Below are positions 1 to 64,000 of a stretch of 64,000 bases of DNA, piece by piece. The notes below the pieces were generated by a model that saw only the letters and a program-made list of their open reading frames with translations, did no database searches and was not told where the DNA came from. Both the position numbers and the translations under genes were made by a program. Position 1 is the stretch's first letter, and each line of letters starts with the position of its first letter. The stretch lies in NCBI RefSeq assembly GCF_027460265.1, contig NZ_JAPZBC010000001.1, positions 1,240,001 to 1,304,000 on the forward strand, read 5' to 3'. The stretch comes from Streptomyces sp. WMMC940 (GTDB lineage: Bacteria > Actinomycetota > Actinomycetes > Streptomycetales > Streptomycetaceae).

Positions 1-1
1 C

Positions 2-1192
2 TCCTCCCGCCGGCCGAGCGGCGAGAACGCCGCCGTGCTCGACCAGGCGGAGGCGCTGCGTGCCGCCGGGCACGACGTCACGCTGGTCGCCGCCCACACC
101 GACGCGCTGGAGAGCGAGCGCGGCTACACCCTGCGCGCGGCGGTCAGGGTCGCCACGGGCCGCGGCCGGTCGCCGCTGACGGAACTGCGCCGGCTCGGCC
201 CCGATGTGGTGCACGTGCACAACCTCTTCCCCAACTTCGCCACCGACTGGCTGGACCGCTGGCCCGGCGCCGTGGTCGCCACGCTGCACAACTACCGTCC
301 TGTGTGCGCCGCAGCCACGCTCTTCCGCGACGGGAGGACGTGCACGGCCTGCCCCGACGGCGACCGTTGGACCGGACTGCGGCACGGGTGCTACCGGGGG
401 CGCCGCGGCGCGACGCTCCCCCTCGCCTGGGCCGGCCGGCGCGGCGCGGCGGCCCATCCCCTTCTGCGGCGCGCCCAGCGGCTGGTGACGCTCTCCGAGC
501 GCAGCCGGGACCTGTACCTCAGGTTCGGCGCACCGCCGGAGAAGCTCGCCCTGGTACCCAACTTCGTCGGCTTCGGCGGTCCGGCCGCCCCGGAGGACCG
601 CACCACGACGGCGTCCCGGGCGGACCGGGCGACGGCCCCGGGGGCGGCGGCGCGGTGGGTGTACGCGGGCCGGCTGAGCGAGGAGAAGGGCATCCTGCCG
701 CTGCTCCGGAGCTGGCCGGAGTACGAACCCCTCGACGTGATCGGTTCGGGCCCCCTGGAGTCCGCCTGCCGAGAGGCCGCGCCCGGCGGCGTCCGGCTGC
801 TCGGGGCCCTGCCGCGCCGGGAGATCACCGCCCGGCTGCCGCGGTACACGGGTCTCGTCTTCCCCAGTGTCTGCCCCGAGTCCGCCACCGCCCTGGTCTG
901 CCAGGAGGCGCTGGCGGCAGGAGTGCCCGTGCTCGCCCTCGCCGGATCGGCGGCGGCGGACAGTGTCCGCGGGGACGGTACGGGCGCGGTCTACGCCGGC
1001 CCCGACGAACTGCCGCACGCCCTCGCGACGGCACGCGAGCGCTTCCCCCGGCTGCGTGAGCACTGCCGCCGGGTGCACGCCGAGCGGTACAGCGCCCGGT
1101 CCTGGACGGCCGCCATGGAGTCCGTCTACGCACAGGCCCTGGCGCACGCGCCGGGCCACCGGCCGGCGGGCGTCGCGGAGCGGGCGTGCTGA
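2..1192 (+). CDS. Glycosyltransferase family 4, 5' end outside window
   Basis: A GT-B fold glycosyltransferase that probably adds a sugar to a lipid-linked exopolysaccharide intermediate at the inner face of the membrane. The reading frame is open from the first bases. It begins with a PSGEN motif and a hydrophobic strand followed by LRAAGH, typical of the N-terminal acceptor domain, so the true start lies upstream; the GTG at 35 is probably internal. The C-terminal half has YAGRLSEEKG and a PES...QEAL stretch followed by GVPVLA, the nucleotide-sugar binding signature of GT4. The stop overlaps the start of the next glycosyltransferase by 7 bp, so the two are translationally coupled. Family assignment is firm; donor and acceptor are unknown. 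Confidence 0.85.
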   Translation, partial: SSRRPSGENAAVLDQAEALRAAGHDVTLVAAHTDALESERGYTLRAAVRVATGRGRSPLTELRRLGPDVVHVHNLFPNFATDWLDRWPGAVVATLHNYRPVCAAATLFRDGRTCTACPDGDRWTGLRHGCYRGRRGATLPLAWAGRRGAAAHPLLRRAQRLVTLSERSRDLYLRFGAPPEKLALVPNFVGFGGPAAPEDRTTTASRADRATAPGAAARWVYAGRLSEEKGILPLLRSWPEYEPLDVIGSGPLESACREAAPGGVRLLGALPRREITARLPRYTGLVFPSVCPESATALVCQEALAAGVPVLALAGSAAADSVRGDGTGAVYAGPDELPHALATARERFPRLREHCRRVHAERYSARSWTAAMESVYAQALAHAPGHRPAGVAERAC

Positions 1193-2394
1193 CCGGCGGA
1201 GGCGCCCGGCGCCGCGTGGCCGTGGTGCAGCCGTACGTCCCCGGCTATCGCACGTCCTTCTTCGACCAACTGCACGCCCGGCTGGCCTCCGAGGGCGTGG
1301 ACCTGGAAGTGCTCCACGGCCCGGCGTCCCCGCACCAGGCCGCACGAGGTGACGCCGCCTCCTGCTCCTGCGCGCGCGAGGTCCCCGTCCGGCGCCTGTC
1401 CCTGCCCGGCGGACGGTCGCTGCACTGGCGCCGGGTGCGGCGCCGGGCAGCTTCCGCCGACCTCGTCGTACTGGAGCAGGCGCTGCACAACCTGGAGTCG
1501 TACCCCCTACTGCTGCGGTCGGCGGGACGGCCGGCCGACAGCGCCCCCAGAGTGGCCTTCTGGGGACACGGCCGGACCTACACCAAGCCGCCGAACCGTC
1601 TGGAGGCCGTGGCGAAGAGCGCGCTGACCCGGCTGGGATCCTGGTTCTTCGCCTACACCGAGGGCGGGGCGGCGCACGTCGCCTCGCGCGGCTTCCCCCG
1701 CGACCGGATCACCGTGGTACGCAACTCCGTCGACACCGGGGAGCTCGCGGCCGCGCGCGCCCGCGCCGCGCTGCCGGGGACGGCGGAGTCGGCCGAGGCC
1801 GCGCTGCTGCGGAGACGGTACGACCTGACAGGGGGACGCACCGCGCTGTACCTCGGCGGGCTGGACGCGCCCAAGCGGATCCCGTTCCTGCTGGACTGCG
1901 CCGACCGCATCGCCGCCGCACTCCCGGGCTTCAGGCTGCTGGTGGCGGGCGACGGCGCGGACCGGCACCTGGTCGACGCCGCCGCCTCCCGACCCGGCAG
2001 CCCGGTGATCGCGGTGGGTCACACGGGCGGAACGGGCACCGCCCCGCTCGGAGCGGTCAGCGACGTCATGCTGATGCCGGGGCGGGTCGGACTCTGCGCG
2101 GTGGACTCCTTCGCCCTGCGCACGCCCGTCGTCACGACGGACTGGCCCTGGCACGCTCCCGAGTTCGAGTACCTGGTCGACGGCCGCAACGCGCTGGTCA
2201 CGCCCGACGATCCCGCGGCGTACGCCGGCGCCGTGACCGCGCTGCTGCGCGACCCCGCACGACTGGAGGCCCTCCGAACCGCGTGCGGGGACGACCTTCC
2301 CGCGTACACGACGGAGGGCATGGCGGCGCGTTTCTGCGACGGGCTGCTGAAGGCGATGGAACGACACCAAAGGAATCCGCATGCAGGTACATGA
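1186..2394 (+). CDS. Glycosyltransferase, GT-B fold
   Basis: A 402-residue putative glycosyltransferase of the exopolysaccharide cluster. The N-terminus has VAVVQPYVPGYR followed by FFDQL, a common opening of GT4-like enzymes. The C-terminal domain has LGGLDAPKRIPFLLD and an LLVAGDG strand, matching the second Rossmann domain that binds the nucleotide sugar. GTG 1186 has a GGAG about 6 nt upstream and overlaps the previous stop by 7 bp; a GTG at 1216 is an alternative. Its 3' end overlaps the broken methyltransferase that follows. The sugar specificity cannot be read from the sequence. Confidence 0.8.
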   Translation: MLTGGGARRRVAVVQPYVPGYRTSFFDQLHARLASEGVDLEVLHGPASPHQAARGDAASCSCAREVPVRRLSLPGGRSLHWRRVRRRAASADLVVLEQALHNLESYPLLLRSAGRPADSAPRVAFWGHGRTYTKPPNRLEAVAKSALTRLGSWFFAYTEGGAAHVASRGFPRDRITVVRNSVDTGELAAARARAALPGTAESAEAALLRRRYDLTGGRTALYLGGLDAPKRIPFLLDCADRIAAALPGFRLLVAGDGADRHLVDAAASRPGSPVIAVGHTGGTGTAPLGAVSDVMLMPGRVGLCAVDSFALRTPVVTTDWPWHAPEFEYLVDGRNALVTPDDPAAYAGAVTALLRDPARLEALRTACGDDLPAYTTEGMAARFCDGLLKAMERHQRNPHAGT

Positions 2395-2998
2395 AGCCGA
2401 CCTCCTCGGCCGTACCGCCAAGGCCGCGGCACCCCGGCTGTGCCGGCTGGCGAGCAGCCGGCGAATCCGGCAGGGGACCCGTCTGCTGGAGATCTACCTG
2501 GAGATCCTCCAGGGACGGGGCGCCGGGACCGGCTGGGACCTTCACGGCGAGATCGTCGCGGCGCGGCGCTGCCTCCGGGGGGTCGAAGCCCCGGTGATCT
2601 TCGACGTCGGGGCGAACCACGGTCAATGGTCGACGGGGCTGCACTCGGCACTCGGCACACGGAACGGCCGCTCTTCCTCTTCGAACCACAGCCGGCCTGC
2701 AGGCCGGCACTCGCCAGGGCCCGGGTGCCGAACCAGGTGGTCGTTCCCGCGGCCGTGAGCGACGAGGAGGGCTCCGCGACGATCTTCGCCGACACCCCGG
2801 GCTCGTGCGTGGCGTCCGTCCACCGGCGCCGCGACTCCTACTTCGGTGACATGACGGCACACCAGGAGAAGGTGCCGGTCATCACTGCTCGAGCACTTCC
2901 GCGGGGTGAGCAACTATCTCGCGTCTCTGGGGACGCCGGAGTCCCGCACGCCGCGCAGGCCCGCCGACAGGAAACCGACGGCGTCCGTCGCCGGGTGA
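2381..2998 (+). pseudogene. FkbM-type methyltransferase, frameshifted and probably internally deleted
   Basis: The first frame (from ATG 2381, with AAAGGA upstream) encodes a normal FkbM N-terminus reaching VIFDVGANHGQWS, the SAM-binding motif I. At about 2645-2670 the homology moves to another frame, giving RPLFLFEPQP, then VVVPAAVSDEEGSA and later VPVIT. At 2886-2888 it returns to the first frame (LEHFRGVSNYLASLG) and stops at 2996-2998. The segment that usually follows VPVIT in this family (the LDxF and D-x-E-G core) is absent, so an internal deletion is likely as well as the frameshift. About 206 codons remain against roughly 250-280 in intact relatives. A sequencing error could explain one shift but not the missing core. 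An intact FkbM gene follows. Confidence 0.7.
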
Positions 2999-3130
2999 GC
3001 TCCGGCCGGGTCCGCGGGAAATCCGCTGCGCACCACGTCACTGGTGCCGAGGAGTGAAGCGGCGGGCAACAACACCGACACTTCGGCGTTGGCCGCGGAT
3101 CTCCGCGGCCGCTGCCGTACGTTGAGCCGC

Positions 3131-3973
3131 GTGACAGTGCACGACACCTTGCGTAGCGCCCGCGATTCGCTGTTCCGGTTCCCCGGTGTGCAACGGGCCG
3201 TCCGACTCGCCACGATGCGCGGCTGCGTGCCGAACGCCGTCTGGAAGCGCCTGCACCCCACCGGCGTGTGGACGCTGCGCGCTCCGGACGGCAGCGGGTT
3301 CCACTACGCCAGCGATGCCGACGACATCCTGGCCCGCAGCCTCATCTGGACGAACATGCGCCACTGGGAGGAGACCACCCACCCGGTCTTCTTCGACCTC
3401 GCCCGCAGTGCCAGGGGGTTCGTGGACGTCGGCGCCTTCTCCGGCATCTACACCCTGCTGGCCTGCCGGGCCAACCCACGGCTCCGCGCGGTCGCCGTCG
3501 AACCCAACCCCGCCGCGATGCGCAAGCTGCGCCGCAACATCGAGGTCAACCGCCTCCAGGACCGGGTCGTCCTGGTCGAGAAGGCGCTCTCCGGCGCACC
3601 CGGCCGGGCGCTCCTCGGGATCCCGTCCGACACCACGGCCGCCTCCCTGCTCGCGGCTGAACCCGCGCAGGACACGGTGGAGGTCGAGGTCACCACCGGG
3701 GACGACGCGATCGGGGACGTCCCCGTCGACCTGGTGAAGATCGACGTGGAGGGGCTGGAACCCGAGGTGCTGGGCGGCATGAGCCGCACGATCTCGGCCC
3801 ACCGTCCGACGATCATCGCCGAGTGTCTCGACGGAGCCGCCCTGGAGAGGCTGCGCGGAGCGGTCCTCGAACTCGGCTACCGCCGGATCCGGCACCTCGG
3901 GAAGCACGGGGTGGCGCCGGCCCCGCCCGGGTTCGTCCCACCGCCCCGCTACGCCAACTTCCTTGTCGACTGA
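3131..3973 (+). CDS. FkbM family SAM-dependent methyltransferase
   Basis: A 280-residue class I methyltransferase likely to O-methylate a sugar of the polysaccharide. The SAM site is visible as FVDVGAFSGIYTLLA (motif I), then VAVEPNP, and the FkbM core VDLVKIDVEGLEPEVLGGM with the D-x-E-G signature. GTG 3131 was chosen because the residues upstream (from 3044) look non-coding and begin close to the broken methyltransferase. It stands alone between that pseudogene and the CgeB-like transferase, all on the + strand. The family is clear; the substrate is inferred from context. Confidence 0.85.
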   Translation: MTVHDTLRSARDSLFRFPGVQRAVRLATMRGCVPNAVWKRLHPTGVWTLRAPDGSGFHYASDADDILARSLIWTNMRHWEETTHPVFFDLARSARGFVDVGAFSGIYTLLACRANPRLRAVAVEPNPAAMRKLRRNIEVNRLQDRVVLVEKALSGAPGRALLGIPSDTTAASLLAAEPAQDTVEVEVTTGDDAIGDVPVDLVKIDVEGLEPEVLGGMSRTISAHRPTIIAECLDGAALERLRGAVLELGYRRIRHLGKHGVAPAPPGFVPPPRYANFLVD

Positions 3974-4042
3974 CGTTTCCGGGCCGGCCGAGGAGCCCTC
4001 GGAGACCCGGGGCGGCACTGGGCCGGGACGCGAGGAGCAGCA

Positions 4043-5122
4043 GTGAGTGCACCGGTGGTACTGCACCTCAACAACGAGCCCGAGCTGACCCGGCGCAGCC
4101 GGTTCACCGGCGCCTTCCGGAGGCTGCAGGCCGAGGGGCGCCTCGGACACGTGCCCGTCGCGCCACGGGCCGCGCTGCTCCGCGGCGGACGCCGGGCCGC
4201 CCTCGACGCGCTGGAGAGAGCGGTCCTCGACTCCCGCCCCGACGTGGTCTTCGTCCAGTCCCCGCACGGATTTCCCTTCTCCTACGAGGAGATCGCCCGG
4301 CTGCTGCGGCTGGCGGGCTCGCCACCGGTCGTCTACCAGGAGGGCGACGCGTGGGGCGGCAACAAGCGGCTGCCCGAGTCCAGCCGCTCGTGGCTCCGTG
4401 TGGCGGACGCCGTGTTCAGTGTCGCCGGAGGCGCGCAGCTGGCCATGCTCCAGCGCATCGCGCGGAAGCCGGTGCGCTACGCGCCGCACACACTGCCGCT
4501 GGACTGCTTTCCCGAGCAGGACCGGCCGGCTCCCCCGGGCGACGCCGCCGTCTTCGACGTGGTGACCATCGGCAACAGCGTGGTGCGGGCCCGGGTCATC
4601 CCCCGGCTGCCGGGCGCCGGTGAGCGGGCCCGGGTCGTCCGCGGGCTGGGACGACTGGGCTGCCGACTCGGTGTGTTCGGATCGGGGTGGCACGGCCCAA
4701 ACGCCCTGGGTCCGTTGCCCTTCGAACGGCAGATCGCCGTCCTCCGCTGCGCGCGGATGAGCGTGGGATGGGACCACTACGGGCGCTACCCCGGGTACTT
4801 CTCCGACCGGCTGCCGATCTCCGGGGCCGCGGGACGCGTCCACGTCAGCCAGAGCAGACCGGGCATGGAATGGCTGCCCGGCCCGCAGGACGGCCTCCAT
4901 CTCATGCGCACCCCCCGGGGCGTCGTGGACCGGGTGGCGCAGTTGCTGCACGAGGAACAGCACGAGCTGGACTCCGCCGGGGAAAGGCTTCGCCGCTGGG
5001 TGCACTCGCACCTGACCGACCTCCACTCCGTCCAGTTCATGCTGGGTGCGTTCCTGCCTCTGCCGTCGCCCCCCGCCGACCCGTGGCAGCGGATCGCCGC
5101 AGGGGAGGGCGACCGGAGGTGA
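4043..5122 (+). CDS. CgeB-like glycosyltransferase
   Basis: A 359-residue protein with the layout of CgeB/spore-maturation type glycosyltransferases: an N-terminal domain with LHLNNEPELTRRSRFTG and PDVVFVQSPHG, and a C-terminal domain with GVFGSGWHG, LRCARMSVGWDHY and YFSDRLPI, the last typical of the donor-binding domain in this family. A GAGGAGCAGC Shine-Dalgarno stretch precedes the GTG start. It overlaps the flippase gene by 4 bp (GTGA), so both are co-translated. Predicted role is addition of a sugar to the exopolysaccharide repeat unit. Specificity is unknown. Confidence 0.7.
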   Translation: MSAPVVLHLNNEPELTRRSRFTGAFRRLQAEGRLGHVPVAPRAALLRGGRRAALDALERAVLDSRPDVVFVQSPHGFPFSYEEIARLLRLAGSPPVVYQEGDAWGGNKRLPESSRSWLRVADAVFSVAGGAQLAMLQRIARKPVRYAPHTLPLDCFPEQDRPAPPGDAAVFDVVTIGNSVVRARVIPRLPGAGERARVVRGLGRLGCRLGVFGSGWHGPNALGPLPFERQIAVLRCARMSVGWDHYGRYPGYFSDRLPISGAAGRVHVSQSRPGMEWLPGPQDGLHLMRTPRGVVDRVAQLLHEEQHELDSAGERLRRWVHSHLTDLHSVQFMLGAFLPLPSPPADPWQRIAAGEGDRR

Positions 5123-6762
5123 GTACCGGCGGCGATCCGGCGGGAGGGGCACGGACGGGGAAGGAGGCCGCCATCCCCGGTGAGCGCCCGCACTCCCACC
5201 CGGTCGTCACCGGGACGCTGTGGAACTACGCGGCGGCCGTCGTGGCGGCCATCCTCCAGCTCGGCTACACGGCCTACACCGGACGGACCGTCAGCGCCGC
5301 CGCTTTCGGGGCCCTCGCCTCCGCCCTGTCCATCACCCAGCTGCTGGGCTACTTCGCCAACGCCGGACTCGCCACGACCGTGCTGTGTTCGCGCGAGCTG
5401 ACGCGCGGCCTGCTCGTGGCGACGGTCCGCCTGGGCCTGCTGAGCGGCCTGCTGTGCTTCGCCGTGGTGGAAGCGACGGCCCCGCTCTGGGCGGAGCTGT
5501 GGAACGCCCCCGAGACGACGGGGCTGTTGCGCGTGCTGGGCCTCCAGTTCCTGTTCCTCCCCGTGGGGGCGGTGAGCGCGGCCGGCCTGCGGAGGCTGCA
5601 GGCCCAACGGGCCGCGGTCCTGGTCGAGACCGGGGCGCTGGCGGCGGGGCTGCTCGCGGGAACCCTGATCCTGGCGGCCGGCTGGAACCCGCTGGGCCTC
5701 GCCGTCACCTCGGTGACCACCCAGCTGGGCATCGCGGTCCTCGCCGGCGTCCTGGTCACCCGGCGGCTGCCGCCGGCGTCCGGCGGGTCCGCCGAACGGC
5801 CGGTCAGGTATCGCGAACTCGTCGGCTCCTCGGGATTCCTCGCCGGACACCAGCTCGCCCAGTACACGACGAACACCGTGCCGCTGTGGGCGGCCGGTAC
5901 GATCCTCGGTCCGGTGGCGGCCGGCTACTACTCGCGGGCGACACTGTTCACCGGGCTGCTCCTCACCACGCTCGCGGCCGGCCTGACCCGGGTCACGACC
6001 CCGGCCCTCACCAAGGTGCGTGCGCAGGCGCCGGAGCCGGCGACGGCGCCGTCGCCGTCGCCGGACGCGCGCCCGCCCGAAGGCCGGGAGGAACCCGCTG
6101 TCCGCAGTGCGGCGACCGACATCCTGCTCGCGGCCTCCGCGCTGTCCTTCCTGCCGTTCGGGTTCCTGGCCGGGACCGGGCCCGGCGCGCTGCAACTGCT
6201 CCTGGGACCGGGCTGGAGCGAGGCGGCCCGGCTGGTGCCCCCGCTCTGCGTCTTCTCCGCCGTCGCCGTCGTGTACGCGGTCGGGCTCTCCGTGGACACG
6301 GTGTGCGGCTCCCACCGCCGGATGACGGCCGCCCAGGCCGCGGCGGCGGTCGCGACCCTCGCCGGGGCGGTGGTGGCCATCGCCGGAGACAGCCTCGCCA
6401 CGCTGGCCCTGGCCGCCCTGGCCGGTCAGGTGAGCGGTCTCGTGGTGCAGATGTGGAAGTGGCGGCGTGGCGGCGTGGTCGAGGCACGTCGCCTGTTGAG
6501 CGGCTACGCGGTGCACGCGGCCCTGGGGCTCGCGGCGTACGCGGCAGGAGTCGCCCTGTCCCGGATGGCCGACGGCCGCCCCTCCCCGGCCGTCATCCTG
6601 GTACCGCCGGCCGTCGGGCTCGTCGTGGTGTTCTGCCGTCCCCTGCGCACCCGGCTGCCGCTCTACCGGGTGGCGGCCGGCCGTGGTCTGCTCCCCCTGC
6701 GGCTGCCCTTTCGGGTACGGGGCCCTCGGCGCCGGGGAATCACCCGGCCGCAGGCACAGTGA
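5119..6762 (+). CDS. Polysaccharide flippase (Wzx-like, MOP superfamily)
   Basis: An integral membrane protein of 547 residues with about 12-14 predicted hydrophobic segments, for example the segments around TGTLWNYAAAVVAAILQLGY and LLASALSITQLLGYF-like stretches. It matches oligosaccharide flippases that move undecaprenyl-linked repeat units across the membrane. A Pro/Ser-rich cytoplasmic loop (about residues 305-325) is encoded by a simple GCC/GTC-type run. The GTG start overlaps the previous stop (GTGA) and has GGAGG-like sequence just upstream. It ends head-on with an FkbM gene on the other strand, with no gap between the two stops. Confidence 0.82.
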   Translation: MSTGGDPAGGARTGKEAAIPGERPHSHPVVTGTLWNYAAAVVAAILQLGYTAYTGRTVSAAAFGALASALSITQLLGYFANAGLATTVLCSRELTRGLLVATVRLGLLSGLLCFAVVEATAPLWAELWNAPETTGLLRVLGLQFLFLPVGAVSAAGLRRLQAQRAAVLVETGALAAGLLAGTLILAAGWNPLGLAVTSVTTQLGIAVLAGVLVTRRLPPASGGSAERPVRYRELVGSSGFLAGHQLAQYTTNTVPLWAAGTILGPVAAGYYSRATLFTGLLLTTLAAGLTRVTTPALTKVRAQAPEPATAPSPSPDARPPEGREEPAVRSAATDILLAASALSFLPFGFLAGTGPGALQLLLGPGWSEAARLVPPLCVFSAVAVVYAVGLSVDTVCGSHRRMTAAQAAAAVATLAGAVVAIAGDSLATLALAALAGQVSGLVVQMWKWRRGGVVEARRLLSGYAVHAALGLAAYAAGVALSRMADGRPSPAVILVPPAVGLVVVFCRPLRTRLPLYRVAAGRGLLPLRLPFRVRGPRRRGITRPQAQ

Positions 6763-7521
6763 TCAGTCCCGGGTGCCGGTCGGGCCGGATCGCGTCGCGG
6801 GTTCGCGGAGGAACACCGCGTCGCACTGGAGCATCTGGCCGGTCCTGAGATCGGTGAACCCCGGCACCACCGCCATGAGGGTCAGGCCGTAGCGCCGCTG
6901 TGCCGTGCCCACCACCTCGTGCAGCAGCGGGCCACCCTCGTACAGGGGGACGCAGGACGCCTCCAACTGCAGACCGCAGCAACGGCGCGCGAGGTCCTCG
7001 GCTCCTCGCAGCACGGCTTCCTCGTACCCCTGGACGTCCAGCTTGACGAAGACGCGGTCGTCGGGGCCCACCAGTTGCGGCCACAGGTCGTCCAGGCGGT
7101 ACTGCTCGGCCTCCTGGCGGCCCACGTAGCGCGAGTCCGGGCACGCTTCGGCATGTCGGGACAGCATCGGCAGTACGGAGCTGCTCAGTCCATTGTTTCC
7201 GGCCACGTTCAGGGTGACGGTTGCCCGCCTGTCGCCGAGGGCGTGCGGGAGCGCGGTCCACAGGGGGTCCGCGTCCGCTCGGCTGCGAAGGGCCTCGAAC
7301 GCCGCGCGCAGCGGCTCGAAGGACACGATGCGCCCCCGGTACCCGAACCGCCGCAGGCCGAGTCCGTACTGACCGCGGTTCGCTCCCACGTCGAGCACCA
7401 CGTCGGCGCCGGAATGACGCAGCAACTGCACAGCGCGGTAGTCGTGGGAGCACTCCGGAAACCGATTCACGTCGAAGCCGAGGCGCTGGACGCCTTTCCG
7501 GGCCCGGTGGAGAAGAGTCAC
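6763..7521 (-). CDS. FkbM family methyltransferase
   Basis: A 252-residue SAM-dependent methyltransferase. Motif I is VVLDVGANRGQYG, followed by IVSFEPL; the FkbM core is FVKLDVQGYEEAVLRGAE, where the usual D-x-E-G appears as D-V-Q-G. This is the last gene of a leftward group with the Wzy-like polymerase, a GT2 and gmd. The GTG at 7521 lies 49 bp after the polymerase gene. It likely methylates a sugar of the polymer. It is the second intact member of this family in the cluster, suggesting more than one methylated position. Confidence 0.83.
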   Translation of the reverse strand: MTLLHRARKGVQRLGFDVNRFPECSHDYRAVQLLRHSGADVVLDVGANRGQYGLGLRRFGYRGRIVSFEPLRAAFEALRSRADADPLWTALPHALGDRRATVTLNVAGNNGLSSSVLPMLSRHAEACPDSRYVGRQEAEQYRLDDLWPQLVGPDDRVFVKLDVQGYEEAVLRGAEDLARRCCGLQLEASCVPLYEGGPLLHEVVGTAQRRYGLTLMAVVPGFTDLRTGQMLQCDAVFLREPATRSGPTGTRD

Positions 7522-7570
7522 CCGCCCATTGTGGGCGGATCATGTCGGATTTGTCACCGATGGCGGCGTT

Positions 7571-9034
7571 CTACACGCCGTGCCCTTTCGGACGCCCGCC
7601 GGTCTTCGACAGGGTGCCGTCCTCCCGCTCCCTGACGACGGGTCGGGCCGAAGGCACTGGAGTAGGCATGGGTGCCGCGGGGTCGGGAACGCCGGGCGAC
7701 GGCGTTCCCGGGGGCCCGCCGGCCGTTCGGACCCGCGCCTGCCACAGGCAGAACCCGAGCAGCACCGCCTGCTCGGAAAAGGCCGAGTAGGACACGAACA
7801 GCACCAACTGGCCGACCATCACGACACGGAGCGCCACGGTCGCGGCGCCGGCGCGCGCGAGCCGTCGCCAGGTCTGGAAGTAGACGACGAGCAGCGCCAG
7901 CAGGCCCACCAGTCCGAGGCGCAGCATGATGTGCAGGTAGTAGTCGTGCGGGGACACCGTCACGAGCCCGCCCCCGATGAACCGCTCGTAGCCGGACCCG
8001 AATGGCGCGCCGACCAGCCACTGGACGAGCGTTCGCGGCGCGTCCAGCAGGTCCTGCCAGCCGAGCACCCGCCAGGCGAAGGTGCTGCGGGTTCCTTGTG
8101 TCTCCTTGAACGAGTCCGCGAGAGAACCGCCGATCGCGCCGAAGGCGCCGACGGCGTAGAGCAGGGCCGTGAGGGAGAGCACGAGCGCTCCCGCCCCGGC
8201 CGACACGAAGCGCTGTCCGCCGCGCGCGGGCCGCAGCACCCACCAGGCCAGCCCCATCATCGCGGTGGCCACCCAGACGGTCCGGTGCTGGAGAAGCAGC
8301 ACAAGAAGGAGGAACAGCAAGGCCGCCAGGTGTCTGCCGTTCACTCGCGGTCCGCCCGAGGGGCCACCGCGGTCCGTCACATCGGGTGCCGGCGCGGCGG
8401 GTGCGCGCGGAGCCAGCAGCAGCATCGCGGCCTGGGCCAGGACCAGCGCCGCGGCAGCGGGCACCGGCCGGGAGTCCACCGTCACGCCGTCGACGGCGAG
8501 ATATGCGTTCGCCGCATGCACTCCGCGGTCCGCCCAGCCGGCCGCAGTGAGCAGCGCGTACGCAGCCGCGGTGGCCAGCCAGACCCGGGGAACGACCCGG
8601 CTCAGCGGGGAGCTCAGCGGCGCGGTGGCCAGATACAGGGTGATGGCGAGGAAGTGCCAGAAATAGACCCGGGAGTCGTTGCCCGCGGCCTGCAGTCCGA
8701 AGGCGGCCGCCCCCCGGAGGGTGGACCAGGCGGTGAGAACGACCATGGCGAGCAGGGCCGCCGACCCGGCGTGGGCGGTCAGGTTGCGGCGGGGCACACG
8801 CGCCATGGCGACACAGATCGCGCACAGACCCAGGACGTCGGTCGGGTACACGGAAACGCCGATTTCCAGAACCGCTGTCTGCCCACCCATGGCGACGGCC
8901 CAGACCTGGGCGCCCAGCAGCAGCCCGATCGCGATCCCGCAGTGCCGGGCGAAGACCCACAGCAGCAGCCCCACGAGCGGAAGCGCCGTGAGCAGCATCA
9001 GCAGGGTCTGCGGGTCAACGGGAAGGAGTCGCAC
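7571..9034 (-). CDS. O-antigen polymerase/ligase-like membrane protein (Wzy-like)
   Basis: A 487-residue integral membrane protein with roughly ten or more hydrophobic segments and a large periplasm-type loop (region of GGSLADSFKETQGTRST and FGSGYERFIGGGLV). The motif HDYYLHIMLRLGLVGLL resembles the H-N-x-Y/W-L segment of the O-antigen ligase domain (Wzy_C). It probably polymerises flipped repeat units outside the membrane. It sits between the GT2 and the FkbM methyltransferase, in the same orientation. Wzy and WaaL-type proteins cannot be told apart on sequence alone; polymerase is preferred because flippase and Wzz partners are nearby. Confidence 0.75.
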   Translation of the reverse strand: MRLLPVDPQTLLMLLTALPLVGLLLWVFARHCGIAIGLLLGAQVWAVAMGGQTAVLEIGVSVYPTDVLGLCAICVAMARVPRRNLTAHAGSAALLAMVVLTAWSTLRGAAAFGLQAAGNDSRVYFWHFLAITLYLATAPLSSPLSRVVPRVWLATAAAYALLTAAGWADRGVHAANAYLAVDGVTVDSRPVPAAAALVLAQAAMLLLAPRAPAAPAPDVTDRGGPSGGPRVNGRHLAALLFLLLVLLLQHRTVWVATAMMGLAWWVLRPARGGQRFVSAGAGALVLSLTALLYAVGAFGAIGGSLADSFKETQGTRSTFAWRVLGWQDLLDAPRTLVQWLVGAPFGSGYERFIGGGLVTVSPHDYYLHIMLRLGLVGLLALLVVYFQTWRRLARAGAATVALRVVMVGQLVLFVSYSAFSEQAVLLGFCLWQARVRTAGGPPGTPSPGVPDPAAPMPTPVPSARPVVREREDGTLSKTGGRPKGHGV

Positions 9035-9149
9035 CGTGATCCGTTCTGGGATGTGGGAATGCGCTGGGGGGTGGACCGGGTCCCTGCGGCAGGCGGCACG
9101 GTCGGCCGTCCGCCGGGCTAGGCCGCCCGACTGCCGCGTTGCCGGTCGT

Positions 9150-10079
9150 TCAGGGGTCCGCGCGGAGGGACGTGTGCCGGCGCCGCGGCAGGGCTCCCGG
9201 CCGGCGCACGGTGGACCTCAGGACGGTCTTCACGTACGGGGAGCAGAAGACCAGCGGGGCCCAGGGGCCGAGGTGCCGGCGGCAGTACCGCCACCAGGGC
9301 GCCGGCGGCTGCTCCCGTACCGAGGCGAGCCGCCGCAGCGCGGTGCGCGCGTCGAGGCCGGGTTCGGCCGAGGTTCCCCCGACGGCACCGGAGTTGTCGT
9401 CGCAGGTGCCCACGTGACCCGGTGCCAGCAGCAGCGGGATGCCGGCCCGGCGGGCACGGAGCCCGTAGTCGTGGTCGCCCATGCGGTGCGGGAAGGCGGG
9501 GTCGAGGTCGCCCAGCACACGCCGGGCCGGGGCCGTGACCAGCACCGCGTTGCCGTTGCAGGTGTCGCACGGCGTGGCCTGCCGGGCGTCGGGTTCGACG
9601 CGTTCCAGGGCCGGGGGGCGCAGGGGTGGCCGGACGAGGCGGTAGCCGCTGTAGGTGGTGCGGGTTCCGTCGCCGGAGCGCGTGGCGCCGACGGCCACGG
9701 CCGGGCGGTCGAGGGGTGCGGCGGTGCGCAGCAGCGCGGCGAGGGCTCCCCGGTCGAGGACCACGTCGTCGTTGAGCCACAGCACATGGGCCGCGGGGTC
9801 GGCACGGGTGGCGGCGATCCTGGTGCCGGTGCCCCAGAAGACGTCCGGCCCGACCGTCACCACATCGGTGCCGGGGAAGGCGGCCCGCACCTCGTCGGCG
9901 GTGCCGTCGGCGCTGCCGGCGTCGACGAGGTGGACGGTGCAGCGGGTGCCGGCCGGAAGGCCGGTCTGGGCGTGCACCGAGGAGATGGCCGCGAGCGTAC
10001 CGTCCCGGCGGTTGTGACAGGTCATCAGCACGGCGACGCCGCGCGGGGCGCCCCCGGGTGGAACGCGATCGGCGTGCAC
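9150..10079 (-). CDS. Glycosyltransferase family 2
   Basis: A 309-residue GT-A fold glycosyltransferase. VAVLMTCHNRRDGTLAAISSV is the typical N-terminal strand and NDP-binding start, LVDAGSADGT follows, and WLNDDVVLDRGAL carries the acidic metal-binding motif. The later MGDHDYGLRARRAG fits the catalytic base region (the ED/HD motif). The GTG at 10079 begins 4 bp after the gmd stop, so the two are likely co-transcribed. It resembles GT2 enzymes of the rhamnosyl/fucosyl-transferase kind, which agrees with gmd upstream, but the donor is not proven. Confidence 0.82.
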   Translation of the reverse strand: MHADRVPPGGAPRGVAVLMTCHNRRDGTLAAISSVHAQTGLPAGTRCTVHLVDAGSADGTADEVRAAFPGTDVVTVGPDVFWGTGTRIAATRADPAAHVLWLNDDVVLDRGALAALLRTAAPLDRPAVAVGATRSGDGTRTTYSGYRLVRPPLRPPALERVEPDARQATPCDTCNGNAVLVTAPARRVLGDLDPAFPHRMGDHDYGLRARRAGIPLLLAPGHVGTCDDNSGAVGGTSAEPGLDARTALRRLASVREQPPAPWWRYCRRHLGPWAPLVFCSPYVKTVLRSTVRRPGALPRRRHTSLRADP

Positions 10080-10083
10080 CGGG

Positions 10084-11124
10084 TCACCGCGCGGCCGGAG
10101 CGGGGACGGCGGAGGGCACGGCCCGGTCTCCCGGAGCGAGGCCGTTCCTGAGGACGTCGAGCTCCGCCTCGACCATCAGACGGGCCAGTTCGGGTGCGCG
10201 CACGGTGGCCCGCCATCCGAGCCGCGTCTCCGCCTTGGAGGCGTCGCCGATCAGATGGTCGACCTCGGTCGGGCGCAGATAGCGCTCGTCGAAACGCACG
10301 TGGTCGCGCCAGTCGAGTCCGACGTGCGCGAAGCACTGGTCGACGAACTCGCGCACGCTGTGGCTGGCACCGGTGGCGATCACGTAGTCGTCGGGCTGGT
10401 CCTGCTGCAGCATCAGCCACATGGCCTCGACGTACTCGGCGGCGTAGCCCCAGTCCCGGCGGGCGTCGAGGTTGCCGAGGTGGACCACGTCCTGCAGGCC
10501 GGCCTTGATCCGGGCGGCGGCCACGGCCACCTTGCGGGTGACGAAGGTCGGGCCGCGGCGCGGGGACTCGTGGTTGAACAGGATGCCGTTGACGGCGTAC
10601 AGACCGTACGCCTCGCGGTAGTTGCGGGTGATCCAGTACGCGTACACCTTCGCCGCCCCGTAGGGCGAGCGCGGATGGAAGGTTGTGCTCTCGTCCTGCG
10701 GCGGAGGGGCCGCGCCGAACATCTCCGAGCTGGAGGCCTGGTAGAACCGGCAGGGCAGGCCCGTCCTCCTGATGGCCTCCAGCAGCCGGGTGGTGCCCAG
10801 CCCCGTGGTGTCACCGGTGAATTCGGGCTCGTCGAACGACACCCGCACATGTGACTGGGCGGCGAGGTGGTAGACCTCGTCCGGCTGCACCTGCTCCAGC
10901 AGGCCCGTCATCCGCGTTCCGTCGGTGAGGTCGCCGTAGTGCAGGAAGAGGCGCGCTTCCGGGTCGTGCGGATCGCGGTAGAGGTGCTCGATGCGCTCGG
11001 TGTTGAAGGTGGAGGCGCGGCGGACGATCCCGTGCACCCGGTAGCCCTTGTCCAGCAGCAGTTCGGCGAGATAGGAGCCGTCCTGGCCCGTGATGCCGGT
11101 GATGAGTGCCGTTCTGGCGGTCAC
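10084..11124 (-). CDS. gmd: GDP-mannose 4,6-dehydratase
   Basis: Converts GDP-D-mannose to GDP-4-keto-6-deoxy-D-mannose, the first step to GDP-L-fucose and GDP-rhamnose. The 346-residue product starts with the Rossmann motif [19 protein letters not shown]. It has SSSEMFG, the catalytic Y-x3-K in [12 protein letters not shown], and the diagnostic [15 protein letters not shown] and [20 protein letters not shown] segments. It heads a leftward group and faces the Wzz/kinase gene across an AT-rich divergent promoter region. Its partner enzyme, GDP-L-fucose synthase, is encoded on the other strand at 12943. Confidence 0.96.
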
Positions 11125-11323
11125 ACGCGCTCCTTGGCTGATGAGGTTTCACGAGGCGGCGGAAGGTCCCTTGCAGGTGGGCACCCCGGCACCGCACCAG
11201 TGTAGGGAACAATTACTGCATTTCTTATGCAATGTGGCGTTATGTCGTATTTCGCCCCTTTCGCCGTAAGGTGGGGCACCACCCCACCCAGCCCTTCACC
11301 GGATCCGATCGGGGACGGACACC
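11125..11323. promoter_or_regulatory. Divergent promoter region between gmd and the Wzz/kinase gene
   Basis: This 199-bp gap separates two divergent operons of the same pathway. Its centre (about 11205-11260) is unusually AT-rich for this genome and contains a TGCAT-TTCTT-ATGCA inverted repeat at 11217-11231, a candidate operator controlling both directions. No confident -35/-10 pair could be assigned. Both operons make polysaccharide proteins, so joint control here is plausible. Confidence 0.5.
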
Positions 11324-12946
11324 TTGGACCTTCGCGACTACCTACGAGTCCTCTCACGCCGCTGGCGCGCCATCACCGCGCTGACCCTCCTCGGCACGGC
11401 GGCCGGCGTGCTCCTCACGTACACGGCCATCCCCGAATACCGGGCCACCGCCAAGCTCTTCGTCTCGCTGCAGGGCGGCACCGACGCCGACACCGCGCAG
11501 CTCGCCCAGGGCAATCTCTTCACCCAGGCCCGTGTGCGTTCGTACGCCGAGGTGGCGACGAGCCCCCTGGTGACCCGGCACGTCGTGAAGCAGCTGAGGC
11601 TGAAGATGACACCGGCCGAGCTGAGCAGCAAGATCAGCGCGACCGCCCAGCCCGACACGGTGCTGCTCCAGCTCACCGTCACCGACACCGAGGCGGCACG
11701 GGCGGCACGCATCAGCAATGCCGTCGCCGAACGGTTCACCGAGGTGATCCGCGGTCTCGAGCGCCCGATCGACGCCGAGTCGTCGCCGGTGCGGCTGAGC
11801 GTCACCGAGCCGGCCTCCGTGCCCGGCGCGCCCTTCTCGCCGCGGCCGGCCGTCAACGTCGCACTCGGGCTCCTGGCCGGGCTGGTCCTCGGGGCCGGCT
11901 TCGCCCTGGCCAGGGAGACCCTGGACTCGTCGGTCCGCACGTCCAAGGCACTGACCGACGCCCTGGCCGGCTTCGGCGGACCGCCCGTGCTCGGCAGCAT
12001 CGTGCACGATCCCCAGGCGACCAGCCGGCCGCTGGCGCTCCGCGACGACATGCACGGGCTGCGCGCCGAGGGCTTCCGGCGGCTGCGCACCTGTCTGCAG
12101 TTCGTGGACGTGGACCGGCCGCCGAAGGTGATCGCGGTGACCAGCCCGCTGTCCGGCGAGGGGAAGACCAGTGTCGCGGTGAACCTCGCCGCGACCCTGG
12201 CCGAGACCGGTGCCTCGGTGTGCCTGGTCGACACCGACCTGCGCCGCCCCTCCACCGCCCGCACCCTGGGCCTGATCCGGGACGCCGGGCTCACCACCGC
12301 GCTCATCGGCCGGGCCGAGGTGCAGCAACTGCTCCAGTCCGCGGGGTCCTTCTCCGTACTGACCAGCGGCGCGGTGCCGCCGAACCCCACCGAGCTGCTC
12401 GGCAGCGCCCAGCTGAAGTCCGTACTCCGCGGTCTCGCCGAGAAGTTCGACCACGTCGTCGTGGACACCGCTCCGGTGCTCCCCGTGGCGGACGCCTCCG
12501 TGATCGCCTCCGAGGTGGACGGCTACCTCCTGGTCGTCCGGGCGTCCCGGACCAGCCGCGACCAGATCTCGGAGGCCCTGCGCGCCCTGCGGCACGTGGG
12601 CGCCTCCGTGGTCGGCACGGTCCTCAACATGGCCTCGCCGAAGGAGGACCGCGGCGCCCACGGGTACGCCTACGAATACCGGCCGCAGAGCCACACGATC
12701 GGCAGGTTCGCCCGTCTGTCCCGGCTCGCCCGCATCTCCCGTCCGGGCCGGCGCCACGGGGAGGCCGGGCGCCTGTCCGGCCTGGTCAGAATCGCGCGGG
12801 CGGTCGGACGCAGGCGGCCCGCCGGTACCGCCCCGGCCCTGCCGACTCCCGGCGGCGGGCCGGACGCCCGGCCCGCCGCCCCGGTGAAGGCACTCGCCGA
12901 TGAGGCGCCGCGCCCGGTGGCCGCCGAACGGAGCGTGCAGTCGTGA
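11324..12946 (+). CDS. Wzz-like chain-length protein fused to BY-kinase
   Basis: A 540-residue polysaccharide co-polymerase. Residues 1-30 give a Wzz start and a membrane segment (WRAITALTLLGTAAGVLLTY). An extracytoplasmic domain follows, and a second membrane segment (VALGLLAGLVLGAGFALA) is near residue 185. The cytoplasmic half is a bacterial tyrosine kinase with Walker A SPLSGEGKTS (about 272-281), Walker A' VCLVDTDLRRPS and FDHVVVDTAP. A short tyrosine group GYAYEYRP near residue 447 may be the autophosphorylation site; the tail after it is Arg/Pro/Ala-rich and has no tyrosine cluster. The start is TTG. It overlaps fcl by 4 bp (GTGA). Confidence 0.88.
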   Translation: MDLRDYLRVLSRRWRAITALTLLGTAAGVLLTYTAIPEYRATAKLFVSLQGGTDADTAQLAQGNLFTQARVRSYAEVATSPLVTRHVVKQLRLKMTPAELSSKISATAQPDTVLLQLTVTDTEAARAARISNAVAERFTEVIRGLERPIDAESSPVRLSVTEPASVPGAPFSPRPAVNVALGLLAGLVLGAGFALARETLDSSVRTSKALTDALAGFGGPPVLGSIVHDPQATSRPLALRDDMHGLRAEGFRRLRTCLQFVDVDRPPKVIAVTSPLSGEGKTSVAVNLAATLAETGASVCLVDTDLRRPSTARTLGLIRDAGLTTALIGRAEVQQLLQSAGSFSVLTSGAVPPNPTELLGSAQLKSVLRGLAEKFDHVVVDTAPVLPVADASVIASEVDGYLLVVRASRTSRDQISEALRALRHVGASVVGTVLNMASPKEDRGAHGYAYEYRPQSHTIGRFARLSRLARISRPGRRHGEAGRLSGLVRIARAVGRRRPAGTAPALPTPGGGPDARPAAPVKALADEAPRPVAAERSVQS

Positions 12947-13935
12947 CCGCCGTGCTGTCGGAGCCGTACGGGGCCGTCCGCCGCCCCCTTGACCGCTCGG
13001 CCCGGGTGCTCGTGGCCGGACGCCGTGGACTCGTCGGTTCGGCGGTGTGGCGGCATCTGTCGAGGGAGGGCTTCACCTGCCTGATGGGGCCCGGTTCCGC
13101 GGAACTGGACCTGCGCGAGCGCCGCCAGGTCTTCGACTGGTTCGCCGCCGCCCGACCGGACGTGGTGGTACTGGCCGCCGCCCGCGTGGGCGGGATCAGG
13201 GCCAACGCCACCCGGCCCGCCGACTTCATCTCCGACAACCTGCGGATCCAGGTCAATGTGCTGGACGCCGCGCTGGAGCACGGGGTCGAGCGGCTGCTGT
13301 TCCTGGGGTCCAGCTGCATCTACCCCAAGTTCGCCGACCAGCCCATCCGGGAGGACGCGCTCCTCACCGGCCCGCTGGAGCCGACCAACGACGCCTACGC
13401 CATCGCCAAGATCGCCGGAATCCACCAGGTCCGGTCGGTACGGCGCCAGCACGGCCTGCCGTGGATCTGCGCCATGCCGACCAATCTGTACGGCCCCGGG
13501 GACAACTTCCACCCCGAGCACTCCCATGTGCTGCCGTCGCTGATCCGTCGCTTCGACGAGGCCCGCAGGAACGGAGCACCACGGGTGGTGAACTGGGGCT
13601 CCGGAACGCCGCGCCGGGAGTTCCTGCACGTGGACGACCTGGCCCGGGCCTGCCTCCACCTGCTGGAGCACTACGACGCGGACGACCCGGTCAACGTCGG
13701 CACCGGCACGGACCTCACCATCCGGGAGGCCGCGGAGCAGGTGGCGGAGGTCGTCGGCTACCGCGGAACCCTCGAATGGGACCCGGGGCAGCCGGACGGA
13801 ACCCCGCGCAAGCTGCTGGACATCTCCCGGATCACCGCGCTCGGCTGGAAACCGGGGATCGGCCTGCGGGACGGCCTCGCCGACACCTACGCCTGGTACG
13901 CGGACCACCTCGACTCCGGCGCGCTGCGACTCTGA
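12943..13935 (+). CDS. fcl: GDP-L-fucose synthase
   Basis: An NADPH-dependent 3,5-epimerase/4-reductase that turns GDP-4-keto-6-deoxymannose into GDP-L-fucose. The 330-residue SDR has a Rossmann start VLVAGRRGLVGSAV, the family signature RVGGI-x-AN, GSSCIYPKFADQPI with the catalytic Ser/Cys, Y-x3-K in DAYAIAKIAG, and NLYGPGDNFHPEHSHVLP. The GTG start overlaps the stop of the Wzz/kinase gene, so both are co-translated. With gmd this gives a complete GDP-mannose to GDP-fucose route in the cluster. Confidence 0.95.
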   Translation: MTAVLSEPYGAVRRPLDRSARVLVAGRRGLVGSAVWRHLSREGFTCLMGPGSAELDLRERRQVFDWFAAARPDVVVLAAARVGGIRANATRPADFISDNLRIQVNVLDAALEHGVERLLFLGSSCIYPKFADQPIREDALLTGPLEPTNDAYAIAKIAGIHQVRSVRRQHGLPWICAMPTNLYGPGDNFHPEHSHVLPSLIRRFDEARRNGAPRVVNWGSGTPRREFLHVDDLARACLHLLEHYDADDPVNVGTGTDLTIREAAEQVAEVVGYRGTLEWDPGQPDGTPRKLLDISRITALGWKPGIGLRDGLADTYAWYADHLDSGALRL

Positions 13936-13959
13936 TCGACCACGACGAGTCCGGTTCCG

Positions 13960-13978
13960 CCGGCCCCGGCGGGGCCGG
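13960..13978 (+). terminator. Hairpin after fcl
   Basis: CCGGCCCC-GGC-GGGGCCGG forms a perfect 8-bp stem 25 bp after the fcl stop. There is no T-run, which is normal for terminators in this kind of genome. An outer GTCCGG/CCGGAC pair (13949 and 13975) can extend the structure in an alternative fold. Confidence 0.45.
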
Positions 13979-14576
13979 ACGTTCGCTCCCGGGCCCACGT
14001 CCCCGGGCTCGGACTTCCCCTCCAACGGCCCTGCGCGCACGTCGTGGACGCACGCCGCCGAGGCGCGTTCCCGGGTTCGGGGCTCCTGGCACACGGCCAT
14101 GGCCCCGGGCACTCGAACGCACGCCTCCGCCCGTGACGGCGACCTTTCAGGTCCATCCGAGTGCTGCTCGTACACCGTCCTGCCGAACACCGTGGTGCGC
14201 CTGTTTCGGACGGGCCGGTTCATGTCTACGGATCGAAGCGCTTGATCTTCTCGAACGGTCTGACGGAGTACGACCACGAGTGCCGGTGGAGGCGGTGCGG
14301 AGGGCACGCGAGTGTCTGCTTTTGACATACCCATGCGAACGAAATGACGGCGAGCAGAAGGTGCCGGAGTTCCGGAGCCGCACACAGGCCCGGTCCGGTG
14401 CCGCTGGGCGCCCGGTGGTCGGGCACAGCGGTCGCCTCCCTCGTGGTCGTCCCCCGGCTGCCGTCGCAGTGGCCACGGCCCGCCGCGGGTGCGGCAAACA
14501 ACCTGTCCTGCAAAGCGGTTCGAACCTCTCTTTCGAAAAAGCAATAACGATCACCACTCGTCAAGCGTCTTCCACT
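13979..14576. other. Long intergenic region upstream of the LAxTG surface protein
   Basis: About 600 bp with no supportable gene on either strand. The last 60 bases before the next gene are AT-richer (around 14528-14560) and contain two TTCGAA blocks and a GGTTCGAACC palindrome at 14517-14526. A TTGACA hexamer lies at 14322-14327 but has no convincing -10 partner. Its length suggests regulation or degenerate coding sequence rather than a simple promoter. Confidence 0.5.
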
Positions 14577-14591
14577 AAGGAGCCCGAAACC

Positions 14592-15527
14592 ATGCCCAGA
14601 CGCTCCGTACGGCGACTCGTCGTGGCCGCCGCTGCCGCAAGCCTCGTTGCCGCAGCCCCGTTGATCGCGGCCCAGCCGGCATTCGCGCAGTACCCGCCCG
14701 CCCCCAATCTGACCGTCGAGGACGTTGACCTCGTCCTCGAGGTCGGCCAGGTGGTCGACTTCCTCGGGCGGGGTTTCCGGCCGCTCGAGCAGACCACCGG
14801 TCGTCTCGTGCCGGTCGGCGGCGGAGGCGGCGCCGGCGGACCTGGCGGTGCTGCCGCGCTGGGCCGCTCCGCGGCGGTCCCGCAGTCCTTCACGGCGGCC
14901 GACCCCAAGCCCAGCCCGTCCACGACCCCCACCATGTCGGTCGGCGGCGGCGACGACCGGCCCGTCGTGACGGTCGGGACGTGGACCGCCGACGGGAGCG
15001 GCGTCGTGGACTCGACGTTCACCGTCCCCGCGGGAACTGCGGAGGGCGCCTACTACTTCCAGCTGACCGGCGCGCAGTCCGAGCTCGTCCTCACCGTTCG
15101 GGTGACCATCGACGCAGACGGCGACGGCGACGGCGACGGCGACGACGGTGACGGCGACGACGGTGACGGTGACGGGGACCACGGACGCCCCGGTGACGGG
15201 GACGGCGACCACGGACGCCCCGGCGGCGGTGACGACGACCACGGACGCCCCGGCCGCGGTGACGACGACCACGGCCACAACGGCAGCGACGACCACGACG
15301 GCCGCGACGGCCGCGGTCACGACGACCACGACGACGACGGGGACGGCGGCAAGTCCGACCACGACGACGACGGGGACGATGACAAGGACTCGGGCCCCTC
15401 GCTGGCCGACACCGGCTCGTCCGACGGAACGGTCGCACTGCTGACCGCGACCGGCGGTCTACTGCTGCTCGGCGGCGGCGCGCTGGTCGTCGCGAAGCGC
15501 CGGCGCAACGCCTCCCAGCGAGGCTGA
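14592..15527 (+). CDS. LAxTG cell-wall-anchored protein with Asp/His/Gly repeats
   Basis: A 311-residue secreted surface protein. AAGGAG at 14577-14582 precedes the ATG. Residues 1-32 are a signal peptide ending AFA. Residues 33-170 form a small globular region (VTVGTWTADGSG and a strand ending in LTVRVTID), perhaps Ig-like. Residues 173-265 are a low-complexity stretch of DGD, DHGRPG and DDHD units. LADTG (271-275), a hydrophobic segment and KRRRNASQRG form a class E sortase signal of the LAxTG type. The acidic and histidine-rich repeats suggest binding of Ca2+, Zn2+ or Cu2+, which is inference. It stands alone between two terminators. No homologue with a known function was recognised. Confidence 0.85.
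   Translation: MPRRSVRRLVVAAAAASLVAAAPLIAAQPAFAQYPPAPNLTVEDVDLVLEVGQVVDFLGRGFRPLEQTTGRLVPVGGGGGAGGPGGAAALGRSAAVPQSFTAADPKPSPSTTPTMSVGGGDDRPVVTVGTWTADGSGVVDSTFTVPAGTAEGAYYFQLTGAQSELVLTVRVTIDADGDGDGDGDDGDGDDGDGDGDHGRPGDGDGDHGRPGGGDDDHGRPGRGDDDHGHNGSDDHDGRDGRGHDDHDDDGDGGKSDHDDDGDDDKDSGPSLADTGSSDGTVALLTATGGLLLLGGGALVVAKRRRNASQRG
15111..15375 (+). repeat. In-frame degenerate GAC/GGC/CAC repeats
   Basis: Within the LAxTG gene the DNA consists of short tandem units such as GACGGCGAC and a longer unit encoding DHGRPG that occurs three times around 15179-15255. All units keep the reading frame, so the number of repeats can vary by slippage without disrupting the sortase signal downstream. Confidence 0.75.
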
Positions 15528-15562
15528 CGGTCCGGCCGCCCGCACGACGGCACCACCGCGGT

Positions 15563-15608
15563 ACGGGAGAGCTCCCGGCAGCGCCTCGCTGTCCGGGAGC
15601 TCTCCCGT
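15563..15608 (+). terminator. Strong hairpin after the LAxTG gene
   Basis: ACGGGAGAGCTCCCGG at 15563-15578 is perfectly complementary to 15593-15608, giving a 16-bp stem with a 14-nt loop, 35 bp after the stop codon. No T-run follows. Confidence 0.75.
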
Positions 15609-15734
15609 GTCCGGGGACGCGGCCGGGACCGCGGCGCAGGAACGCGACGGGGAGTGCGGCGTGGGGGCGAATCCCCCGGGTGAGCCGGTGGGGGGACAGC
15701 GGCGGGGGCAGCGGTTCGTGCGAGGGTGCGGGTC

Positions 15735-16589
15735 ATGCGCGTCGCGTTCGTGACCCCCGTGGTCGTCCTGGTCCTCGCCGCAGGGGCCCTCGCACATTCC
15801 TGCACGGCGGACGGCGGAGCCGGCGGCCGGGCGCCGGCTCAGGGCCGGGCGGCCGCACCGGTCGAGCGCCTGCGGGTCGAGGTCGTCGGGACCCTGCCGC
15901 ACGACCCGGAGGCCTTCACACAGGGCCTGGAGATGGCCCACGGCGCACTCTACGAGAGCACAGGGATCTCCGGCCGTTCGACGATCGGATGGGGCCCGCC
16001 GGGTGCCGCGCCCACCCGGCGGGCTCGACTGCCGGCGCCGCTGTTCGGTGAGGGGATCACCGTCGTGGGGCGGACGCTGTGGCAGCTCACCTGGCGCGAC
16101 GGGGTCGCGATCGAGCGCGACGCAAGGACTCTCGCCGAGCTCCGCCGGGTCCCGTACGAGAGCGAGGGCTGGGGAGTGTGCCACCAGCCGCGCCGCGGCC
16201 GCCTGGTGACGAGCGACGGCTCCGCCCACCTCGTCTTCCGGGACCCCGGGACCCTCAGGAGGAAGGGCTCGGTCGTCGTCACCCTCGACGGGCGGCGGGT
16301 GGACCGGCTCAACGAACTGGAGTGCGTCGGCGACCTCGTGTACGCCAACGTCTGGCCCACCGACCGGATCGTGCGGATCGACACCGGCACCGGCCGTGTG
16401 ACGGGGGAGATCTCCGCGAACGGCCTGATCGGCGCGGCCGAACGGCGGCGCGCCGACGTCCTCAACGGGATCGCGGCCCTCCCGGGAACCGATCAGTTCC
16501 TGCTGACCGGCAAATGGTGGCCGAAGATGTTCCGGGTGCGGTTCGTTCCCGCCGAGCACACGGCCGGCCCCGCACGCCGGACTCCCTGA
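15735..16589 (+). CDS. Glutaminyl-peptide cyclotransferase, plant/bacterial type
   Basis: A secreted enzyme of 284 residues expected to cyclise N-terminal glutamine to pyroglutamate. The start ATG 15735 has GAGG 8 nt upstream and opens a signal peptide ending before a Cys-containing AHSCTADGG. The family's beta-propeller landmarks are present: PHDPEAFTQGLEM near the start, YESTGISGRST, then ECVGDLVYANVWPTDRIVRID, and TGKWWPKMFRVR at the C-terminus. It is monocistronic and convergent with the FnIII lipoprotein gene. The substrate is unknown. Confidence 0.88.
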   Translation: MRVAFVTPVVVLVLAAGALAHSCTADGGAGGRAPAQGRAAAPVERLRVEVVGTLPHDPEAFTQGLEMAHGALYESTGISGRSTIGWGPPGAAPTRRARLPAPLFGEGITVVGRTLWQLTWRDGVAIERDARTLAELRRVPYESEGWGVCHQPRRGRLVTSDGSAHLVFRDPGTLRRKGSVVVTLDGRRVDRLNELECVGDLVYANVWPTDRIVRIDTGTGRVTGEISANGLIGAAERRRADVLNGIAALPGTDQFLLTGKWWPKMFRVRFVPAEHTAGPARRTP

Positions 16590-16843
16590 GCCGAACTCCT
16601 GAAGCCGACGGTCCGCATCGTCCGGGAGCCATCGGGCGGGGGCGTGGATGGGCGGTGGTCGCGGGTGGACGGCGGGACCGCGCCGGGCGTCGAACGGACG
16701 CCGCCCGTGCTCCGGCTGCCTCCGCCCGGGGCGGCAGCGCCCCGGAGCGACCGGGGACGGAACGACGGCGACGTGCCCCGCGGGTCCTCACCGGGACCGT
16801 TCACGGTACGGACGCCGCCCGCGGCCGGCTCCCCGAACCCGCC

Positions 16844-17818
16844 TCAGTCCCCCACCACCACCGTCCGCTGGGCCGAGAAGTCCCCCCAGTTCCCGTCCGG
16901 GAGCCTGGCGCGCAGCTTCAGCGAGTGGCGGGTGCCGGGCGGGTCGGTCACGGTGAGGGTGTACTTCGCGGGACCGGGCGGGGGTTCGGCACCCCAGACG
17001 ATGGTGGTGGCGAGTCTGCCGTCGAGGAAGAGCTGGTGCTCCCGGACCGGGACACCGGTCGCCGGTGGGGTCCAGGTCAGCTCGACCGTGTGGACGGAGG
17101 GGGCGGTGCGACGGATGGCCGCCGTGAACCCGGTGGGGGCCGTGTCGGGGCCGGCACCCGGGGCCCTGTCGGTCGTCAGGTCGAGCGGGGCGCTGTCGGG
17201 CGAGGAGTTGTCGGCCGCGTCCCGGGCACGGACGGTGAACGTGTAGACCGTGCCCGGACGCAGACCGGTGACCCGGGCCGTGGTGGCGGTTCCGGGCACG
17301 CTGTGGATGCGGGAGTCCGCCTGGTAGACGTCGTACGCCGTCACTCCCCGGTCGTCGGCCGAGGGCACCCAGGCCAGGGTGACCGCACGGCTCCCGTCGG
17401 CACGGCCCCGGAGCGCTCCCGGGCGGTCGGGCGGGCGCCGGTCCTCGACGGCGGGTTCGAGCGTGACGACGCGGACCGGCGCGCTCTGCGCCGAGGCGTT
17501 GCCTGCGGTGTCGAGGGCGCGGACGGTGAACGCGTACGAGGTGGAAGGGGTGAGGCCGTCGATGTCGGTCATCCGGGTGGCCGCCGGGAGGGACGTGACC
17601 TTCGTGCCGTCACGGAAGACCTCGTAGCCGCTGACGCCGGTGTCGTCCGTGGAGTGCTCCCACATGACGTGCACGGAGGTCGCGCTGCTCGCCTGGACGG
17701 TGGTGCCGCCCGGTACGGAGGGACTGCGGGTGTCCGCGGCCCCGGTGCCACCGCCGCATGCCGCGACCAGCAGCACGCACGTACACGTCGGCACGGGGAG
17801 GAACAGGGGGCGTTGCAC
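16844..17818 (-). CDS. Fibronectin type III lipoprotein
   Basis: A 324-residue exported lipoprotein. GTG 17818 was chosen because GGAGG lies about 7 nt upstream and gives a short signal sequence ending in LLVAAC, with Cys21 as the lipidated residue. Two clear FnIII repeats follow (VHVMWEHSTDDTGVSGYEVFRDG and its copy VTLAWVPSADDRGVTAYDVYQ), then a third, more diverged Ig/FnIII-like domain. Such modules usually mediate carbohydrate or surface binding. It has no catalytic domain. It is monocistronic; the longer reading frame extending to 17899 adds residues that look non-coding. Confidence 0.8.
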   Translation of the reverse strand: MQRPLFLPVPTCTCVLLVAACGGGTGAADTRSPSVPGGTTVQASSATSVHVMWEHSTDDTGVSGYEVFRDGTKVTSLPAATRMTDIDGLTPSTSYAFTVRALDTAGNASAQSAPVRVVTLEPAVEDRRPPDRPGALRGRADGSRAVTLAWVPSADDRGVTAYDVYQADSRIHSVPGTATTARVTGLRPGTVYTFTVRARDAADNSSPDSAPLDLTTDRAPGAGPDTAPTGFTAAIRRTAPSVHTVELTWTPPATGVPVREHQLFLDGRLATTIVWGAEPPPGPAKYTLTVTDPPGTRHSLKLRARLPDGNWGDFSAQRTVVVGD

Positions 17819-17937
17819 CGGACTGCCTCCATCCGCCGGGGCAATGGTCCAGACCTGTATCGCACAGTCGGCCGCCCCGGGCAAGAGGGCGGAGGGCACG
17901 CGGGCGCGGGCGGGGCGGGGCGGAGGCTGCCCGGGAG

Positions 17938-18285
17938 TCAGGAGGGAGAGTCGCCCCCGGGGGCCTGACGTTCGCTGTGGCCCAGCGTCCTCCCGGGCGC
18001 GACCCGGTCCCTGACGGCCCGCTTCACGGCGGTCGGCTCGGGAAAGCCCTGTTCACGACGGTCCCAGACGACCTCTCCGTCGACCCGTACAACGAATACG
18101 CCCCCGATCCCCGGCCTCAGTGCCACCTCGACGAGCTCGGTGCGGTCGAAGGTGCCGAGGAGCTCCTGCGCCAGCCATGCGGCGCGGGGCAGCCAGCGGC
18201 ACTGGGTGCAGTACTCGATCTGCAGCCGGTGGCCCGCCGTTTCGCACTCCGGCCCGGCTTCCGGCACCTCGTCCGCCGCGGACAT
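17938..18285 (-). CDS. SelT/SelW/SelH-like (Rdx family) thioredoxin-fold protein
   Basis: A 115-residue cytosolic protein with the Rdx hallmark YCTQCRWLPRAAWLAQELL, where C-x2-C replaces the Cys-x2-Sec of animal selenoprotein W. GVFVVRVDGEVVWDRREQGFPEP and LKRAVRDRV-like helices match the rest of the fold. The role is a putative redox or Cys-metabolism function that is poorly defined even in known members. It is 9 bp downstream of the 720-aa gene and same-strand, so the two are probably co-transcribed. Confidence 0.85.
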   Translation of the reverse strand: MSAADEVPEAGPECETAGHRLQIEYCTQCRWLPRAAWLAQELLGTFDRTELVEVALRPGIGGVFVVRVDGEVVWDRREQGFPEPTAVKRAVRDRVAPGRTLGHSERQAPGGDSPS

Positions 18286-18294
18286 CCGGCACCC

Positions 18295-20457
18295 TCACCT
18301 TCCCGTGCCGCGGCGGCGCGCCGCGGACCGTCCCACCGTCGCCCTCGCCGTCTTCGCGGCGTGCGCCGCCAAGTCTGCCACCCTGCCGTCCGGATGACGC
18401 CCCCGCAGGTCCTCCAGGACGCGGGCCGCGCCCGCCGGGTCCGTCTCCGCCAGTGCCGTCAGCAGGGACGGGGCGCCGCCCGGCCAGCCGGCGGCGGCCT
18501 CGTCGAAGGCGTCGACCAGGGCGGTGGGAACGGGCTCGGGGACGCGGTCCGCGTCGGCGGCGGCCACGAAGACCCGCATGTCCGCCGCCCAGCGGGCGTC
18601 CAGTTCCTCCAGCAGCAGCGTGGCCCGCGCGGTGAGGGGCACGAGGGCATCGTCCGCCGGTTCGCCCCGGGAGTGGAGGAGCCGGTGGGCGTGGGCACCG
18701 ATGACGGGGTCGGTGAGCGCGGCCCTCAGGGGTCCGTCGGGGATGTGCGCCCGGTCCAGACGGTCGAACAGACCCGTCGTCAGGGTGCGGTGGAAGTCGG
18801 CGGACTTGGTCGCGGAGACGGCGTCGAGCAACTCGCTCCACGCCGCGTCGGTGGCGCCCCTGGCCGTCGTCCACGCCGTGACGGCCGCGGCGGCGACGGC
18901 CGGCGGCCAGTACTGGACGGCGGCGACGGCACGTGCCGCGCCCCAGGAGACGAGCTCGTGCTCGTCGGGGGCGGCGACGTGGCCCACGGCGAGTACGTGG
19001 CGGACGACGGCGTTGCCGAGCGGGGTGAGGCCGTAGGCGTCGCCGGTGCGGAAGACGCAGCCGGTGCGGGCCAGTTCGTCGACCACCGCGGCGAGCGCGC
19101 GGGCCGGGCCGTCGACCGCCGCGCGGTCGTCCTCGGTGAGACCGGGGACGCCGAGCAGCCCGGACAGTTCGGCGAGCGGCGGCGTCTCGTACCCGGGCGG
19201 GGCCGAGGCGGGGACGACGGCCGGGGCGTCCTCCAGATCGGGCGGGACGGTCAGGTCGGTGTGGCCGGACGCCTTGCGGGCCACGGACTCGGGGGTGCCG
19301 CCCCGCGCGTACAGCCCGTAGAGGACGTGCGCGGCATCGAGGGCGTACTCCTCGTCGGCGGCGCGGTCCGGGTCGGAGCCGGCGGCGATGCGCTCCACCA
19401 CGGCGGCGAGGACGTCGGCGCCGAGTTCGACGAGTTCCTGCGGGGTGCCGCCGGTCCAGACGGCCTCGGCCGGTCCGGGGAAGCCGCACTGCTCGGCCAC
19501 GTCGTGGACGTCGTCGCTCCCGGCCGCCAGTGCCGCGGGCAGCGGGGCCGCGTGCAGCAGCGCCCGGATCTCACCGGGGCCGGGCACGGCGGCGGGCGGG
19601 GGCAGCGGAGTGGCGGAGTCGCCGTGGTGGTCGAGGTGTTCGTCGAGGAAGCGGTCGGCGAGGACGACGTGCGGCAGGGCCTCGGGCCCGGGGGCCAGTC
19701 CCTCGTACGGACCGGAGAGCGCCTCGGCGAGGCCCGCCGCCGTCCAGCGGTCGGTCAGGGCCACCGCCAGCGCCTCCAGCTCGGACGTGAGCGCCTCCTC
19801 GGGGCGGGCGGCCTCCAGGGCGGGAGTCGCGGGCAGCAGCGGCCCGGCCGGTGAGGGTCCTTCGACGTCGTGGGCGAAGGCGGCCAGCAGGGCGTCGGTG
19901 AGGCGGATGCGGGCCGCGAAAGTGGCCGCGGTGACGTCCGAGCGGTGCAGGGGTTCGGGGAGCCCGGGCCGCTCCGCGTGGGGTGCGGAGTCGAACGCGG
20001 CGAGCCAGGCGCGTACCGCCTCGGGGTCGTCCGCCTCGACGCCGTCCGCCCGCAGCAGCGACGCGTACCAGCGGGGCCAGGTCAGATTGCGGGGGTCGCC
20101 CAGGGCCCGGAGGAACTCGGGTACGGCGTCGCCGGCCGCGGCGAGGACGCGGGCGTGGCGCTTGGCGTTCAGCCGGCCCGCGTCGCGCACGCGGTCCGCC
20201 AGCGCGGTGAGCACGGACGGGACGGCGGCGGCCTCGTCCGGGCTCGCCCACAGCAGCAGGGGCAGGTCCTCGACGAGGACCCGGCGCACCAGCTCGGGTG
20301 TCGGCTCGGGCACGCCCGCGCGGCGGTCCGCGCCGTGCAGCGCCAGCAGGGTCAGTACCGCGTCCGCGGGGCGGGGCGGCAGGGCGGTCTTCCGCTCCGT
20401 CTCCGCCCAGGCGAGGAATGCGTCGAGGCCGGTGTTCAGGGCAGTGGTACGGGTCAC
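18295..20457 (-). CDS. Large conserved-looking protein of unknown function
   Basis: A 720-residue protein, rich in Ala, Leu and Asp/Glu, with no signal peptide or membrane segment. It looks mostly alpha-helical and contains regularly spaced LLALHG, VLTALADRV and LYARGG-type helical segments reminiscent of HEAT/TPR-like scaffolds, though I cannot define a repeat. GC3 pattern and frame conservation support coding along its whole length. It begins 242 bp from a divergent DinB-like gene and is followed after 9 bp by the SelW-like gene. I do not recognise the family and give no function. Confidence 0.75.
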   Translation of the reverse strand: MTRTTALNTGLDAFLAWAETERKTALPPRPADAVLTLLALHGADRRAGVPEPTPELVRRVLVEDLPLLLWASPDEAAAVPSVLTALADRVRDAGRLNAKRHARVLAAAGDAVPEFLRALGDPRNLTWPRWYASLLRADGVEADDPEAVRAWLAAFDSAPHAERPGLPEPLHRSDVTAATFAARIRLTDALLAAFAHDVEGPSPAGPLLPATPALEAARPEEALTSELEALAVALTDRWTAAGLAEALSGPYEGLAPGPEALPHVVLADRFLDEHLDHHGDSATPLPPPAAVPGPGEIRALLHAAPLPAALAAGSDDVHDVAEQCGFPGPAEAVWTGGTPQELVELGADVLAAVVERIAAGSDPDRAADEEYALDAAHVLYGLYARGGTPESVARKASGHTDLTVPPDLEDAPAVVPASAPPGYETPPLAELSGLLGVPGLTEDDRAAVDGPARALAAVVDELARTGCVFRTGDAYGLTPLGNAVVRHVLAVGHVAAPDEHELVSWGAARAVAAVQYWPPAVAAAAVTAWTTARGATDAAWSELLDAVSATKSADFHRTLTTGLFDRLDRAHIPDGPLRAALTDPVIGAHAHRLLHSRGEPADDALVPLTARATLLLEELDARWAADMRVFVAAADADRVPEPVPTALVDAFDEAAAGWPGGAPSLLTALAETDPAGAARVLEDLRGRHPDGRVADLAAHAAKTARATVGRSAARRRGTGR

Positions 20458-20549
20458 CTGGGGAGCGTATGGGCGTTACCCGGGCAGGAGGGCTTGCCCG
20501 TGCGGAGGATGGCCCGATCGGGCGAGGGACGGTCGCCGTCGCGCGGCAC

Positions 20550-20593
20550 GCGCGGTCCCCCGTACGGGCCGCACGCCGTACGAGGGACCGCGC
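20550..20593. repeat. 18-bp inverted repeat in a divergent promoter region
   Basis: GCGCGGTCCCCCGTACGG at 20550-20567 pairs with CCGTACGAGGGACCGCGC at 20576-20593, with one mismatch and an 8-nt loop. It lies between two divergent gene starts (20457 and 20700), where a terminator is not expected. It could act as an operator, an insulator against readthrough, or form an RNA structure in the 5' leader of the 720-aa gene. Confidence 0.6.
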
Positions 20594-20699
20594 CCGGCCC
20601 GCGGGCCCAGGGCCGCACCGGGACGCGTCGGCCCGCGCGGCTTCGCCCGCGGCGGCTCCCCGCCGATGAGTTCCGGCCCGCCGGGAGGTCTGCACCTTC

Positions 20700-21317
20700 A
20701 TGGAGACCGACAGCACCAACGGTACGAAGAGCGGGGGCACGCCGGACCTGGGTCCGGTGGCCGCCTCCGTGGCACGACTGGCCGAGGGGGTGACGGACGC
20801 GGGCCTCGGGAAGCCGACCCCGTGTCCGGAGTACGCCGTACGGGAACTGCTCGCCCATGTCATCGGGCTGTCCGCGGCCTTCCGGGACGCCGCCCGCAAG
20901 GACTTCGGGCCGTCGACCGCCGTCGACCCGGGAACCGTGGAGTGGGTCCTGCGGGACGGCTGGCGCTCGGACCTGCCGAGGCTGCTGCACGAGATGGTGA
21001 ACGCCTGGCGCGACCCCGGGGCGTGGGACGGAGACACCCGGGCGGGCGGGATCGTCCTCCCGGCCGCCGTCGCGGGGAGGGTCGCCCTCAACGAGCTGCT
21101 CGTCCACGGCTGGGACCTGGCGCGCGCCACCGGCCAGGACTACGCACCGGACGAGGCCGCCCTGCGGGTGTCCTACGGCCTGCTGGCCCCGGCGGCGGAC
21201 GACGGGGGCCGCGGCGGCATGTTCGGCCCCGTGGTCCCGGTGCCGGACGACGCCCCGCTGCTCGACCGGGTCATCGGCCTCAGCGGCCGTCGTCCGGACT
21301 GGCGTCCCGGAAACTGA
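20700..21317 (+). CDS. TIGR03086-type metal-binding protein (DinB/mycothiol-dependent fold)
   Basis: A 205-residue four-helix-bundle protein of the DinB/maleylpyruvate isomerase-like superfamily common in actinobacteria. Visible landmarks are TPCPEYAVRELLAHVIGL near residue 45, carrying the first histidine, and NELLVHGWDLARATGQ near residue 145 with the second metal-binding histidine and the conserved W-D. Members are thought to use mycothiol or act in thiol-transfer or detoxification, but most are uncharacterised. It is monocistronic and convergent with the 8-oxoguanine deaminase gene. Confidence 0.85.
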   Translation: METDSTNGTKSGGTPDLGPVAASVARLAEGVTDAGLGKPTPCPEYAVRELLAHVIGLSAAFRDAARKDFGPSTAVDPGTVEWVLRDGWRSDLPRLLHEMVNAWRDPGAWDGDTRAGGIVLPAAVAGRVALNELLVHGWDLARATGQDYAPDEAALRVSYGLLAPAADDGGRGGMFGPVVPVPDDAPLLDRVIGLSGRRPDWRPGN

Positions 21318-21797
21318 GGCGGGCACCTCGCCCGGCCGTTCAGCCCGCAGGGGGCCGGGGCTGAACGGACGTGGGCCGGGCGGGCCGCGGGTGCGGCGGC
21401 CGGCGGCTCGTGCGGTCCGGCGGCTCGTACGGTCCGGCCGCTCGGCCTGTCGTCCTCACTGCCGTACGCGCCCCGGGCCCGGATCCGCCGTACGCACCCG
21501 TCCGTCGCCGCCGGGGCGGCCACGGACGGTGAAACCCGACCACGCACGGCGTGCGGTCGGCCGCACGCCGTCGCCGTACGGGACGGCGGGTCCCTCGGTG
21601 CATCGGAACCGGATCGGGCTCCCGTTCCGCCTCGGCAGGTGACGCCTCGCCGGTGCGGGTCCCGAGAGTCCACCGTCGCCGGGAGGTGTGTGCCGTGTTC
21701 TCGGCGCACGCCTCCCGGCGGCGGCTGCCGCGGACCCCGCTCGGGTCCGCGGCCCGCCGGCCGAGGGCCGTCCCCCTCGACCGGACTACCCGGGGTG
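21318..21797. other. Convergent intergenic region with two hairpins
   Basis: No gene is supportable in this 480-bp gap. Two inverted repeats stand out: ACGGCGTGCGG-TCGG-CCGCACGCCGT at 21546-21571 (perfect 11-bp stem) and a 19-bp stem with two wobble positions at 21677-21695/21702-21720. Both probably terminate the convergent transcripts. Short GGCGGCTCGT-type direct repeats lie at about 21400-21440. Confidence 0.6.
21677..21720 (-). terminator. Terminator of the 8-oxoguanine deaminase gene
   Basis: CGCCGGGAGG at the left arm start (21677) pairs with CCTCCCGGCG at the right arm end (21720); in total 19 bp with two G-T type mismatches around a 6-nt loop. It lies about 80 bp beyond the deaminase stop codon. 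It can also act in the + direction. Confidence 0.65.
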
Positions 21798-23189
21798 TCA
21801 GGCCTGCGCGGCGATCCGCGCGAGGCGCTGGGCCTCGTCCCGCGTGGAGCGGGCGATGGCGTCCTCGTCGGCCTTGAGCAGCCGGCCGTTCTCGACGACC
21901 GGCTCACCGCCGACGAGGGAGAGCGTGACCGGGGCCGCCGCACCGAGGACGAGGGCGGCCACCGGGTCGGCGATGGAGGCGTGGGCGAGGGTGTCCAGCT
22001 TCCAGAGGACCAGGTCGGCGAGCTTGCCCGACTCCAGGGAGCCGATCTGCGAGGCGCGGCCGAGGACCCGCGCGCCGCCGTAGGTGCCCAGTCGCAGCGC
22101 CTGACGCGCATTCAGCGCGGCTTCGCGGTGCACCGGGTTGAGGCGGTTGACGAGCAGCGCGTTGCGCAGCTCGGTGTGCAGTTCGCCGGACTCGTTGGAC
22201 GCGGTGCCGTCGACACCGAGGCCGACGGGGACACCGGCCCTCAGCATGTCGGGAACGCGGGCGATACCGGCGGCGAGGCGGGCGTTGGACGAGGGGCAGT
22301 GGGCGACACCGGTCCTCGTCCGGGCGAACGCCTCGATGTCGGAGTCGTTCATGTGGACGCAGTGCGCCATCCACACGTCCTCGCCGAGCCAGCCGGTCGA
22401 CTCGAAGTAGTCGGTCGGGCCCATGCCGAAGAGTTCGTGGCAGAACTTCTCCTCCTCCACGGTCTCGCTGCCGTGGGTGTGGAGGCGTACGCCCTTGCGG
22501 CGGGCCAGCTCGGCGCCCTGCTTGAGCAGTTCGGTGGAGACCGAGAACGGGGAGCAGGGCGCGACCGCGATCTGCGTCATCGCGTCGAAGGAGGCGTCGT
22601 GGTGCGCGTCGATGGTCTCCTCGGTGGCTGCCAGGGCGCCTTCGAGGGTCTCGACGGCGAAGTCCGGCGGCAGGCCGCCGTCCTTCTCGCTGCGGTCCAT
22701 GGAGCCCCGGGCCAGGGTGAAGCGGACACCCATCTCGGACGCGGCCCGGATGATGGCGCCGGAGAGGTCGCCGGAGCCCTTCGGGAAGACGTAGTGGTGG
22801 TCCATCGCGGTGGTGACGCCGCCGCGGGCCATCATCGCCAGGGAGCCCTGTGCGGCGGAGTACGCCATCTGCTCGTCGATGCGGGCCCAGGTCGGGTAGA
22901 GCGCGACGAGCCAGTCGAACAGGTTGTGGTCGGTGGCGAGGCCGCGGGTGATCCACTGGTAGAAGTGGTGGTGCGTGTTGACCAGGCCGGGGGTGGCGAG
23001 GTGGCCGGTGCCGTCGACGCGGCGGACCACGTTCTCCAGGTTCTCGGGGGCCCTGCCCGGACCGACCGACTCGATGCGGTTGCCGGCGACGACGATATGG
23101 CCGGAGGCGTACTCGGTGTCGTCGGCGTCCACGGTCGCGATCGAGCAGTTCTCGATGACGATGCGCGGGGCTGCTGCCGATGCTGCCAT
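21798..23189 (-). CDS. 8-oxoguanine deaminase
   Basis: An amidohydrolase of 463 residues, predicted to deaminate 8-oxoguanine to urate and so feed damaged purines into the urate pathway. Metal and catalytic residues are visible: LVNTHHHFYQW (H-x-H), THGSET with the third His, AHCVHM with the fourth, and GLGVDGTASNESG with the catalytic Asp and the SNES loop typical of the 8-oxoguanine/s-triazine deaminase group. ATG 23189 is used; the frame runs further upstream but those residues look non-coding. The urate oxidase gene upstream, the next step, supports the assignment. Related guanine or s-triazine deaminases are the main alternatives. Confidence 0.88.
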   Translation of the reverse strand: MAASAAAPRIVIENCSIATVDADDTEYASGHIVVAGNRIESVGPGRAPENLENVVRRVDGTGHLATPGLVNTHHHFYQWITRGLATDHNLFDWLVALYPTWARIDEQMAYSAAQGSLAMMARGGVTTAMDHHYVFPKGSGDLSGAIIRAASEMGVRFTLARGSMDRSEKDGGLPPDFAVETLEGALAATEETIDAHHDASFDAMTQIAVAPCSPFSVSTELLKQGAELARRKGVRLHTHGSETVEEEKFCHELFGMGPTDYFESTGWLGEDVWMAHCVHMNDSDIEAFARTRTGVAHCPSSNARLAAGIARVPDMLRAGVPVGLGVDGTASNESGELHTELRNALLVNRLNPVHREAALNARQALRLGTYGGARVLGRASQIGSLESGKLADLVLWKLDTLAHASIADPVAALVLGAAAPVTLSLVGGEPVVENGRLLKADEDAIARSTRDEAQRLARIAAQA

Positions 23190-23328
23190 GGCGGTGCGTC
23201 CTTTGACTTTCAGTGGCGGTGCGGGCACGGCAGGACCCTGGAGGATTTGAGTGCCACGGCCCGGGGGCCGTGGGTGCCGAAGGAGTGGGAGGACCGGGTG
23301 GGCGGGACCGGCGCGGGCGTGTCCGCCC

Positions 23329-23344
23329 CACGTGCACGTGTCAA
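23329..23344 (-). promoter_or_regulatory. Double E-box palindrome next to a TTGACA box upstream of the deaminase gene
   Basis: CACGTGCACGTG (23329-23340) is a perfect 12-bp palindrome. It overlaps TTGACA on the - strand (23344-23339), directed at the 8-oxoguanine deaminase start 150 bp away. No good -10 box was found at 17-18 bp, so the promoter call is tentative. It suggests the deaminase gene has its own promoter apart from the urate operon. Confidence 0.4.
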
Positions 23345-23464
23345 GGAAACCACCTGTTCCCCCGTGTCCGGTACGGCCCCGTCCGGTCCGGCGGTCGGGG
23401 CCGGTCCGGTCCGGTCCGACGGGCGGCTCCCCGGCCGCGTCGACCGGGGCGACCGGGGTGACCG

Positions 23465-24412
23465 TCAGAGGTTGGTCAGGTCGACCGGGATCCGCGCCTC
23501 GGCGCCGTCCCGCAGGATCGTCGCCTCGATGAGCCCGTAGGGCCGGTCGGCCGCGAAGTAGACCTCGTTGTCGTTCTTGAGCCCGAAGGGCTCCAGGTCG
23601 ACGAGGAAGTGGTGCTTGTTCGGCAGGGAGAAGCGGACCTCGTCGATCTCCGCACGGTTGTTGATGATGCGCGCACCCATCTGGTACAGCGTCTGCTGCA
23701 GCGAGAGGGAGTAGGTCTCGGCGAAGGCGTGGAGCATGTGCTTCTTCACCTGCTCGTAGGACTTGTCCCAGTTGGGCGTCTTCTGCTCGTCGTCGGTCCA
23801 GTTGAACCGCCAGCGGCCCGAGACCTCCGTGGCCAGGATGCGGTCGTACGCCTCCTGGAGGGTCGTGTACTTGTCCTTGACGTAGCCCCAGAACTCGGAG
23901 TTCGTCGAGTTCATCACGACCAGGTCCTTCAGCCCGGAGACGACCTCCCACGACTCCCCGTCGTAGGTGATCTGGGTGAGACGGGTCTCCTGGCCCTTGC
24001 GGACGAAGGAGTGCCTGACCTCGTCGGCACCGATGAACTTGGAGTTGGCGTCGGAGGTCGCGATGCGCTCCCAGGCGTACTCCTCGATGCGGATGCGCGC
24101 GCGGTGGATCGGCTCCTGCGAGGTCACGAAGTGGCGGGCGAGGTGGATGCCGAACTGCTCGGCGGACTCGATGCCGTACTCCTTGGCGAACGCGTACACC
24201 GTGTTCTTGGTGGTGTCGGTCGGGAGGACGTTGGCGTTCGAACCGGAGTAGTGGACGTCCTCCATGTCGCCGGAGAGCGCGACCGAGACGTTCAGGTCCT
24301 TGATGTGGTGGGTGTCGCCGTCCCGCGTGATCTTCACGACGCGGTTCTCGGCCTTGCCGTACTGGTTCTGTCCCAGGAGTACGGGGCGGCCGGGTCGGGA
24401 TGTGGCGGTCAT
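23465..24412 (-). CDS. Urate oxidase (uricase)
   Basis: Oxidises urate to 5-hydroxyisourate with release of H2O2. The 315-residue protein has both tunnelling-fold halves and the catalytic features: GQNQYGKAENRVV with the active-site Lys near residue 20, NVLPTDTTKNTVYAFAKEYG with the catalytic Thr, and NKHHFLVDLEPFGLKNDNEVY near the C-terminus. It is the last gene of a leftward operon after the OHCU decarboxylase and HIU hydrolase genes; the hydrolase gene ends 6 bp upstream of it. Its H2O2 output matches the shared operator on the catalase gene. Confidence 0.96.
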   Translation of the reverse strand: MTATSRPGRPVLLGQNQYGKAENRVVKITRDGDTHHIKDLNVSVALSGDMEDVHYSGSNANVLPTDTTKNTVYAFAKEYGIESAEQFGIHLARHFVTSQEPIHRARIRIEEYAWERIATSDANSKFIGADEVRHSFVRKGQETRLTQITYDGESWEVVSGLKDLVVMNSTNSEFWGYVKDKYTTLQEAYDRILATEVSGRWRFNWTDDEQKTPNWDKSYEQVKKHMLHAFAETYSLSLQQTLYQMGARIINNRAEIDEVRFSLPNKHHFLVDLEPFGLKNDNEVYFAADRPYGLIEATILRDGAEARIPVDLTNL

Positions 24413-24418
24413 TGTCTG

Positions 24419-24808
24419 CTAGCTCCCTCGGTAAACGGAGTAGCCGAACGGGTTGAGCAGCAGCGGTACGTGGTAGTGCTCACCCGGCACGACGGCGAAC
24501 GTGATCGCCACCTCCGGGAAGAACGCACCGCTGTCCCGATGCGCGGGGGCGTCCTGCTGGGCCTCGGCTTGCTTCTTCGCGAAGTACGGCTCGGTCTCGA
24601 AGTCGAGCCGTACGTAGGTCGTGCCCTCCGGCAGTGCCGGCAGGTCCTTGCACCGGCCGTCCGCGTCGGTCGCGGATCCGCCGAGTGCCGCCCACTCGCC
24701 GCCGGAACCCTCGCGGGCCGACAGGGAGACGGCGACGCCCTCGGCGGGGCGGCCCCTGCTGGTGTCCAGGACGTGGGTGGACACGGACGCCGTTGTCTCG
24801 GTGCTCAT
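24419..24808 (-). CDS. uraH: 5-hydroxyisourate hydrolase (transthyretin-like)
   Basis: Hydrolyses 5-hydroxyisourate to OHCU. The 129-residue protein has the N-terminal STHVLDTSRGRPAEGV signature containing the catalytic His, RLDFETEPYF in the middle, and ends in the diagnostic YRGS preceded by PFGYSV. Its ATG overlaps the stop of uraD by 4 bp, so the two are translationally coupled. Length is typical of the bacterial family. Confidence 0.96.
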   Translation of the reverse strand: MSTETTASVSTHVLDTSRGRPAEGVAVSLSAREGSGGEWAALGGSATDADGRCKDLPALPEGTTYVRLDFETEPYFAKKQAEAQQDAPAHRDSGAFFPEVAITFAVVPGEHYHVPLLLNPFGYSVYRGS

Positions 24809-25317
24809 GCGCTCTCTTCCTCCACGAGACGGGTGAGCCGGATCCGGTTGATCTTCCCCAGTTCGGTGCGGACGATCTCCCGCTCCTGCTCGGGCGAATG
24901 ACCGATCCGCTCCCGGACGGCGTCCCTCATCTGCTCACCGGTACGACCGGTGGCACAGATCAGAAAGACATGGCCGAACTTGTCCTGGTAGGCCAGGTTG
25001 AGTTCGAGCATTTCGGCCCTGAGCTCCTCGGAGGCGCCGGCCATCCCGCTCTGCTCGCGGGAGGAGGTCGGGTCCCCGGGCTTCGGCCGGCCGATCGGCG
25101 GGTGTCCCGCCATCGCTTCGGCCAGGTCCTCGGCGGTCAGCTCCGCCATGGCGGCGTCGCTGGCGGCGAAGAGGGCCTCGACCGTGGCGTAGGGGCGCCG
25201 GGCCAGCAGTTCGCCGCCCCAGGCCGAGCTGGCGCACACCTCGTGCAGCACGGCCAGGGCCTCGCTGTCCGTCGAGGTGTTGAACCGGGTGAGGCCCGGT
25301 ACGGAAGTCGAAGACAC
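24805..25317 (-). CDS. uraD: 2-oxo-4-hydroxy-4-carboxy-5-ureidoimidazoline decarboxylase
   Basis: Decarboxylates OHCU to S-allantoin. The 170-residue product has HEVCASSAWGGELLARRP at the N-terminus, GHPPIGRP with the catalytic His, and LNLAYQDKFGHVFLICATGRT, all typical of the family. GTG 25317 has GGAGG 6 nt upstream. It is the first gene of the urate operon (uraD-uraH-uricase) with a promoter and palindromic operator 50-90 bp upstream. The inserted GDPTSSREQSGMAG loop is usual in actinobacterial members. Confidence 0.95.
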   Translation of the reverse strand: MSSTSVPGLTRFNTSTDSEALAVLHEVCASSAWGGELLARRPYATVEALFAASDAAMAELTAEDLAEAMAGHPPIGRPKPGDPTSSREQSGMAGASEELRAEMLELNLAYQDKFGHVFLICATGRTGEQMRDAVRERIGHSPEQEREIVRTELGKINRIRLTRLVEEESA

Positions 25318-25365
25318 GGGAGCCTCCGTGGCTGTTCTGCAAGGTGCGTCGGACGGGCTGCGGAT

Positions 25366-25408
25366 AGCTAACGCCTTCCCCGGACAGCCCGTCAACACTT
25401 TGTTGAAA
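25366..25408 (-). promoter_or_regulatory. Promoter and palindromic operator of the urate operon
   Basis: On the - strand TTCAACAAAGTGTTGACG contains the palindrome TCAACA-AAG-TGTTGA (25406-25392). Its right arm overlaps a -35 box TTGACG (25395-25390), followed after 18 bp by TTAGCT (25371-25366) as -10. The start codon at 25317 gives a leader of about 40 nt. The same palindrome, -35 and 18-bp spacing occur before the catalase gene. A repressor bound here would block polymerase; an allantoin/urate-responsive regulator is the natural candidate, by inference. Confidence 0.75.
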
Positions 25409-25472
25409 CTTCCTGGACGGAAAGGCCGCCGTCCCGACATACGGACGGCGGCCGCGTACGGTTCGTGACCGC

Positions 25473-25850
25473 CTAGTCACCCTTGGCGGCGTGCTCCCGG
25501 TTCAGGTAGTTGTAGACGGTGAAACGGCTGACCCCGAGCGCGCTCGCCACCGTCTCCACCCCGTGCCGTACGGAGAAGGCGCCGCGCGCCTCCAGCGTCC
25601 TTACGACCGACTGCTTCACCTTGCGGTCGAGGGCCGACAGCGGCATGCCGTAACGGCGCTCCATGGCGGCCAGGATGTGGTCGAGCGACTCGGACAGCTG
25701 CGGCAGCCGCACGGCCAGCACCTCGGCACCCTCCCAGGAGAGCACGACATCGTCCGGCTGGGCCTGGTCGGGGCGGAGGATCTCCGCACCCATCGCGTCC
25801 ACCAGCGGCTTCACGGCGTCGACCAGGGGGTGGTCTCCCGACTCGGTCAC
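25473..25850 (-). CDS. Small HTH regulator, YheO/DauR-type DNA-binding domain
   Basis: A 125-residue likely transcription factor. The N-terminal 75 residues (HPLVDAVKPLVDAMGAEIL, then LSWEGAEVLAVRLPQL) resemble a small sensor. The C-terminal 45 residues (LDRKVKQSVVRTLEARGAFSVRHGVETVA and SRFTVYNYLNRE) form a helix-turn-helix like the YheO/DauR family. Its GTG overlaps the stop of the upstream small gene (GTGA). It lies just upstream of the urate operon with its own start, so it is a good candidate regulator of purine catabolism, but binding is unproven. Confidence 0.75.
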   Translation of the reverse strand: MTESGDHPLVDAVKPLVDAMGAEILRPDQAQPDDVVLSWEGAEVLAVRLPQLSESLDHILAAMERRYGMPLSALDRKVKQSVVRTLEARGAFSVRHGVETVASALGVSRFTVYNYLNREHAAKGD

Positions 25851-26146
25851 TGCTCCCCCTCCTCGTCCTCGTCCGCGCCGTCACGCACCTCCGGCGCGGC
25901 GTCCTGCTCCCCGATCACGTTGAGCTGCAGCGAGACCCGGGTGGCGCCTGCCGCCAGTGCCCGGCGCAGCAGCGAGTCCACCGCGGTGAGCACGGCGTCC
26001 GCCCCGCCCTCGGCCGTGTTGCCGAAGGGGCCCACGTCCACGGCGTCCAGGTGGGCCGCCTGGATGACCTCGCGGGCGACCAGTGCGTGGGCCGGGGCCT
26101 CGTCGAGGTCGAAGGGTTCCGTCGTGAACTCCACTCGCAATCGCAT
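25847..26146 (-). CDS. Small MTH1187/YkoF-like protein, possible thiamine-binding fold
   Basis: A 99-residue protein: MRLRVEFTTEPFDLDE, then VDVGPFGNTAEGGADAVLTAV and AGATRVSLQLNVIGE. The G-P-x-G-N-T-x-E-G loop and the final strand resemble the MTH1187/YkoF small family, in which thiamine or related ligands bind between ferredoxin-like repeats. The acidic tail (ADEDEEGEQ) is disordered. It is translationally coupled to the HTH regulator, so it may be a ligand sensor or partner of it. The similarity is moderate and the function is not established. Confidence 0.5.
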   Translation of the reverse strand: MRLRVEFTTEPFDLDEAPAHALVAREVIQAAHLDAVDVGPFGNTAEGGADAVLTAVDSLLRRALAAGATRVSLQLNVIGEQDAAPEVRDGADEDEEGEQ

Positions 26147-26306
26147 GACCCCACGTTAAGCCCGCCCGCACGCCCGTCCGCCGCGTGGTACCGCAGAATC
26201 CGGCGCCCGCGTGCGACGGAACCGCTCGACTCCCGCGTAGAGCCGGATGACGGAGCCGCACGCCCGGGGGTGGCACGGCGGCAGGACGAGGGAGGGGTGG
26301 GCCGGC

Positions 26307-27422
26307 ATGACAGGTCACGGCCGCAGAGCACTACGGGGAGCGGCGGTCGCCGCGACGGCGATGGCGGTGCTGACCGCCTCACAGGCGCAGGGGGCCCCGG
26401 CCTCCGCCCCCGCACCCGCCGAGGAGGCCGGGACGCCCGGGCCGAGCGTCTCGGGCGATTCCGCGTACCGCACCGAGCTGCCCCCGCTCCGGGTGCGAGG
26501 GCGGGGCGGCCCGGCCGACCGGGGTGCGGGCGAAGGGAGCGCACCGGCGGGCGCCGGCGCTCTCCCGGTCGGCGTGTTCGCCGCCTATCGGCAGGCCGAG
26601 TCGGAACTGGCGCGCAGCGCCCCCGGATGCGGGCTGCGCTGGCAGTTGCTCGCCGCGATCGGGCAGGTCGAGTCCGGGCATGCGCGCGGCGGGCGGGTGT
26701 GGCCGGACGGCACGACCGTCACGCCGATCCTCGGGCCCCGGCTGGACGGCAACGGCTTCGCACGGATCACCGACACGGACGGCGGCGCGTACGACGGGGA
26801 CACGGTCTACGACCGTGCGGTCGGGCCGATGCAGTTCATCCCGTCGACCTGGGCGGTCTGGGGCACCGACGGCAACGGCGACGGCCGGGCCGACCCCTCG
26901 AACGTCCACGATGCGGCGCTCGCCGCCGGTCTCTATCTGTGCGCGGGCCGCCGGGACCTCTCGGACCCGGCCGACCTGGACCGCGCGATCCTCGGGTACA
27001 ACCGCTCGACGGCCTATCTGCGCACGGTCTTGGCTTGGTACGGCTACTTCCTCCAGGGCCACCTGGTGGTGCCGGACGCGGGGGCGCGCGGCACCGCCGC
27101 GCCGCGCGCCACAGCGGCGCCCTCCCGCACGGCCCGGCCCGCCCCGCCCGGACCGAACGCCTCCGCGCGGCCGAAGGGGAACGGCGGCGCGGACAGCGCA
27201 CGGCCGCCCCGGTCCCCCGCGTCGCCGCAGCCCCGGCCCGCGGAGCAGGACACCCTGGGCCCGTCCGCACCCGCGCTGCCCGCCGCGCCCGTGGCGTCCC
27301 TCCCCGCGCCCCGGGCTCCGCTGCCCGGCGGCGGCGTACCTTCCGGCACGGAGCCGCTGGTGGGCAACGGTACGGACTCGATGCGCGCCACCCCCTCCAC
27401 AACCCCGGATACCCGGCGGTAA
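26307..27422 (+). CDS. Lytic transglycosylase with Pro/Ala-rich tail
   Basis: A 371-residue secreted peptidoglycan-cleaving enzyme. Residues 1-30 are a signal peptide. The catalytic domain contains LAAIGQVESGH with catalytic Glu122, then GPMQFIPSTWAVWG and NVHDAALAAGLYLCAG, the signature of the SLT/MltB-like group. The last 120 residues are Pro/Ala/Arg-rich, probably a disordered wall-spanning stretch. ATG 26307 follows a GGGAGGGG stretch. It lies 55 bp before a membrane-segment sigma factor gene in the same orientation, so the two may be co-expressed. Confidence 0.85.
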   Translation: MTGHGRRALRGAAVAATAMAVLTASQAQGAPASAPAPAEEAGTPGPSVSGDSAYRTELPPLRVRGRGGPADRGAGEGSAPAGAGALPVGVFAAYRQAESELARSAPGCGLRWQLLAAIGQVESGHARGGRVWPDGTTVTPILGPRLDGNGFARITDTDGGAYDGDTVYDRAVGPMQFIPSTWAVWGTDGNGDGRADPSNVHDAALAAGLYLCAGRRDLSDPADLDRAILGYNRSTAYLRTVLAWYGYFLQGHLVVPDAGARGTAAPRATAAPSRTARPAPPGPNASARPKGNGGADSARPPRSPASPQPRPAEQDTLGPSAPALPAAPVASLPAPRAPLPGGGVPSGTEPLVGNGTDSMRATPSTTPDTRR

Positions 27423-27477
27423 TGTCGCCCCCCGCCGGGCAGGACGGGACCGGTGGGGCGAGCGCGAAGGGGCCCTC

Positions 27478-28668
27478 ATGGCGACGGACACGCATACAGC
27501 GCATTCGGGCGGGCCGCGGGAGAGGGCCGCGGACGGCGGGCCGGACGAGCGGGCGGCATGCGGCGGGCCGCAGGAGCGGACGGCGCAGGAGCGCTGGCAG
27601 CGTGCCTGGAGCCATCGCGAGGACCTGCTCAAGGTGGCGCGCCGCCGGTCGATGAGCCCGGAGGACGCCGAGGACGCCGTGCACGAGGCGATGCTGCGGG
27701 CGGCGGAGAACCCCCACCTCGACGACGAGCGGCTGGGGGCGTGGCTGACGACGGTGACGATGCGGCTGTGCGTCGACCGGTACCGGCAGGTCAACCGGGA
27801 GGCGGAGGTGCGCAGCAGCCCGCGGCTGGTGGCGCCGCGGCCCGCGCCGGTCGACGAGGTCGTGTGCGACCGGGCCGAGGCCAGGTGGCTGGCCGTGCGC
27901 AGCGGTGAGCTGCCCGCGCGGCAGGCGGAGGCGCTGCGGCTGAAGTCCGAGGACCTCGACGTCGGGGAGGTCGCCCGGGAGATGGGGCTGAGCTACCGGA
28001 CGGTGGAATCGCTGCTGGCCCGGGCCCGGCGGACGCTGCGGGCGTCGCTCGCGGGCACGCTGGGACTGGTGCTGTGGCTGCTGGGGCGCAGGCCCCGGAC
28101 GGGGGGCCAGACTCATCTGGTGGTCGCGGCGTCGACCGCGGCGACCCTGGCGGTCGCCGGTTTCGTCGTGCCGTACGGCTACGACGGGGACGGGCCGGAA
28201 CCCCGCCCCGCCACGTCCGAGACCGCCGACGAGTGGTCGGCGGACGACGACCGGGGCCGGGGCGCCGACGGGCCGGGGACCTCCGCCGGCCCCCCGGCTC
28301 CCGCCCCGGGTGCGGCGCGGACGCCCGGCGGCAGCCGGCCCCTCCCGCTGCTCCTGCCGGACCCGGCGCTGCCCTCGCTGCCGCCGGTGCCCCCGCCCGC
28401 GGTGCCGTCGGTACCGGACGTGCAGGGCGTGCCGGACGTGCAGGGCGTGCCGTCGGTACCGGACGTGCCGGGGGCGCCCGAGATCTCCGGGATCCCGGCG
28501 CTGCCCGACCTGACGGCGGCCGAGGACACCACCGTCCGCGACGCACCCCCCCTGCCACGGGCCGTCGTCTCCGGGGGCCCCGCGCCGGGAGACGACGGCC
28601 CGTCCCGCGCCGTGCCGTCCGATGCGCCGTCCGCACCGTGGGCTCCGGGAGACGCACCCTCGCCCTGA
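27478..28668 (+). CDS. Sigma-70 family (ECF-like) factor with C-terminal membrane segment and repeat tail
   Basis: A 396-residue protein with sigma region 2 at about 40-110 (RSMSPEDAEDAVHEAMLRA, then LGAWLTTVTMRLCVDRYR) and region 4 at about 140-190 (LPARQAEALRLKSEDLDVGEVAREMG and SYRTVESLLARARR). This DNA-binding half is unusual in continuing into a hydrophobic stretch (191-203) and a membrane segment (HLVVAASTAATLAVAGFVV, about 213-231). An acidic and Pro-rich tail of 160 residues follows, with VPDVQG repeats at 309-337. The layout suggests a membrane-bound sigma factor with an outside tail. The mce operon starts 240 bp downstream. Regions 2 and 4 are firm; topology is inference. Confidence 0.85.
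   Translation: MATDTHTAHSGGPRERAADGGPDERAACGGPQERTAQERWQRAWSHREDLLKVARRRSMSPEDAEDAVHEAMLRAAENPHLDDERLGAWLTTVTMRLCVDRYRQVNREAEVRSSPRLVAPRPAPVDEVVCDRAEARWLAVRSGELPARQAEALRLKSEDLDVGEVAREMGLSYRTVESLLARARRTLRASLAGTLGLVLWLLGRRPRTGGQTHLVVAASTAATLAVAGFVVPYGYDGDGPEPRPATSETADEWSADDDRGRGADGPGTSAGPPAPAPGAARTPGGSRPLPLLLPDPALPSLPPVPPPAVPSVPDVQGVPDVQGVPSVPDVPGAPEISGIPALPDLTAAEDTTVRDAPPLPRAVVSGGPAPGDDGPSRAVPSDAPSAPWAPGDAPSP
28402..28473 (+). repeat. 18-bp in-frame repeats encoding VPDVQG in the sigma factor tail
   Basis: Units of the form GTACCGGACGTGCAGGGC recur with substitutions, giving VPSVPDVQG, VPDVQG and VPSVPDVPG in the protein. The outer block GTGCCGTCGGTACCGGACGTG appears twice, at about 28402 and 28448. 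A related PDVPG-type array is found in MceE at 37010-37120. Confidence 0.75.
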
Positions 28669-28908
28669 GCCCCCGGGGCGCATCCCCGTCCACGCGCTCG
28701 GGCCCGGAGCAGGCATCCGCCCACGAGACTCCGCACCGGTCGCGCGGCGAGCGCACCGGTCCCGTCCGCGCCGACGCGGCCCCCGGCGCACCGGTGCGGC
28801 CACCCCGCCGCCCCCCGCCCAAAAAAGTCGGTCCTCGCCGCGACGGACGCCCCGCCCCTCCCCGTAGAGCAGATGTCGTAGCTGCTCAACGGCTGAAGGG
28901 TGTACCGG
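28669..28908. promoter_or_regulatory. Region upstream of the mce operon
   Basis: This 240-bp gap separates the sigma gene from the mce ATPase gene. It contains an A-run at about 28821-28826 but no promoter pair I can defend. GAAGGG at 28895-28900 is the ribosome-binding site for ATG 28909. Confidence 0.35.
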
Positions 28909-29859
28909 ATGGGTGTCGAGATCCGTGTGGAGGGGCTGACCAAGTCCTTCGGCCGGCAGGTCATCTGGCAGGACGTGTCGCTGACGCTGCCCGCCGGGGA
29001 GATCTCGGTCATGCTCGGCCCCTCGGGCACGGGGAAGTCGGTGTTCCTCAAGACCCTCGTCGGACTGCTCAGGCCCGACCGCGGGTCGGTGCGGATCGCT
29101 GACCGGGACATCACCCGGCTTCGCGAGCACGACCTGTACGAGGTGCGGAAGCTGTTCGGCGTCCTCTTCCAGGACGGCGCGCTGTTCGGGTCGATGAACC
29201 TGTACGACAACATCGCCTTCCCGCTGCGCGAGCACACCCGCAAGCCGGAGACGGAGATCCGTCGGATCGTCCTCGAGAAGATGGACATGGTCGGCCTGAT
29301 AGGCGCCGAGGAGAAGCTGCCCGGCGAGATCTCGGGCGGCATGCGCAAGCGGGCGGGGCTGGCGCGCGCCCTGGTGCTCGACCCGGAGATCATCCTGTTC
29401 GACGAGCCGGACTCGGGACTCGACCCGGTGCGGGTGGCCTATCTCAACCAGCTGATCGTCGACCTCAACGCGCAGATCGACGCCACCTTCCTCATCGTCA
29501 CCCACGACATCGCCTCGGCCCGTCAGGTCCCGGACAACATCGGGCTCCTCTTCCGCCGGGAGCTGGTGATGTTCGGGCCCCGCGAGCGGCTGCTGACCAG
29601 TGACGAGCCGGTCGTGCGGCAGTTCCTCCACGGCCGGATGCAGGGTCCGATCGGGATGGCGGAGGAGAAGGACGCCGCCCAGGTCGAGCTGGAACTCGCG
29701 CAGCTGGACCGGGGCGCGGCGGCCGACGACGGCGTCGACGCCCGGGTGGTCACTCCCCGCCTGCTGCCGAGCCCCGGCATCACCCGCCCGCCCCGCTGGG
29801 AGGCCATCGCGCGGCGCGAGGCGGAACGGCACGGTCGCAAGGAGGTTGCGGGAACATGA
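28909..29859 (+). CDS. Mce-type ABC transporter ATP-binding protein
   Basis: A 316-residue ATPase that powers the MCE lipid importer, like Mkl/MlaF. Walker A is GPSGTGKSVFLK, the Q-loop region is LFQDGALFGSMNLYDN, the signature is ISGGMRKRAGLARAL, Walker B is IILFDEPDSGLDP, and the switch is IVTHD. The C-terminal 60 residues form the extended tail seen in actinobacterial Mce ATPases. GAAGGG lies 8 nt before ATG 28909, which favours it over GTG 28900. It heads a nine-gene operon plus two accessory genes, joined mainly by 4-bp overlaps. Confidence 0.95.
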   Translation: MGVEIRVEGLTKSFGRQVIWQDVSLTLPAGEISVMLGPSGTGKSVFLKTLVGLLRPDRGSVRIADRDITRLREHDLYEVRKLFGVLFQDGALFGSMNLYDNIAFPLREHTRKPETEIRRIVLEKMDMVGLIGAEEKLPGEISGGMRKRAGLARALVLDPEIILFDEPDSGLDPVRVAYLNQLIVDLNAQIDATFLIVTHDIASARQVPDNIGLLFRRELVMFGPRERLLTSDEPVVRQFLHGRMQGPIGMAEEKDAAQVELELAQLDRGAAADDGVDARVVTPRLLPSPGITRPPRWEAIARREAERHGRKEVAGT

Positions 29860-30626
29860 GCCTCTCCCCCACCGGGGCCCTGCGGCACTCCGGCAGCCTG
29901 TTCGCGATGGCCCTGGACGTCCTCCGGACGCTGCCCCGGCGGCCTTTCCAGGTCCGGGAGTTCATCCAGCAGGCCTGGTTCATCGCCAGTGTGACGATCC
30001 TTCCGACCGCTCTGGTCTCCATCCCCTTCGGCGCGGTCATCGCGCTGCAGATCGGCAGTCTGACCCGGCAGCTCGGCGCCCAGTCCTTCTCGGGCGCGGC
30101 CTCGGTGCTCGCCGTGCTGCGGGAGGCGTCGCCGATCGTGACGGCCCTGCTGATCGCGGGAGCCGGCGGCACGGCGATCTGCGCGGACCTCGGCGCCCGC
30201 AAGATCCGCGAGGAGATCGACGCGATGCAGGTGCTGGGCATCGACCCGATCCACCGCCTGGTCGTCCCCCGGGTGCTGGCGTCGATGGTGGTCGCGGTGC
30301 TGCTCAACGGCCTGGTGTCGGTGGTCGGGGTCGCGGGCGGCTACTTCTTCAACGTCGTCCTGCAGAACGGCACTCCCGGCGCCTATCTGGCGTCGTTCAC
30401 CACGCTCGCCCAGCTGTCCGACCTGTGGGCGGCCGAGCTGAAGGCCCTGGTGTTCGGGGCGATCGCGGCGATCGTCGCCTCGTACAAGGGGCTGACGGCC
30501 AAGGGCGGACCGAAGGGCGTGGGCGACGCGGTGAACCAGTCGGTGGTCATCACCTTCATGTTGCTGTTCGTCACGAACTTCGTGATGACCGCCGTGTACT
30601 TCCAAGTCGTTCCGCAGAAGGGCTGA
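29856..30626 (+). CDS. Mce ABC transporter permease YrbE (A-type)
   Basis: A 256-residue MlaE/YrbE family permease with about five hydrophobic segments. The conserved cytoplasmic coupling motif is visible as ICADLGARKIREEIDAMQVLGIDP. Its ATG overlaps the ATPase stop (ATGA). With the second permease it forms the heterodimeric membrane channel for lipid or sterol uptake through the Mce barrel. Confidence 0.93.
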   Translation: MSLSPTGALRHSGSLFAMALDVLRTLPRRPFQVREFIQQAWFIASVTILPTALVSIPFGAVIALQIGSLTRQLGAQSFSGAASVLAVLREASPIVTALLIAGAGGTAICADLGARKIREEIDAMQVLGIDPIHRLVVPRVLASMVVAVLLNGLVSVVGVAGGYFFNVVLQNGTPGAYLASFTTLAQLSDLWAAELKALVFGAIAAIVASYKGLTAKGGPKGVGDAVNQSVVITFMLLFVTNFVMTAVYFQVVPQKG

Positions 30627-30628
30627 CC

Positions 30629-31456
30629 GTGGCGCTGATCGACCGTCTCGTGGGACGACCGCTGCGTTCCCTGGAGGAGCTGGGCGCCCAGCTGTCCTTC
30701 TACGGGCGCTCGCTGGCCTGGACCGGACGTACCCTCCGCCGCTACAAGAAGGAGGTCCTGCGGCTGCTGGCCGAGGTCAGCTTCGGCCGCGGCGCGCTCG
30801 CCGTCGTCGGCGGGACCGTGGGCGTGATCGCGTTCCTGTCCTTCTTCACCGGAACCGAGGTGGGACTCCAGGGGTATGCGGCGCTCAACCAGCTCGGCAC
30901 CTCCAACTTCGTCGCCTTCCTGTCCGCGTACTTCAACACCCGGGAGATCGCCCCGCTGGTGGCGGGACTGGCTCTGTCGGCGACCGTCGGCGCCGGGTTC
31001 ACCGCCCAGCTCGGTGCGATGCGGATCAACGAGGAGACCGACGCCCTGGAGGTGATGGGCGTCCCGTCGCTGCCGTTCCTGGTGACGACCCGGATGATCG
31101 CGGGGTTCGTCGCCGTCATCCCGCTGTACGTCGTCGGGCTGCTGTCCTCCTACTTCGCGGCCCGGACGATCACGACGGGCTACTACGGCCAGTCTGCCGG
31201 CACCTACGACCACTACTTCCAGCAGTACCTGCCGCCCGTCGACGTGCTCTGGTCGTTCGGCAAGGTGATCGTCTTCGCCGTCGTGATCATCCTGGTGCAC
31301 TGCTACTACGGCTACTACGCCGGTGGCGGACCAGCGGGCGTCGGCGTCGCGGTCGGTCGCGCGGTGCGCACCTCCATCGTCGCCATCAACATCCTGGACT
31401 TCTTCCTCAGCCTGGCGATCTGGGGAGCCAGCACGACCGTACGGATTGCGGGGTAG
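30629..31456 (+). CDS. Mce ABC transporter permease YrbE (B-type)
   Basis: A 275-residue permease of the same MlaE family. Its N-terminal part has a helix (LEELGAQLSFYGRSLAWTG) before the first membrane segment, and the coupling loop reads TAQLGAMRINEETDALEVMGV. GTG 30629 begins 2 bp after the previous stop. It pairs with the A-type permease encoded just upstream. A longer frame reaching back to 29600 is only a reading-frame extension over other genes. Confidence 0.92.
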   Translation: MALIDRLVGRPLRSLEELGAQLSFYGRSLAWTGRTLRRYKKEVLRLLAEVSFGRGALAVVGGTVGVIAFLSFFTGTEVGLQGYAALNQLGTSNFVAFLSAYFNTREIAPLVAGLALSATVGAGFTAQLGAMRINEETDALEVMGVPSLPFLVTTRMIAGFVAVIPLYVVGLLSSYFAARTITTGYYGQSAGTYDHYFQQYLPPVDVLWSFGKVIVFAVVIILVHCYYGYYAGGGPAGVGVAVGRAVRTSIVAINILDFFLSLAIWGASTTVRIAG

Positions 31457-31461
31457 TGCCG

Positions 31462-32700
31462 ATGTCCGTCCGACTGCGGATCAACGGAATCGTCTTCATC
31501 GCCGTGCTGGGGCTGCTGCTGTCGCTGTCCGTGGCCGTCTACCGGAAGGCGTTCACCCCCGTCGTCCGGGTCACGCTGGAGACCGGCACCCTCGGCAACC
31601 AGCTGGAGCCCCAGGCCGACGTCAAACTGCGCGGGCTGCTTGTCGGCGAGGTCCGCGGGGTGCGGGCCGACGGGGAGAAGGCGTCGCTGGACCTCGCCCT
31701 CAACCCGGAGCACGTGCCGCGGATCCCGTCCGACGTCCGGGCCCGGCTGCTGCCCAAGACCCTGTTCGGGGAGAAGTACGTCGACCTGGTCCCCCCTGGC
31801 GGCACCCGGGCGCGGGCGATCCGCGCCGGGGACGTCATCACCCAGGACCGCACCGCCGTCGGCATCGAGGTGCAGCAGCTGATGAACGATCTGCTGCCGC
31901 TGCTGCGCACGGTCCGCCCCGCCGAACTCAACGCCACGCTCACGGCGTTCTCCACCGCACTGGAGGGCCGGGGCGACCGGATCGGCGCCAACCTGGCCCG
32001 GGTGGAGGACTATCTGCGCCGGCTCAACCCCCATATGCCGTCGCTGCAGGAGGACATCTCGCGGTTCGCGGACGTGGCCGAGGTGTACGGGGACGCCGCA
32101 CCGGACCTGATGAGGATCCTGCGCAACACCCTCACCACGAGCCGCACCGTGGTGGAGAAGCGGGAGCAGCTGGCCGCCCTGTTCACCTCCACCACCGGCG
32201 CCGCGAACACCGCGAACGGGTTCCTCGACGACAACGGCGAGCGGCTGATCACCCTGGGTCGGGTCTCGCGGCCCACGCTGGCGCTGTTCGCCCGCTACTC
32301 GCCCGAGTACCCCTGCCTGCTGGACGGTCTCGTCCGGCAGGAGGCCGCGTCGGCACAGACCTTCAGAGGCGGAAAGATGCGTATCACCCTTGAGTTCGTC
32401 CATCCGCGGCCCGGGTACCGTCCCGGGGAGGAGCCCCGCTGGGGGGAGCGTTCGGGCCCCGACTGCCACGGCATGCCCCGGCCGCGGGTCCCGGCACCGG
32501 ACGTCAAGCTGGACGACGGCACCGCCCGGGTCGGGCCGGCCGGCGCGGCGGGACGACAGGTGTCCGCGACCGGGGCCGAGCAGCGTGCCGTCGGATCGCT
32601 CGTGGCGCCGGTCCTGGGCGTACCCGCGGACGAGGTGCCCGCGGTGGCCACCCTGCTGTTCGGCCCGATGGCCCGCGGGACGGCGGTGAGCGTCGCATGA
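31462..32700 (+). CDS. Mce protein A-type
   Basis: A 412-residue MCE family protein with an N-terminal membrane anchor (IVFIAVLGLLLSLSVAVY) and an MCE domain (VKLRGLLVGEVRGV to LFGEKYVDLVPP, about residues 45-115), then a long helical region and a Cys-containing C-terminal part (PDCHGMPRPRV). Six such proteins assemble a lipid-conducting channel reaching through the envelope. GCGGGG at 31449-31453 is 8 nt from ATG 31462, which favours it over the in-frame GTG 31456. Confidence 0.93.
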   Translation: MSVRLRINGIVFIAVLGLLLSLSVAVYRKAFTPVVRVTLETGTLGNQLEPQADVKLRGLLVGEVRGVRADGEKASLDLALNPEHVPRIPSDVRARLLPKTLFGEKYVDLVPPGGTRARAIRAGDVITQDRTAVGIEVQQLMNDLLPLLRTVRPAELNATLTAFSTALEGRGDRIGANLARVEDYLRRLNPHMPSLQEDISRFADVAEVYGDAAPDLMRILRNTLTTSRTVVEKREQLAALFTSTTGAANTANGFLDDNGERLITLGRVSRPTLALFARYSPEYPCLLDGLVRQEAASAQTFRGGKMRITLEFVHPRPGYRPGEEPRWGERSGPDCHGMPRPRVPAPDVKLDDGTARVGPAGAAGRQVSATGAEQRAVGSLVAPVLGVPADEVPAVATLLFGPMARGTAVSVA

Positions 32701-33740
32701 GGGCCGGGTCCCTGCGGCGGGCCGGGGAGACCGCCTCGCCGCTGATCAAGTTCGGTCTCTTCGCGGTGGTGACGGTGCTCGCGACGGCGCTGCTCGCCGC
32801 CACCATCGCCACCGTCTCCTTCACCCCCGAGCACACCTACCGCGCGGTGTTCAGCGATGTCACCGGCCTGGAGGAGGGCGACGACATCCGCGTCGCCGGC
32901 GTGCGGGTCGGCGAGGTGCGGGAGATCGGCGTCAAGGACCGGACGCTGGCGGAGGTCACGTTCACCGTGAGCGAGAACCGCCCGCTGCTCACCGGCACCG
33001 GCGCGGTCATCCGCTACCGCAATCTGGTCGGCTCGCGTTACGTCGCGCTGACGGAGGGCCCCGGCGACGGGGCGACACTGCCGCCCGGGAGCCGGATCCC
33101 CCTCTCGCGCACCCAGCCCGCGCTCGATCTGAACGCCCTGCTGGGCGGGTTCAAGCCGCTGTTCGCGGCGCTCAGCCCCAAGGACGTCAACCAGCTCGCC
33201 ACCGAGATCGTCAGGACGCTGCAGGGCGAGGGCGGCACGGTGAACAGCCTGCTCGCGCACACCGCCTCGCTCACCAGCACCCTCGCCGACCGCGACGAGC
33301 TGATCGGCTCGGTGATCGACAACCTCAACACCGTGCTGGCGACGCTGGACAAGCGCGGCGCCCGGTTCTCCGCGCTGATCAAGCAGCTCCAGCGGGTGGT
33401 CTCCGGTCTCTCCGCCGACCGGAAGCCGATCGGCGAGTCGCTGGCGAACATCAACAGCCTGACGGAGGCCACCTCCGGCCTGCTGGAGGACGCCCGCCCG
33501 CCGCTGCGCGACGACATCGCGGAACTGCGAGAACTGACCGGGACGCTGAACGACAACGAGAAGACCGTGGAGGGCGTGCTGAAGCGGCTGCCGAACAAGC
33601 TCGACAAACTGACCAGGACCGCCTCCTACGGTTCCTGGTTCAACTTCTACCTCTGCGACTTCGACGGCCGTGTGGTGCTGCCGAGGACCCGGGAGGTCAT
33701 CACCCCCGAACTCCACGTCGCCCGGGCGAGGTGCGCATGA
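32697..33740 (+). CDS. Mce protein B-type
   Basis: A 347-residue MCE protein. It has a membrane anchor (LIKFGLFAVVTVLATALLAATI), an MCE domain (FSDVTGLEEGDDIRVAGVRVGEV through IRYRNLVGSRYVALTEG), a helical needle region with several heptad-like stretches (NSLLAHTASLTSTLADRDEL), and a C-terminal conserved YGSWFNFYLCDF motif typical of actinobacterial MceB proteins. Its start overlaps MceA by 4 bp. Confidence 0.93.
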   Translation: MRAGSLRRAGETASPLIKFGLFAVVTVLATALLAATIATVSFTPEHTYRAVFSDVTGLEEGDDIRVAGVRVGEVREIGVKDRTLAEVTFTVSENRPLLTGTGAVIRYRNLVGSRYVALTEGPGDGATLPPGSRIPLSRTQPALDLNALLGGFKPLFAALSPKDVNQLATEIVRTLQGEGGTVNSLLAHTASLTSTLADRDELIGSVIDNLNTVLATLDKRGARFSALIKQLQRVVSGLSADRKPIGESLANINSLTEATSGLLEDARPPLRDDIAELRELTGTLNDNEKTVEGVLKRLPNKLDKLTRTASYGSWFNFYLCDFDGRVVLPRTREVITPELHVARARCA

Positions 33741-34741
33741 AGGGGCGTCCGAGGACCCGCATGATCCCGTTCCGGGAGCGCAACCCCGTGACCATCGGCG
33801 CGGTCGGCCTCACCACGCTCGCGCTGCTGGCCGTCGCCGCGTTCAACGCCGACGACCTGCCGCTGATCGGCGACGGTGAGAGCTACAGCGCCGCGTTCTC
33901 GGAGGCGGGCGGGCTGAAGCCCGGCGACGAGGTGCGGGTCGCCGGGGTGAAGGTCGGCAAGGTCGACGAGGTGGACCTGGACGGGGACCACGTCAGGGTG
34001 GTCTTCCGCGTCAAGGGGGAGCCGGCTTTCGGCACCCGGACCGGTGCCGCCATCCGCGTCAAGACGATCCTGGGCTCCAAGTACCTCGCCCTGGAGCCGA
34101 AGGGCCCGGGGCAGTTGAGGCCGGGCAGCGAGATCCCGCTGAGCCGCACCACGCCCGCGTACGACGTCGTGACGGCGTTCAGCGACCTGACCACCACGAC
34201 GGAGCAGATCGACACCGAGCGGTTGGCCACGGCGCTGGACACGATCTCCACCACCTTCGAGGACTCCCCGGCCGAGGTGCGGGAGTCGGTCGAGGGCCTG
34301 TCGCGGATCTCCCGTACGGTCGCCTCCCGCGACCAGGCACTGCGCGAACTCCTCGAACACGCCGACGGGGTCAGCACGGTTCTCTCCGAGCGCTCCCGGG
34401 AGTTCTCCACGCTGGTCAAGGACGGCGACGCGCTCTTCCAGGAGATCTCGCGGCGGCGGGCGGCGATCCACGCCCTCCTCAAGAGCTCCGCCTCGCTCGG
34501 GGTCCAGCTGTCGGGCCTGGTGAAGGACAACAGCAAGGAGATCGGGCCCGCGCTGAAGGGCCTGAACCAGGTCGTCGACATGCTCGAACGCAACCAGGCC
34601 GCACTCGACCGCAGTGTCCGGCTGCTCGCGCCGTATGTGCGCGTCTTCGCCAACACCCTCGGCAACGGGCGCTGGTTCGACAGCTACATCCAGAATCTGG
34701 TCGCCGCTCCGGTGGTCCCGCGGACGGGAGGTCCCTCGTGA
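33737..34741 (+). CDS. Mce protein C-type
   Basis: A 334-residue MCE protein. PVTIGAVGLTTLALLAVAAF is the anchor. The MCE domain runs from FSEAGGLKPGDEVRVAGVKVG to IRVKTILGSKYLALEP, followed by a long helix-rich stem. The C-terminal LGNGRWFDSYIQNLV segment corresponds to the YGSWFNFYLC motif of MceB. ATG 33737 overlaps the previous stop (ATGA); an in-frame ATG at 33731 is less likely. Confidence 0.92.
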   Translation: MKGRPRTRMIPFRERNPVTIGAVGLTTLALLAVAAFNADDLPLIGDGESYSAAFSEAGGLKPGDEVRVAGVKVGKVDEVDLDGDHVRVVFRVKGEPAFGTRTGAAIRVKTILGSKYLALEPKGPGQLRPGSEIPLSRTTPAYDVVTAFSDLTTTTEQIDTERLATALDTISTTFEDSPAEVRESVEGLSRISRTVASRDQALRELLEHADGVSTVLSERSREFSTLVKDGDALFQEISRRRAAIHALLKSSASLGVQLSGLVKDNSKEIGPALKGLNQVVDMLERNQAALDRSVRLLAPYVRVFANTLGNGRWFDSYIQNLVAAPVVPRTGGPS

Positions 34742-36003
34742 AAGCGCCCCTGTCGCGCATACGCCTGCCCCGCACGGCTCTGGCGCGCATACCTCTGCCC
34801 CGCATACGTGTGATGCGCACGGCTCTGGCGCGCATACGTCCGCCCCGCACGTCCCTGGCGCGCACACGTGTGCCGCGCACACCCCTGATGCGGGGGGTGG
34901 CGCTGGTCGCGGCCCTGGCACTGGTCGCGGTGGGCCTGCTGCTGTGGCCGCGGCAGGAACCGGTCCGGGTCACCGCGTACTTCCCCCGGACGGTCGGCAT
35001 CTACCCGGGCTCGGACGTCCGGGTGCTCGGTGTCCGCATCGGCGAGGTCAAGGAGATCACTCCGGAGGGCCGCCGGGTGCGGGTGGTCCTGGAGTACGGG
35101 CCCGAACGGAAGGTGCCCGCCGGGGCGAAGGCCGCGATCATCAACTCGTCGGTGGTCAGCGACCGTTACGTGCAGCTGCTGCCCGTGTACCGGGGCGGCC
35201 CGGTGATGCGCGGCGGCGCCGTCATCCCGGAGGAGCGCACGGCCGTACCGGTGGAGCTGGACCGGGTCTTCGAGAGCCTGCACACCACCTCCGAGGCGCT
35301 CGGCCCGCGCGGCGCGAACGACGACGGCGCGCTGTCGCGGCTGCTGGGTGTGAGCGCGGACAACCTCCAGGGGCAGGGCGAGGCGATCCACCAGTCGGTG
35401 GAGGACCTCTCCCTGGCGGTGACCACCCTGTCGGACGGGCGGCAGGACCTGTTCTCCACCGTCCGCAACCTCCAGGTGTTCACGGCGGCGCTGGCCGCGG
35501 ACGACAAGAACGTCCGGTCCTTCAACGACAGCCTCGCGAAGGTGGCCGGACAGCTCGCCGCGGAGCGCAAGGACCTTGCGGCGGCGCTGCGACACCTGGG
35601 CGTGGCGCTCGCCGACGTATCCGACTTCGTCCGGGCGAACAAGCGGTCGCTGGCGTCGAACGTGGAGGGTCTGAGCAAGGTCACCAAGGTGCTGGTCACC
35701 CAGCGCGCCGCGCTCGCGGAGCTGCTGGAGGTCGCCCCGGCCGGGCTGTCGAACCTGCAGAACGCCTACAACCCGTCCGCCGGGACGCTCGACACCCGCA
35801 ACAACGTCGAGCACCCGCAGGACCCGGCCTCGCTGCTCTGCTCGCTGCTGCGCACGACCGGGGAGGCGAAGGCCAAGGACTGCGGGGACCTGCACAAACT
35901 GTTCGAGTCCCTGCCGGAGCTGGAACCGGCCGGCACCCGGGCGGTCTCCGGCACCGGCCCGGTCGACCGGACGCTCGGCGGAATCCTGGAGGCCCGCGCA
36001 TGA
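34738..36003 (+). CDS. Mce protein D-type with pentapeptide-repeat N-terminus
   Basis: A 421-residue MCE protein. Before the membrane anchor (VALVAALALVAVGLLLW) are about 48 residues made of ten pentapeptide units of the form L-x-R-I/T-x (LSRIR, LPRTA, LARIP and so on), giving a strongly basic cytoplasmic extension. The MCE domain follows (TVGIYPGSDVRVLGVRIGEV through VSDRYVQLLPVYRGG), and the C-terminal region has NAYNPSAGTLDTRNN with a Cys pair (LLCSLLRTT, KDCGD) common in actinobacterial MceD. The start overlaps MceC (GTGA). Confidence 0.92.
   Translation: MKAPLSRIRLPRTALARIPLPRIRVMRTALARIRPPRTSLARTRVPRTPLMRGVALVAALALVAVGLLLWPRQEPVRVTAYFPRTVGIYPGSDVRVLGVRIGEVKEITPEGRRVRVVLEYGPERKVPAGAKAAIINSSVVSDRYVQLLPVYRGGPVMRGGAVIPEERTAVPVELDRVFESLHTTSEALGPRGANDDGALSRLLGVSADNLQGQGEAIHQSVEDLSLAVTTLSDGRQDLFSTVRNLQVFTAALAADDKNVRSFNDSLAKVAGQLAAERKDLAAALRHLGVALADVSDFVRANKRSLASNVEGLSKVTKVLVTQRAALAELLEVAPAGLSNLQNAYNPSAGTLDTRNNVEHPQDPASLLCSLLRTTGEAKAKDCGDLHKLFESLPELEPAGTRAVSGTGPVDRTLGGILEARA
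34750..34893 (+). repeat. 15-bp tandem repeats encoding L-x-R-I/T-x pentapeptides
   Basis: About 9.6 copies of a 15-bp unit resembling CTGGCGCGCATACGT, alternating with a CTGCCCCGCACGGCT variant. All keep the frame of mceD. Net effect is one Arg at the third position of each unit, with many units having a second Arg. Copy number could vary by slippage. Confidence 0.8.
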
Positions 36004-37292
36004 GGACACTGCGCACCGGCACCGCGGCGTGGGCGGCTGCCGGCTCGCTGCTGCTGACGGGCTGTGAGTTCAGCGGTCTGCACGACGTCGCCCTGCCCGG
36101 CGGCGCCGCGGCCGACGGCAACGCCTACCGGGTGACCGTCGAGTTCAGGGACGTGCTCGACCTGGTGCCCCAGTCGGCGGTGAAGGTGAACGACGTCACG
36201 GTCGGCGCGGTCGAGAAGGTCGAGCTGGACGGCTGGCACGCCCGGGTGCGGCTGCGGGTCGCGGACTCGGTGGCGCTGCCCGCCAACGCGGTGGCCGAGC
36301 TGCGGCAGACGAGCATGCTCGGCGAGAAGTACGTGGCGCTGTCCTCACCCGCGGACGCCGCCCCGGCCGGCCGGCTGGAGGACGGCGACCGGATCCCGCT
36401 CTCCCGCAGCGGCCGCAACCCGGAGATCGAAGAGGTGCTCTCCGCGCTGTCGGCGCTGCTCAACGGCGGCGGGGTGGCCCAGCTGAAGACCATCACGACC
36501 GAGCTCAACAAGGCGCTGGAGGGCCGGGAGAACCGGGTCAAGTCCCTGCTGACCGAGCTGGACACCTTCATCGGGGGTCTCGACGGCCGACGCAAGGAGA
36601 TCGTCCGGGCGCTGGCCGGCATCGACCGGCTCGCCGAGCGGCTGGCACAGGAGAAGAAGACCATCGCCGGGGCCCTCGACACGGTGCCTCCGGCGCTGAA
36701 GGTCCTGGCCGACCAGCGGCGCAGCCTGACGGCCATGCTCACATCGCTGTCGAAGCTGGGGAAGACCGGCAGCCAGGTGATCAACGCGTCGCGGGACGAC
36801 ACCGTCGCGAACCTGAAGAGCCTGCGGCCGATCCTGGAGCAGCTCAACGCGGCAGGTGCCGATCTGCCCAACGCCCTGGAACTGCTGACGACGTATCCGT
36901 TCCCGCGGAACGCCGTCGACGCGATCCACGGCGACTACGTCAATCTGAAGATCACCGCCGATCTCGACCTCGCCTCGGTCTACGGCAATCTCGCCGACGA
37001 GCCGTCCAGGCCCGGTGTGCCGGAGGTGCCCGGCGTACCGGATCTGCCGGACCCGCCGGAGCTCCCGGACGTGCCCGGCATCCCGGACGTGCCCGGCGTC
37101 CCGGCGCCCACGGCGCCGCCGGGCGGGCCGGGCGCGCCTTCCGCCCCGAGCCTCCCGGGCGGCGGAGGCGGTCTGTGCCCGCCGGTGTGCACCACCGGGC
37201 ACGCGTCGTACGGGAGCGGCGACGGCGACGGACGTCCTCCGGGGGTCGATCTCGCCCTGGCGGAGCTGATGCTGAAGGGGATGCAGCCGTGA
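36000..37292 (+). CDS. Mce protein E-type lipoprotein with Pro/Val repeat tail
   Basis: A 430-residue lipoprotein of the Mce complex. The signal peptide ends in LLLTGC with Cys22 lipidated, as is normal for MceE. The MCE domain includes FRDVLDLVPQSAVKVNDVTVGAV and LRQTSMLGEKYVALS. The tail (about residues 337-378) is a PD/PG-rich array such as VPEVPGVPDLPDPP and VPGIPDVPGVP, followed by a Gly/Pro segment and CPPVC. The array resembles the tail repeats of the sigma factor upstream of this operon. The start overlaps mceD by 4 bp. Confidence 0.93.
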   Translation: MRTLRTGTAAWAAAGSLLLTGCEFSGLHDVALPGGAAADGNAYRVTVEFRDVLDLVPQSAVKVNDVTVGAVEKVELDGWHARVRLRVADSVALPANAVAELRQTSMLGEKYVALSSPADAAPAGRLEDGDRIPLSRSGRNPEIEEVLSALSALLNGGGVAQLKTITTELNKALEGRENRVKSLLTELDTFIGGLDGRRKEIVRALAGIDRLAERLAQEKKTIAGALDTVPPALKVLADQRRSLTAMLTSLSKLGKTGSQVINASRDDTVANLKSLRPILEQLNAAGADLPNALELLTTYPFPRNAVDAIHGDYVNLKITADLDLASVYGNLADEPSRPGVPEVPGVPDLPDPPELPDVPGIPDVPGVPAPTAPPGGPGAPSAPSLPGGGGGLCPPVCTTGHASYGSGDGDGRPPGVDLALAELMLKGMQP

Positions 37293-38566
37293 TCACACGC
37301 ATGGTCAGGATCCAGCTCGCGGCCTTCGCCGCGGTCACGGCGATCGGCGTGTCGTACGTCGGGGCCCGCTACACCGGCCTGGTGGACGCCGTCCTCGACC
37401 GCGGTTACACCGTGCGCGCCGACCTCGCCGACTCGGGCGGGGTGTTCCAGGGCGCCGAGGTCACCTACCGGGGAGTGCCCGTGGGCCGGGTCGGGGAGCT
37501 GCGGCTGACCGGGCGGGACGGCGTGTCCGTGGACCTGGACATCGAGGACGGTGCCCGCATCCCGGCGGACACGGTGGCGGTGGTGGCGAACCGCTCCGCG
37601 GTCGGCGAGCAGTACGTCGACCTGCAGCCGCGCGGAACGGGCGGCCCGTACCTGCGCGAGGGGAGCGTCATCGCCCGCGGTGACACCCGGGTGCCGCTGC
37701 CCACCACCGACGTCGTCCTCAGTCTGGACCGGCTGGTGAACTCGGTCGGCAAGGAGGACCTGCGGATCACGGTAGACGAACTCGGCAGGGCATTCGCGGG
37801 CACCGGTCCGGAGCTGAGCAGGCTGGTGGACTCCGGCAACAGCCTGGTCGAGTCGGCGTCCGAGTCGCTGCCGCAGACGATCGCCCTGATCGAGGACTCC
37901 CGGAAGGTACTCGGCACCCAGGCCGAACAGGGCTCGGCCATCCGGTCCTTCTCACGGGACCTCGCGGCGCTCACCGCGGAGCTGAAGTCCTCCGACGGTG
38001 ACATCCGGCGGCTCGTCGGCGCCGGGGCGCCCGCCGCGCAGGAGGTCGACTCGCTGCTCTCGGAGACCCGGCCCCATCTGCCGGTCCTGCTGGGCAACCT
38101 GATCAGCGGCGGCCAGATCACGCTGGCCCGGCTGCCCGGTGTGGAACAGGCCCTGGTCACCTTCCCCGTGGTGGTGGCGGGCAGCTGGACGGTGATCCCC
38201 GGGGACGGCACCACCCACTTCGGCATGGTGACGAACGCCGACGACCCACCGGCGTGCCGGCAGGGCTACGACACCCGGCGCCGCGACCCCTCGGACACCT
38301 CGGACCGGCCCGCGAACACCGCGGCGCGCTGCTCGGCCCCGCGCGGTGGCCCCACCTCGGTCCGCGGCGCGCAGAACGCGCCCGGCTCCTCGGGGCACTC
38401 CGGCGGCGGTGCGGGCCCGGCGGCGTACGTCACCCCCTACGACCCGGAGACCGGCGCGGCGGCCGGACCGGACGGAACGGCTGTCGAGATCGGCTCGACG
38501 GGCGGCGAACAGAGCGTGTTCGGAAAGGAGTCATGGCAATGGCTGCTCGTGGGACCGATGGCATGA
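37289..38566 (+). CDS. Mce protein F-type
   Basis: A 425-residue MCE protein. It has an N-terminal anchor (IQLAAFAAVTAIGVSYVGARY), an MCE domain (SGGVFQGAEVTYRGVPVGRVGEL through AVGEQYVDLQPRG), a helical stem, and a C-terminal region with FPVVVAGSWTVIPGDGTTHFG then Ser/Gly-rich sequence and a conserved acidic end. GTG 37289 overlaps the mceE stop. The last 28 bp overlap the first Mce-associated gene. Confidence 0.92.
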   Translation: MITRMVRIQLAAFAAVTAIGVSYVGARYTGLVDAVLDRGYTVRADLADSGGVFQGAEVTYRGVPVGRVGELRLTGRDGVSVDLDIEDGARIPADTVAVVANRSAVGEQYVDLQPRGTGGPYLREGSVIARGDTRVPLPTTDVVLSLDRLVNSVGKEDLRITVDELGRAFAGTGPELSRLVDSGNSLVESASESLPQTIALIEDSRKVLGTQAEQGSAIRSFSRDLAALTAELKSSDGDIRRLVGAGAPAAQEVDSLLSETRPHLPVLLGNLISGGQITLARLPGVEQALVTFPVVVAGSWTVIPGDGTTHFGMVTNADDPPACRQGYDTRRRDPSDTSDRPANTAARCSAPRGGPTSVRGAQNAPGSSGHSGGGAGPAAYVTPYDPETGAAAGPDGTAVEIGSTGGEQSVFGKESWQWLLVGPMA

Positions 38567-39312
38567 CGGACGTGGCGGCGGAGAGCGCGGAGACCCGCGC
38601 CTCGGCGGTCACGGCGACAGACGGCGGCAGGACCGCCCCGGCGGCCGACGGCGGGAAGACCGACGCGACGGCCGACGGCGACGGCACCGCACCGGAGACG
38701 GACGGACACGGGACCGACCCGTCCGCAGGGACGGCGACAACGGCACACGAGGCGGACGGCAGGCGCGCGGGGCCGGTGGTGAGGACCGTACGGGCGCTGG
38801 CACGGCTCGGGGCACGGGCGGCCTCGGCCGCCCGGCACGGCAGGGCGGTGGCCGCCGTTCTCGCGGTGGCGACCGTCGCGACGACGGCGCTGTCCCTGTG
38901 GCTCGGACTCCAGGTGTACGAGCAGCGCGCCGACGAGGAGCGCCGCCAGGACATCCTGGCCGCGGCCCGCCGGTCGGCGCTGAACTTCACCTCGCTCGAC
39001 TACCGGCACTACGAGCGGGACAGCGCGAACGTCCTCAAGGGCGCGACCGGCGACTTCAAGGAGCAGTTCGCGGCACAGACCGCGGAGCTGACCAAGCTCG
39101 TCGCCGCGAACAAGTCGGTCTCCCAGGGGCAGGTGCTGGAGGCCGGCGTCGCCCGTGCCGACGAACGCACCGCCAGGGTGCTGGTCGTCGCCGACAGCAA
39201 GGTGACGAACTCGGCCGCCCCGGAAGGCCAGTCCCGTACCTACCGGCTCCAGCTCGACCTCGTGCTCGAAGGCGGCCGCTGGCTGACGTCGAACGTCGAG
39301 TTCGTCGGCTGA
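38539..39312 (+). CDS. Mce-associated membrane protein 1
   Basis: A 257-residue single-pass protein. Residues 1-65 are a low-complexity, Thr/Asp/Gly-rich cytoplasmic region, followed by basic residues and a membrane segment (AVAAVLAVATVATTALSLWLG). The outside domain (residues about 110-257) matches the Mas/VirB8-like fold seen beside mce operons: ALNFTSLDYRHYERDSANVLKG and the final strands YRLQLDLVLEGGRWLTSNVEFV. AAAGGAG at 38524-38530 gives 8-nt spacing to ATG 38539, better than ATG 38533. It overlaps mceF. Confidence 0.85.
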   Translation: MAARGTDGMTDVAAESAETRASAVTATDGGRTAPAADGGKTDATADGDGTAPETDGHGTDPSAGTATTAHEADGRRAGPVVRTVRALARLGARAASAARHGRAVAAVLAVATVATTALSLWLGLQVYEQRADEERRQDILAAARRSALNFTSLDYRHYERDSANVLKGATGDFKEQFAAQTAELTKLVAANKSVSQGQVLEAGVARADERTARVLVVADSKVTNSAAPEGQSRTYRLQLDLVLEGGRWLTSNVEFVG

Positions 39313-39360
39313 CCCGCACCCGCCGTCGCGCCAGTACGCCCCACAGTGAGGAGAATCCCC

Positions 39361-40200
39361 GTGGCGAACACGACGACCCGCGGCCGTGGCGCCGGCTCCC
39401 CCGCCCGGCGCTCGATGACCGCCGCGGCCCGGGCGGCGGCCAAGCGTGCCGAGCAGGCCCAGCAGACCGGGGGCGGCCGGCGGCCGGCGCCCGGCGCGGA
39501 CACCTCCGGCCCGCCCGGCGACTCCGGCGCCCTGGTGTCCGGACGGACCCTGCGCGCCGAGGACCCCCCGGCCGAGGGCACCGAACCCGACTGGGAGGCA
39601 CCCGACTGGGAAGAGCCGGAGCGGGAGCCGGGCTCGGGGCCCTCGGCCGGTGCCCCGGCCGGGGAGGACGGCGGCCCACAGGGCCGGCGGTCCCCGCGAC
39701 GCCGGCTGCTGGTCTGCGCGGTGCTGGCCCTGCTGACCGTCGCCGGGCTGGTCGCGGCGGCCCTCCTGGGCACGGCGTACGCGCACGGCCGGCAGGCCGA
39801 CGAAGGACGCGCCCGCGCTCTGGCGGCGGCGCGGAAGGCTGCGCCGGCCGTGCTCTCGTACGACCACCGGCATCTGGACCGGGACTTCGCCGCCGCCCGC
39901 GGCCATCTCACCGGGCCCTTCCTCGAGGAGTACCGCAGGACGACGACGAAGGTCGTGGCGCCCACGGCGAAGAAGTACCAGGGGGTGGTCACGGCCTCGG
40001 TGGTGACGCCGCCCGGCGGCGGCAGCCCCGCCGCCTCGGTGGTGTCGGCGTCGCCGGACCGGGCCGTGGTCCTGCTGTTCGTCAACCAGGTGACGCGGAG
40101 TACCCGGGTCGACGGCCCCCGGGTGGATCTGAACCGCGTCCGTATGGAGCTGACCCGCACCTCAGGCGGGTGGAAGGTCAGCGCGGTCGACGCGCTGTAG
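39361..40200 (+). CDS. Mce-associated membrane protein 2
   Basis: A 279-residue relative of the preceding protein. The cytoplasmic part is basic at first (RRSMTAAARAAAKRAEQAQQ) and then acidic with repeats PDWEAPDWEEPE. The membrane segment is LLVCAVLALLTVAGLVAAALLG. The outer domain ends VRMELTRTSGGWKVSAVDAL. AGGAG lies about 8 nt before GTG 39361. Both Mas proteins close the mce operon and probably stabilise the complex. Confidence 0.85.
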   Translation: MANTTTRGRGAGSPARRSMTAAARAAAKRAEQAQQTGGGRRPAPGADTSGPPGDSGALVSGRTLRAEDPPAEGTEPDWEAPDWEEPEREPGSGPSAGAPAGEDGGPQGRRSPRRRLLVCAVLALLTVAGLVAAALLGTAYAHGRQADEGRARALAAARKAAPAVLSYDHRHLDRDFAAARGHLTGPFLEEYRRTTTKVVAPTAKKYQGVVTASVVTPPGGGSPAASVVSASPDRAVVLLFVNQVTRSTRVDGPRVDLNRVRMELTRTSGGWKVSAVDAL

Positions 40201-40218
40201 CGCCGCCGGGGGCCCGGT

Positions 40219-40285
40219 GCCTCCCGGGTGGACGGGGAACGACCGTGCAGGTCGCCCCCGGTCCACCCGGGAGGCCCTTTTCTTC
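40219..40285 (+). terminator. Strong terminator of the mce operon
   Basis: GCCTCCCGGGTGGAC (40219-40233) is perfectly complementary to GTCCACCCGGGAGGC (40261-40275), a 15-bp stem. It is followed by CCTTTTCTTC, a T-rich tract rare in this genome, 18 bp after the stop codon of the last gene. Confidence 0.85.
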
Positions 40286-40800
40286 TCCCCGGCAGACCCG
40301 GGGACCCCTTTCGTGCCCCCGGGGGGCCTTTTCGTGCTCTCCGGCGGACCCGGGGGGCCTCTTCCGCCTCCCCGGCAGGCCCGGGCTCCTCGTGCCCGCC
40401 CCGGCCGGCGGGGCCCTTCGCGTCCGACCCGCTCCCCCACGACCCGTCCCCGTCCCGTACACCCCGGCCCTCCACGGCCCGCCCCCGGTCGCCCGGACGC
40501 GTTTCCGCCGCCTGTACGGCCTCCTCCGTCCGCGCCCGTCCGCCCGGGAACATCTCCGTCGCAGGTCCCGTCCGCGCGAGCCCGCACACCGCTTCCCGAG
40601 TCCGCCCGTCCCGGGGCGCCTTCCGTACCGCCGGGAAGCTCCCTGTCGTGCCCGTCGCCCCGTGGGCCCCCGGGCCGCCGGCGGGAAGCGGTCCACATGT
40701 CGGTCGGATGACGGCCCGGTCTTGACAGCTCTCACCCCGCCAGGCAATCTTCCATTAAGCAGAAATGAGTTTCCGCAATACGGAAGGAGCGCAACTCCCT
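40286..40800. other. Intergenic region with terminator-like CCCGGGG repeats, then the hyi promoter
   Basis: From about 40286 to 40400, four imperfect copies of a roughly 35-bp unit occur. Each has a short CCCCGGGG-type self-complementary core followed by a CTTTTC/CTTCC/CTCGT tract, like a row of small terminators. From 40400 to 40690 I see only high-G+C sequence without a gene. The hyi promoter and operator occupy the last 90 bp. Confidence 0.55.
40722..40785 (+). promoter_or_regulatory. Promoter and operator of the glyoxylate-utilisation genes
   Basis: TTGACA (40722-40727) and CAATCT (40745-40750) are 17 bp apart and fit a housekeeping promoter. Downstream, TTCCG-CAATA-CGGAA (40771-40785) is a perfect 5-bp inverted repeat of the kind bound by IclR-family repressors. 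It lies after the expected transcription start and runs into the Shine-Dalgarno AAGGAG (40784-40789), so it could block elongation or mask the leader. AllR-type control is a plausible inference because the genes belong to the allantoin/glyoxylate pathway. Confidence 0.7.
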
Positions 40801-40801
40801 C

Positions 40802-41641
40802 ATGGGATACACGGACCAGCGCTTCGATGTGAACCTCTCGATCCTCTTCACGGAACTCCCGCTGCTGGAGCGCCCCGCGGCCGCCGCCGCGGCGGGCTTC
40901 ACGGCGGTCGAGCTGTGGTGGCCCTGGATCGACACCCCCACGCCCGACCAGAGCGAACTGGACGACCTGCGGCAGGCGCTCAAGAACTCCGGCACCCGGC
41001 TGGTGGGCCTGAACTTCTACGCCGGCCGGCTTCCGGGCCCGGACCGCGGCGCCCTCTCCGTGCCCGGTGAGGAGTCGGACCGCTTCCGCGCCAACATCGA
41101 CGTGGCCGCGGACTTCGCCGCCTCGGTCGGCTGCAAGGCGCTCAACGCCCTGTACGGCAACCGGGTCGAGGGCGCGGATCCGGCGGCACAGGACGAACTC
41201 GCCCTGGAGAACCTGGTGACGGCGGCCCGCGCGGCCGACCGGGTGGGCGCGATCCTGCTGATCGAGACCCTGAACAAGCCGGAGTCCCCGCTCTACCCAC
41301 TGGTGAGCGCGCCCTCCGCGATCGAGGTCGTGGACAAGGTCAACGCCGCCACCGGCCTCGGCAACGCCAAGTTCCTGCTCGACATCTACCACCTGTCGAT
41401 GAACGGCGAGGACGTCGCAGCCGTCATCGACGCGTACGCGGCGAAGACCGGCCATGTGCAGATCGCGGACAACCCGGGCCGCGGCGCGCCCGGCACCGGC
41501 TCCCTGCCGCTCGAGGAGCTGCTGGACCGGCTGAGGAAGGCCGGCTACGACGGCTGGATCGGCCTGGAGTACAAGGCCGGCGACCGTCCGAGCGCCCGGT
41601 CCTTCGACTGGCTCCCCAAGGGCGCCCGGCCCGCGCGCTGA
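40802..41641 (+). CDS. hyi: Hydroxypyruvate isomerase
   Basis: Interconverts hydroxypyruvate and tartronate semialdehyde, in the route that turns glyoxylate from purine breakdown into glycerate. The 279-residue TIM-barrel protein has FDVNLSILFTELPLLERP, GFTAVELWWPW, LIETLNKPESPLYPL with the metal-binding Glu, FLLDIYHLSM and HVQIADNPGRGAPG, then WIGLEYKAG. All are typical of the Hyi family. It is followed after 59 bp by tartronate semialdehyde reductase; the glyoxylate carboligase gene is not in the window. Confidence 0.93.
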   Translation: MGYTDQRFDVNLSILFTELPLLERPAAAAAAGFTAVELWWPWIDTPTPDQSELDDLRQALKNSGTRLVGLNFYAGRLPGPDRGALSVPGEESDRFRANIDVAADFAASVGCKALNALYGNRVEGADPAAQDELALENLVTAARAADRVGAILLIETLNKPESPLYPLVSAPSAIEVVDKVNAATGLGNAKFLLDIYHLSMNGEDVAAVIDAYAAKTGHVQIADNPGRGAPGTGSLPLEELLDRLRKAGYDGWIGLEYKAGDRPSARSFDWLPKGARPAR

Positions 41642-41700
41642 CCCCCGGCCCGCCGCCCGCCGACTCCCTTTCGTACCACCGCTCCAAGAGAGGCATCCCG

Positions 41701-42627
41701 ATGAGCACCCTCGCAGACTCCTCCCGCTCCTCCCGCCCGAACCTGCCCAAGATCGCGTGGATCGGCCTCGGCATCATGGGCTCGCCCATGTCCGAGAACC
41801 TGATCAAGGCGGGCTACCAGGTGACCGGGTACACCCTGGAGCAAGAGAAGCTGGACCGACTCGCGGCCGCCGGCGGCACCGCCGCCGCCTCGATCGCCGA
41901 GGCCGTCGGGGACGCCGACGTCGTGATCACCATGGTCCCCGCCTCACCGCAGGTGGAGGCCATCGCGTACGGTCCGGACGGGATCCTGGAGAACGCCAGG
42001 CGTGGCGCCCTACTGATCGACATGTCCTCGATCACCCCGCAGACCTCCGTCGACCTGGCGGCGAACGCCGCCGGCAAGGGAATCCGCGTACTGGACGCCC
42101 CCGTCTCGGGCGGTGAGGCCGGCGCCGTCGAGGCGGTGCTGTCGATCATGGTCGGCGGCGGGCAGGACGCCTTCGACGAGGCCCGGCCGATCCTCGAGGC
42201 CCTGGGCCGGACGATCGTCCTGTGCGGTCCGCACGGCTCCGGCCAGACGGTGAAGGCCGCCAACCAGCTGATCGTCGCCGTCAACATCCAGGCCTGCGCC
42301 GAGGCCGTGGTCTTCCTCGAGAAGTCCGGCGTGGACCTGCGGGCGGCCCTGGACGTCCTCAACGGCGGACTGGCCGGCTCCACCGTCCTGACCCGCAAGA
42401 AGGACAACTTCCTCGACCGCGACTTCAGGCCGGGCTTCCGCATCGACCTCCACCACAAGGACATGGGCATCGTCACCGACGCCGCCCGCAACGTCGGTGC
42501 CGCACTGCCGGTCGGGGCCGTCGTCGCCCAGCTGGTCGCCTCCCTGCGCGCACAGGGCGACGGCGGCCTGGACCACTCGGCACTGCTCCGCGCGGTCGAG
42601 CGCCTGTCCGGCTCGCCGGTCGCCTGA
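41701..42627 (+). CDS. glxR: 2-hydroxy-3-oxopropionate (tartronate semialdehyde) reductase
   Basis: An NAD(P)H-dependent reductase of 308 residues making D-glycerate from tartronate semialdehyde. WIGLGIMGSPMSENLIKAGY carries the nucleotide-binding G-x-G-x2-G. DAPVSGGEAGAVEA is the substrate-binding signature, and GQTVKAANQLIVAVNIQA contains the catalytic Lys of the beta-hydroxyacid dehydrogenase family. It probably shares the hyi promoter. Its last codons are duplicated directly after the stop by a 34-bp tandem repeat. Confidence 0.93.
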   Translation: MSTLADSSRSSRPNLPKIAWIGLGIMGSPMSENLIKAGYQVTGYTLEQEKLDRLAAAGGTAAASIAEAVGDADVVITMVPASPQVEAIAYGPDGILENARRGALLIDMSSITPQTSVDLAANAAGKGIRVLDAPVSGGEAGAVEAVLSIMVGGGQDAFDEARPILEALGRTIVLCGPHGSGQTVKAANQLIVAVNIQACAEAVVFLEKSGVDLRAALDVLNGGLAGSTVLTRKKDNFLDRDFRPGFRIDLHHKDMGIVTDAARNVGAALPVGAVVAQLVASLRAQGDGGLDHSALLRAVERLSGSPVA

Positions 42628-42686
42628 TCCCGCCGCGAGAGACCGCTCGCCGGTCGCCTGATCCCGCCGCCGGAGACCGCTCGCCG
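42612..42686 (+). repeat. 34-bp tandem duplication covering the 3' end of glxR
   Basis: The unit 42612-42645, which starts CTCGCCGGTCGCCTGATCCC and includes the TGA stop, is repeated at 42646-42679 with two or three changes, then a partial third copy (CTCGCCG) follows. The duplication leaves the protein end intact and creates a second decoy end in the untranslated region. Confidence 0.85.
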
Positions 42687-42938
42687 CGCACCCGCCCCCC
42701 AGCACGCACCCACCGGGCCACCCGCCCCGCGACACGCTCCCACCCGGGCCACCCGGGCCTGCGGTCCGCCGCGGCCGACCGGGTCCACCCCCGAAGGGAC
42801 CGTCCACCCCGCTCCGGCCTGGGGTCCCCCGACCCGGGGTCACCATCGACCCCCTCTCAGACGTCCGGGCCGTGGCCGCGCTGACACCTGTCCTGTCGCG
42901 CCCAAGCGCAGCCACGGCCCGGATTCACACCCTTGACT
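42687..42938. other. Non-coding spacer before the catalase promoter
   Basis: High-G+C sequence with repeated CACCCGGGCCACCCGGGCC-type blocks and no supportable gene. The catalase promoter follows at 42939. Confidence 0.5.
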
Positions 42939-42979
42939 TCAACAAACTGTTGACGTTTTCTCGGACGCGTACTTACGCT
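42939..42979 (+). promoter_or_regulatory. Promoter and palindromic operator of the catalase gene
   Basis: TCAACA-AAC-TGTTGA (42939-42953) overlaps the -35 box TTGACG (42950-42955); after 18 bp comes TACGCT (42974-42979) as -10. The start codon at 43025 gives a leader of about 38 nt. The core TTCAACAAACTGTTGACG differs in one base from the urate-operon operator at 25408-25390 and has the same register and spacing. This strongly suggests one regulator for both. Confidence 0.78.
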
Positions 42980-43024
42980 CCAGACACCTCAGCAGCTCCC
43001 GCACGGAAGGCCGCCCTCCCACCC

Positions 43025-44488
43025 ATGACGCAGCGCGTGCTTACGACCGAGTCCGGCGCTCCGGTCGCCGACAACCAGAACTCCGCCACCGCCGGCGTCG
43101 GTGGCCCGCTCCTCCTCCAGGACCAGCACCTGCTGGAGAAGCTCGCCCGCTTCAACCGCGAGCGCATCCCGGAGCGAGTCGTCCACGCACGCGGCTCCGG
43201 CGCGTACGGCTACTTCGAGGTGACCGACGACGTCGGCGGCTTCACCCGGGCCGGCTTCCTGGACACGGTCGGCAAGCGCACCGAGGTCTTCCTGCGCTTC
43301 TCCACCGTCGCCGACTCGCTCGGCGGCGCGGACGCAGTCCGCGACCCGCGGGGCTTCGCGGTGAAGTTCTACACCGAGGAGGGCAACTACGACCTCGTCG
43401 GCAACAACACCCCGGTGTTCTTCATCAAGGACCCGGTCAAGTTCCCGGACTTCATCCACTCCCAGAAGCGCGACCCGTTCACCGGCAAGCAGGAGCCGGA
43501 CAACGTCTGGGACTTCTGGGCCCATGCGCCGGAGGCCACGCACCAGATCACCTGGCTGATGGGCGACCGCGGCATCCCGGCCTCGTACCGCCACATGAAC
43601 GGCTACGGGTCGCACACCTACCAGTGGACGAACGCCGAGGGCGAGGCCTTCTTCGTCAAGTACCACTTCAAGACGAACCAGGGCATCCGCTGCCTGAGCG
43701 GCGAGCAGGCCGCCGAGGTCGCGGGCACGGACCCCAACTCGCACCAGACGGACCTGCTCCAGGCGATCGAGCGCGGCGTGAACCCGTCCTGGACGCTGTA
43801 CGTCCAGATCATGCCCGCGGCCGAGGCGGCGGACTACCGCTTCAACCCGTTCGACCTCACCAAGGTGTGGCCGCACGCCGACTACCCGCTGCAGCGCGTC
43901 GGCCGGCTGGTCCTCGACCGCAACCCGGACAACGTCTTCGCCGAGGTCGAGCAGGCGGCGTTCTCACCGAACAACTTCGTGCCGGGCATCGGGCCCTCGC
44001 CGGACAAGATGCTCCAGGGGCGCCTCTTCGCCTATGCGGACGCCCACCGCTACCGTCTCGGCGTCAACCACACCCAGCTCCCGGTGAACGCGCCGAAGGC
44101 CGTGCCGGGCGGAGCCGACAACTACGGCCGCGACGGGCTCATGGCCACCCGCAACGGCTCCCGCCACGACAAGAACTACGAGCCCAACTCGTACGCGGGC
44201 CCGGTGCAGTCGGACGCCGCCCTGTCGGCCCCGCTGGCACTCTACGGCCACACCGGCACGCACGCCGCACCGCAGCACGCCAAGGACGACGACTTCCACC
44301 AGGCCGGTGAGCTCTACCGCCTGATGTCGGAGGAGGAGAAGTCGCGTCTGATCGCGAACATCGCCGGCGGCCTGTCCCAGGTCTCCCGTGACGACGTGAT
44401 CGAGAAGAACCTCGCCCACTTCCACGCGGCCGACCCGGACTACGGCAGGCGCGTGGAGGCGGCGGTCGCCGCCCTGCGCGAGGACTGA
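43025..44488 (+). CDS. katA: Monofunctional haem catalase
   Basis: Disproportionates H2O2. The 487-residue protein is of the small-subunit type. Catalytic His54 is in [14 protein letters not shown], Asn127 in [15 protein letters not shown], and the proximal haem Tyr in [17 protein letters not shown] 43025 gives the standard N-terminus ([14 protein letters not shown]); the frame extends further 5' but over the promoter. Its operator matches that of the urate operon, so it may remove H2O2 made by urate oxidase. Confidence 0.96.
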
Positions 44489-44497
44489 GACTCGGCT

Positions 44498-44541
44498 CCC
44501 CGTCCCCGCCGCGATCGTCTCGACCGCGGCGGCGGACGGGG
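44498..44541 (+). terminator. Catalase terminator hairpin
   Basis: CCCCGTCCCCGCCGCG (44498-44513) pairs with CGCGGCGGCGGACGGGG (44525-44541), about 16 bp with one bulge or mismatch, directly after the stop codon. No T-run follows. Confidence 0.65.
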
Positions 44542-45076
44542 TGCTGGGACCGAGACCGCGTACGCACGCAGACCGGGAGGTCCCGCCTGCGTACGCCGTC
44601 CGAACCGCCGGCCCGGATGAGGGGTGGCCGACGGCGAGGACACGGCGCCGGCCGCACGGCCGGCGCCCGCCGGAGGACCGCGGCGGTGTGCGAGCCGGTG
44701 CGGTGGTAAGGGCCGACCCGGCCCCCTTCCAGACCTGAGGGAGGGGCCGTCGGGAGAGCCCATCGCCCCGCCGCGGTCCCGGCGGAACCCCGGCGGCCCG
44801 GTCCGAGAAGGCCCTCCCCGACTCGGCTCCGGGCACCCGACCTCAGGGCTCCGCGAGCCTCCGGCTCCGGCTCCGCAGCACCCACGAACCCCGCCCGGCG
44901 GCGCGAACGTCCTGTCGCGCCAGCCTCGCACCGTCGGGCGGAACCACCTCCCCGGACCGGGCGGGACGCTCGCGCAAGCGGTACCAGCCCGGAGGGCGCG
45001 CACCCGGGACGGGCGGTGCGCCAACGCGCTGCCGCCCCGGGTACGGGCCGGCGGACGGTTCACCGGCCGGGCCCCC
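44542..45076. other. Intergenic region without a gene
   Basis: Over 500 bp of very high G+C sequence between the catalase terminator and the copper-associated genes. Open frames exist on both strands but have Arg/Pro/Gly-rich composition typical of non-coding G+C-rich DNA. Confidence 0.5.
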
Positions 45077-45089
45077 TACGATGAGCCCA
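45077..45089 (+). promoter_or_regulatory. -10 box for a probable leaderless DUF6153 transcript
   Basis: TACGAT (45077-45082) is 6 bp before the ATG at 45089, so transcription would start at or next to the start codon. There is no Shine-Dalgarno sequence, in agreement with a leaderless mRNA. The -35 is weak. Confidence 0.5.
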
Positions 45090-45547
45090 TGACCCGCCGC
45101 ACGACGAGCCGCACGCGCCCCGCAGGGCGTGGGCTCGCGCTGCTGGTGCTGGCGGTACTGGCGGGCGTACTGGGCATGCACGCCCTGGCGCCCGCCGGGG
45201 TTCCCGGGTCCCAGGCACGGGCGCACGGCGCTGCGACCACCGTCCACACCTCGACCGTCCACACCTCGCCCGCCCACGGGCAGTCCGCCCACGCGCAATC
45301 CGTGCCCGAGCCGTCCGTACCCGAGGCCGGTCCGGGCTGTTCGCACACGGACGGTGGGGCGGACCACCTCGACCACACGGACGGGACGTGCGCCGCAGCG
45401 GGGGTCGGCTCCCCGTACGCACCCCCGGAGCCTGCCGCCGCGCTCGGTGCCCCGCCCTCGGTCGCGACGCCGAACGGGGCCGGTCGCACACCCCCGGACG
45501 GGCGGGCCCCGCCCGATCTGGCCGAACTGCAACTCCTGCGCATATAG
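45089..45547 (+). CDS. DUF6153-like small exported protein
   Basis: A 152-residue protein with an N-terminal membrane segment (GLALLVLAVLAGVLGMHALA). The outside region carries several histidines and one Cys pair (PGCSHTDGG and DGTCAAAG) and ends PPDLAELQLLRI, a pattern of the DUF6153 family found beside copper genes in Streptomyces. It is 129 bp upstream of the DUF305 gene and likely functions with it. The His/Cys content suggests metal contact; the family's role is not known. Confidence 0.75.
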   Translation: MTRRTTSRTRPAGRGLALLVLAVLAGVLGMHALAPAGVPGSQARAHGAATTVHTSTVHTSPAHGQSAHAQSVPEPSVPEAGPGCSHTDGGADHLDHTDGTCAAAGVGSPYAPPEPAAALGAPPSVATPNGAGRTPPDGRAPPDLAELQLLRI

Positions 45548-45676
45548 GGCACGCGGCACGGCGCCTCCCGTTTCGCGCCCCGGCCCGGGCGGTGAGCGGC
45601 GCCGCGCCTCCGCACGCCCTCGTTCCCGCGATCCCGCGCGTCCGATCCAGGTCGCGCGTCAAGGAGTTGCACCAGC

Positions 45677-46303
45677 ATGACCAGCAAGCATTCCCCTGCC
45701 CGACGTACCGTCGCCATGGCCGCCGCCGGCGCGGCCGCCTTCGTCCTGGCCTCGTGCGGCGGCGGCACCGACACGTCGAGCGGCCACGGCGGGCACGCGG
45801 CGGCGACCCCGCCCGCCGCGGCCTCCGCCCCGCGAGGGCGGCACAACGCGGCCGACGTCGCCTTCGCCAACGGCATGATCCCCCACCACCGACAGGCGGT
45901 GGAGATGGCGGAGCTCGCGGCGGCCCGAGCGGAATCGGCCGAGGTGAGGAAGCTCGCCGAGGACATCCGGAAGGCCCAGGGCCCGGAGATCAGGACGCTG
46001 TCCGGCTGGCTGTCCTCATGGGGCGAGGACGTCCCCGCGGAGGACGGTGCGGACCATGCCGCACACGGCGCAGAAGGGATGATGAGCCCCCGGGAGATGG
46101 CCCGACTGGAGCAGTCCTCGGGCAAGGCGTTCGACACCGCCTTCATGGAGTTGATGATCGAGCACCACGAAGGCGCGGTGGCCATGGCCGAGGCCGAGCG
46201 CGCCGGCGGCGCCGACGCGGCCGCGAAGCAGATGGCGGGCGACATCATCACCGCGCAGACCGGCGAGATCTCACTGATGAGGAAGCTGCTCGGCCGGGGC
46301 TGA
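45677..46303 (+). CDS. DUF305 lipoprotein, copper-associated
   Basis: A 208-residue exported lipoprotein (lipobox VLASC, Cys27). DUF305 ferritin-like helices show the hallmark GMIPHHRQAVEMAE and its repeat LMIEHHEGAVAMAE, each with an H-H pair, plus a Met/His stretch (HAAHGAEGMMSPREM). Such proteins are often found with copper resistance genes and may bind copper outside the membrane. AAGGAG precedes the ATG. It is followed by a strong terminator and convergent with the copper ATPase gene. Confidence 0.88.
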   Translation: MTSKHSPARRTVAMAAAGAAAFVLASCGGGTDTSSGHGGHAAATPPAAASAPRGRHNAADVAFANGMIPHHRQAVEMAELAAARAESAEVRKLAEDIRKAQGPEIRTLSGWLSSWGEDVPAEDGADHAAHGAEGMMSPREMARLEQSSGKAFDTAFMELMIEHHEGAVAMAEAERAGGADAAAKQMAGDIITAQTGEISLMRKLLGRG

Positions 46304-46313
46304 CCCCCGCGGC

Positions 46314-46349
46314 GGGGAGGGGGCCGGCGGGCCCCCTCCCCGTTCTTTT
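46314..46349 (+). terminator. Terminator after the DUF305 gene
   Basis: GGGGAGGGGGCC (46314-46325) pairs perfectly with GGCCCCCTCCCC (46330-46341) around a 4-nt loop, followed by GTTCTTTT. It is 11 bp after the stop and looks like a classic intrinsic terminator. Confidence 0.88.
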
Positions 46350-46728
46350 CGACCATTCCCGGAATACCCCAGGCCGCCGGATCCGTCCGTCGACCCATGG
46401 CCGTGCGCCGGTCCTTGTCCGTGCCGCTGCCGGGACGACCGCGCCGAGTCGCCGTGGCCACCCTGCCGCCCGCCGCCCGTGCGGAAGACGCCTCACCGCG
46501 CTCCACGCCGGTACGCGGCCGGCCGCGGGCACCCCGGACGGCGGGGCGGCGCCCCCTCGGCTGCCGCGCACCGAACCGGACGGGGATCGTCGGCGACACG
46601 TTCCAGGACTCGCCCTCCCCGCGCTCGGCCGCCGCCACGAGTTCGCTCGGGCCGGAAGGCCCGCTTCCCGGCGCACCGTCGCTCCGGCGTGCAGCCGGGA
46701 AGGCGGAACCACGCGGACGCGGCCGTCC
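46350..46728. other. Convergent intergenic region
   Basis: About 380 bp between the DUF305 terminator and the end of the copper ATPase gene. I see no gene. A short ATACCCC half-site like the copper operator occurs at about 46365 but lacks its palindromic partner. Confidence 0.5.
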
Positions 46729-48984
46729 TCAGTCCGCCGGGGGGAAGCCCCTCAGGCGCAGGCTGTTGCCGACGACGAAGACCGACGAGAAGGCCATCGC
46801 CGCGCCCGCGATCATCGGGTTCAGCAGTCCCGCCGCGGCGAGCGGAAGCGCGGCGACGTTGTAGGCGAACGCCCAGAAGAGGTTGCCCTTGATCGTGCCG
46901 AGCGTCCTGCGGGACAGCCGGATCGCGTCCGCCGCCGCCCTCAGGTCGCCGCGCACCAGCGTCAGGTCGCCCGCCTCGATGGCGGCGTCGGTTCCGGTAC
47001 CCATGGCCAGGCCGAGGTCGGCCTGGGCGAGCGCGGCAGCGTCGTTGACCCCGTCGCCGACCATGGCCACCGTCCGGCCCTCCTCCTGCAGGCGCCGCAC
47101 CACGTCGACCTTGTCCTCGGGCATGACCTCGGCGACGACCCGCTCGATGCCGACCTCCGCCGCGACCGCCTCGGCGACGGCCTTGTTGTCGCCGGTCAGC
47201 AGGATCGGCGTCAGCCCGAGGGCCCGCAGTCGCCGCACCGCCTCGGCGCTCGTCGGCCTGACCGCGTCGGCGACCTCCAGGACCGCCCGGGCCTCGCCGT
47301 CCCAGGCCACGACGATCACGGTCCGGCCCGCTGCCTCCGCCTCCGTTCCGGCCCGCTCCAGTTCGGCCGGGAGCACGATGGACCACTCGGCGAGAAGGCG
47401 TTCGCGGCCGACGAGGACGGCATGCCCGGCGACCACGCCCCGCACGCCGAGGCCGGGGACGTTCACGAAGTCCTCGGGTGCGGGGAGCGCCCCGACCCGC
47501 TCGGCCGCTCCGGTCGCCACGGCCTGGGCGATGGGGTGCTCGGAGGCGTGTTCCAGCGCCCCGGCCAGCCGCAGGGCCTCGGACTCGTCGGTCCCTTCCG
47601 CGGTGTGGACCCCGAGGAGGGTCATCCTCCCGGTGGTCACGGTGCCGGTCTTGTCGAGGACGATCGTGTCGGCCCTGCGCGTGTTCTCCAGGACCTCGGG
47701 CCCCTTGATCAGGATGCCGAGCTGCGCGCCGCGCCCCGTGCCCACCATGAGCGCGGTGGGCGTGGCGAGACCCAGCGCGCAGGGGCAGGCGATGATCAGG
47801 ACGGCGACCGCGGCGGTGAACGCGGCCGTCCATCCAGCCCCGCTGCCGAGCCAGAAGCCGAGCGTGCCCACGGCCAGGACCATGACGGCGGGCACGAACA
47901 CGGCGGAGATCCGGTCGGCCAGCCGCTGCGCCGCGGCCTTGCCGTTCTGCGCGTCCTCGACCAGCTTCGCCATGCGCGCCAACTGGGTGTCCGCGCCGAC
48001 CCGGCGGGCCTCGACGACGAGCCGGCCGCCGGCGTTGAGGGTGGCTCCGGTGACGGGGTCGCCGACGGACACCTCCACGGGTACGGACTCGCCGGTGAGC
48101 ATGGACGCGTCCACGGCGGAGGAGCCTTCGACGACGGTGCCGTCGGTGGCGATCTTCTCTCCCGGGCGCACCAGGAAGCGGTCGCCCACGGCCAGTTCGG
48201 CGACGGGGACCAGCCGTTCCCCACCGCCGCGCAGCACGGTCACGTCCTTCGCGCCGAGCTCCATCAGGGCCTTCAGCGCGGCGCCGGCCCTGCGCTTGGA
48301 GCGGGCTTCGAAGTACCGGCCGGCCAGGATGAACGCGGTCACGCCGGCGGCGGCTTCGAGGTAGATGTTGCCGGCGCCGTCGGTGCGGGTGATGGTCGGC
48401 TCGAAGCCGTGGGTCATGCCCGGCTCACCCGCGGTGCCGAAGAACAGGGCCCACAGCGACCACAGGAACGCCGCCGAGGTGCCGACCGAGACGAGGGTGT
48501 CCATGGTGGCGGCCCCGTGCCGGGCGTTGGTGAGGGCGGCGCGGTGGAACGGCCAGGCCGCGTACGTGACCACGGGCGCGGCCAGGGTCAGCGAGAGCCA
48601 CTGCCAGTACTCGATCTGCAGGGCCGGGACCATCGCCATGGCCACGACGGGCACCGACAGCACCACCGCGGTGACCAGTCGCTGCCGCAGCGTCCGCAGC
48701 CCGCCCTCCTCCCCCGTCCCGGCGTCACCGGGTTCGGTACGGGTGCGGGGCGGCGGGGGCTCGGTCGCGGTGTAGCCGGTCGCCTCGACGGTGGCGATCA
48801 GATCGCGGACGGAGACCTCGTCGTCGCGGTAGGAGATCTTCGCCTTCTCGGTGGCGTAGTTGACCGTGGCCTCCACACCGTCCATGCGGTTGAGCTTCTT
48901 CTCCACACGGGCGGCGCACGAGGCGCAGGTCATGCCGCCGATCGCGAGTTCGACCTCGGCGGTGCCGTGGACCGTGGCAGTCAT
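46729..48984 (-). CDS. copA: Copper-translocating P-type ATPase (CopA-like)
   Basis: A 751-residue P1B-type ATPase exporting Cu(I). One N-terminal HMA domain has GMTCASC (Cys20 and Cys23). The transport motif CPC is in [13 protein letters not shown], phosphorylation at DKTGT, the HP motif in [10 protein letters not shown], and the hinge in [12 protein letters not shown]. The C-terminal membrane helices have the [12 protein letters not shown] and [13 protein letters not shown] segments typical of Cu(I)-ATPases. ATG 48984 has AGGAG 6 nt upstream. A CsoR-like operator lies 80 bp upstream. Confidence 0.95.
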
Positions 48985-49062
48985 CCCTGCTCCTGAGCTC
49001 GTGGATGGGGCGGGCCGGCCGCCGGCGGGGCTCCCCTCGTCCGGCGCCCGATCCTCCCGGGA

Positions 49063-49081
49063 ACTATACCCCCTAGGGGTA
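49063..49081 (-). promoter_or_regulatory. CsoR-like operator and -10 box of the copper ATPase gene
   Basis: TACCCC-CTA-GGGGTA (49067-49081) is a perfect 6-bp inverted repeat matching the CsoR copper-repressor type site. On the - strand TATAGT (49068-49063) is a strong -10 overlapping it, and the start codon is 80 bp downstream. No csoR gene is in the window. Confidence 0.8.
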
Positions 49082-49439
49082 CGCTTCGACGTCCATACAC
49101 ACCCCCCACCCGTATCCGACCGCAAGCGCCTTCCAGGACCCGGGAGGAGCCGCGGCTTCTCACCGCCTCAGGCAATCCGCTCACCCCGGCGTCGCATCGC
49201 GCTGGGGCCGCCGACGGCATCCGCAGCGCCCCGGTCGACCCGCCCGCCCACCGGGCCGGCCCGGCGAGCCGGGCGTCGCGGGCACCACGACGGCCGCCCG
49301 AGCGGCCGGGCCGGCCGCCTGAGTGGTCGGGCCGTCGCCGCCCTCCGACACTGGACCTGAGGACACCACACACGACGGCCGGGCACGAGCGCCGCCCCGT
49401 ACCCGACCGGCCAGGACACGGCGCTCAGGAGGCGACGGC
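49082..49439. other. Intergenic region before the molybdenum redox genes
   Basis: About 360 bp without a supportable gene. It must hold the promoter of the 49440 operon, but no clear hexamer pair was found. AGGAGG at about 49427-49432 is the ribosome-binding site. Confidence 0.45.
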
Positions 49440-50039
49440 ATGGGTACGTTCTCACCCGGCTTCCACGGTCGCGGACGCGGCCTGGCGGAGAAGCTGCCTC
49501 CAGGGCAGTACCCGACGGAGTCGTTCCCGGTGCTGTCCGCAGGCCCCACACCCCGTGTGCCGACCGAGACCTGGACCTTCACCGTGACGACGGAGAACGG
49601 CGACTCCCGCGGCTGGACGTGGGACGAGATGATGTCGCTGCCCCAGGAGGACACGGTCCACGACATCCACTGCGTGACGCGGTGGTCCAAGTTCGGCACC
49701 CCGTGGCGGGGCGTCCCGGTCGACGCCTTCCTGGAGGACGTCGAGACCGCCGCCGACCACGCCGTGGCCGTCAGCCACGGCGGCTACACCACGAACCTTC
49801 CGCTGGAGGACCTCCTCGACGGCAGGGCATGGGTCGTCCACACCTACGACGGCTTCCCGCTGTCCCCCGAACACGGCGGCCCCGCGCGGCTGCTGGTGCC
49901 GCACCTGTACTTCTGGAAGTCGGCCAAGTGGGTGCGGGAACTGCGGCTCACGATCGAGGACGAGCCCGGTTTCTGGGAGAGCGTCGGTTACCACAACTAC
50001 GGCGACCCCTGGCGCGAGCAGCGCACCTGGGACGACTGA
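49440..50039 (+). CDS. Sulfite-oxidase-like molybdopterin protein
   Basis: A 199-residue cytosolic molybdoenzyme of the sulfite oxidase/MsrP fold. HDIHCVTRWSKFGTPWRGVPV holds Cys78, the expected molybdenum ligand, and later VSHGGYTTNLPLEDLL and SAKWVRELRL are typical. The protein is short, with only the Mo-binding domain and no signal peptide or haem domain. It is 2 bp upstream of an FAD reductase gene, so electrons are probably passed to it from NAD(P)H. Substrate unknown. Confidence 0.85.
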   Translation: MGTFSPGFHGRGRGLAEKLPPGQYPTESFPVLSAGPTPRVPTETWTFTVTTENGDSRGWTWDEMMSLPQEDTVHDIHCVTRWSKFGTPWRGVPVDAFLEDVETAADHAVAVSHGGYTTNLPLEDLLDGRAWVVHTYDGFPLSPEHGGPARLLVPHLYFWKSAKWVRELRLTIEDEPGFWESVGYHNYGDPWREQRTWDD

Positions 50040-50041
50040 CG

Positions 50042-50752
50042 ATGGCCGCCGACTGGCGCCGCGCCCACCTCGTGGAGCGCCTGCCGCAGACCCCCACCGC
50101 CCGCTCGCTGACCTTCAGCGTGCCGGGCTGGCCCGGTCACCTGGCCGGCCAGCACGTGGACGTGCGGCTCACCGCCGACGACGGCTACCAGGCCGCACGC
50201 AGCTACTCCCTCGCGGCGCCGGCCGACGGGGAACGCATCGAACTGGGCGTGCAGGCCGTCGCCGACGGGGAGGTCTCGCCCTACCTCGCCGACGGCCTCC
50301 CGCTGGGCGCCGACGTGGAGGTGCGCGGACCGCTCGGCCACTGGTTCGTCTGGCGGCCCGGGCAGACCGGTCCGGTGCTCCTGGTGGGCGGCGGATCGGG
50401 CGTCGTCCCGCTGACCGCCATGATCCGCGCCCACCGCGAGGCGGAGTCCCCCGTCGGCTTCCAGCTGGTGTACTCGGTGCGCACCCCCGAGGACTTCTGG
50501 TACCGCGACCTGCTCACCGGCGGGGCGGACCGGCTGGACCTCGACGTCCTCTACACCCGCCGTGCACCGCCGGACACCGCCCGCGCGCCGGGCCGCGTCT
50601 CGGCCGCCGACCTGCGCGGACACGTCTCGCGGCTCGCGGGAGCCGGGACCGTCTTCGTGTGCGGCCCCACGGCGTTCGTCGAAGCCGTCAGCGACCACCT
50701 CGTGGACCTGGGACGCGCCCCCGCCACGATCCGTACCGAGCGATTCGGCTGA
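50042..50752 (+). CDS. FAD-binding oxidoreductase (ferredoxin reductase type)
   Basis: A 236-residue flavin reductase. The FAD site is RSYSLAAP (R-x-Y-S), the nucleotide site is LLVGGGSGVVPLTAM, and VFVCGPTAFVEAV is the C-terminal NAD(P) motif C-G-P. There is no [2Fe-2S] domain, so electrons likely go directly to the molybdoprotein encoded 2 bp upstream. The pair is a common actinobacterial module, here followed by a DUF6510 protein. Confidence 0.88.
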   Translation: MAADWRRAHLVERLPQTPTARSLTFSVPGWPGHLAGQHVDVRLTADDGYQAARSYSLAAPADGERIELGVQAVADGEVSPYLADGLPLGADVEVRGPLGHWFVWRPGQTGPVLLVGGGSGVVPLTAMIRAHREAESPVGFQLVYSVRTPEDFWYRDLLTGGADRLDLDVLYTRRAPPDTARAPGRVSAADLRGHVSRLAGAGTVFVCGPTAFVEAVSDHLVDLGRAPATIRTERFG

Positions 50753-50807
50753 CGGCGGCTCGCGCCTCGCCTCGACCGAACCCATCACCTCATCCGGGAG
50801 GCCCACC

Positions 50808-51080
50808 ATGGAAGACACGCCCCTCCACCGCGACGGGAACTGGCTGGCCGGCCCGCTCTCGGAAGTCCTCTCCGTCGAGCCCACCCAGGCGTGGTGGCGC
50901 TGCCCCACATGCGCCATGGCCGGCCCTCTCGCCCAACTCCACGTCTACGGGCCCGAGCCGGGCCTCACCGCCCGCTGTCCCGGCTGTGCCCGGGTCGCCC
51001 TGAGACTCGTGAAGGAGGCCGACCACATCTGGCTTACCCTGGGCGGCGCGACGGGCGCCTTCCGCTTCCGTACCGCCTGA
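50808..51080 (+). CDS. DUF6510-type zinc-ribbon protein
   Basis: A 90-residue protein with two C-x2-C pairs (WRCPTCAMA and ARCPGCARV) forming a probable zinc ribbon and an otherwise beta-rich body (LHVYGPEPGL, HIWLTLGG). GGGAGG precedes the ATG. It is the third gene of the molybdo/flavin module, 55 bp behind the reductase. Possibly an accessory or regulatory protein; function unknown. Confidence 0.75.
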   Translation: MEDTPLHRDGNWLAGPLSEVLSVEPTQAWWRCPTCAMAGPLAQLHVYGPEPGLTARCPGCARVALRLVKEADHIWLTLGGATGAFRFRTA

Positions 51081-51214
51081 GCTCCGCGGGAGAGTCCCCG
51101 TCCGGCGTGGACACCGGGGCGCCCGGTTCACGCACGGCGGATGCCACGGGCTCCGGCCCACGGGCGCGGGCTGCCGTACGGGGTGCTCCCGGCCCGGCCG
51201 CGGTGAGCCGCGGC

Positions 51215-52729
51215 TCAGGGCATCCCGCCGAAGTCGTCCCCCACCGTCAGCGTGACCAGGCCCTCGGGCGCGTCGGCGCGCTCCGCCACGGGGGTTCCGG
51301 GCAGCCGCGAGGCCAGGGCACGGGCCTGCTCTCCGAGCCCCGCCGGGTGAGTGACGGAGGTCCGGGCCGCAGCCGCTGACGCGTCGCCGGTTCCGGTGAC
51401 GGTGAATCCGGCCCGGCGCAGCGCCTGGGCGGCCTCCCAGGCGAGACCCGGCGTGCCGGTGCCGTCGAGCACCCGCACCCGGACGGTGCTCGCGTACAGG
51501 GGCTTCTCCCCGGCGGCGGCGACGGTCTCCTCGCGGACCTCCCGGTCCCGGGCGAGTGCCGTGAACAGATCGGCGGCCGCCGGGTACTGCCAGACGACGT
51601 TCGCCGCGTCGGACGGCACGTCCATGCTGCGGGGGTAGTTGGGCACGGTCACGAACGTCAACCGGCCGGGCGGGATCGCCTTGAGCCGGGAGACGAGACC
51701 GTACAGGGGCTGGATCCCGGCGAGCGCCTTGTCCGTGGTGAGCGACTTGGTGGCGGACTCCAGCAGCCCGTACATCGCGCCGGGGCTGGTCAGCTTCTGC
51801 TGGGCCCGGTCGGCCAGGGCGCGCATGAACTCCTGCTGCCGGCCGATGCGTCCGAGGTCGGAGCCGTCGCCGACGCCGTAGCGGGCGCGTACGTAGCCGA
51901 GCGCCTCCTCGTCCCGCACGGTCTGGCAACCGGCGGGGATGTCGAGGCGGGCCTTCGCGTCACGGATCGCGGCCGTGGGGCAGACCTCCATCCCGTCGAG
52001 GGCGTTGACCATGCCCTTGAACCCCTGGAAGTCCACCGACATGAAGTGGTCGATGCGCAGTCCGGTGTTCTGCTCGACCGTCTTGATCGCGCAGGCGGCG
52101 GCGCCCGCGACCTCGCCGCCGGAGCCCCCGATCGCGAACGCCTCGTTGATCTTGGCGTGGTGGGGGCTCGAGGTGCCGCCGTCGCCGCGGTCGCACGCCG
52201 GCACCTTCACCCACGAGTCGCGGGGGAAGGACACCACGGTCGCCCACTTCCGGCTCGCCGCGAGGTGAAGGAGCATCAGCGTGTCGGACCGCATGGTGGT
52301 CAGATCCCTGCCGTACCGGGCATTGGCCCCGGCCCGGGAGTCGGAACCGACCACGAGGATGTTCTTGGAACCGGGACTCATATTGGGCGGGCGGTCGTCG
52401 CCGATCCTGTCGTCCACGTCCGCGGACCGGATGTTGCCCTGCAGGTCCCGGTAGACCCAGACGCCGGCGGCCGTGGCGACGGCGAGCAGTACCGCGAGTG
52501 CCGCCACGCCCCTCGGTGTCCTCCGGCGGCGCCGGGCAGGGCCGCCGACCGGGCCTCGCTGCCGGCTCCGCCCGCCGGCCGCCACCGGCCGCCCCCGTCC
52601 CGTCCTCGACGGGGGCTGCCGGGTCGTCCGGGAAGGCCGGGCTGACGCGGCCCGGGGCCGCGTTCCCGCGGGAGGCGGGGGCGTCGCAGGAGAGGGGCCC
52701 GCCGGGGGCTGCCCGGGCGCATCGCTCAC
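51215..52729 (-). CDS. LytR-CpsA-Psr (LCP) family ligase with LytR_C domain
   Basis: A 504-residue membrane protein that attaches polymers to peptidoglycan. Residues 1-70 are a Pro/Arg/Ser-rich cytoplasmic region, 75-93 a membrane segment, and the LCP domain has NILVVGSDSRAG, TTMRSDTLMLLHL and VVSFPRDSWVKVP with the pyrophosphate-binding Arg residues. The C-terminal 100 residues are a LytR_C domain (VRVRVLDGTGTPGLAWEAAQALRRAGF). GTG 52729 has GGAGG 8 nt upstream. It might link the window's own exopolysaccharide to the wall, by inference. Confidence 0.9.
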   Translation of the reverse strand: MSDAPGQPPAGPSPATPPPPAGTRPRAASARPSRTTRQPPSRTGRGRPVAAGGRSRQRGPVGGPARRRRRTPRGVAALAVLLAVATAAGVWVYRDLQGNIRSADVDDRIGDDRPPNMSPGSKNILVVGSDSRAGANARYGRDLTTMRSDTLMLLHLAASRKWATVVSFPRDSWVKVPACDRGDGGTSSPHHAKINEAFAIGGSGGEVAGAAACAIKTVEQNTGLRIDHFMSVDFQGFKGMVNALDGMEVCPTAAIRDAKARLDIPAGCQTVRDEEALGYVRARYGVGDGSDLGRIGRQQEFMRALADRAQQKLTSPGAMYGLLESATKSLTTDKALAGIQPLYGLVSRLKAIPPGRLTFVTVPNYPRSMDVPSDAANVVWQYPAAADLFTALARDREVREETVAAAGEKPLYASTVRVRVLDGTGTPGLAWEAAQALRRAGFTVTGTGDASAAAARTSVTHPAGLGEQARALASRLPGTPVAERADAPEGLVTLTVGDDFGGMP

Positions 52730-53140
52730 GTCGAAGTTCCTCCACTGCCCGGGCGGATCGGCGCCCGCCCGTCGTCGGCACGTGCTCTCGGCGGACGGGA
52801 AGGTCCAAGCACTGTACTTCCGTGTAGAAGGCATCGGGCCACGACGACACCCGGGCCGCGCAAGGCAGGCGGGGTGCGGGGCCGACGGCCGCTCGCGAGC
52901 TCCCCCTTCGGAATCGTCCGCACGGAGCACGGCGGCGCGGTGCACGGGCGGGACGGCGACGCCGGGGACGGCAGCGGCCCCGCCCTTACGGACGCGCGTC
53001 GCCCGCCGGGGCGCGGAGGCGTGGGGAGGCACGGCATCAGGAAGTCGTGAAGACTGCCGTAACACGGCAATGAAATCCGCCCGGCGCGCATGGGACGATG
53101 CGTCCATCGGGGCGTTCAAGGAACAGGGGGGTCTGCTGGT
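52730..53140. promoter_or_regulatory. Divergent promoter region of LCP and NfeD-flotillin genes
   Basis: A 410-bp divergent gap without a gene. A TGCCGT-AAC-ACGGCA inverted repeat lies at 53055-53069, about 70 bp before the NfeD start, a candidate operator. Confidence 0.45.
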
Positions 53141-53650
53141 ATGGGTTTGTTTCTCGGTCTCGGCATCGTGGGCATCGTCCTGCTGGCGCTCTCACTCGTC
53201 CTCGACGGAGTGCTGGAAGGTGTCCTCGGCGGCGTGCTGGACGGCCTGTTCGACGGCTGGCTCTCGCTTCCGGTGATCGCCGGCTTCACCTCGATGCTCG
53301 GGTTCACCGGCGCGATCGTGCTGGGCACGACGGGCCTGGGCCCGACCGCCGCCACGGTGGCGGGAGTTCTCGCCGGCCTGCTCGCGGCCCGGCTGACCTG
53401 GCTGCTCAGCCGCGTGCTCATGCGGGACCGGAGCGCCGCCGCCCCGCGGGGCGACGACCTCCTCGGCACCGGAGGGTCCGTGGTGACGGCCATCCCGGCC
53501 GGCGGCTACGGCGAAGTGCTGCTGCGCGTGGCCGGTCAGCCCGTGAAGTTCGCCGCCAGGTCCACCACGCCCGTCCCGCGGGGCGCGGAGGTCTGGGTGG
53601 AGGCCGCCCTGTCGGCCACCTCCGTCCTCGTACGCCCCGTCGAGCGCTGA
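53141..53650 (+). CDS. NfeD-like membrane protein
   Basis: A 169-residue protein with two or three membrane segments (LGLGIVGIVLLALSLVLDGVL and later TAATVAGVLAGLLAARLTWL) and a C-terminal OB-fold-like domain (GSVVTAIPAGGYGEVLLRVAGQPVKFAARS). This is the usual partner of flotillin, which follows after 76 bp. The pair organises membrane microdomains. ATG 53141 is preceded by a G-rich stretch. Confidence 0.8.
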   Translation: MGLFLGLGIVGIVLLALSLVLDGVLEGVLGGVLDGLFDGWLSLPVIAGFTSMLGFTGAIVLGTTGLGPTAATVAGVLAGLLAARLTWLLSRVLMRDRSAAAPRGDDLLGTGGSVVTAIPAGGYGEVLLRVAGQPVKFAARSTTPVPRGAEVWVEAALSATSVLVRPVER

Positions 53651-53726
53651 CGTTCCGTCACGGCGCCCGTCCCGTTCGACATTCGACACCTGATCTGCCG
53701 CCCTCCGGGAGGCAGGGGGGAGCACC

Positions 53727-55148
53727 ATGAGTCCAGTCGTCATCGCCGTGGTGGGAGTCGCCGTACTCCTCGTCCTGCTGGCCCTCGTCGTCATCACGCG
53801 ATACAAGGTCGCAGGCCCCAGTGAGGCGTTCATCATCACCGGCCGGCGCGGCAAGGAGGCCACCGATCCCGAGACCGGGCGGGTCTTCACCGACAACAGC
53901 GGCCAGAAGGTCGTCGTCGGCGGCGGCGTGTTCGTCGTGCCCTTCGTGCAGCAGAGGTTCACCCTCGACCTCTCCAGCAGGCACATCCCCGTCGCCGTCC
54001 GGGGCGCGGTGACGCTGCGTGGCATCAAGGCCAACCTGGAGGGCGTGGCGATCGTCAAGGTCGGCGGGAGCGAGGACTCGATCCGGGCCGCCGCCCAGCG
54101 GTTCCTCGTCCAGCAGGACGGAATCGTCGGCTTCACCCAGGAGGTGCTCTCCGGCGCGCTGCGCTCCATCGTCGGCCGGATGTCGGTGGAGGACATCATC
54201 CGGGACCGGGCCGCCTTCGCCGGCCAGGTCGCGGAGGAGGCCGAGGCCAGCCTCTCGGGACAGGGCCTCGTGCTGGACGCGTTCCAGATCCAGGACATCA
54301 CCACCGAGGGCTCCTACCTCGAGGACCTCGGACGCCCGGAGGCGGCGCGGGCCAAGCAGGAGGCCGACATCGCCGAGGCGGTGGCCCGGCGGGCGTCGGA
54401 GCAGGCGCGGCTGAAGGCCGAGGAGGAGATCGCCGTCGCGCAGCGGACGTTCGCCCTCAAGCAGGCCGAGATCAAGGCGGAGACGGACGAGGCGGCGGCG
54501 AAGGCCGCCGCGGCCGGGCCGCTCGCCGAGGCCGACCGGCAGCAGGAGATCCTCAGCCAGCAGGAGAAGGTCGCGGAACGCCGGGCGGCCCTGACCGACA
54601 GGGAACTCGACACACAGGTCCGCAAGCCGGCCGACGCGGCCCGGTACCAGGCCGAGCAGGAGGCCGAGGCGCGTCGTGTCGCCCTGGTGAAGCAGGCCGA
54701 GGCCGATGCCCAGCGCGCCCGGCTGACCGGTGAGGGCGAGAAGGCGCACCGCGCGGCGCTCGCCGACGCGGTCCGTATCGAGGGCGAGGCGGAGGCCGCG
54801 GCGATCGCCGCCAAGGGGTCCGCCGAGGCGGAGGCCATGCAGAAGAAGGCAGACGCCTTCGACCGGTACGGCGACGCCGCGGTGCTGCAGATGCTCGTCG
54901 AGGTACTGCCGCAGGTGGTCGGCAAGGCCGCCGAACCGCTCGGCGCGATCGACAAGATGACCGTCATCTCCACCGACGGCGCCGGCAAGCTGCCGCGAGC
55001 CGTGGCGGACAACGTCGCCCAGGGACTGGAACTCCTGGGTTCCACCACGGGGGTCGACCTCGCCGAGCTGCTGCGGGGCATCACCCAGAAGGGTCCGAAG
55101 CCGGAGCCCGCCAAGGCCGTGGAGAACGGGTCGGTGCCGATCACCTGA
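53727..55148 (+). CDS. Flotillin (SPFH domain) protein
   Basis: A 473-residue membrane-associated scaffold. An N-terminal membrane segment (VVIAVVGVAVLLVLLALVVI) precedes the SPFH/PHB domain (YKVAGPSEAFIITGRRG through DAFQIQDITTEGSYLEDLGRPE). A long Ala/Glu-rich coiled coil with EIAVAQRTFALKQAEIKAE and repeated EAEA stretches follows. The end (LLRGITQKGPKPEPAK) is flexible. It is expected to form oligomers in membrane rafts together with the NfeD-like protein. Confidence 0.93.
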   Translation: MSPVVIAVVGVAVLLVLLALVVITRYKVAGPSEAFIITGRRGKEATDPETGRVFTDNSGQKVVVGGGVFVVPFVQQRFTLDLSSRHIPVAVRGAVTLRGIKANLEGVAIVKVGGSEDSIRAAAQRFLVQQDGIVGFTQEVLSGALRSIVGRMSVEDIIRDRAAFAGQVAEEAEASLSGQGLVLDAFQIQDITTEGSYLEDLGRPEAARAKQEADIAEAVARRASEQARLKAEEEIAVAQRTFALKQAEIKAETDEAAAKAAAAGPLAEADRQQEILSQQEKVAERRAALTDRELDTQVRKPADAARYQAEQEAEARRVALVKQAEADAQRARLTGEGEKAHRAALADAVRIEGEAEAAAIAAKGSAEAEAMQKKADAFDRYGDAAVLQMLVEVLPQVVGKAAEPLGAIDKMTVISTDGAGKLPRAVADNVAQGLELLGSTTGVDLAELLRGITQKGPKPEPAKAVENGSVPIT

Positions 55149-55246
55149 GCCGGACCACGGGCCGGCGGGACGGCGAGCCGGGACCTCGGGACGGGGCCGG
55201 GACCGCCCGCCGGAGGGGACGGGGACGCCACTCCCCCGGAGCGGTG

Positions 55247-55293
55247 GCGGACCGCGCCGGGCAGCCCGTAAGGGCGTGCCCGGCGCGGTCCGC
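55247..55293. terminator. 17-bp perfect hairpin after the flotillin gene
   Basis: GCGGACCGCGCCGGGCA (55247-55263) pairs with TGCCCGGCGCGGTCCGC (55277-55293). It lies 100 bp after the flotillin stop and may serve both that gene and the convergent RCK gene. Confidence 0.75.
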
Positions 55294-55672
55294 CGCTGTT
55301 CGGGCGAGCACCCCGGCACCGGCAGGTGGTCTTCGGCGAGCGCCCCGCACGGACAGGCGCGCCCTTCGGGAGGGCGCGCCCGGCGCGGCAGACTCCCTCC
55401 GGCAAGCACGCCCGGCGCCCCCGGGGCCCGTCGGTGGCGCTTCCGTGGGGCACAGCACCGTTCGACCCCTCGGCCCTCCGACGGGCGGCGTTCGGCGGGC
55501 GTCATCCTCCGGCACGCGTCACATCCTCCGACGCGCGGCGGTCGGCGGGCGTTGAGCCGTCGGTGGGCGGACGGTTCGCTTCGGGGCGGCGTGTACGCCG
55601 GCTACGGCCCGGCCCCGGCGGTTCCGCCGACGAACACGCCCACCCGCCCCGGAGCCCCGTCGGCGGACGCGG
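55294..55672. other. Convergent intergenic region with CGGCGGGCG repeats
   Basis: About 380 bp without a gene. Short direct repeats of GTCGGCGGGCGT / TTCGGCGGGCGT type occur at about 55490-55570. Nothing else stands out. Confidence 0.5.
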
Positions 55673-57631
55673 CTACCGGGCCCGGGGCCCGAGGAGTTCC
55701 GCGAGACCACGGCGCGTGGCGGCGACGACCACGCGGTCACCGGGGCGCAGCAGGTGTCCCGGGTGGAGGTCGAAGAGCAGACCGGTGGTGTGGTGCGTCC
55801 CGTCGTCGGGCGGGGCGGCGGAGAGGTCCGGACGCCGGTCGCCCGGCGCCGTCATGTCCAGGGCGAGCACCCGCCATCTGCCCGGACTGATCGCTTCTGC
55901 GATCGTGTGGCCCTCCAGCTGCGGCAGGTCGGCCACTTCGAGTGCGGCGAAGAGGAGCACCCGGCGCTCGACGGAGACGGCTCCAAGTACCTGACGGCCC
56001 ATCATGGCTCCGGCGAAGGCGGGGGCGGAGAGCGACGTCACGCTTCTGCTGCGGGTGAGTGCCCCGGGATGCGCGGCACGCAGCGTCCGGTAGACGGCGG
56101 TGGCGAAGTCGTCGTCGTACAGCCGCAGTGCCACCCGGAGGTCGGGGGCGATCGAGCGGGCGTAGAGGGCGGCTTCGAGATTGGTGGTGTCGGAGCTGGT
56201 GAGGGCGAGCAGCGCGTGCGCCCGGTGGGTCCTGGCGGCCTCGAGCACGCCCTCCTGTGTGACGTCCCCGATGATCACGGGCACGCGCAGCCGGCGGGCG
56301 AGGGCCACGCCGCGCGCCTCGGGGTCGTTCTCGACGCAGACGACGGGCGTGCCGAGCTCACGCAGCCGGCCGAGCACACGGGTGCCGACCTTGCCGAGGC
56401 CCAGCAGGACGACGTGCCCGCTCAGACCGCGTGGAGGCCGGCGCAGGGCGGTCGCCGAGCGGAAGGAGCTGAGTGCTTCCAGCACGGCGGCGACGAGCAG
56501 GGGCAGCAGGAGGAGTCCCACGAGCCCGGTCAGCAGCTGAAGGACCTGACGGTCGGGCTCCCCGCCGACCGCGGGGTCGTTGATGGAGAAGAGGTCGAGG
56601 AGCGTGATGTAGGCGGCGTGGAGCGGGTGGCCGCCCATGGTGAGCCAGGACGCGACGGCCAGGGCGGTGACGGCCGCGCCGACGCCCGCGAACGACCAGC
56701 GCACCCGGCGGGAGAAGAGCTCCCGGAACGGCAGTGCGGGACCGCTCAGACGGCTGCCGGGCCCGGCTTCCGGGCCGGTGACGGCTTCGAGCACGATCCT
56801 CCCGCGGCCGGACGCCGCGGCCACGGCCCCGTCGTCGGGCAGCAGGAGCGGCCCGTCGGAACCGCTGCCGTCGGATCCCTCCACGCCGGCGGGGTCGCTG
56901 CTGGTGGAGGACAGCAGCGCCAGGGTGCACAGACCCTGGTCCACGGTCCCGCCGCGTCCCGGCGGGGGCCTCTCGGAGGTGCGCAGGAGCAGCCCGTCGG
57001 CCTGGACGATCTTGCTGGTTCCGGTGACGGCGGTCGCGGCGAGCGCCGGAGCGGCGGTGTCGGCGTCCGACAGGACGGTGGTGGACGCGTCGATGTCGTC
57101 GGCGTCCATCCCGGGTACGGCGAGTACGGCCGCCTGGTCCAGCAGCTCCTCCAGGTGCTGGCCGAGCTTGCGGTTGTAGAGGCGGATGACCAGACGCAGA
57201 CGGGGGTTCAGCCGGCGGGCGGTGAGCGCGGCACGGATGTTGGTCTCGTCGTCCTCGTGCACCAGGGCGAGCGCCTGCGCGGTCTCGACCCCGGCGTCCC
57301 GGAGCGCGACATCGTCGGGATCGTCCGTTTCCCTCACGGACACGGGCATCTCCTCCGGACGACCGGCTCCGCCGTTCACGGCCGAACGGCCCGCTCCCGT
57401 ACGGACGATGCCCGCCGACACCCTGCCGAGGAGGGCGAGGGCCCGGCCGCCCGACGGGGCGTTCGCGTCGGCGGGCGGACCCGTGGACGAGCGGCTGGGC
57501 GGGACGAGGAGCGTGACCTGCTGCCGGTAGACGTCGCGGAGTTCGGCGGCGAGCCGATGGGCGAGGGCGTCGTCACCGCTGACGAGCATGTGGCCCGGGG
57601 CGGGCCGCGCCTGCTGAGGAATGGGATGCAC
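55673..57631 (-). CDS. Two-RCK (TrkA-N) putative ion channel without the TVGYG filter
   Basis: A 652-residue protein with an RCK/TrkA-N-like domain at each end: GHMLVSGDDALAHRLAAEL near the start and GHVVLLGLGKVGTRVL near residue 405, each followed by VHEDDETN / LTSSDTTNLEAAL. Between them are two membrane helices (311-331, 361-387) with a re-entrant-like loop (LLDLFSINDPAVGGE). The layout resembles CASTOR/POLLUX-type channels; the K+ filter TVGYG is missing. GTG 57631 is used; an ATG at 57589 is possible. No Shine-Dalgarno is obvious. Confidence 0.8.
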   Translation of the reverse strand: MHPIPQQARPAPGHMLVSGDDALAHRLAAELRDVYRQQVTLLVPPSRSSTGPPADANAPSGGRALALLGRVSAGIVRTGAGRSAVNGGAGRPEEMPVSVRETDDPDDVALRDAGVETAQALALVHEDDETNIRAALTARRLNPRLRLVIRLYNRKLGQHLEELLDQAAVLAVPGMDADDIDASTTVLSDADTAAPALAATAVTGTSKIVQADGLLLRTSERPPPGRGGTVDQGLCTLALLSSTSSDPAGVEGSDGSGSDGPLLLPDDGAVAAASGRGRIVLEAVTGPEAGPGSRLSGPALPFRELFSRRVRWSFAGVGAAVTALAVASWLTMGGHPLHAAYITLLDLFSINDPAVGGEPDRQVLQLLTGLVGLLLLPLLVAAVLEALSSFRSATALRRPPRGLSGHVVLLGLGKVGTRVLGRLRELGTPVVCVENDPEARGVALARRLRVPVIIGDVTQEGVLEAARTHRAHALLALTSSDTTNLEAALYARSIAPDLRVALRLYDDDFATAVYRTLRAAHPGALTRSRSVTSLSAPAFAGAMMGRQVLGAVSVERRVLLFAALEVADLPQLEGHTIAEAISPGRWRVLALDMTAPGDRRPDLSAAPPDDGTHHTTGLLFDLHPGHLLRPGDRVVVAATRRGLAELLGPRAR

Positions 57632-57798
57632 ATGCCATACATTGCCGTGCCGTCCCCCCGCGGCGCACCTCAACACGGTCTCGGGTCGGGTCCGTTGGCC
57701 TGCCCGAGGCGTCCCTGCGCGGGCCGGACCGTCGGGTACGGGCGTGACGGAAGTCTTACGTCCTGGCGTGGGAGCGGGCAGGCGGCGGAGACGGCCCC

Positions 57799-57812
57799 TA
57801 GCGTCGGCGGCA
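57799..57812 (+). promoter_or_regulatory. -10 box for a probable leaderless SDR transcript
   Basis: TAGCGT (57799-57804) is followed after 7 bp by the ATG at 57812 and no Shine-Dalgarno site is present, which suggests transcription starts at the start codon. Confidence 0.5.
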
Positions 57813-58894
57813 TGCGCGTACTCGTCACAGGAGGCGCCGGCTTCATCGGCGCACACATCGTCTCGGCACTCATCGGGCGGGGGCACGAACCGGTGGTCCT
57901 GGACGCCTTGCTGCCCACCGCGCACCACGGGCCTCCGGCCCCGCCGGAGACCGGGTTCGTCCACGGCGACGTCCGCGACACGACCGTTCTCGCGGCGGTT
58001 CTGCACGGAGTGGACGCGATCTGCCACCAGGCGGCGATGGTGGGGCTCGGCAAGGACTTCGCCGATGCGCCCGGCTATGTGAGCTGCAACGACCTGGGGA
58101 CGGCGACGCTCCTCGCCGCGGCGGCCGAGGCGCGGGTGCGTCAGGTGGTGCTCGCCGGCTCGATGGTCGTGTACGGGGAGGGGCGCTACACATGCCCCCG
58201 CCACGGCGCGGTGCGGCCGGGGCCGAGGTCGGCGGCCGATCTGGCGGCGGGGCGGTTCGAGCCGGCGTGCCCGCGGTGCGGCGCGGAACTGGCCCCGGGT
58301 CTCGTCGACGAGGACGCCCCGTGCGACCCGCGCAACGTGTACGCCGTGACGAAGCTGGCGCAGGAGCACCTCACGGCCGCATGGGCACGTGCGACGGACG
58401 GCCGGGCCGTGTCCCTCCGTTACCACAACGTCTACGGGCCGGGGATGCCCCGGGACACCCCGTACGCGGGAGTGGCCTCCTTCTTCCGGTCGGCGCTGGC
58501 CCGGGGTGAGGCGCCCCGCGTGTTCGAGGACGGTGCCCAGCGACGGGACTTCGTCCACGTCCGGGACGTCGCCGAGGCGAACGTCGTGGCCCTGGAGGCG
58601 GTCGCCGAACGGGAGGCGGGCGTTCTCACCGCGTACAACACGGGCAGCGGGGAGCCCCGCACCGTCGGCGAGATGGCGGCGGCCCTGGCGGCCGCGTGCG
58701 GAGGGCCCGACCCGGTCGTCACCGGTGAGTTCAGGCTGGGGGACGTCCGGCACATCACGGCGGACTCACGCCGGTTGCGCCGCGACCTCGGATGGTCGTC
58801 CCGCACGGGATTCCGCGAGGGCATGGCCGAGTTCGCCCGTGCGGCGCAGCGCGCACCCGGCGCCGCACACGCCGCCGGCACTTCGCCGTCCTGA
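57812..58894 (+). CDS. NAD-dependent epimerase/dehydratase with inserted zinc-ribbon-like motif
   Basis: A 360-residue extended SDR likely acting on a nucleotide sugar. VLVTGGAGFIGAH binds NAD, Y177-x3-K181 in NVYAVTKLAQEH is catalytic. After the VVYGEG strand an insertion carries C128-P-R-H131 and C153-P-R-C156, a zinc-ribbon-like pair not found in ordinary UDP-glucose epimerases. RRDFVHVRDVAEAN and YNTGSGEPRTV are typical SDR motifs. It starts the locus that also holds GT2, DUF2064, methyltransferase, molybdo-oxidoreductase and GT87 genes. The exact sugar is unknown. Confidence 0.85.
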   Translation: MRVLVTGGAGFIGAHIVSALIGRGHEPVVLDALLPTAHHGPPAPPETGFVHGDVRDTTVLAAVLHGVDAICHQAAMVGLGKDFADAPGYVSCNDLGTATLLAAAAEARVRQVVLAGSMVVYGEGRYTCPRHGAVRPGPRSAADLAAGRFEPACPRCGAELAPGLVDEDAPCDPRNVYAVTKLAQEHLTAAWARATDGRAVSLRYHNVYGPGMPRDTPYAGVASFFRSALARGEAPRVFEDGAQRRDFVHVRDVAEANVVALEAVAEREAGVLTAYNTGSGEPRTVGEMAAALAAACGGPDPVVTGEFRLGDVRHITADSRRLRRDLGWSSRTGFREGMAEFARAAQRAPGAAHAAGTSPS

Positions 58895-59170
58895 GTCCGG
58901 GGCCCGAGGACCAGGCGTCGGCGAGACGGCGGGGCGATCGCCGTGCGGCGGCTGCCGGGCATCCAGCGCGGCCCTGCCGGCTGCGGCGCGGGCGGCCCGC
59001 CCGACAGCGCAACGGCCCTGCCCCCGCGCGGACACCACCGGCGGCGGCGCGGGACGTCCGGTCACCGCGTCGCGCCGCTCCCGGCCCCCGGTACGCGGCA
59101 CCCGGCGGACCGCGGCGGACGGGGTGCGTTCCGGCGACGCGGTACGGCACCGCTGCTCACGGAGGATGAC
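58895..59170. other. Gap between the SDR gene and the GT2 operon
   Basis: No gene is supportable in this stretch of about 275 bp. It ends at a 17-bp element shared with the molybdo-oxidoreductase promoter region. Confidence 0.45.
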
Positions 59171-59187
59171 GTCCGCGTTTCGTAAGG
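59171..59187 (+). promoter_or_regulatory. 17-bp shared element, copy 1 (GT2 operon)
   Basis: GTCCGCGTTTCGTAAGG lies 36 bp before the GTG at 59224. An identical copy, in the matching orientation and at similar distance, precedes the molybdo-oxidoreductase gene (62898-62882). It may be an operator or part of a promoter for an alternative sigma factor. Confidence 0.65.
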
Positions 59188-59223
59188 GGTCGATGTCCGC
59201 TTTGTTCGCCGCCGATTCGTACG

Positions 59224-59898
59224 GTGAAAGTCGTGACCACTGACGTCGTACTTCCCTGTCTGAACGAGGCCGGGGCGCTGCCCTGGGTCCTCGAACGCGT
59301 CCCCGCCGAATGGCGCGCCATCGTCGTCGACAACGGCTCCACGGACGGCTCCGCCGGAATCGCCCGCGAGTTGGGGGCGACCGTCGTGCGCGAGGAACGG
59401 CGGGGCTTCGGGGCGGCCTGCCACGCGGGGCTGCTGGCCGCGGAGGCGGACATCGTGTGCTTCTGCGACTGCGACGCGTCCCTGGACCCCGGACTCCTCG
59501 TCCCCTTCGTCCGTGCCGTGGCGGAAGGCGAGGCCGACCTGGTGCTGGGGCGGCGACGGCCCGCCGGCCGGGGGGCCTTCCCGGCGCACGCCCGCGCGGG
59601 GAACCTCGCGCTGTCCTGGATGCTGCGCCGGCGGACGGGTCTGAGGCTCCACGATCTGGGTCCGCTCCGGGCGGCGCGCCGCGAGGGGCTGTTGGGGCTG
59701 GGTCTGACGGACCGTCGCAGCGGCTATCCGCTGCAGATGGTGGTGCGTGCCGCGGACGCCGGCTGGCGGGTGCGGGAGGAGGACGTGCCCTATCTGCCCC
59801 GGACCGGGAAGTCGAAGGTGACCGGGACCTGGCGCGGCACCTGGCAGGCGGTGCACGACATGCGCCGGGTGCTGGGCGAGGCCGGTGGTGCCCGGTGA
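59224..59898 (+). CDS. Glycosyltransferase family 2 (dolichol-phosphate-sugar synthase-like)
   Basis: A 224-residue GT2 enzyme. DVVLPCLNEAGALPWVL and IVVDNGSTDGS are typical, CFCDCDASLDP carries the metal-binding acidic motif, and EEDVPYLPRTGKSKVTGTWRGTW resembles the C-terminal loop of DPM1-like enzymes that make polyprenyl-phosphate sugars. It has no membrane segment. GTG 59224 is used; GTG 59233 is an alternative. It leads a tightly coupled operon with the DUF2064 and methyltransferase genes and could supply a lipid-linked sugar to the GT87 enzyme encoded nearby. Confidence 0.87.
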   Translation: MKVVTTDVVLPCLNEAGALPWVLERVPAEWRAIVVDNGSTDGSAGIARELGATVVREERRGFGAACHAGLLAAEADIVCFCDCDASLDPGLLVPFVRAVAEGEADLVLGRRRPAGRGAFPAHARAGNLALSWMLRRRTGLRLHDLGPLRAARREGLLGLGLTDRRSGYPLQMVVRAADAGWRVREEDVPYLPRTGKSKVTGTWRGTWQAVHDMRRVLGEAGGAR

Positions 59899-60605
59899 CC
59901 ACGCTTCTCGTCATCGCCAAGGAACCGGTACCGGGCCGGGTGAAGACACGGCTGTGCCCTCCCTTCAGCCCGGCGCAGGCGGCGCTGCTCGCCGAGGCCG
60001 CGCTCGCCGACACCCTCGCGGTGGTCGCCGGGCTTCCCGCGGAGCGTCGTGTGCTCGTCCTGGACGGGACGGCCCGCGACTGGCTGCCGTCGGGCTTCGA
60101 CGTGGTGCCCCAGGGCACGGGCCGGCTCGACGAGCGGCTGGCCGCGGCGTTCGCCCTGTGTACGGGCCCGGCGCTGCTGGTGGGGATGGACACCCCGCAG
60201 CTCTCGGCGGACGTCCTCGCTCCTGTGCTCGCGCCGCGGGCGTGGCACGAGCACGACGCCTGGTTCGGGCCCGCGGCCGACGGCGGCTTCTGGGCGCTGG
60301 GACTGGCCGCACCGGATCCGGAACTGCTGCGCGGAGTACCGATGTCCGTGCCCGGGACCGGGGCCGCGCAGCGCCGCCGGCTGGTCGGCGCCGGTCTGCG
60401 CGTGGGCGACCTGCCCACCCTGCGCGACGTGGACACCGCCGCGGACGCGCGGCTGGTGGCCCGGGAGGCGGCGGGAAGCCGGTTCGCGGCCGTGTACGCC
60501 CGGCTGGTCCCGGCGTCGACCGGACCGGACCGCGCGGACCGGTCCCGGACCCGGCCCGCCGCCGCGCGACCCGGAGACGGTCGTTCGCCGGCGGGTCCGC
60601 GATGA
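59895..60605 (+). CDS. DUF2064 / TIGR04282-type nucleotidyltransferase-like protein
   Basis: A 236-residue GT-A-like protein: LLVIAKEPVPGRVKTRLCPPFSPAQAALL at the N-terminus is the family signature, LLVGMDTPQLSADVL the acidic metal site, and GPAADGGFWALGL the conserved G-x-A-x-D-G-G-F-W motif. Related proteins are annotated in arsenosugar or phospholactate-type pathways, but the activity is unknown here. It overlaps its neighbours by 4 bp at both ends (GTGA and ATGA). Confidence 0.88.
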   Translation: MTTLLVIAKEPVPGRVKTRLCPPFSPAQAALLAEAALADTLAVVAGLPAERRVLVLDGTARDWLPSGFDVVPQGTGRLDERLAAAFALCTGPALLVGMDTPQLSADVLAPVLAPRAWHEHDAWFGPAADGGFWALGLAAPDPELLRGVPMSVPGTGAAQRRRLVGAGLRVGDLPTLRDVDTAADARLVAREAAGSRFAAVYARLVPASTGPDRADRSRTRPAAARPGDGRSPAGPR

Positions 60606-61267
60606 CGGCGACCGCGTGGCGCGCCGACCCCTACACGAACGCGCTGCGCACGGGCCGCGGGCCGCTCTTCCTGCGTCGTCGCGACGGGTGGTTGCTGCCC
60701 CTGGAGGTGGAGCGCTGGTGCGAGGGACCGGACTCCGCCGACCTGACCGTGCTCAGCCGCTGCCACGGGCCCGTGCTGGACATCGGCTGCGGCCCCGGCC
60801 GGCTCGTCGTCGCGCTCGGGGCGAGGGGACGCCGCGTGCTCGGGATCGACGTGAGTCCGGAGGCGGTGGCCCGTACCGTCCGGGCGGGCGGAACGGCCCT
60901 CCTCCGGTCGGTCTTCGAACCGTTGCCCGACGAGGGCCGCTGGGGAACGGCGCTGCTGATCGACGGCAACATCGGCATCGGCGGAGACCCGGCCGAGCTC
61001 ATGCGGCGCGTGTCCGAGGTCACCGCGCCCGGAGCGGTGCTGATAGCCGAGACCTCCGCGGAGGACGAGGACGCCGACGAACGCGTCGAGGTCACCGTCG
61101 TCAACGGCAGGGGGGAACGCGGGGCCCCGTTTCCCTGGGCGCGCCTCGGGGCCCGCGCCCTGTGCGAGCACGCGGCGGGCGCCGGCTGGACCCCGGCCGG
61201 GCGGTGGACGGCGGCCGGGCGCAGCTTCGTCGAACTGCGCGGCTCCGCTCAGCGCCGCGGGGCCTGA
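60602..61267 (+). CDS. Class I SAM-dependent methyltransferase
   Basis: A 221-residue methyltransferase: VLDIGCGPGRLVVALGARG is motif I, VLGIDVSPEAVA the acidic end of strand 2, and ALLIDGNIGIGGDP the motif IV region. N-terminal RADPYTNALRTGRGPLFL is shared with partners of DUF2064 clusters. It is coupled to the DUF2064 gene. Its last 19 bp overlap the convergent membrane protein gene. The substrate is likely the product of the same pathway. Confidence 0.87.
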   Translation: MTATAWRADPYTNALRTGRGPLFLRRRDGWLLPLEVERWCEGPDSADLTVLSRCHGPVLDIGCGPGRLVVALGARGRRVLGIDVSPEAVARTVRAGGTALLRSVFEPLPDEGRWGTALLIDGNIGIGGDPAELMRRVSEVTAPGAVLIAETSAEDEDADERVEVTVVNGRGERGAPFPWARLGARALCEHAAGAGWTPAGRWTAAGRSFVELRGSAQRRGA

Positions 61268-61704
61268 CGCGCCCGCCCGCCGTCGTCCTCCGTGTCCCGC
61301 GGTCCGCGGCGAAGCCTCCGGACGATGAGGACCAGGCAGGCGACGCCGGCAACCGCTCCCAGCACGATCACCAGGTTCCGTCCGTAGGGCAGGGGCAGGG
61401 CCGACGGGTTGGGCGGGGTGCCGGGGCGGAGCAGCAGCGGCAGCGTGATCAGCACGAGGGAGCCGCCCACGACGAGCGCCCCGCGCACCACGCCCCGGGC
61501 GGGCAGGGCCGCGACCAGCATCCCCACGCCGAGAACGAGCGGAGCGAGCACCGCGTCGTGCAGCACGAGCGCTCCCCCCAGCCACACCACCACTCCCCAG
61601 GCGTCGCGGGCGGAGAGGACCAGCCCCGTGCCCACGGCCATCAGCACCACCCCCAGGCCTCCGACGGCGTACCGGAGCAGCGCGGGGCGTGGAAGCCGCG
61701 GCAT
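61249..61704 (-). CDS. Small membrane protein, 4 TM segments
   Basis: A 151-residue integral membrane protein: four hydrophobic segments (RYAVGGLGVVLMAVGTGLVL, WGVVVWLGGALVLHDAVL, GALVVGGSLVLITLPLLL, NLVIVLGAVAGVACLVLIV) and a basic C-terminus. It begins within the stop of the molybdo-oxidoreductase gene (TGATG overlap), so it is translated with it and may be a membrane partner. No known family was recognised. Confidence 0.75.
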   Translation of the reverse strand: MPRLPRPALLRYAVGGLGVVLMAVGTGLVLSARDAWGVVVWLGGALVLHDAVLAPLVLGVGMLVAALPARGVVRGALVVGGSLVLITLPLLLRPGTPPNPSALPLPYGRNLVIVLGAVAGVACLVLIVRRLRRGPRDTEDDGGRARQAPRR

Positions 61705-62837
61705 CACAGGACCTCCAGTCGGGTGACCCACTTCGTCTGCAGCACACCGGGACGGTTCGGGGCGATGATCCGTGCCGGGAAGCCGTGGTCGGCCGACAGC
61801 ACCTGTCCGTTGAGGGTCAGCGCCAGGAGGGTCAGCGGGTCGTGGGCGTACTCGCGGCCCATCTCCATCACGCGGTAGGCGCCCCGCACCTCCAGCGAGA
61901 CCACGCGCAGCCCCGCGTCCCCGTCGGCGCCCGCGCGCTCCAGGAGGTCCCGGACGCGTACGCCTCCCCAGTGCGCCGAGGCGCTCCATCCCTCGACGCA
62001 GGCGATCGGCAGTACGGCCTCGGCCTGTGGAAGTGCCCGCAGTTCGTCCAGGGTGAGCGTGTAGCGGCGCGGCCCCAGCACCTCCAGGCGCCAGTCCCGG
62101 ACCATCGCGGCGGTGACGCCCGCGGCGGCGGCCGTCCGGTTCACCGGCAGCCCCTGCGGACCGATCCCGGGATGTCTCGGTGCCAGCAGGTCGAGTCTCT
62201 TCAGCGGAGTGAGCGCCTGACCGACGGTGGTGAGGGTCACGGCGGTGACCGCCGCGCCGACGGCCACGAGCAGCGACCTGCGGTCCGGGGCGTCCTCCGG
62301 CGGCAGTGTGAGCGTGCCGGGCGACCTGCGGCTCCAGTGGTCCCTGATCTCTGGCGCCTTGACGGCCACGTGCAGCAGCACCGCACCGGCGACCAGCCAG
62401 GCGACGGCGAAGTGGACCGGTACGAACGAGAACGGCCACGGATACCACTCGACGATGTTCAGCAGCCCGGTGAACAGCTGGAACACGGCCGCGGCGACCA
62501 GGACCCCCACCGAGAGCCGTTCCAGGCCGTGCTTCACGGAACGCACCGGCGGCCACACCCACAGCCGCGGGTACACCGCCCAGAGCTTCGCCAGGAGCAG
62601 CGGGATGGCCGCCAGGCCGGAGGCGACATGGAGCCCCTGGGTCAGCCGGTAGCCCCACACCGGCCGCGACGGCAGCTCGTTCGCGAGCCATCCGGGCGGG
62701 TGCTGCAGGTAGTGGCTGATGAGGCCGGTGAGGAAACACACGGCGATCGCGGCGCCCAGCCAGCGGCCGATCGCCGTGGCCGTTCGGGCGTCGTGGAGTC
62801 TGCCGGAGAAGGACGGTGCCCGTAGTCGCGGTCTCAT
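61704..62837 (-). CDS. Membrane molybdopterin oxidoreductase with cytochrome b561-like N-terminus
   Basis: A 377-residue protein. The N-terminal half has four or five membrane helices with spaced histidines (LISHYLQHPPGWL, GLHVASG, FVPVHFAVAWLVAGAVLLHV), as in a b-type cytochrome domain. The C-terminal half is a sulfite oxidase-like Mo domain with IACVEGWSASAHWGGVRVRDLL, whose Cys binds Mo, and FPARIIAPNRPGVLQTKWVTRLEV. ATG 62837 is preferred because a shared promoter element at 62882-62898 lies upstream; an in-frame GTG at 62882 falls inside that element. The reaction is unknown. Confidence 0.85.
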   Translation of the reverse strand: MRPRLRAPSFSGRLHDARTATAIGRWLGAAIAVCFLTGLISHYLQHPPGWLANELPSRPVWGYRLTQGLHVASGLAAIPLLLAKLWAVYPRLWVWPPVRSVKHGLERLSVGVLVAAAVFQLFTGLLNIVEWYPWPFSFVPVHFAVAWLVAGAVLLHVAVKAPEIRDHWSRRSPGTLTLPPEDAPDRRSLLVAVGAAVTAVTLTTVGQALTPLKRLDLLAPRHPGIGPQGLPVNRTAAAAGVTAAMVRDWRLEVLGPRRYTLTLDELRALPQAEAVLPIACVEGWSASAHWGGVRVRDLLERAGADGDAGLRVVSLEVRGAYRVMEMGREYAHDPLTLLALTLNGQVLSADHGFPARIIAPNRPGVLQTKWVTRLEVL

Positions 62838-62852
62838 GTATCCATGAGACCG
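62829..62852. repeat. 10-bp perfect inverted repeat at the start codon of the molybdo-oxidoreductase gene
   Basis: CGGTCTCATG-TATC-CATGAGACCG contains ATG 62837 on the - strand in one arm. In mRNA it could fold over the start site, or it could be an operator in the divergent gap. The other arm starts a three-codon reading frame (ATG GAT ACA TGA) overlapping the real start. Confidence 0.7.
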
Positions 62853-62881
62853 CCGGGACGGCCCGGACGGCGGCTCGGACA

Positions 62882-62898
62882 CCTTACGAAACGCGGAC
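62882..62898 (-). promoter_or_regulatory. 17-bp shared element, copy 2 (molybdo-oxidoreductase gene)
   Basis: On the - strand GTCCGCGTTTCGTAAGG is identical to 59171-59187 and ends 44 bp before ATG 62837. It lies in the divergent gap also serving the GT87 gene at 62951. GGAAC followed after 16 bp by CGTC occurs just upstream on the - strand, a possible ECF-type promoter, though the first copy lacks the same -35. Confidence 0.65.
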
Positions 62899-62950
62899 GG
62901 CGCATCCCACGTGCCGTTCCCGCGTCCGCGGCGCTGCCAGGCTGGGCGCC

Positions 62951-64000
62951 ATGACCAGCCGCCGCACCGCCGCGACCGTCCTGCTCCTCGCCGGCCTCGT
63001 CGCCGTGCTCGTCGGCACCGTGCGCGCGGACGACTACCACTCCGCCCCCGGACGTCTGTCCCTGTGGTACGCGGCCGCCTGGCTGCTCTTCGCGGCGGTT
63101 CTGTGGGCGCTGCGGAAGGTCCCGGACCGGACCGCGGTGGTGCTCGTCATGGCCGGCGCGGTCGCCGTCGCCGCGACGGGTCTGGTCGCACCGCCGCGCA
63201 CCAGCACCGACTCCTACCGGTACGCCTGGGACGGCCGGGTGCAGGCGGCCGGCATCTCTCCGTACGACCACGTGCCCGCGGCCCCCGAACTGGTCCCGCT
63301 GCGCGACGCCTGGCTCTTCCCCGAGGGCCGTGCCGCCTGCGCCGGACCCGACCGGGCGGCCGTGGGCGACGGCGTGTGCACCCGGATCAACCGGCCCCGG
63401 GTGAACACCGTCTACCCACCCGTCGCGGAGGGCTACTTCCTCCTGGTGGAGACCCTGTCGCCCGAGGGCGCGCGGCACAAGCCGCTGCAGACCGGCGGGG
63501 CGTTGCTCTCGGTCGCCACCGCGGCCGCGCTGCTGCTGATGCTGCGTCGCCGCGGTGCGCCGTGGAGAGCGGCCTACTGGGCCTGGTGCCCGGCGGTGCC
63601 CGTCGAGGCGGTGAACAACGCCCACGTCGACGTGCTCGGCGTGCTGTTCTCCGTCGCCGCCCTGGCCGCCGTCGTCCGGCACAGGGCGGCGGGCGGGGCC
63701 CTGCTGGGCGTGGCCGTGGCGACGAAGCTGCTGCCCGCCGTGCTGATCCCGGGCGCGCTGTCCGGCGTGCGGCGCGCCCGGGACGCCCTGGCCGTGCTGC
63801 TGCCGGCGGCCGGCGTCGTCGTCGTGCTCTATCTGCCGTACGTGTTGGCGTCGCGGGGCTCGGTCCTCGGTTTCCTCGGCGGCTACGTCCGGGAGGAGGG
63901 TTACGACGACGCTTCCGCCAGGAACCGCTATGCGCTGCTGCGTCTGCTCCTGCCGGACGACTGGGCGCTGCCCGCCGTGGCCGCGGCGATTCCGGCCGTC
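62951..64000 (+). CDS. GT87-like membrane mannosyltransferase, 3' end outside window
   Basis: The frame is open for 350 codons to the window end. The protein is multi-spanning: an N-terminal signal-anchor (TVLLLAGLVAVLVGTV), then segments such as WYAAAWLLFAAVLWAL and VVLVMAGAVAVAATGLV. An outside loop carries STDSYRYAWDGRVQAAGISPY with an acidic residue after the first membrane helix, as in polyprenyl-phosphate-mannose dependent GT-C enzymes (GT87/DUF2029). VATKLLPAVLIPGAL is another conserved segment. It is divergent from the molybdo-oxidoreductase gene. Confidence 0.83.
   Translation, partial: MTSRRTAATVLLLAGLVAVLVGTVRADDYHSAPGRLSLWYAAAWLLFAAVLWALRKVPDRTAVVLVMAGAVAVAATGLVAPPRTSTDSYRYAWDGRVQAAGISPYDHVPAAPELVPLRDAWLFPEGRAACAGPDRAAVGDGVCTRINRPRVNTVYPPVAEGYFLLVETLSPEGARHKPLQTGGALLSVATAAALLLMLRRRGAPWRAAYWAWCPAVPVEAVNNAHVDVLGVLFSVAALAAVVRHRAAGGALLGVAVATKLLPAVLIPGALSGVRRARDALAVLLPAAGVVVVLYLPYVLASRGSVLGFLGGYVREEGYDDASARNRYALLRLLLPDDWALPAVAAAIPAV

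What the first reader, a model, noticed from the sequence alone, without database searches (positions are those of the whole stretch)
57812..64000. Compact locus for an unknown glycan or glycolipid: SDR, GT2, DUF2064, methyltransferase, membrane molybdo-oxidoreductase, GT87
These families together suggest a pathway: a nucleotide-sugar SDR with a zinc-ribbon-like insertion, a DPM1-like GT2 to load a polyprenyl carrier, DUF2064 and a methyltransferase for a cytosolic modification, a GT87 enzyme for transfer outside, and a membrane molybdo-oxidoreductase acting outside or at the membrane. I know of no described pathway combining a Mo-oxidoreductase with these. This is the best candidate here for an undescribed system.
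Basis: inference. Interest (0 to 1): 0.8.

Follow-up and report, generated by a model that had tools for sequence, protein, structure and literature searches.

The report
Methylthio-sugar pathway with molybdenum enzyme
This soil bacterium carries a compact gene set, related to the one that puts a rare sulfur-containing sugar on the surface of the tuberculosis bacillus, coupled to a molybdenum membrane enzyme that probably repairs or oxidises that sugar's sulfur, which would mean that such sugars are more widespread than known.

Summary
In detail: SDR, GT2, DUF2064, methyltransferase, molybdo-oxidoreductase (MoOR) and GT87 lie at 57812-64375 in a Streptomyces-type genome; a small membrane gene (61249-61704) was missed. 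It is a real unit: in 100 loci from 98 other genomes of the class the set recurs in shuffled orders (SDR 95, GT2 99, MT 91, MoOR 77). The core is related to the mycobacterial methylthioxylose (MTX) pathway: the window GT2 is the clear counterpart of the GT2 of a Mycobacterium MTX-type locus; 63 of the 100 loci carry an MtxT-type transferase and 31 a GT87, never both; 39 contain methylthioadenosine phosphorylase. DUF2064 has a nucleotidyltransferase-like fold. MoOR is a five-helix heme-b/molybdopterin protein of the Sco3746 type. A 17-bp element occurs only twice in the genome, before GT2 and before MoOR; in 23 other Streptomyces-label genomes all 16 matches lie at the locus. Best reading: a 5-methylthiopentose is activated, epimerised, lipid-loaded and transferred outside, and MoOR works on its thioether/sulfoxide. 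Sugar, acceptor, MoOR direction and methyltransferase role are inferred. New variant of a known kind.

The parts
57812..58894 (+). SDR (nucleotide-sugar epimerase type) with a zinc-ribbon-like insertion (Cys128, His131, Cys153, Cys156); proposed C3 epimerase
   Evidence: Pfam Epimerase E 1e-47; S117, Y177, K181 and the three Cys kept in at least 90% of 90 sequences; in 95 of 100 loci
59171..59187 (+). 17-bp element GTCCGCGTTTCGTAAGG in front of the GT2 operon
   Evidence: one of only two copies in the 7.67 Mb genome at up to 2 mismatches
59224..59898 (+). GT2, MtxS-type polyprenyl-phosphate sugar synthase (start may be 59233)
   Evidence: Pfam Glycos_transf_2; best own-genome match of the Mycobacterium paraense locus GT2, 217 bits against 72 for the next
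59895..60605 (+). DUF2064 / TIGR04282-like protein; proposed nucleotidylyltransferase for 5-methylthiopentose 1-phosphate
60602..61267 (+). class I SAM methyltransferase, overlapping the DUF2064 stop; substrate unknown
   Evidence: Pfam Methyltransf_23 E 2e-8; DGNxGIGGxP motif kept in at least 90% of 80 sequences; in 91 of 100 loci
61249..61704 (-). small membrane protein (151 aa), start overlapping the MoOR stop
   Evidence: no family match; a TM/TM2-type protein (low threshold, 28 bits) in 77 of the 77 loci with MoOR and 1 of the 23 without
61704..62837 (-). MoOR: five-helix heme-b / twin-Arg / molybdopterin-domain protein of the Sco3746 type (longest ORF starts 62882)
   Evidence: Pfam PF00174 E 5e-24; invariant H85, H157, H171, R201, R202, C295 in 25 sequences (numbering of the 392-aa ORF); model with 5 long helices; fold matches
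62882..62898 (-). second copy of the 17-bp element, in front of MoOR (between MoOR and GT87)
62951..64000 (+). GT87 polytopic glycosyltransferase (gene continues to 64375 outside the window); fills the slot held by MtxT-type proteins elsewhere
   Evidence: Pfam GT87 E 2e-12 (full gene from L005); mutually exclusive with MtxT type in 100 loci

Best explanation
The locus makes and installs a 5-deoxy-5-methylthio-pentofuranose on an extracytoplasmic glycan, by a variant of the mycobacterial methylthioxylose pathway. Proposed steps (all chemistry inferred): methylthioadenosine phosphorylase, encoded elsewhere in this genome (C1:4393228-4394088), gives 5-methylthioribose 1-phosphate; DUF2064 joins it to a nucleotide; the SDR epimerises it (ribo to xylo, C3); GT2 moves it to polyprenyl phosphate; after flipping, GT87 (in the place of MtxT) transfers it outside. 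The methyltransferase adds a further methyl group, substrate unknown. The membrane MoOR with its small partner exchanges electrons with the quinone pool through heme b and acts at the outer face on the sugar's thioether: most likely it reduces the sulfoxide back to the thioether, as MsrPQ does for methionine in proteins. GT2-DUF2064-MT and MoOR-TM share one dedicated element. Shown: gene content, conservation, exclusivity, predicted folds, shared element. Inferred: sugar, acceptor, reactions and their directions.
For: Co-conservation in shuffled orders (100 loci). GT2 counterpart test. In 80 named loci found with a Mycobacterium GT2, 68 have DUF2064 in the stretch and 67 an MtxT type; 36 (Mycobacterium) have two other genes and no MT, MoOR or kinase; 33 others have MT 32, MoOR 24, kinase 27. 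MtxT-type homologues are named methylthioxylose transferase in 4 of 120 listed rows. Literature: MtxS Rv0539 forms MTX-P-C50, MtxT Rv0541c transfers MTX (PMC8780516, passage). MTAP in 39 of 100 loci, 9 of 18 family labels, where about 0.3% would be expected for one gene within 20 kb of 6 Mb (my arithmetic); both MTAPs tested pass the NCBIfam cut-off. GT87/MtxT 31/63/0 both/6 neither, with 9 switches on the core-gene tree. DUF2064 fold. MoOR layout and fold as in Sco3746 (PMC5449189, passages). MTX sulfoxide is reported beside MTX in lipoarabinomannan (PMC8531672, passages). Shared 17-bp element.
Confidence: 0.64

Rival explanations
1. Same glycan pathway, but MoOR is an oxidase: it deliberately converts the methylthio sugar to the sulfoxide (MSX-like), passing electrons to the quinone pool, so that the surface sugar is delivered in oxidised form.
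Against: Those data are from M. tuberculosis; the loci of the 36 short-type Mycobacterium records have no MoOR, so oxidation there may need none. Similarity of the membrane part to heme-b cytochromes does not tell the direction.
Confidence: 0.15
2. The sugar is a 5-methylthiopentose or other modified pentose, but MoOR and its partner are a general MsrPQ-like repair enzyme for proteins that is merely co-regulated with the glycan genes.
For: Homology to MsrP (all 25 members); MsrPQ repairs methionine sulfoxide in proteins (PMC5449189 passage).
Against: At E<=1e-50 MoOR is found in none of the 125 sampled genomes that lack both DUF2064 and the SDR, odd for a general repair enzyme; the shared 17-bp element is found nowhere else in the genome.
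Confidence: 0.13
3. The core makes a different sugar (for example an ordinary pentose or deoxypentose furanoside, or an arsenosugar-like 5-substituted ribose, as the TIGR04282 name suggests), with MTAP acting as a nucleoside phosphorylase on another 5'-modified adenosine.
For: TIGR04282 and TIGR04283 names; in this genome MTAP is unlinked.
Against: TIGR04282 and TIGR04283 scores are below their cut-offs (117.7 against 134, 42 against 182); the two MTAPs tested pass the methylthioadenosine-phosphorylase cut-off; MtxT-type partner in 63 of 100 loci.
Confidence: 0.16
4. Chance neighbourhood of unrelated carbohydrate genes.
For: None found; the unlinked two-component genes show that parts can move away.
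Against: Co-occurrence of DUF2064 and SDR in 114 of 246 genomes with 7 discordant, shuffled orders in 18 family labels, shared element.
Confidence: 0.01

Closest known systems
Methylthioxylose (MTX) capping of mycobacterial lipoarabinomannan: MtxS (Rv0539), MtxT (Rv0541c)
   Same: GT2 counterpart of the GT2 in Mycobacterium MTX-type loci; SDR and DUF2064 near it there too; MTAP next to the SDR there; GT-C enzyme for transfer outside
   Different: GT87 instead of MtxT; extra methyltransferase, MoOR and small membrane protein; MTAP unlinked; acceptor cannot be assumed to be lipoarabinomannan; product not measured
Sco3746 family of polytopic heme-b/molybdenum-cofactor proteins (Tooke et al. 2017, PMC5449189)
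   Same: Five membrane helices, conserved His in the membrane part, twin arginine just before helix 5, C-terminal Mo domain
   Different: No function was given there in the passages I read; here it is tied to a glycan pathway
MsrPQ (YedYZ) periplasmic methionine sulfoxide reductase
   Same: Heme-b membrane part plus Tat-type Mo domain; Cys at the Mo-ligand position
   Different: One fused polypeptide, score below the MsrP cut-off, linked to sugar genes
TIGR04282/DUF2064 'arsenosugar biosynthesis glycosyltransferase'
   Same: Sequence family
   Different: Below cut-off; the fold neighbours with a stated function are nucleotidyltransferases
Three-component pentofuranose systems (GT136; PMC11127046, passages)
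   Same: Polyprenyl-phosphate pentofuranose donor, export, GT-C transfer outside, epimerase for diversification
   Different: Donor there is made by a UbiA-type synthase from a phosphoribosyl donor; here I infer a nucleotide sugar and GT2

Membership tests
MTX pathway (MtxS/MtxT) | MtxS-type polyprenyl-phosphate sugar synthase | tested here: met
   217 bits, 55% identity to the M. paraense locus GT2, next own-genome match 72 bits; Rv0539 itself was not compared
MTX pathway (MtxS/MtxT) | MtxT transferase | tested here: not met
   no match in the whole genome with the M. paraense protein; GT87 against MtxT family probability 11% (E 0.0026); a GT87 sits in that slot
MTX pathway (MtxS/MtxT) | methylthioadenosine phosphorylase available | tested here: met
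   C1:4393228-4394088, over the NCBIfam cut-off, unlinked
MTX pathway (MtxS/MtxT) | methylthioxylose in the cell envelope | not testable with these tools
   needs chemistry
Sco3746 polytopic MoCo family | five TM helices, conserved His for heme b, twin Arg before helix 5, C-terminal Mo domain with Cys | tested here: met
   C295 aligns with Cys185 of chicken sulfite oxidase (numbering worked out from the chain offset); no heme or Mo was measured and Sco3746 itself was not aligned
MsrPQ methionine sulfoxide reductase | MsrP equivalog score | tested here: not met
   41.7 bits against 207; all 25 members match MsrP and SoxC models weakly
MsrPQ methionine sulfoxide reductase | sulfoxide reductase activity | not testable with these tools
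   needs assay
GT87 (PF09594) | Pfam gathering score | tested here: met
   47.8 bits against 25
TIGR04282 | curated score | tested here: not met
   117.7 against 134
Nucleotidyltransferase-like fold (DUF2064) | fold of the CofC/GlmU/IspD type | tested here: met

The most novel reading that the evidence does not exclude
Actinomycetes outside Mycobacterium, Streptomyces included, decorate a surface glycan with a methylthio-pentose and keep it in a dedicated redox cycle: a quinol-linked, molybdenum-dependent, fused MsrQ-MsrP-like enzyme reduces the sugar sulfoxide outside the cell, co-regulated with the sugar's own synthesis. To my knowledge no molybdenum enzyme for a carbohydrate sulfoxide is described; it would make the sugar a rechargeable surface antioxidant.
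Probability: 0.37. Interest if true: 0.85.

Novelty: new variant of a known kind. Interest (0 to 1): 0.72.

Why it matters
Methylthioxylose is treated as a hallmark of tuberculosis lipoarabinomannan and is the target of a diagnostic antibody (listings and passages). If the same chemistry is widespread in actinomycetes, its origin, its function and the specificity of such tests look different. It also gives a first biological setting to the Sco3746 type of molybdo-protein and to this DUF2064 branch, and makes missing steps of the MTX pathway (activation, epimerisation) testable in harmless Streptomyces strains.
Full report
What is there. Order: SDR, gap of about 330 bp, GT2-DUF2064-MT on the + strand with overlapping stop/start codons (59895-59898, 60602-60605), then convergent on the - strand a small membrane protein and MoOR (also overlapping), then GT87 on the + strand, which ends at 64375 outside the window (L005). 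The genome (G000, 7.67 Mb) groups with Streptomyces: the three nearest DUF2064 relatives listed are Streptomyces proteins, 96-91% identical.

It is a unit. DUF2064 was sought in 246 genomes of the class: 119 have it. I took stretches of up to 20 kb around 100 hits from 98 of the 118 other positive genomes (18 family labels). By tblastn with the window's proteins: GT2 99, SDR 95, MT 91, MoOR 77, GT87 31, small TM 30 of 100; the flotillin gene that lies next door in the window 0 of 100. Profile search over six frames: D64 100, GT2 99, SDR 95, MT 91, TM/TM2 78, MoOR 77, histidine kinase 67, response regulator 67, MtxT-type 63, MTAP 39, GT87 31 (thresholds set by me, profiles built from the same loci). 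Gene order and strand vary widely. MoOR and the TM/TM2 protein go together (77 both, 0 MoOR alone, 1 TM alone). MT and MoOR: 76 both, 15 MT only, 1 MoOR only, 8 neither. These counts are not independent, since loci are related. Genome-wide, SDR at E<=1e-70 is in 116 of 246 and overlaps DUF2064 in 114, with 5 and 2 discordant. MoOR at E<=1e-50 is in 90 of 246, all with DUF2064 or SDR, 88 with both; 26 genomes with both lack it. In some genomes MoOR lies away from the locus (for example G057, G070, G074, G123).

Which pathway. Two recurring neighbours not in the window point the way: MTAP (S-methyl-5'-thioadenosine phosphorylase; the two tested pass the cut-off) in 39 loci of 9 family labels, next to the SDR in 19 of them, and a polytopic protein in 63 loci. 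A scan with the GT2 of L095 gave 80 named loci, mostly Mycobacterium; 68 have DUF2064 and 67 the polytopic protein in the stretch. In 36 of them the order is MTAP-SDR-(two other genes)-GT2-DUF2064-<polytopic, without MT, MoOR or kinase; among 33 others, which include Mycolicibacterium and some non-mycobacteria, MT is in 32, MoOR in 24, kinase in 27. Eleven of the 80 are GT2-only matches of other taxa. Homologues of the polytopic protein are named methylthioxylose transferase by one source in 4 of the 120 rows listed. [quoted passage not shown] 2017, which is not held. Gene numbers fit GT2-DUF2064-polytopic; the identity of Rv0535, Rv0536 and Rv0540 is from memory, and no Rv sequence was compared. 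The GT2 of the M. paraense locus (identified by P0001) finds the window GT2 as its clear best match in the own genome (217 bits against 72). The own genome has MTAP far away and no MtxT.

The GT-C slot. MtxT type and GT87 never occur together (63 and 31, both 0, neither 6). On a tree of concatenated SDR, GT2 and DUF2064 (96 rows) the type changes at least 9 times by parsimony (single FastTree run, midpoint root). In the Streptomyces label f1, 13 of 20 loci have MtxT, 5 GT87 and 2 neither. GT87 and MtxT show no significant profile similarity. So GT87 in the window most likely replaces MtxT.

Shared element. GTCCGCGTTTCGTAAGG occurs at 59171-59187 (+) and 62882-62898 (-) and nowhere else in the genome with up to 2 mismatches; it ends 44-45 bp before the likely starts of GT2 (59233) and MoOR (62837). 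GTTyCGTAAGG occurs 35 times in 1.93 Mb of the 101 loci: 18 before the GT2 operon (4 of these labelled by the script as DUF2064 fragments, shown to lie before GT2 by the distances), 15 before MoOR, 2 not assigned, one of which lies 0.7 kb upstream of DUF2064; reversed control 0. GTCCNNGTTTCGTAAGG in 23 Streptomyces-label genomes: 16 matches in 13 genomes, all within 1.1 kb of a DUF2064 or MoOR match; 7 of 20 locus-bearing genomes have no exact match, and the 3 without the locus have none; control 0. Upstream comparison in other families mostly shows nothing. The regulator is probably the two-component pair of most loci; its counterpart here is 170 kb away (kinase 80%, regulator 77% identical). 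This link is inferred.

Verdict. A conserved actinomycete system related to, but not identical with, the MTX pathway. Because MtxT was tested and not met, I file it as a new variant. The strongest open points are the sugar itself, the acceptor, the MoOR direction and the methyltransferase. Limits: no chemistry; family labels are anonymous; counts are phylogenetically dependent; papers were read as passages only (PMC8780516, PMC8081860, PMC11127046, PMC10675199, PMC3229680, PMC10503756, PMC8531672, PMC5911930, PMC5449189, PMC9739842, PMC6135851), all others as search listings.

Noticed in passing
G000:C1:1470209-1471318 and about 1471456-1472124 (L206): The histidine kinase and response regulator that sit inside most related loci lie about 170 kb from the locus in this genome (80% and 77% identity to the L012 copies).
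   Followed up: partly
L015 (G238): One Streptomyces-label genome carries two copies of GT2-DUF2064, of MoOR and of the two-component genes within 20 kb, in opposite orientation, with a single MtxT-type gene.
   Followed up: no
L095 and 36 named Mycobacterium loci (L117 and others): In these short-type loci MT, MoOR and the two-component genes are missing and two other genes lie there; a MoOR relative persists elsewhere in the M. paraense genome G057.
   Followed up: partly
window:53727-55148: Flotillin/SPFH-domain protein upstream of the locus; not conserved in the related loci (0 of 100).
   Followed up: yes
window:55673-57600 (-): Large ORF that by eye looks like a two-domain TrkA/RCK-type NAD-binding protein; not searched.
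   Followed up: no
window:58193-58279 (in the SDR): Zinc-ribbon-like insertion (Cys128 to Cys156) before the YxxxK motif, conserved over the class; its role is unknown.
   Followed up: partly
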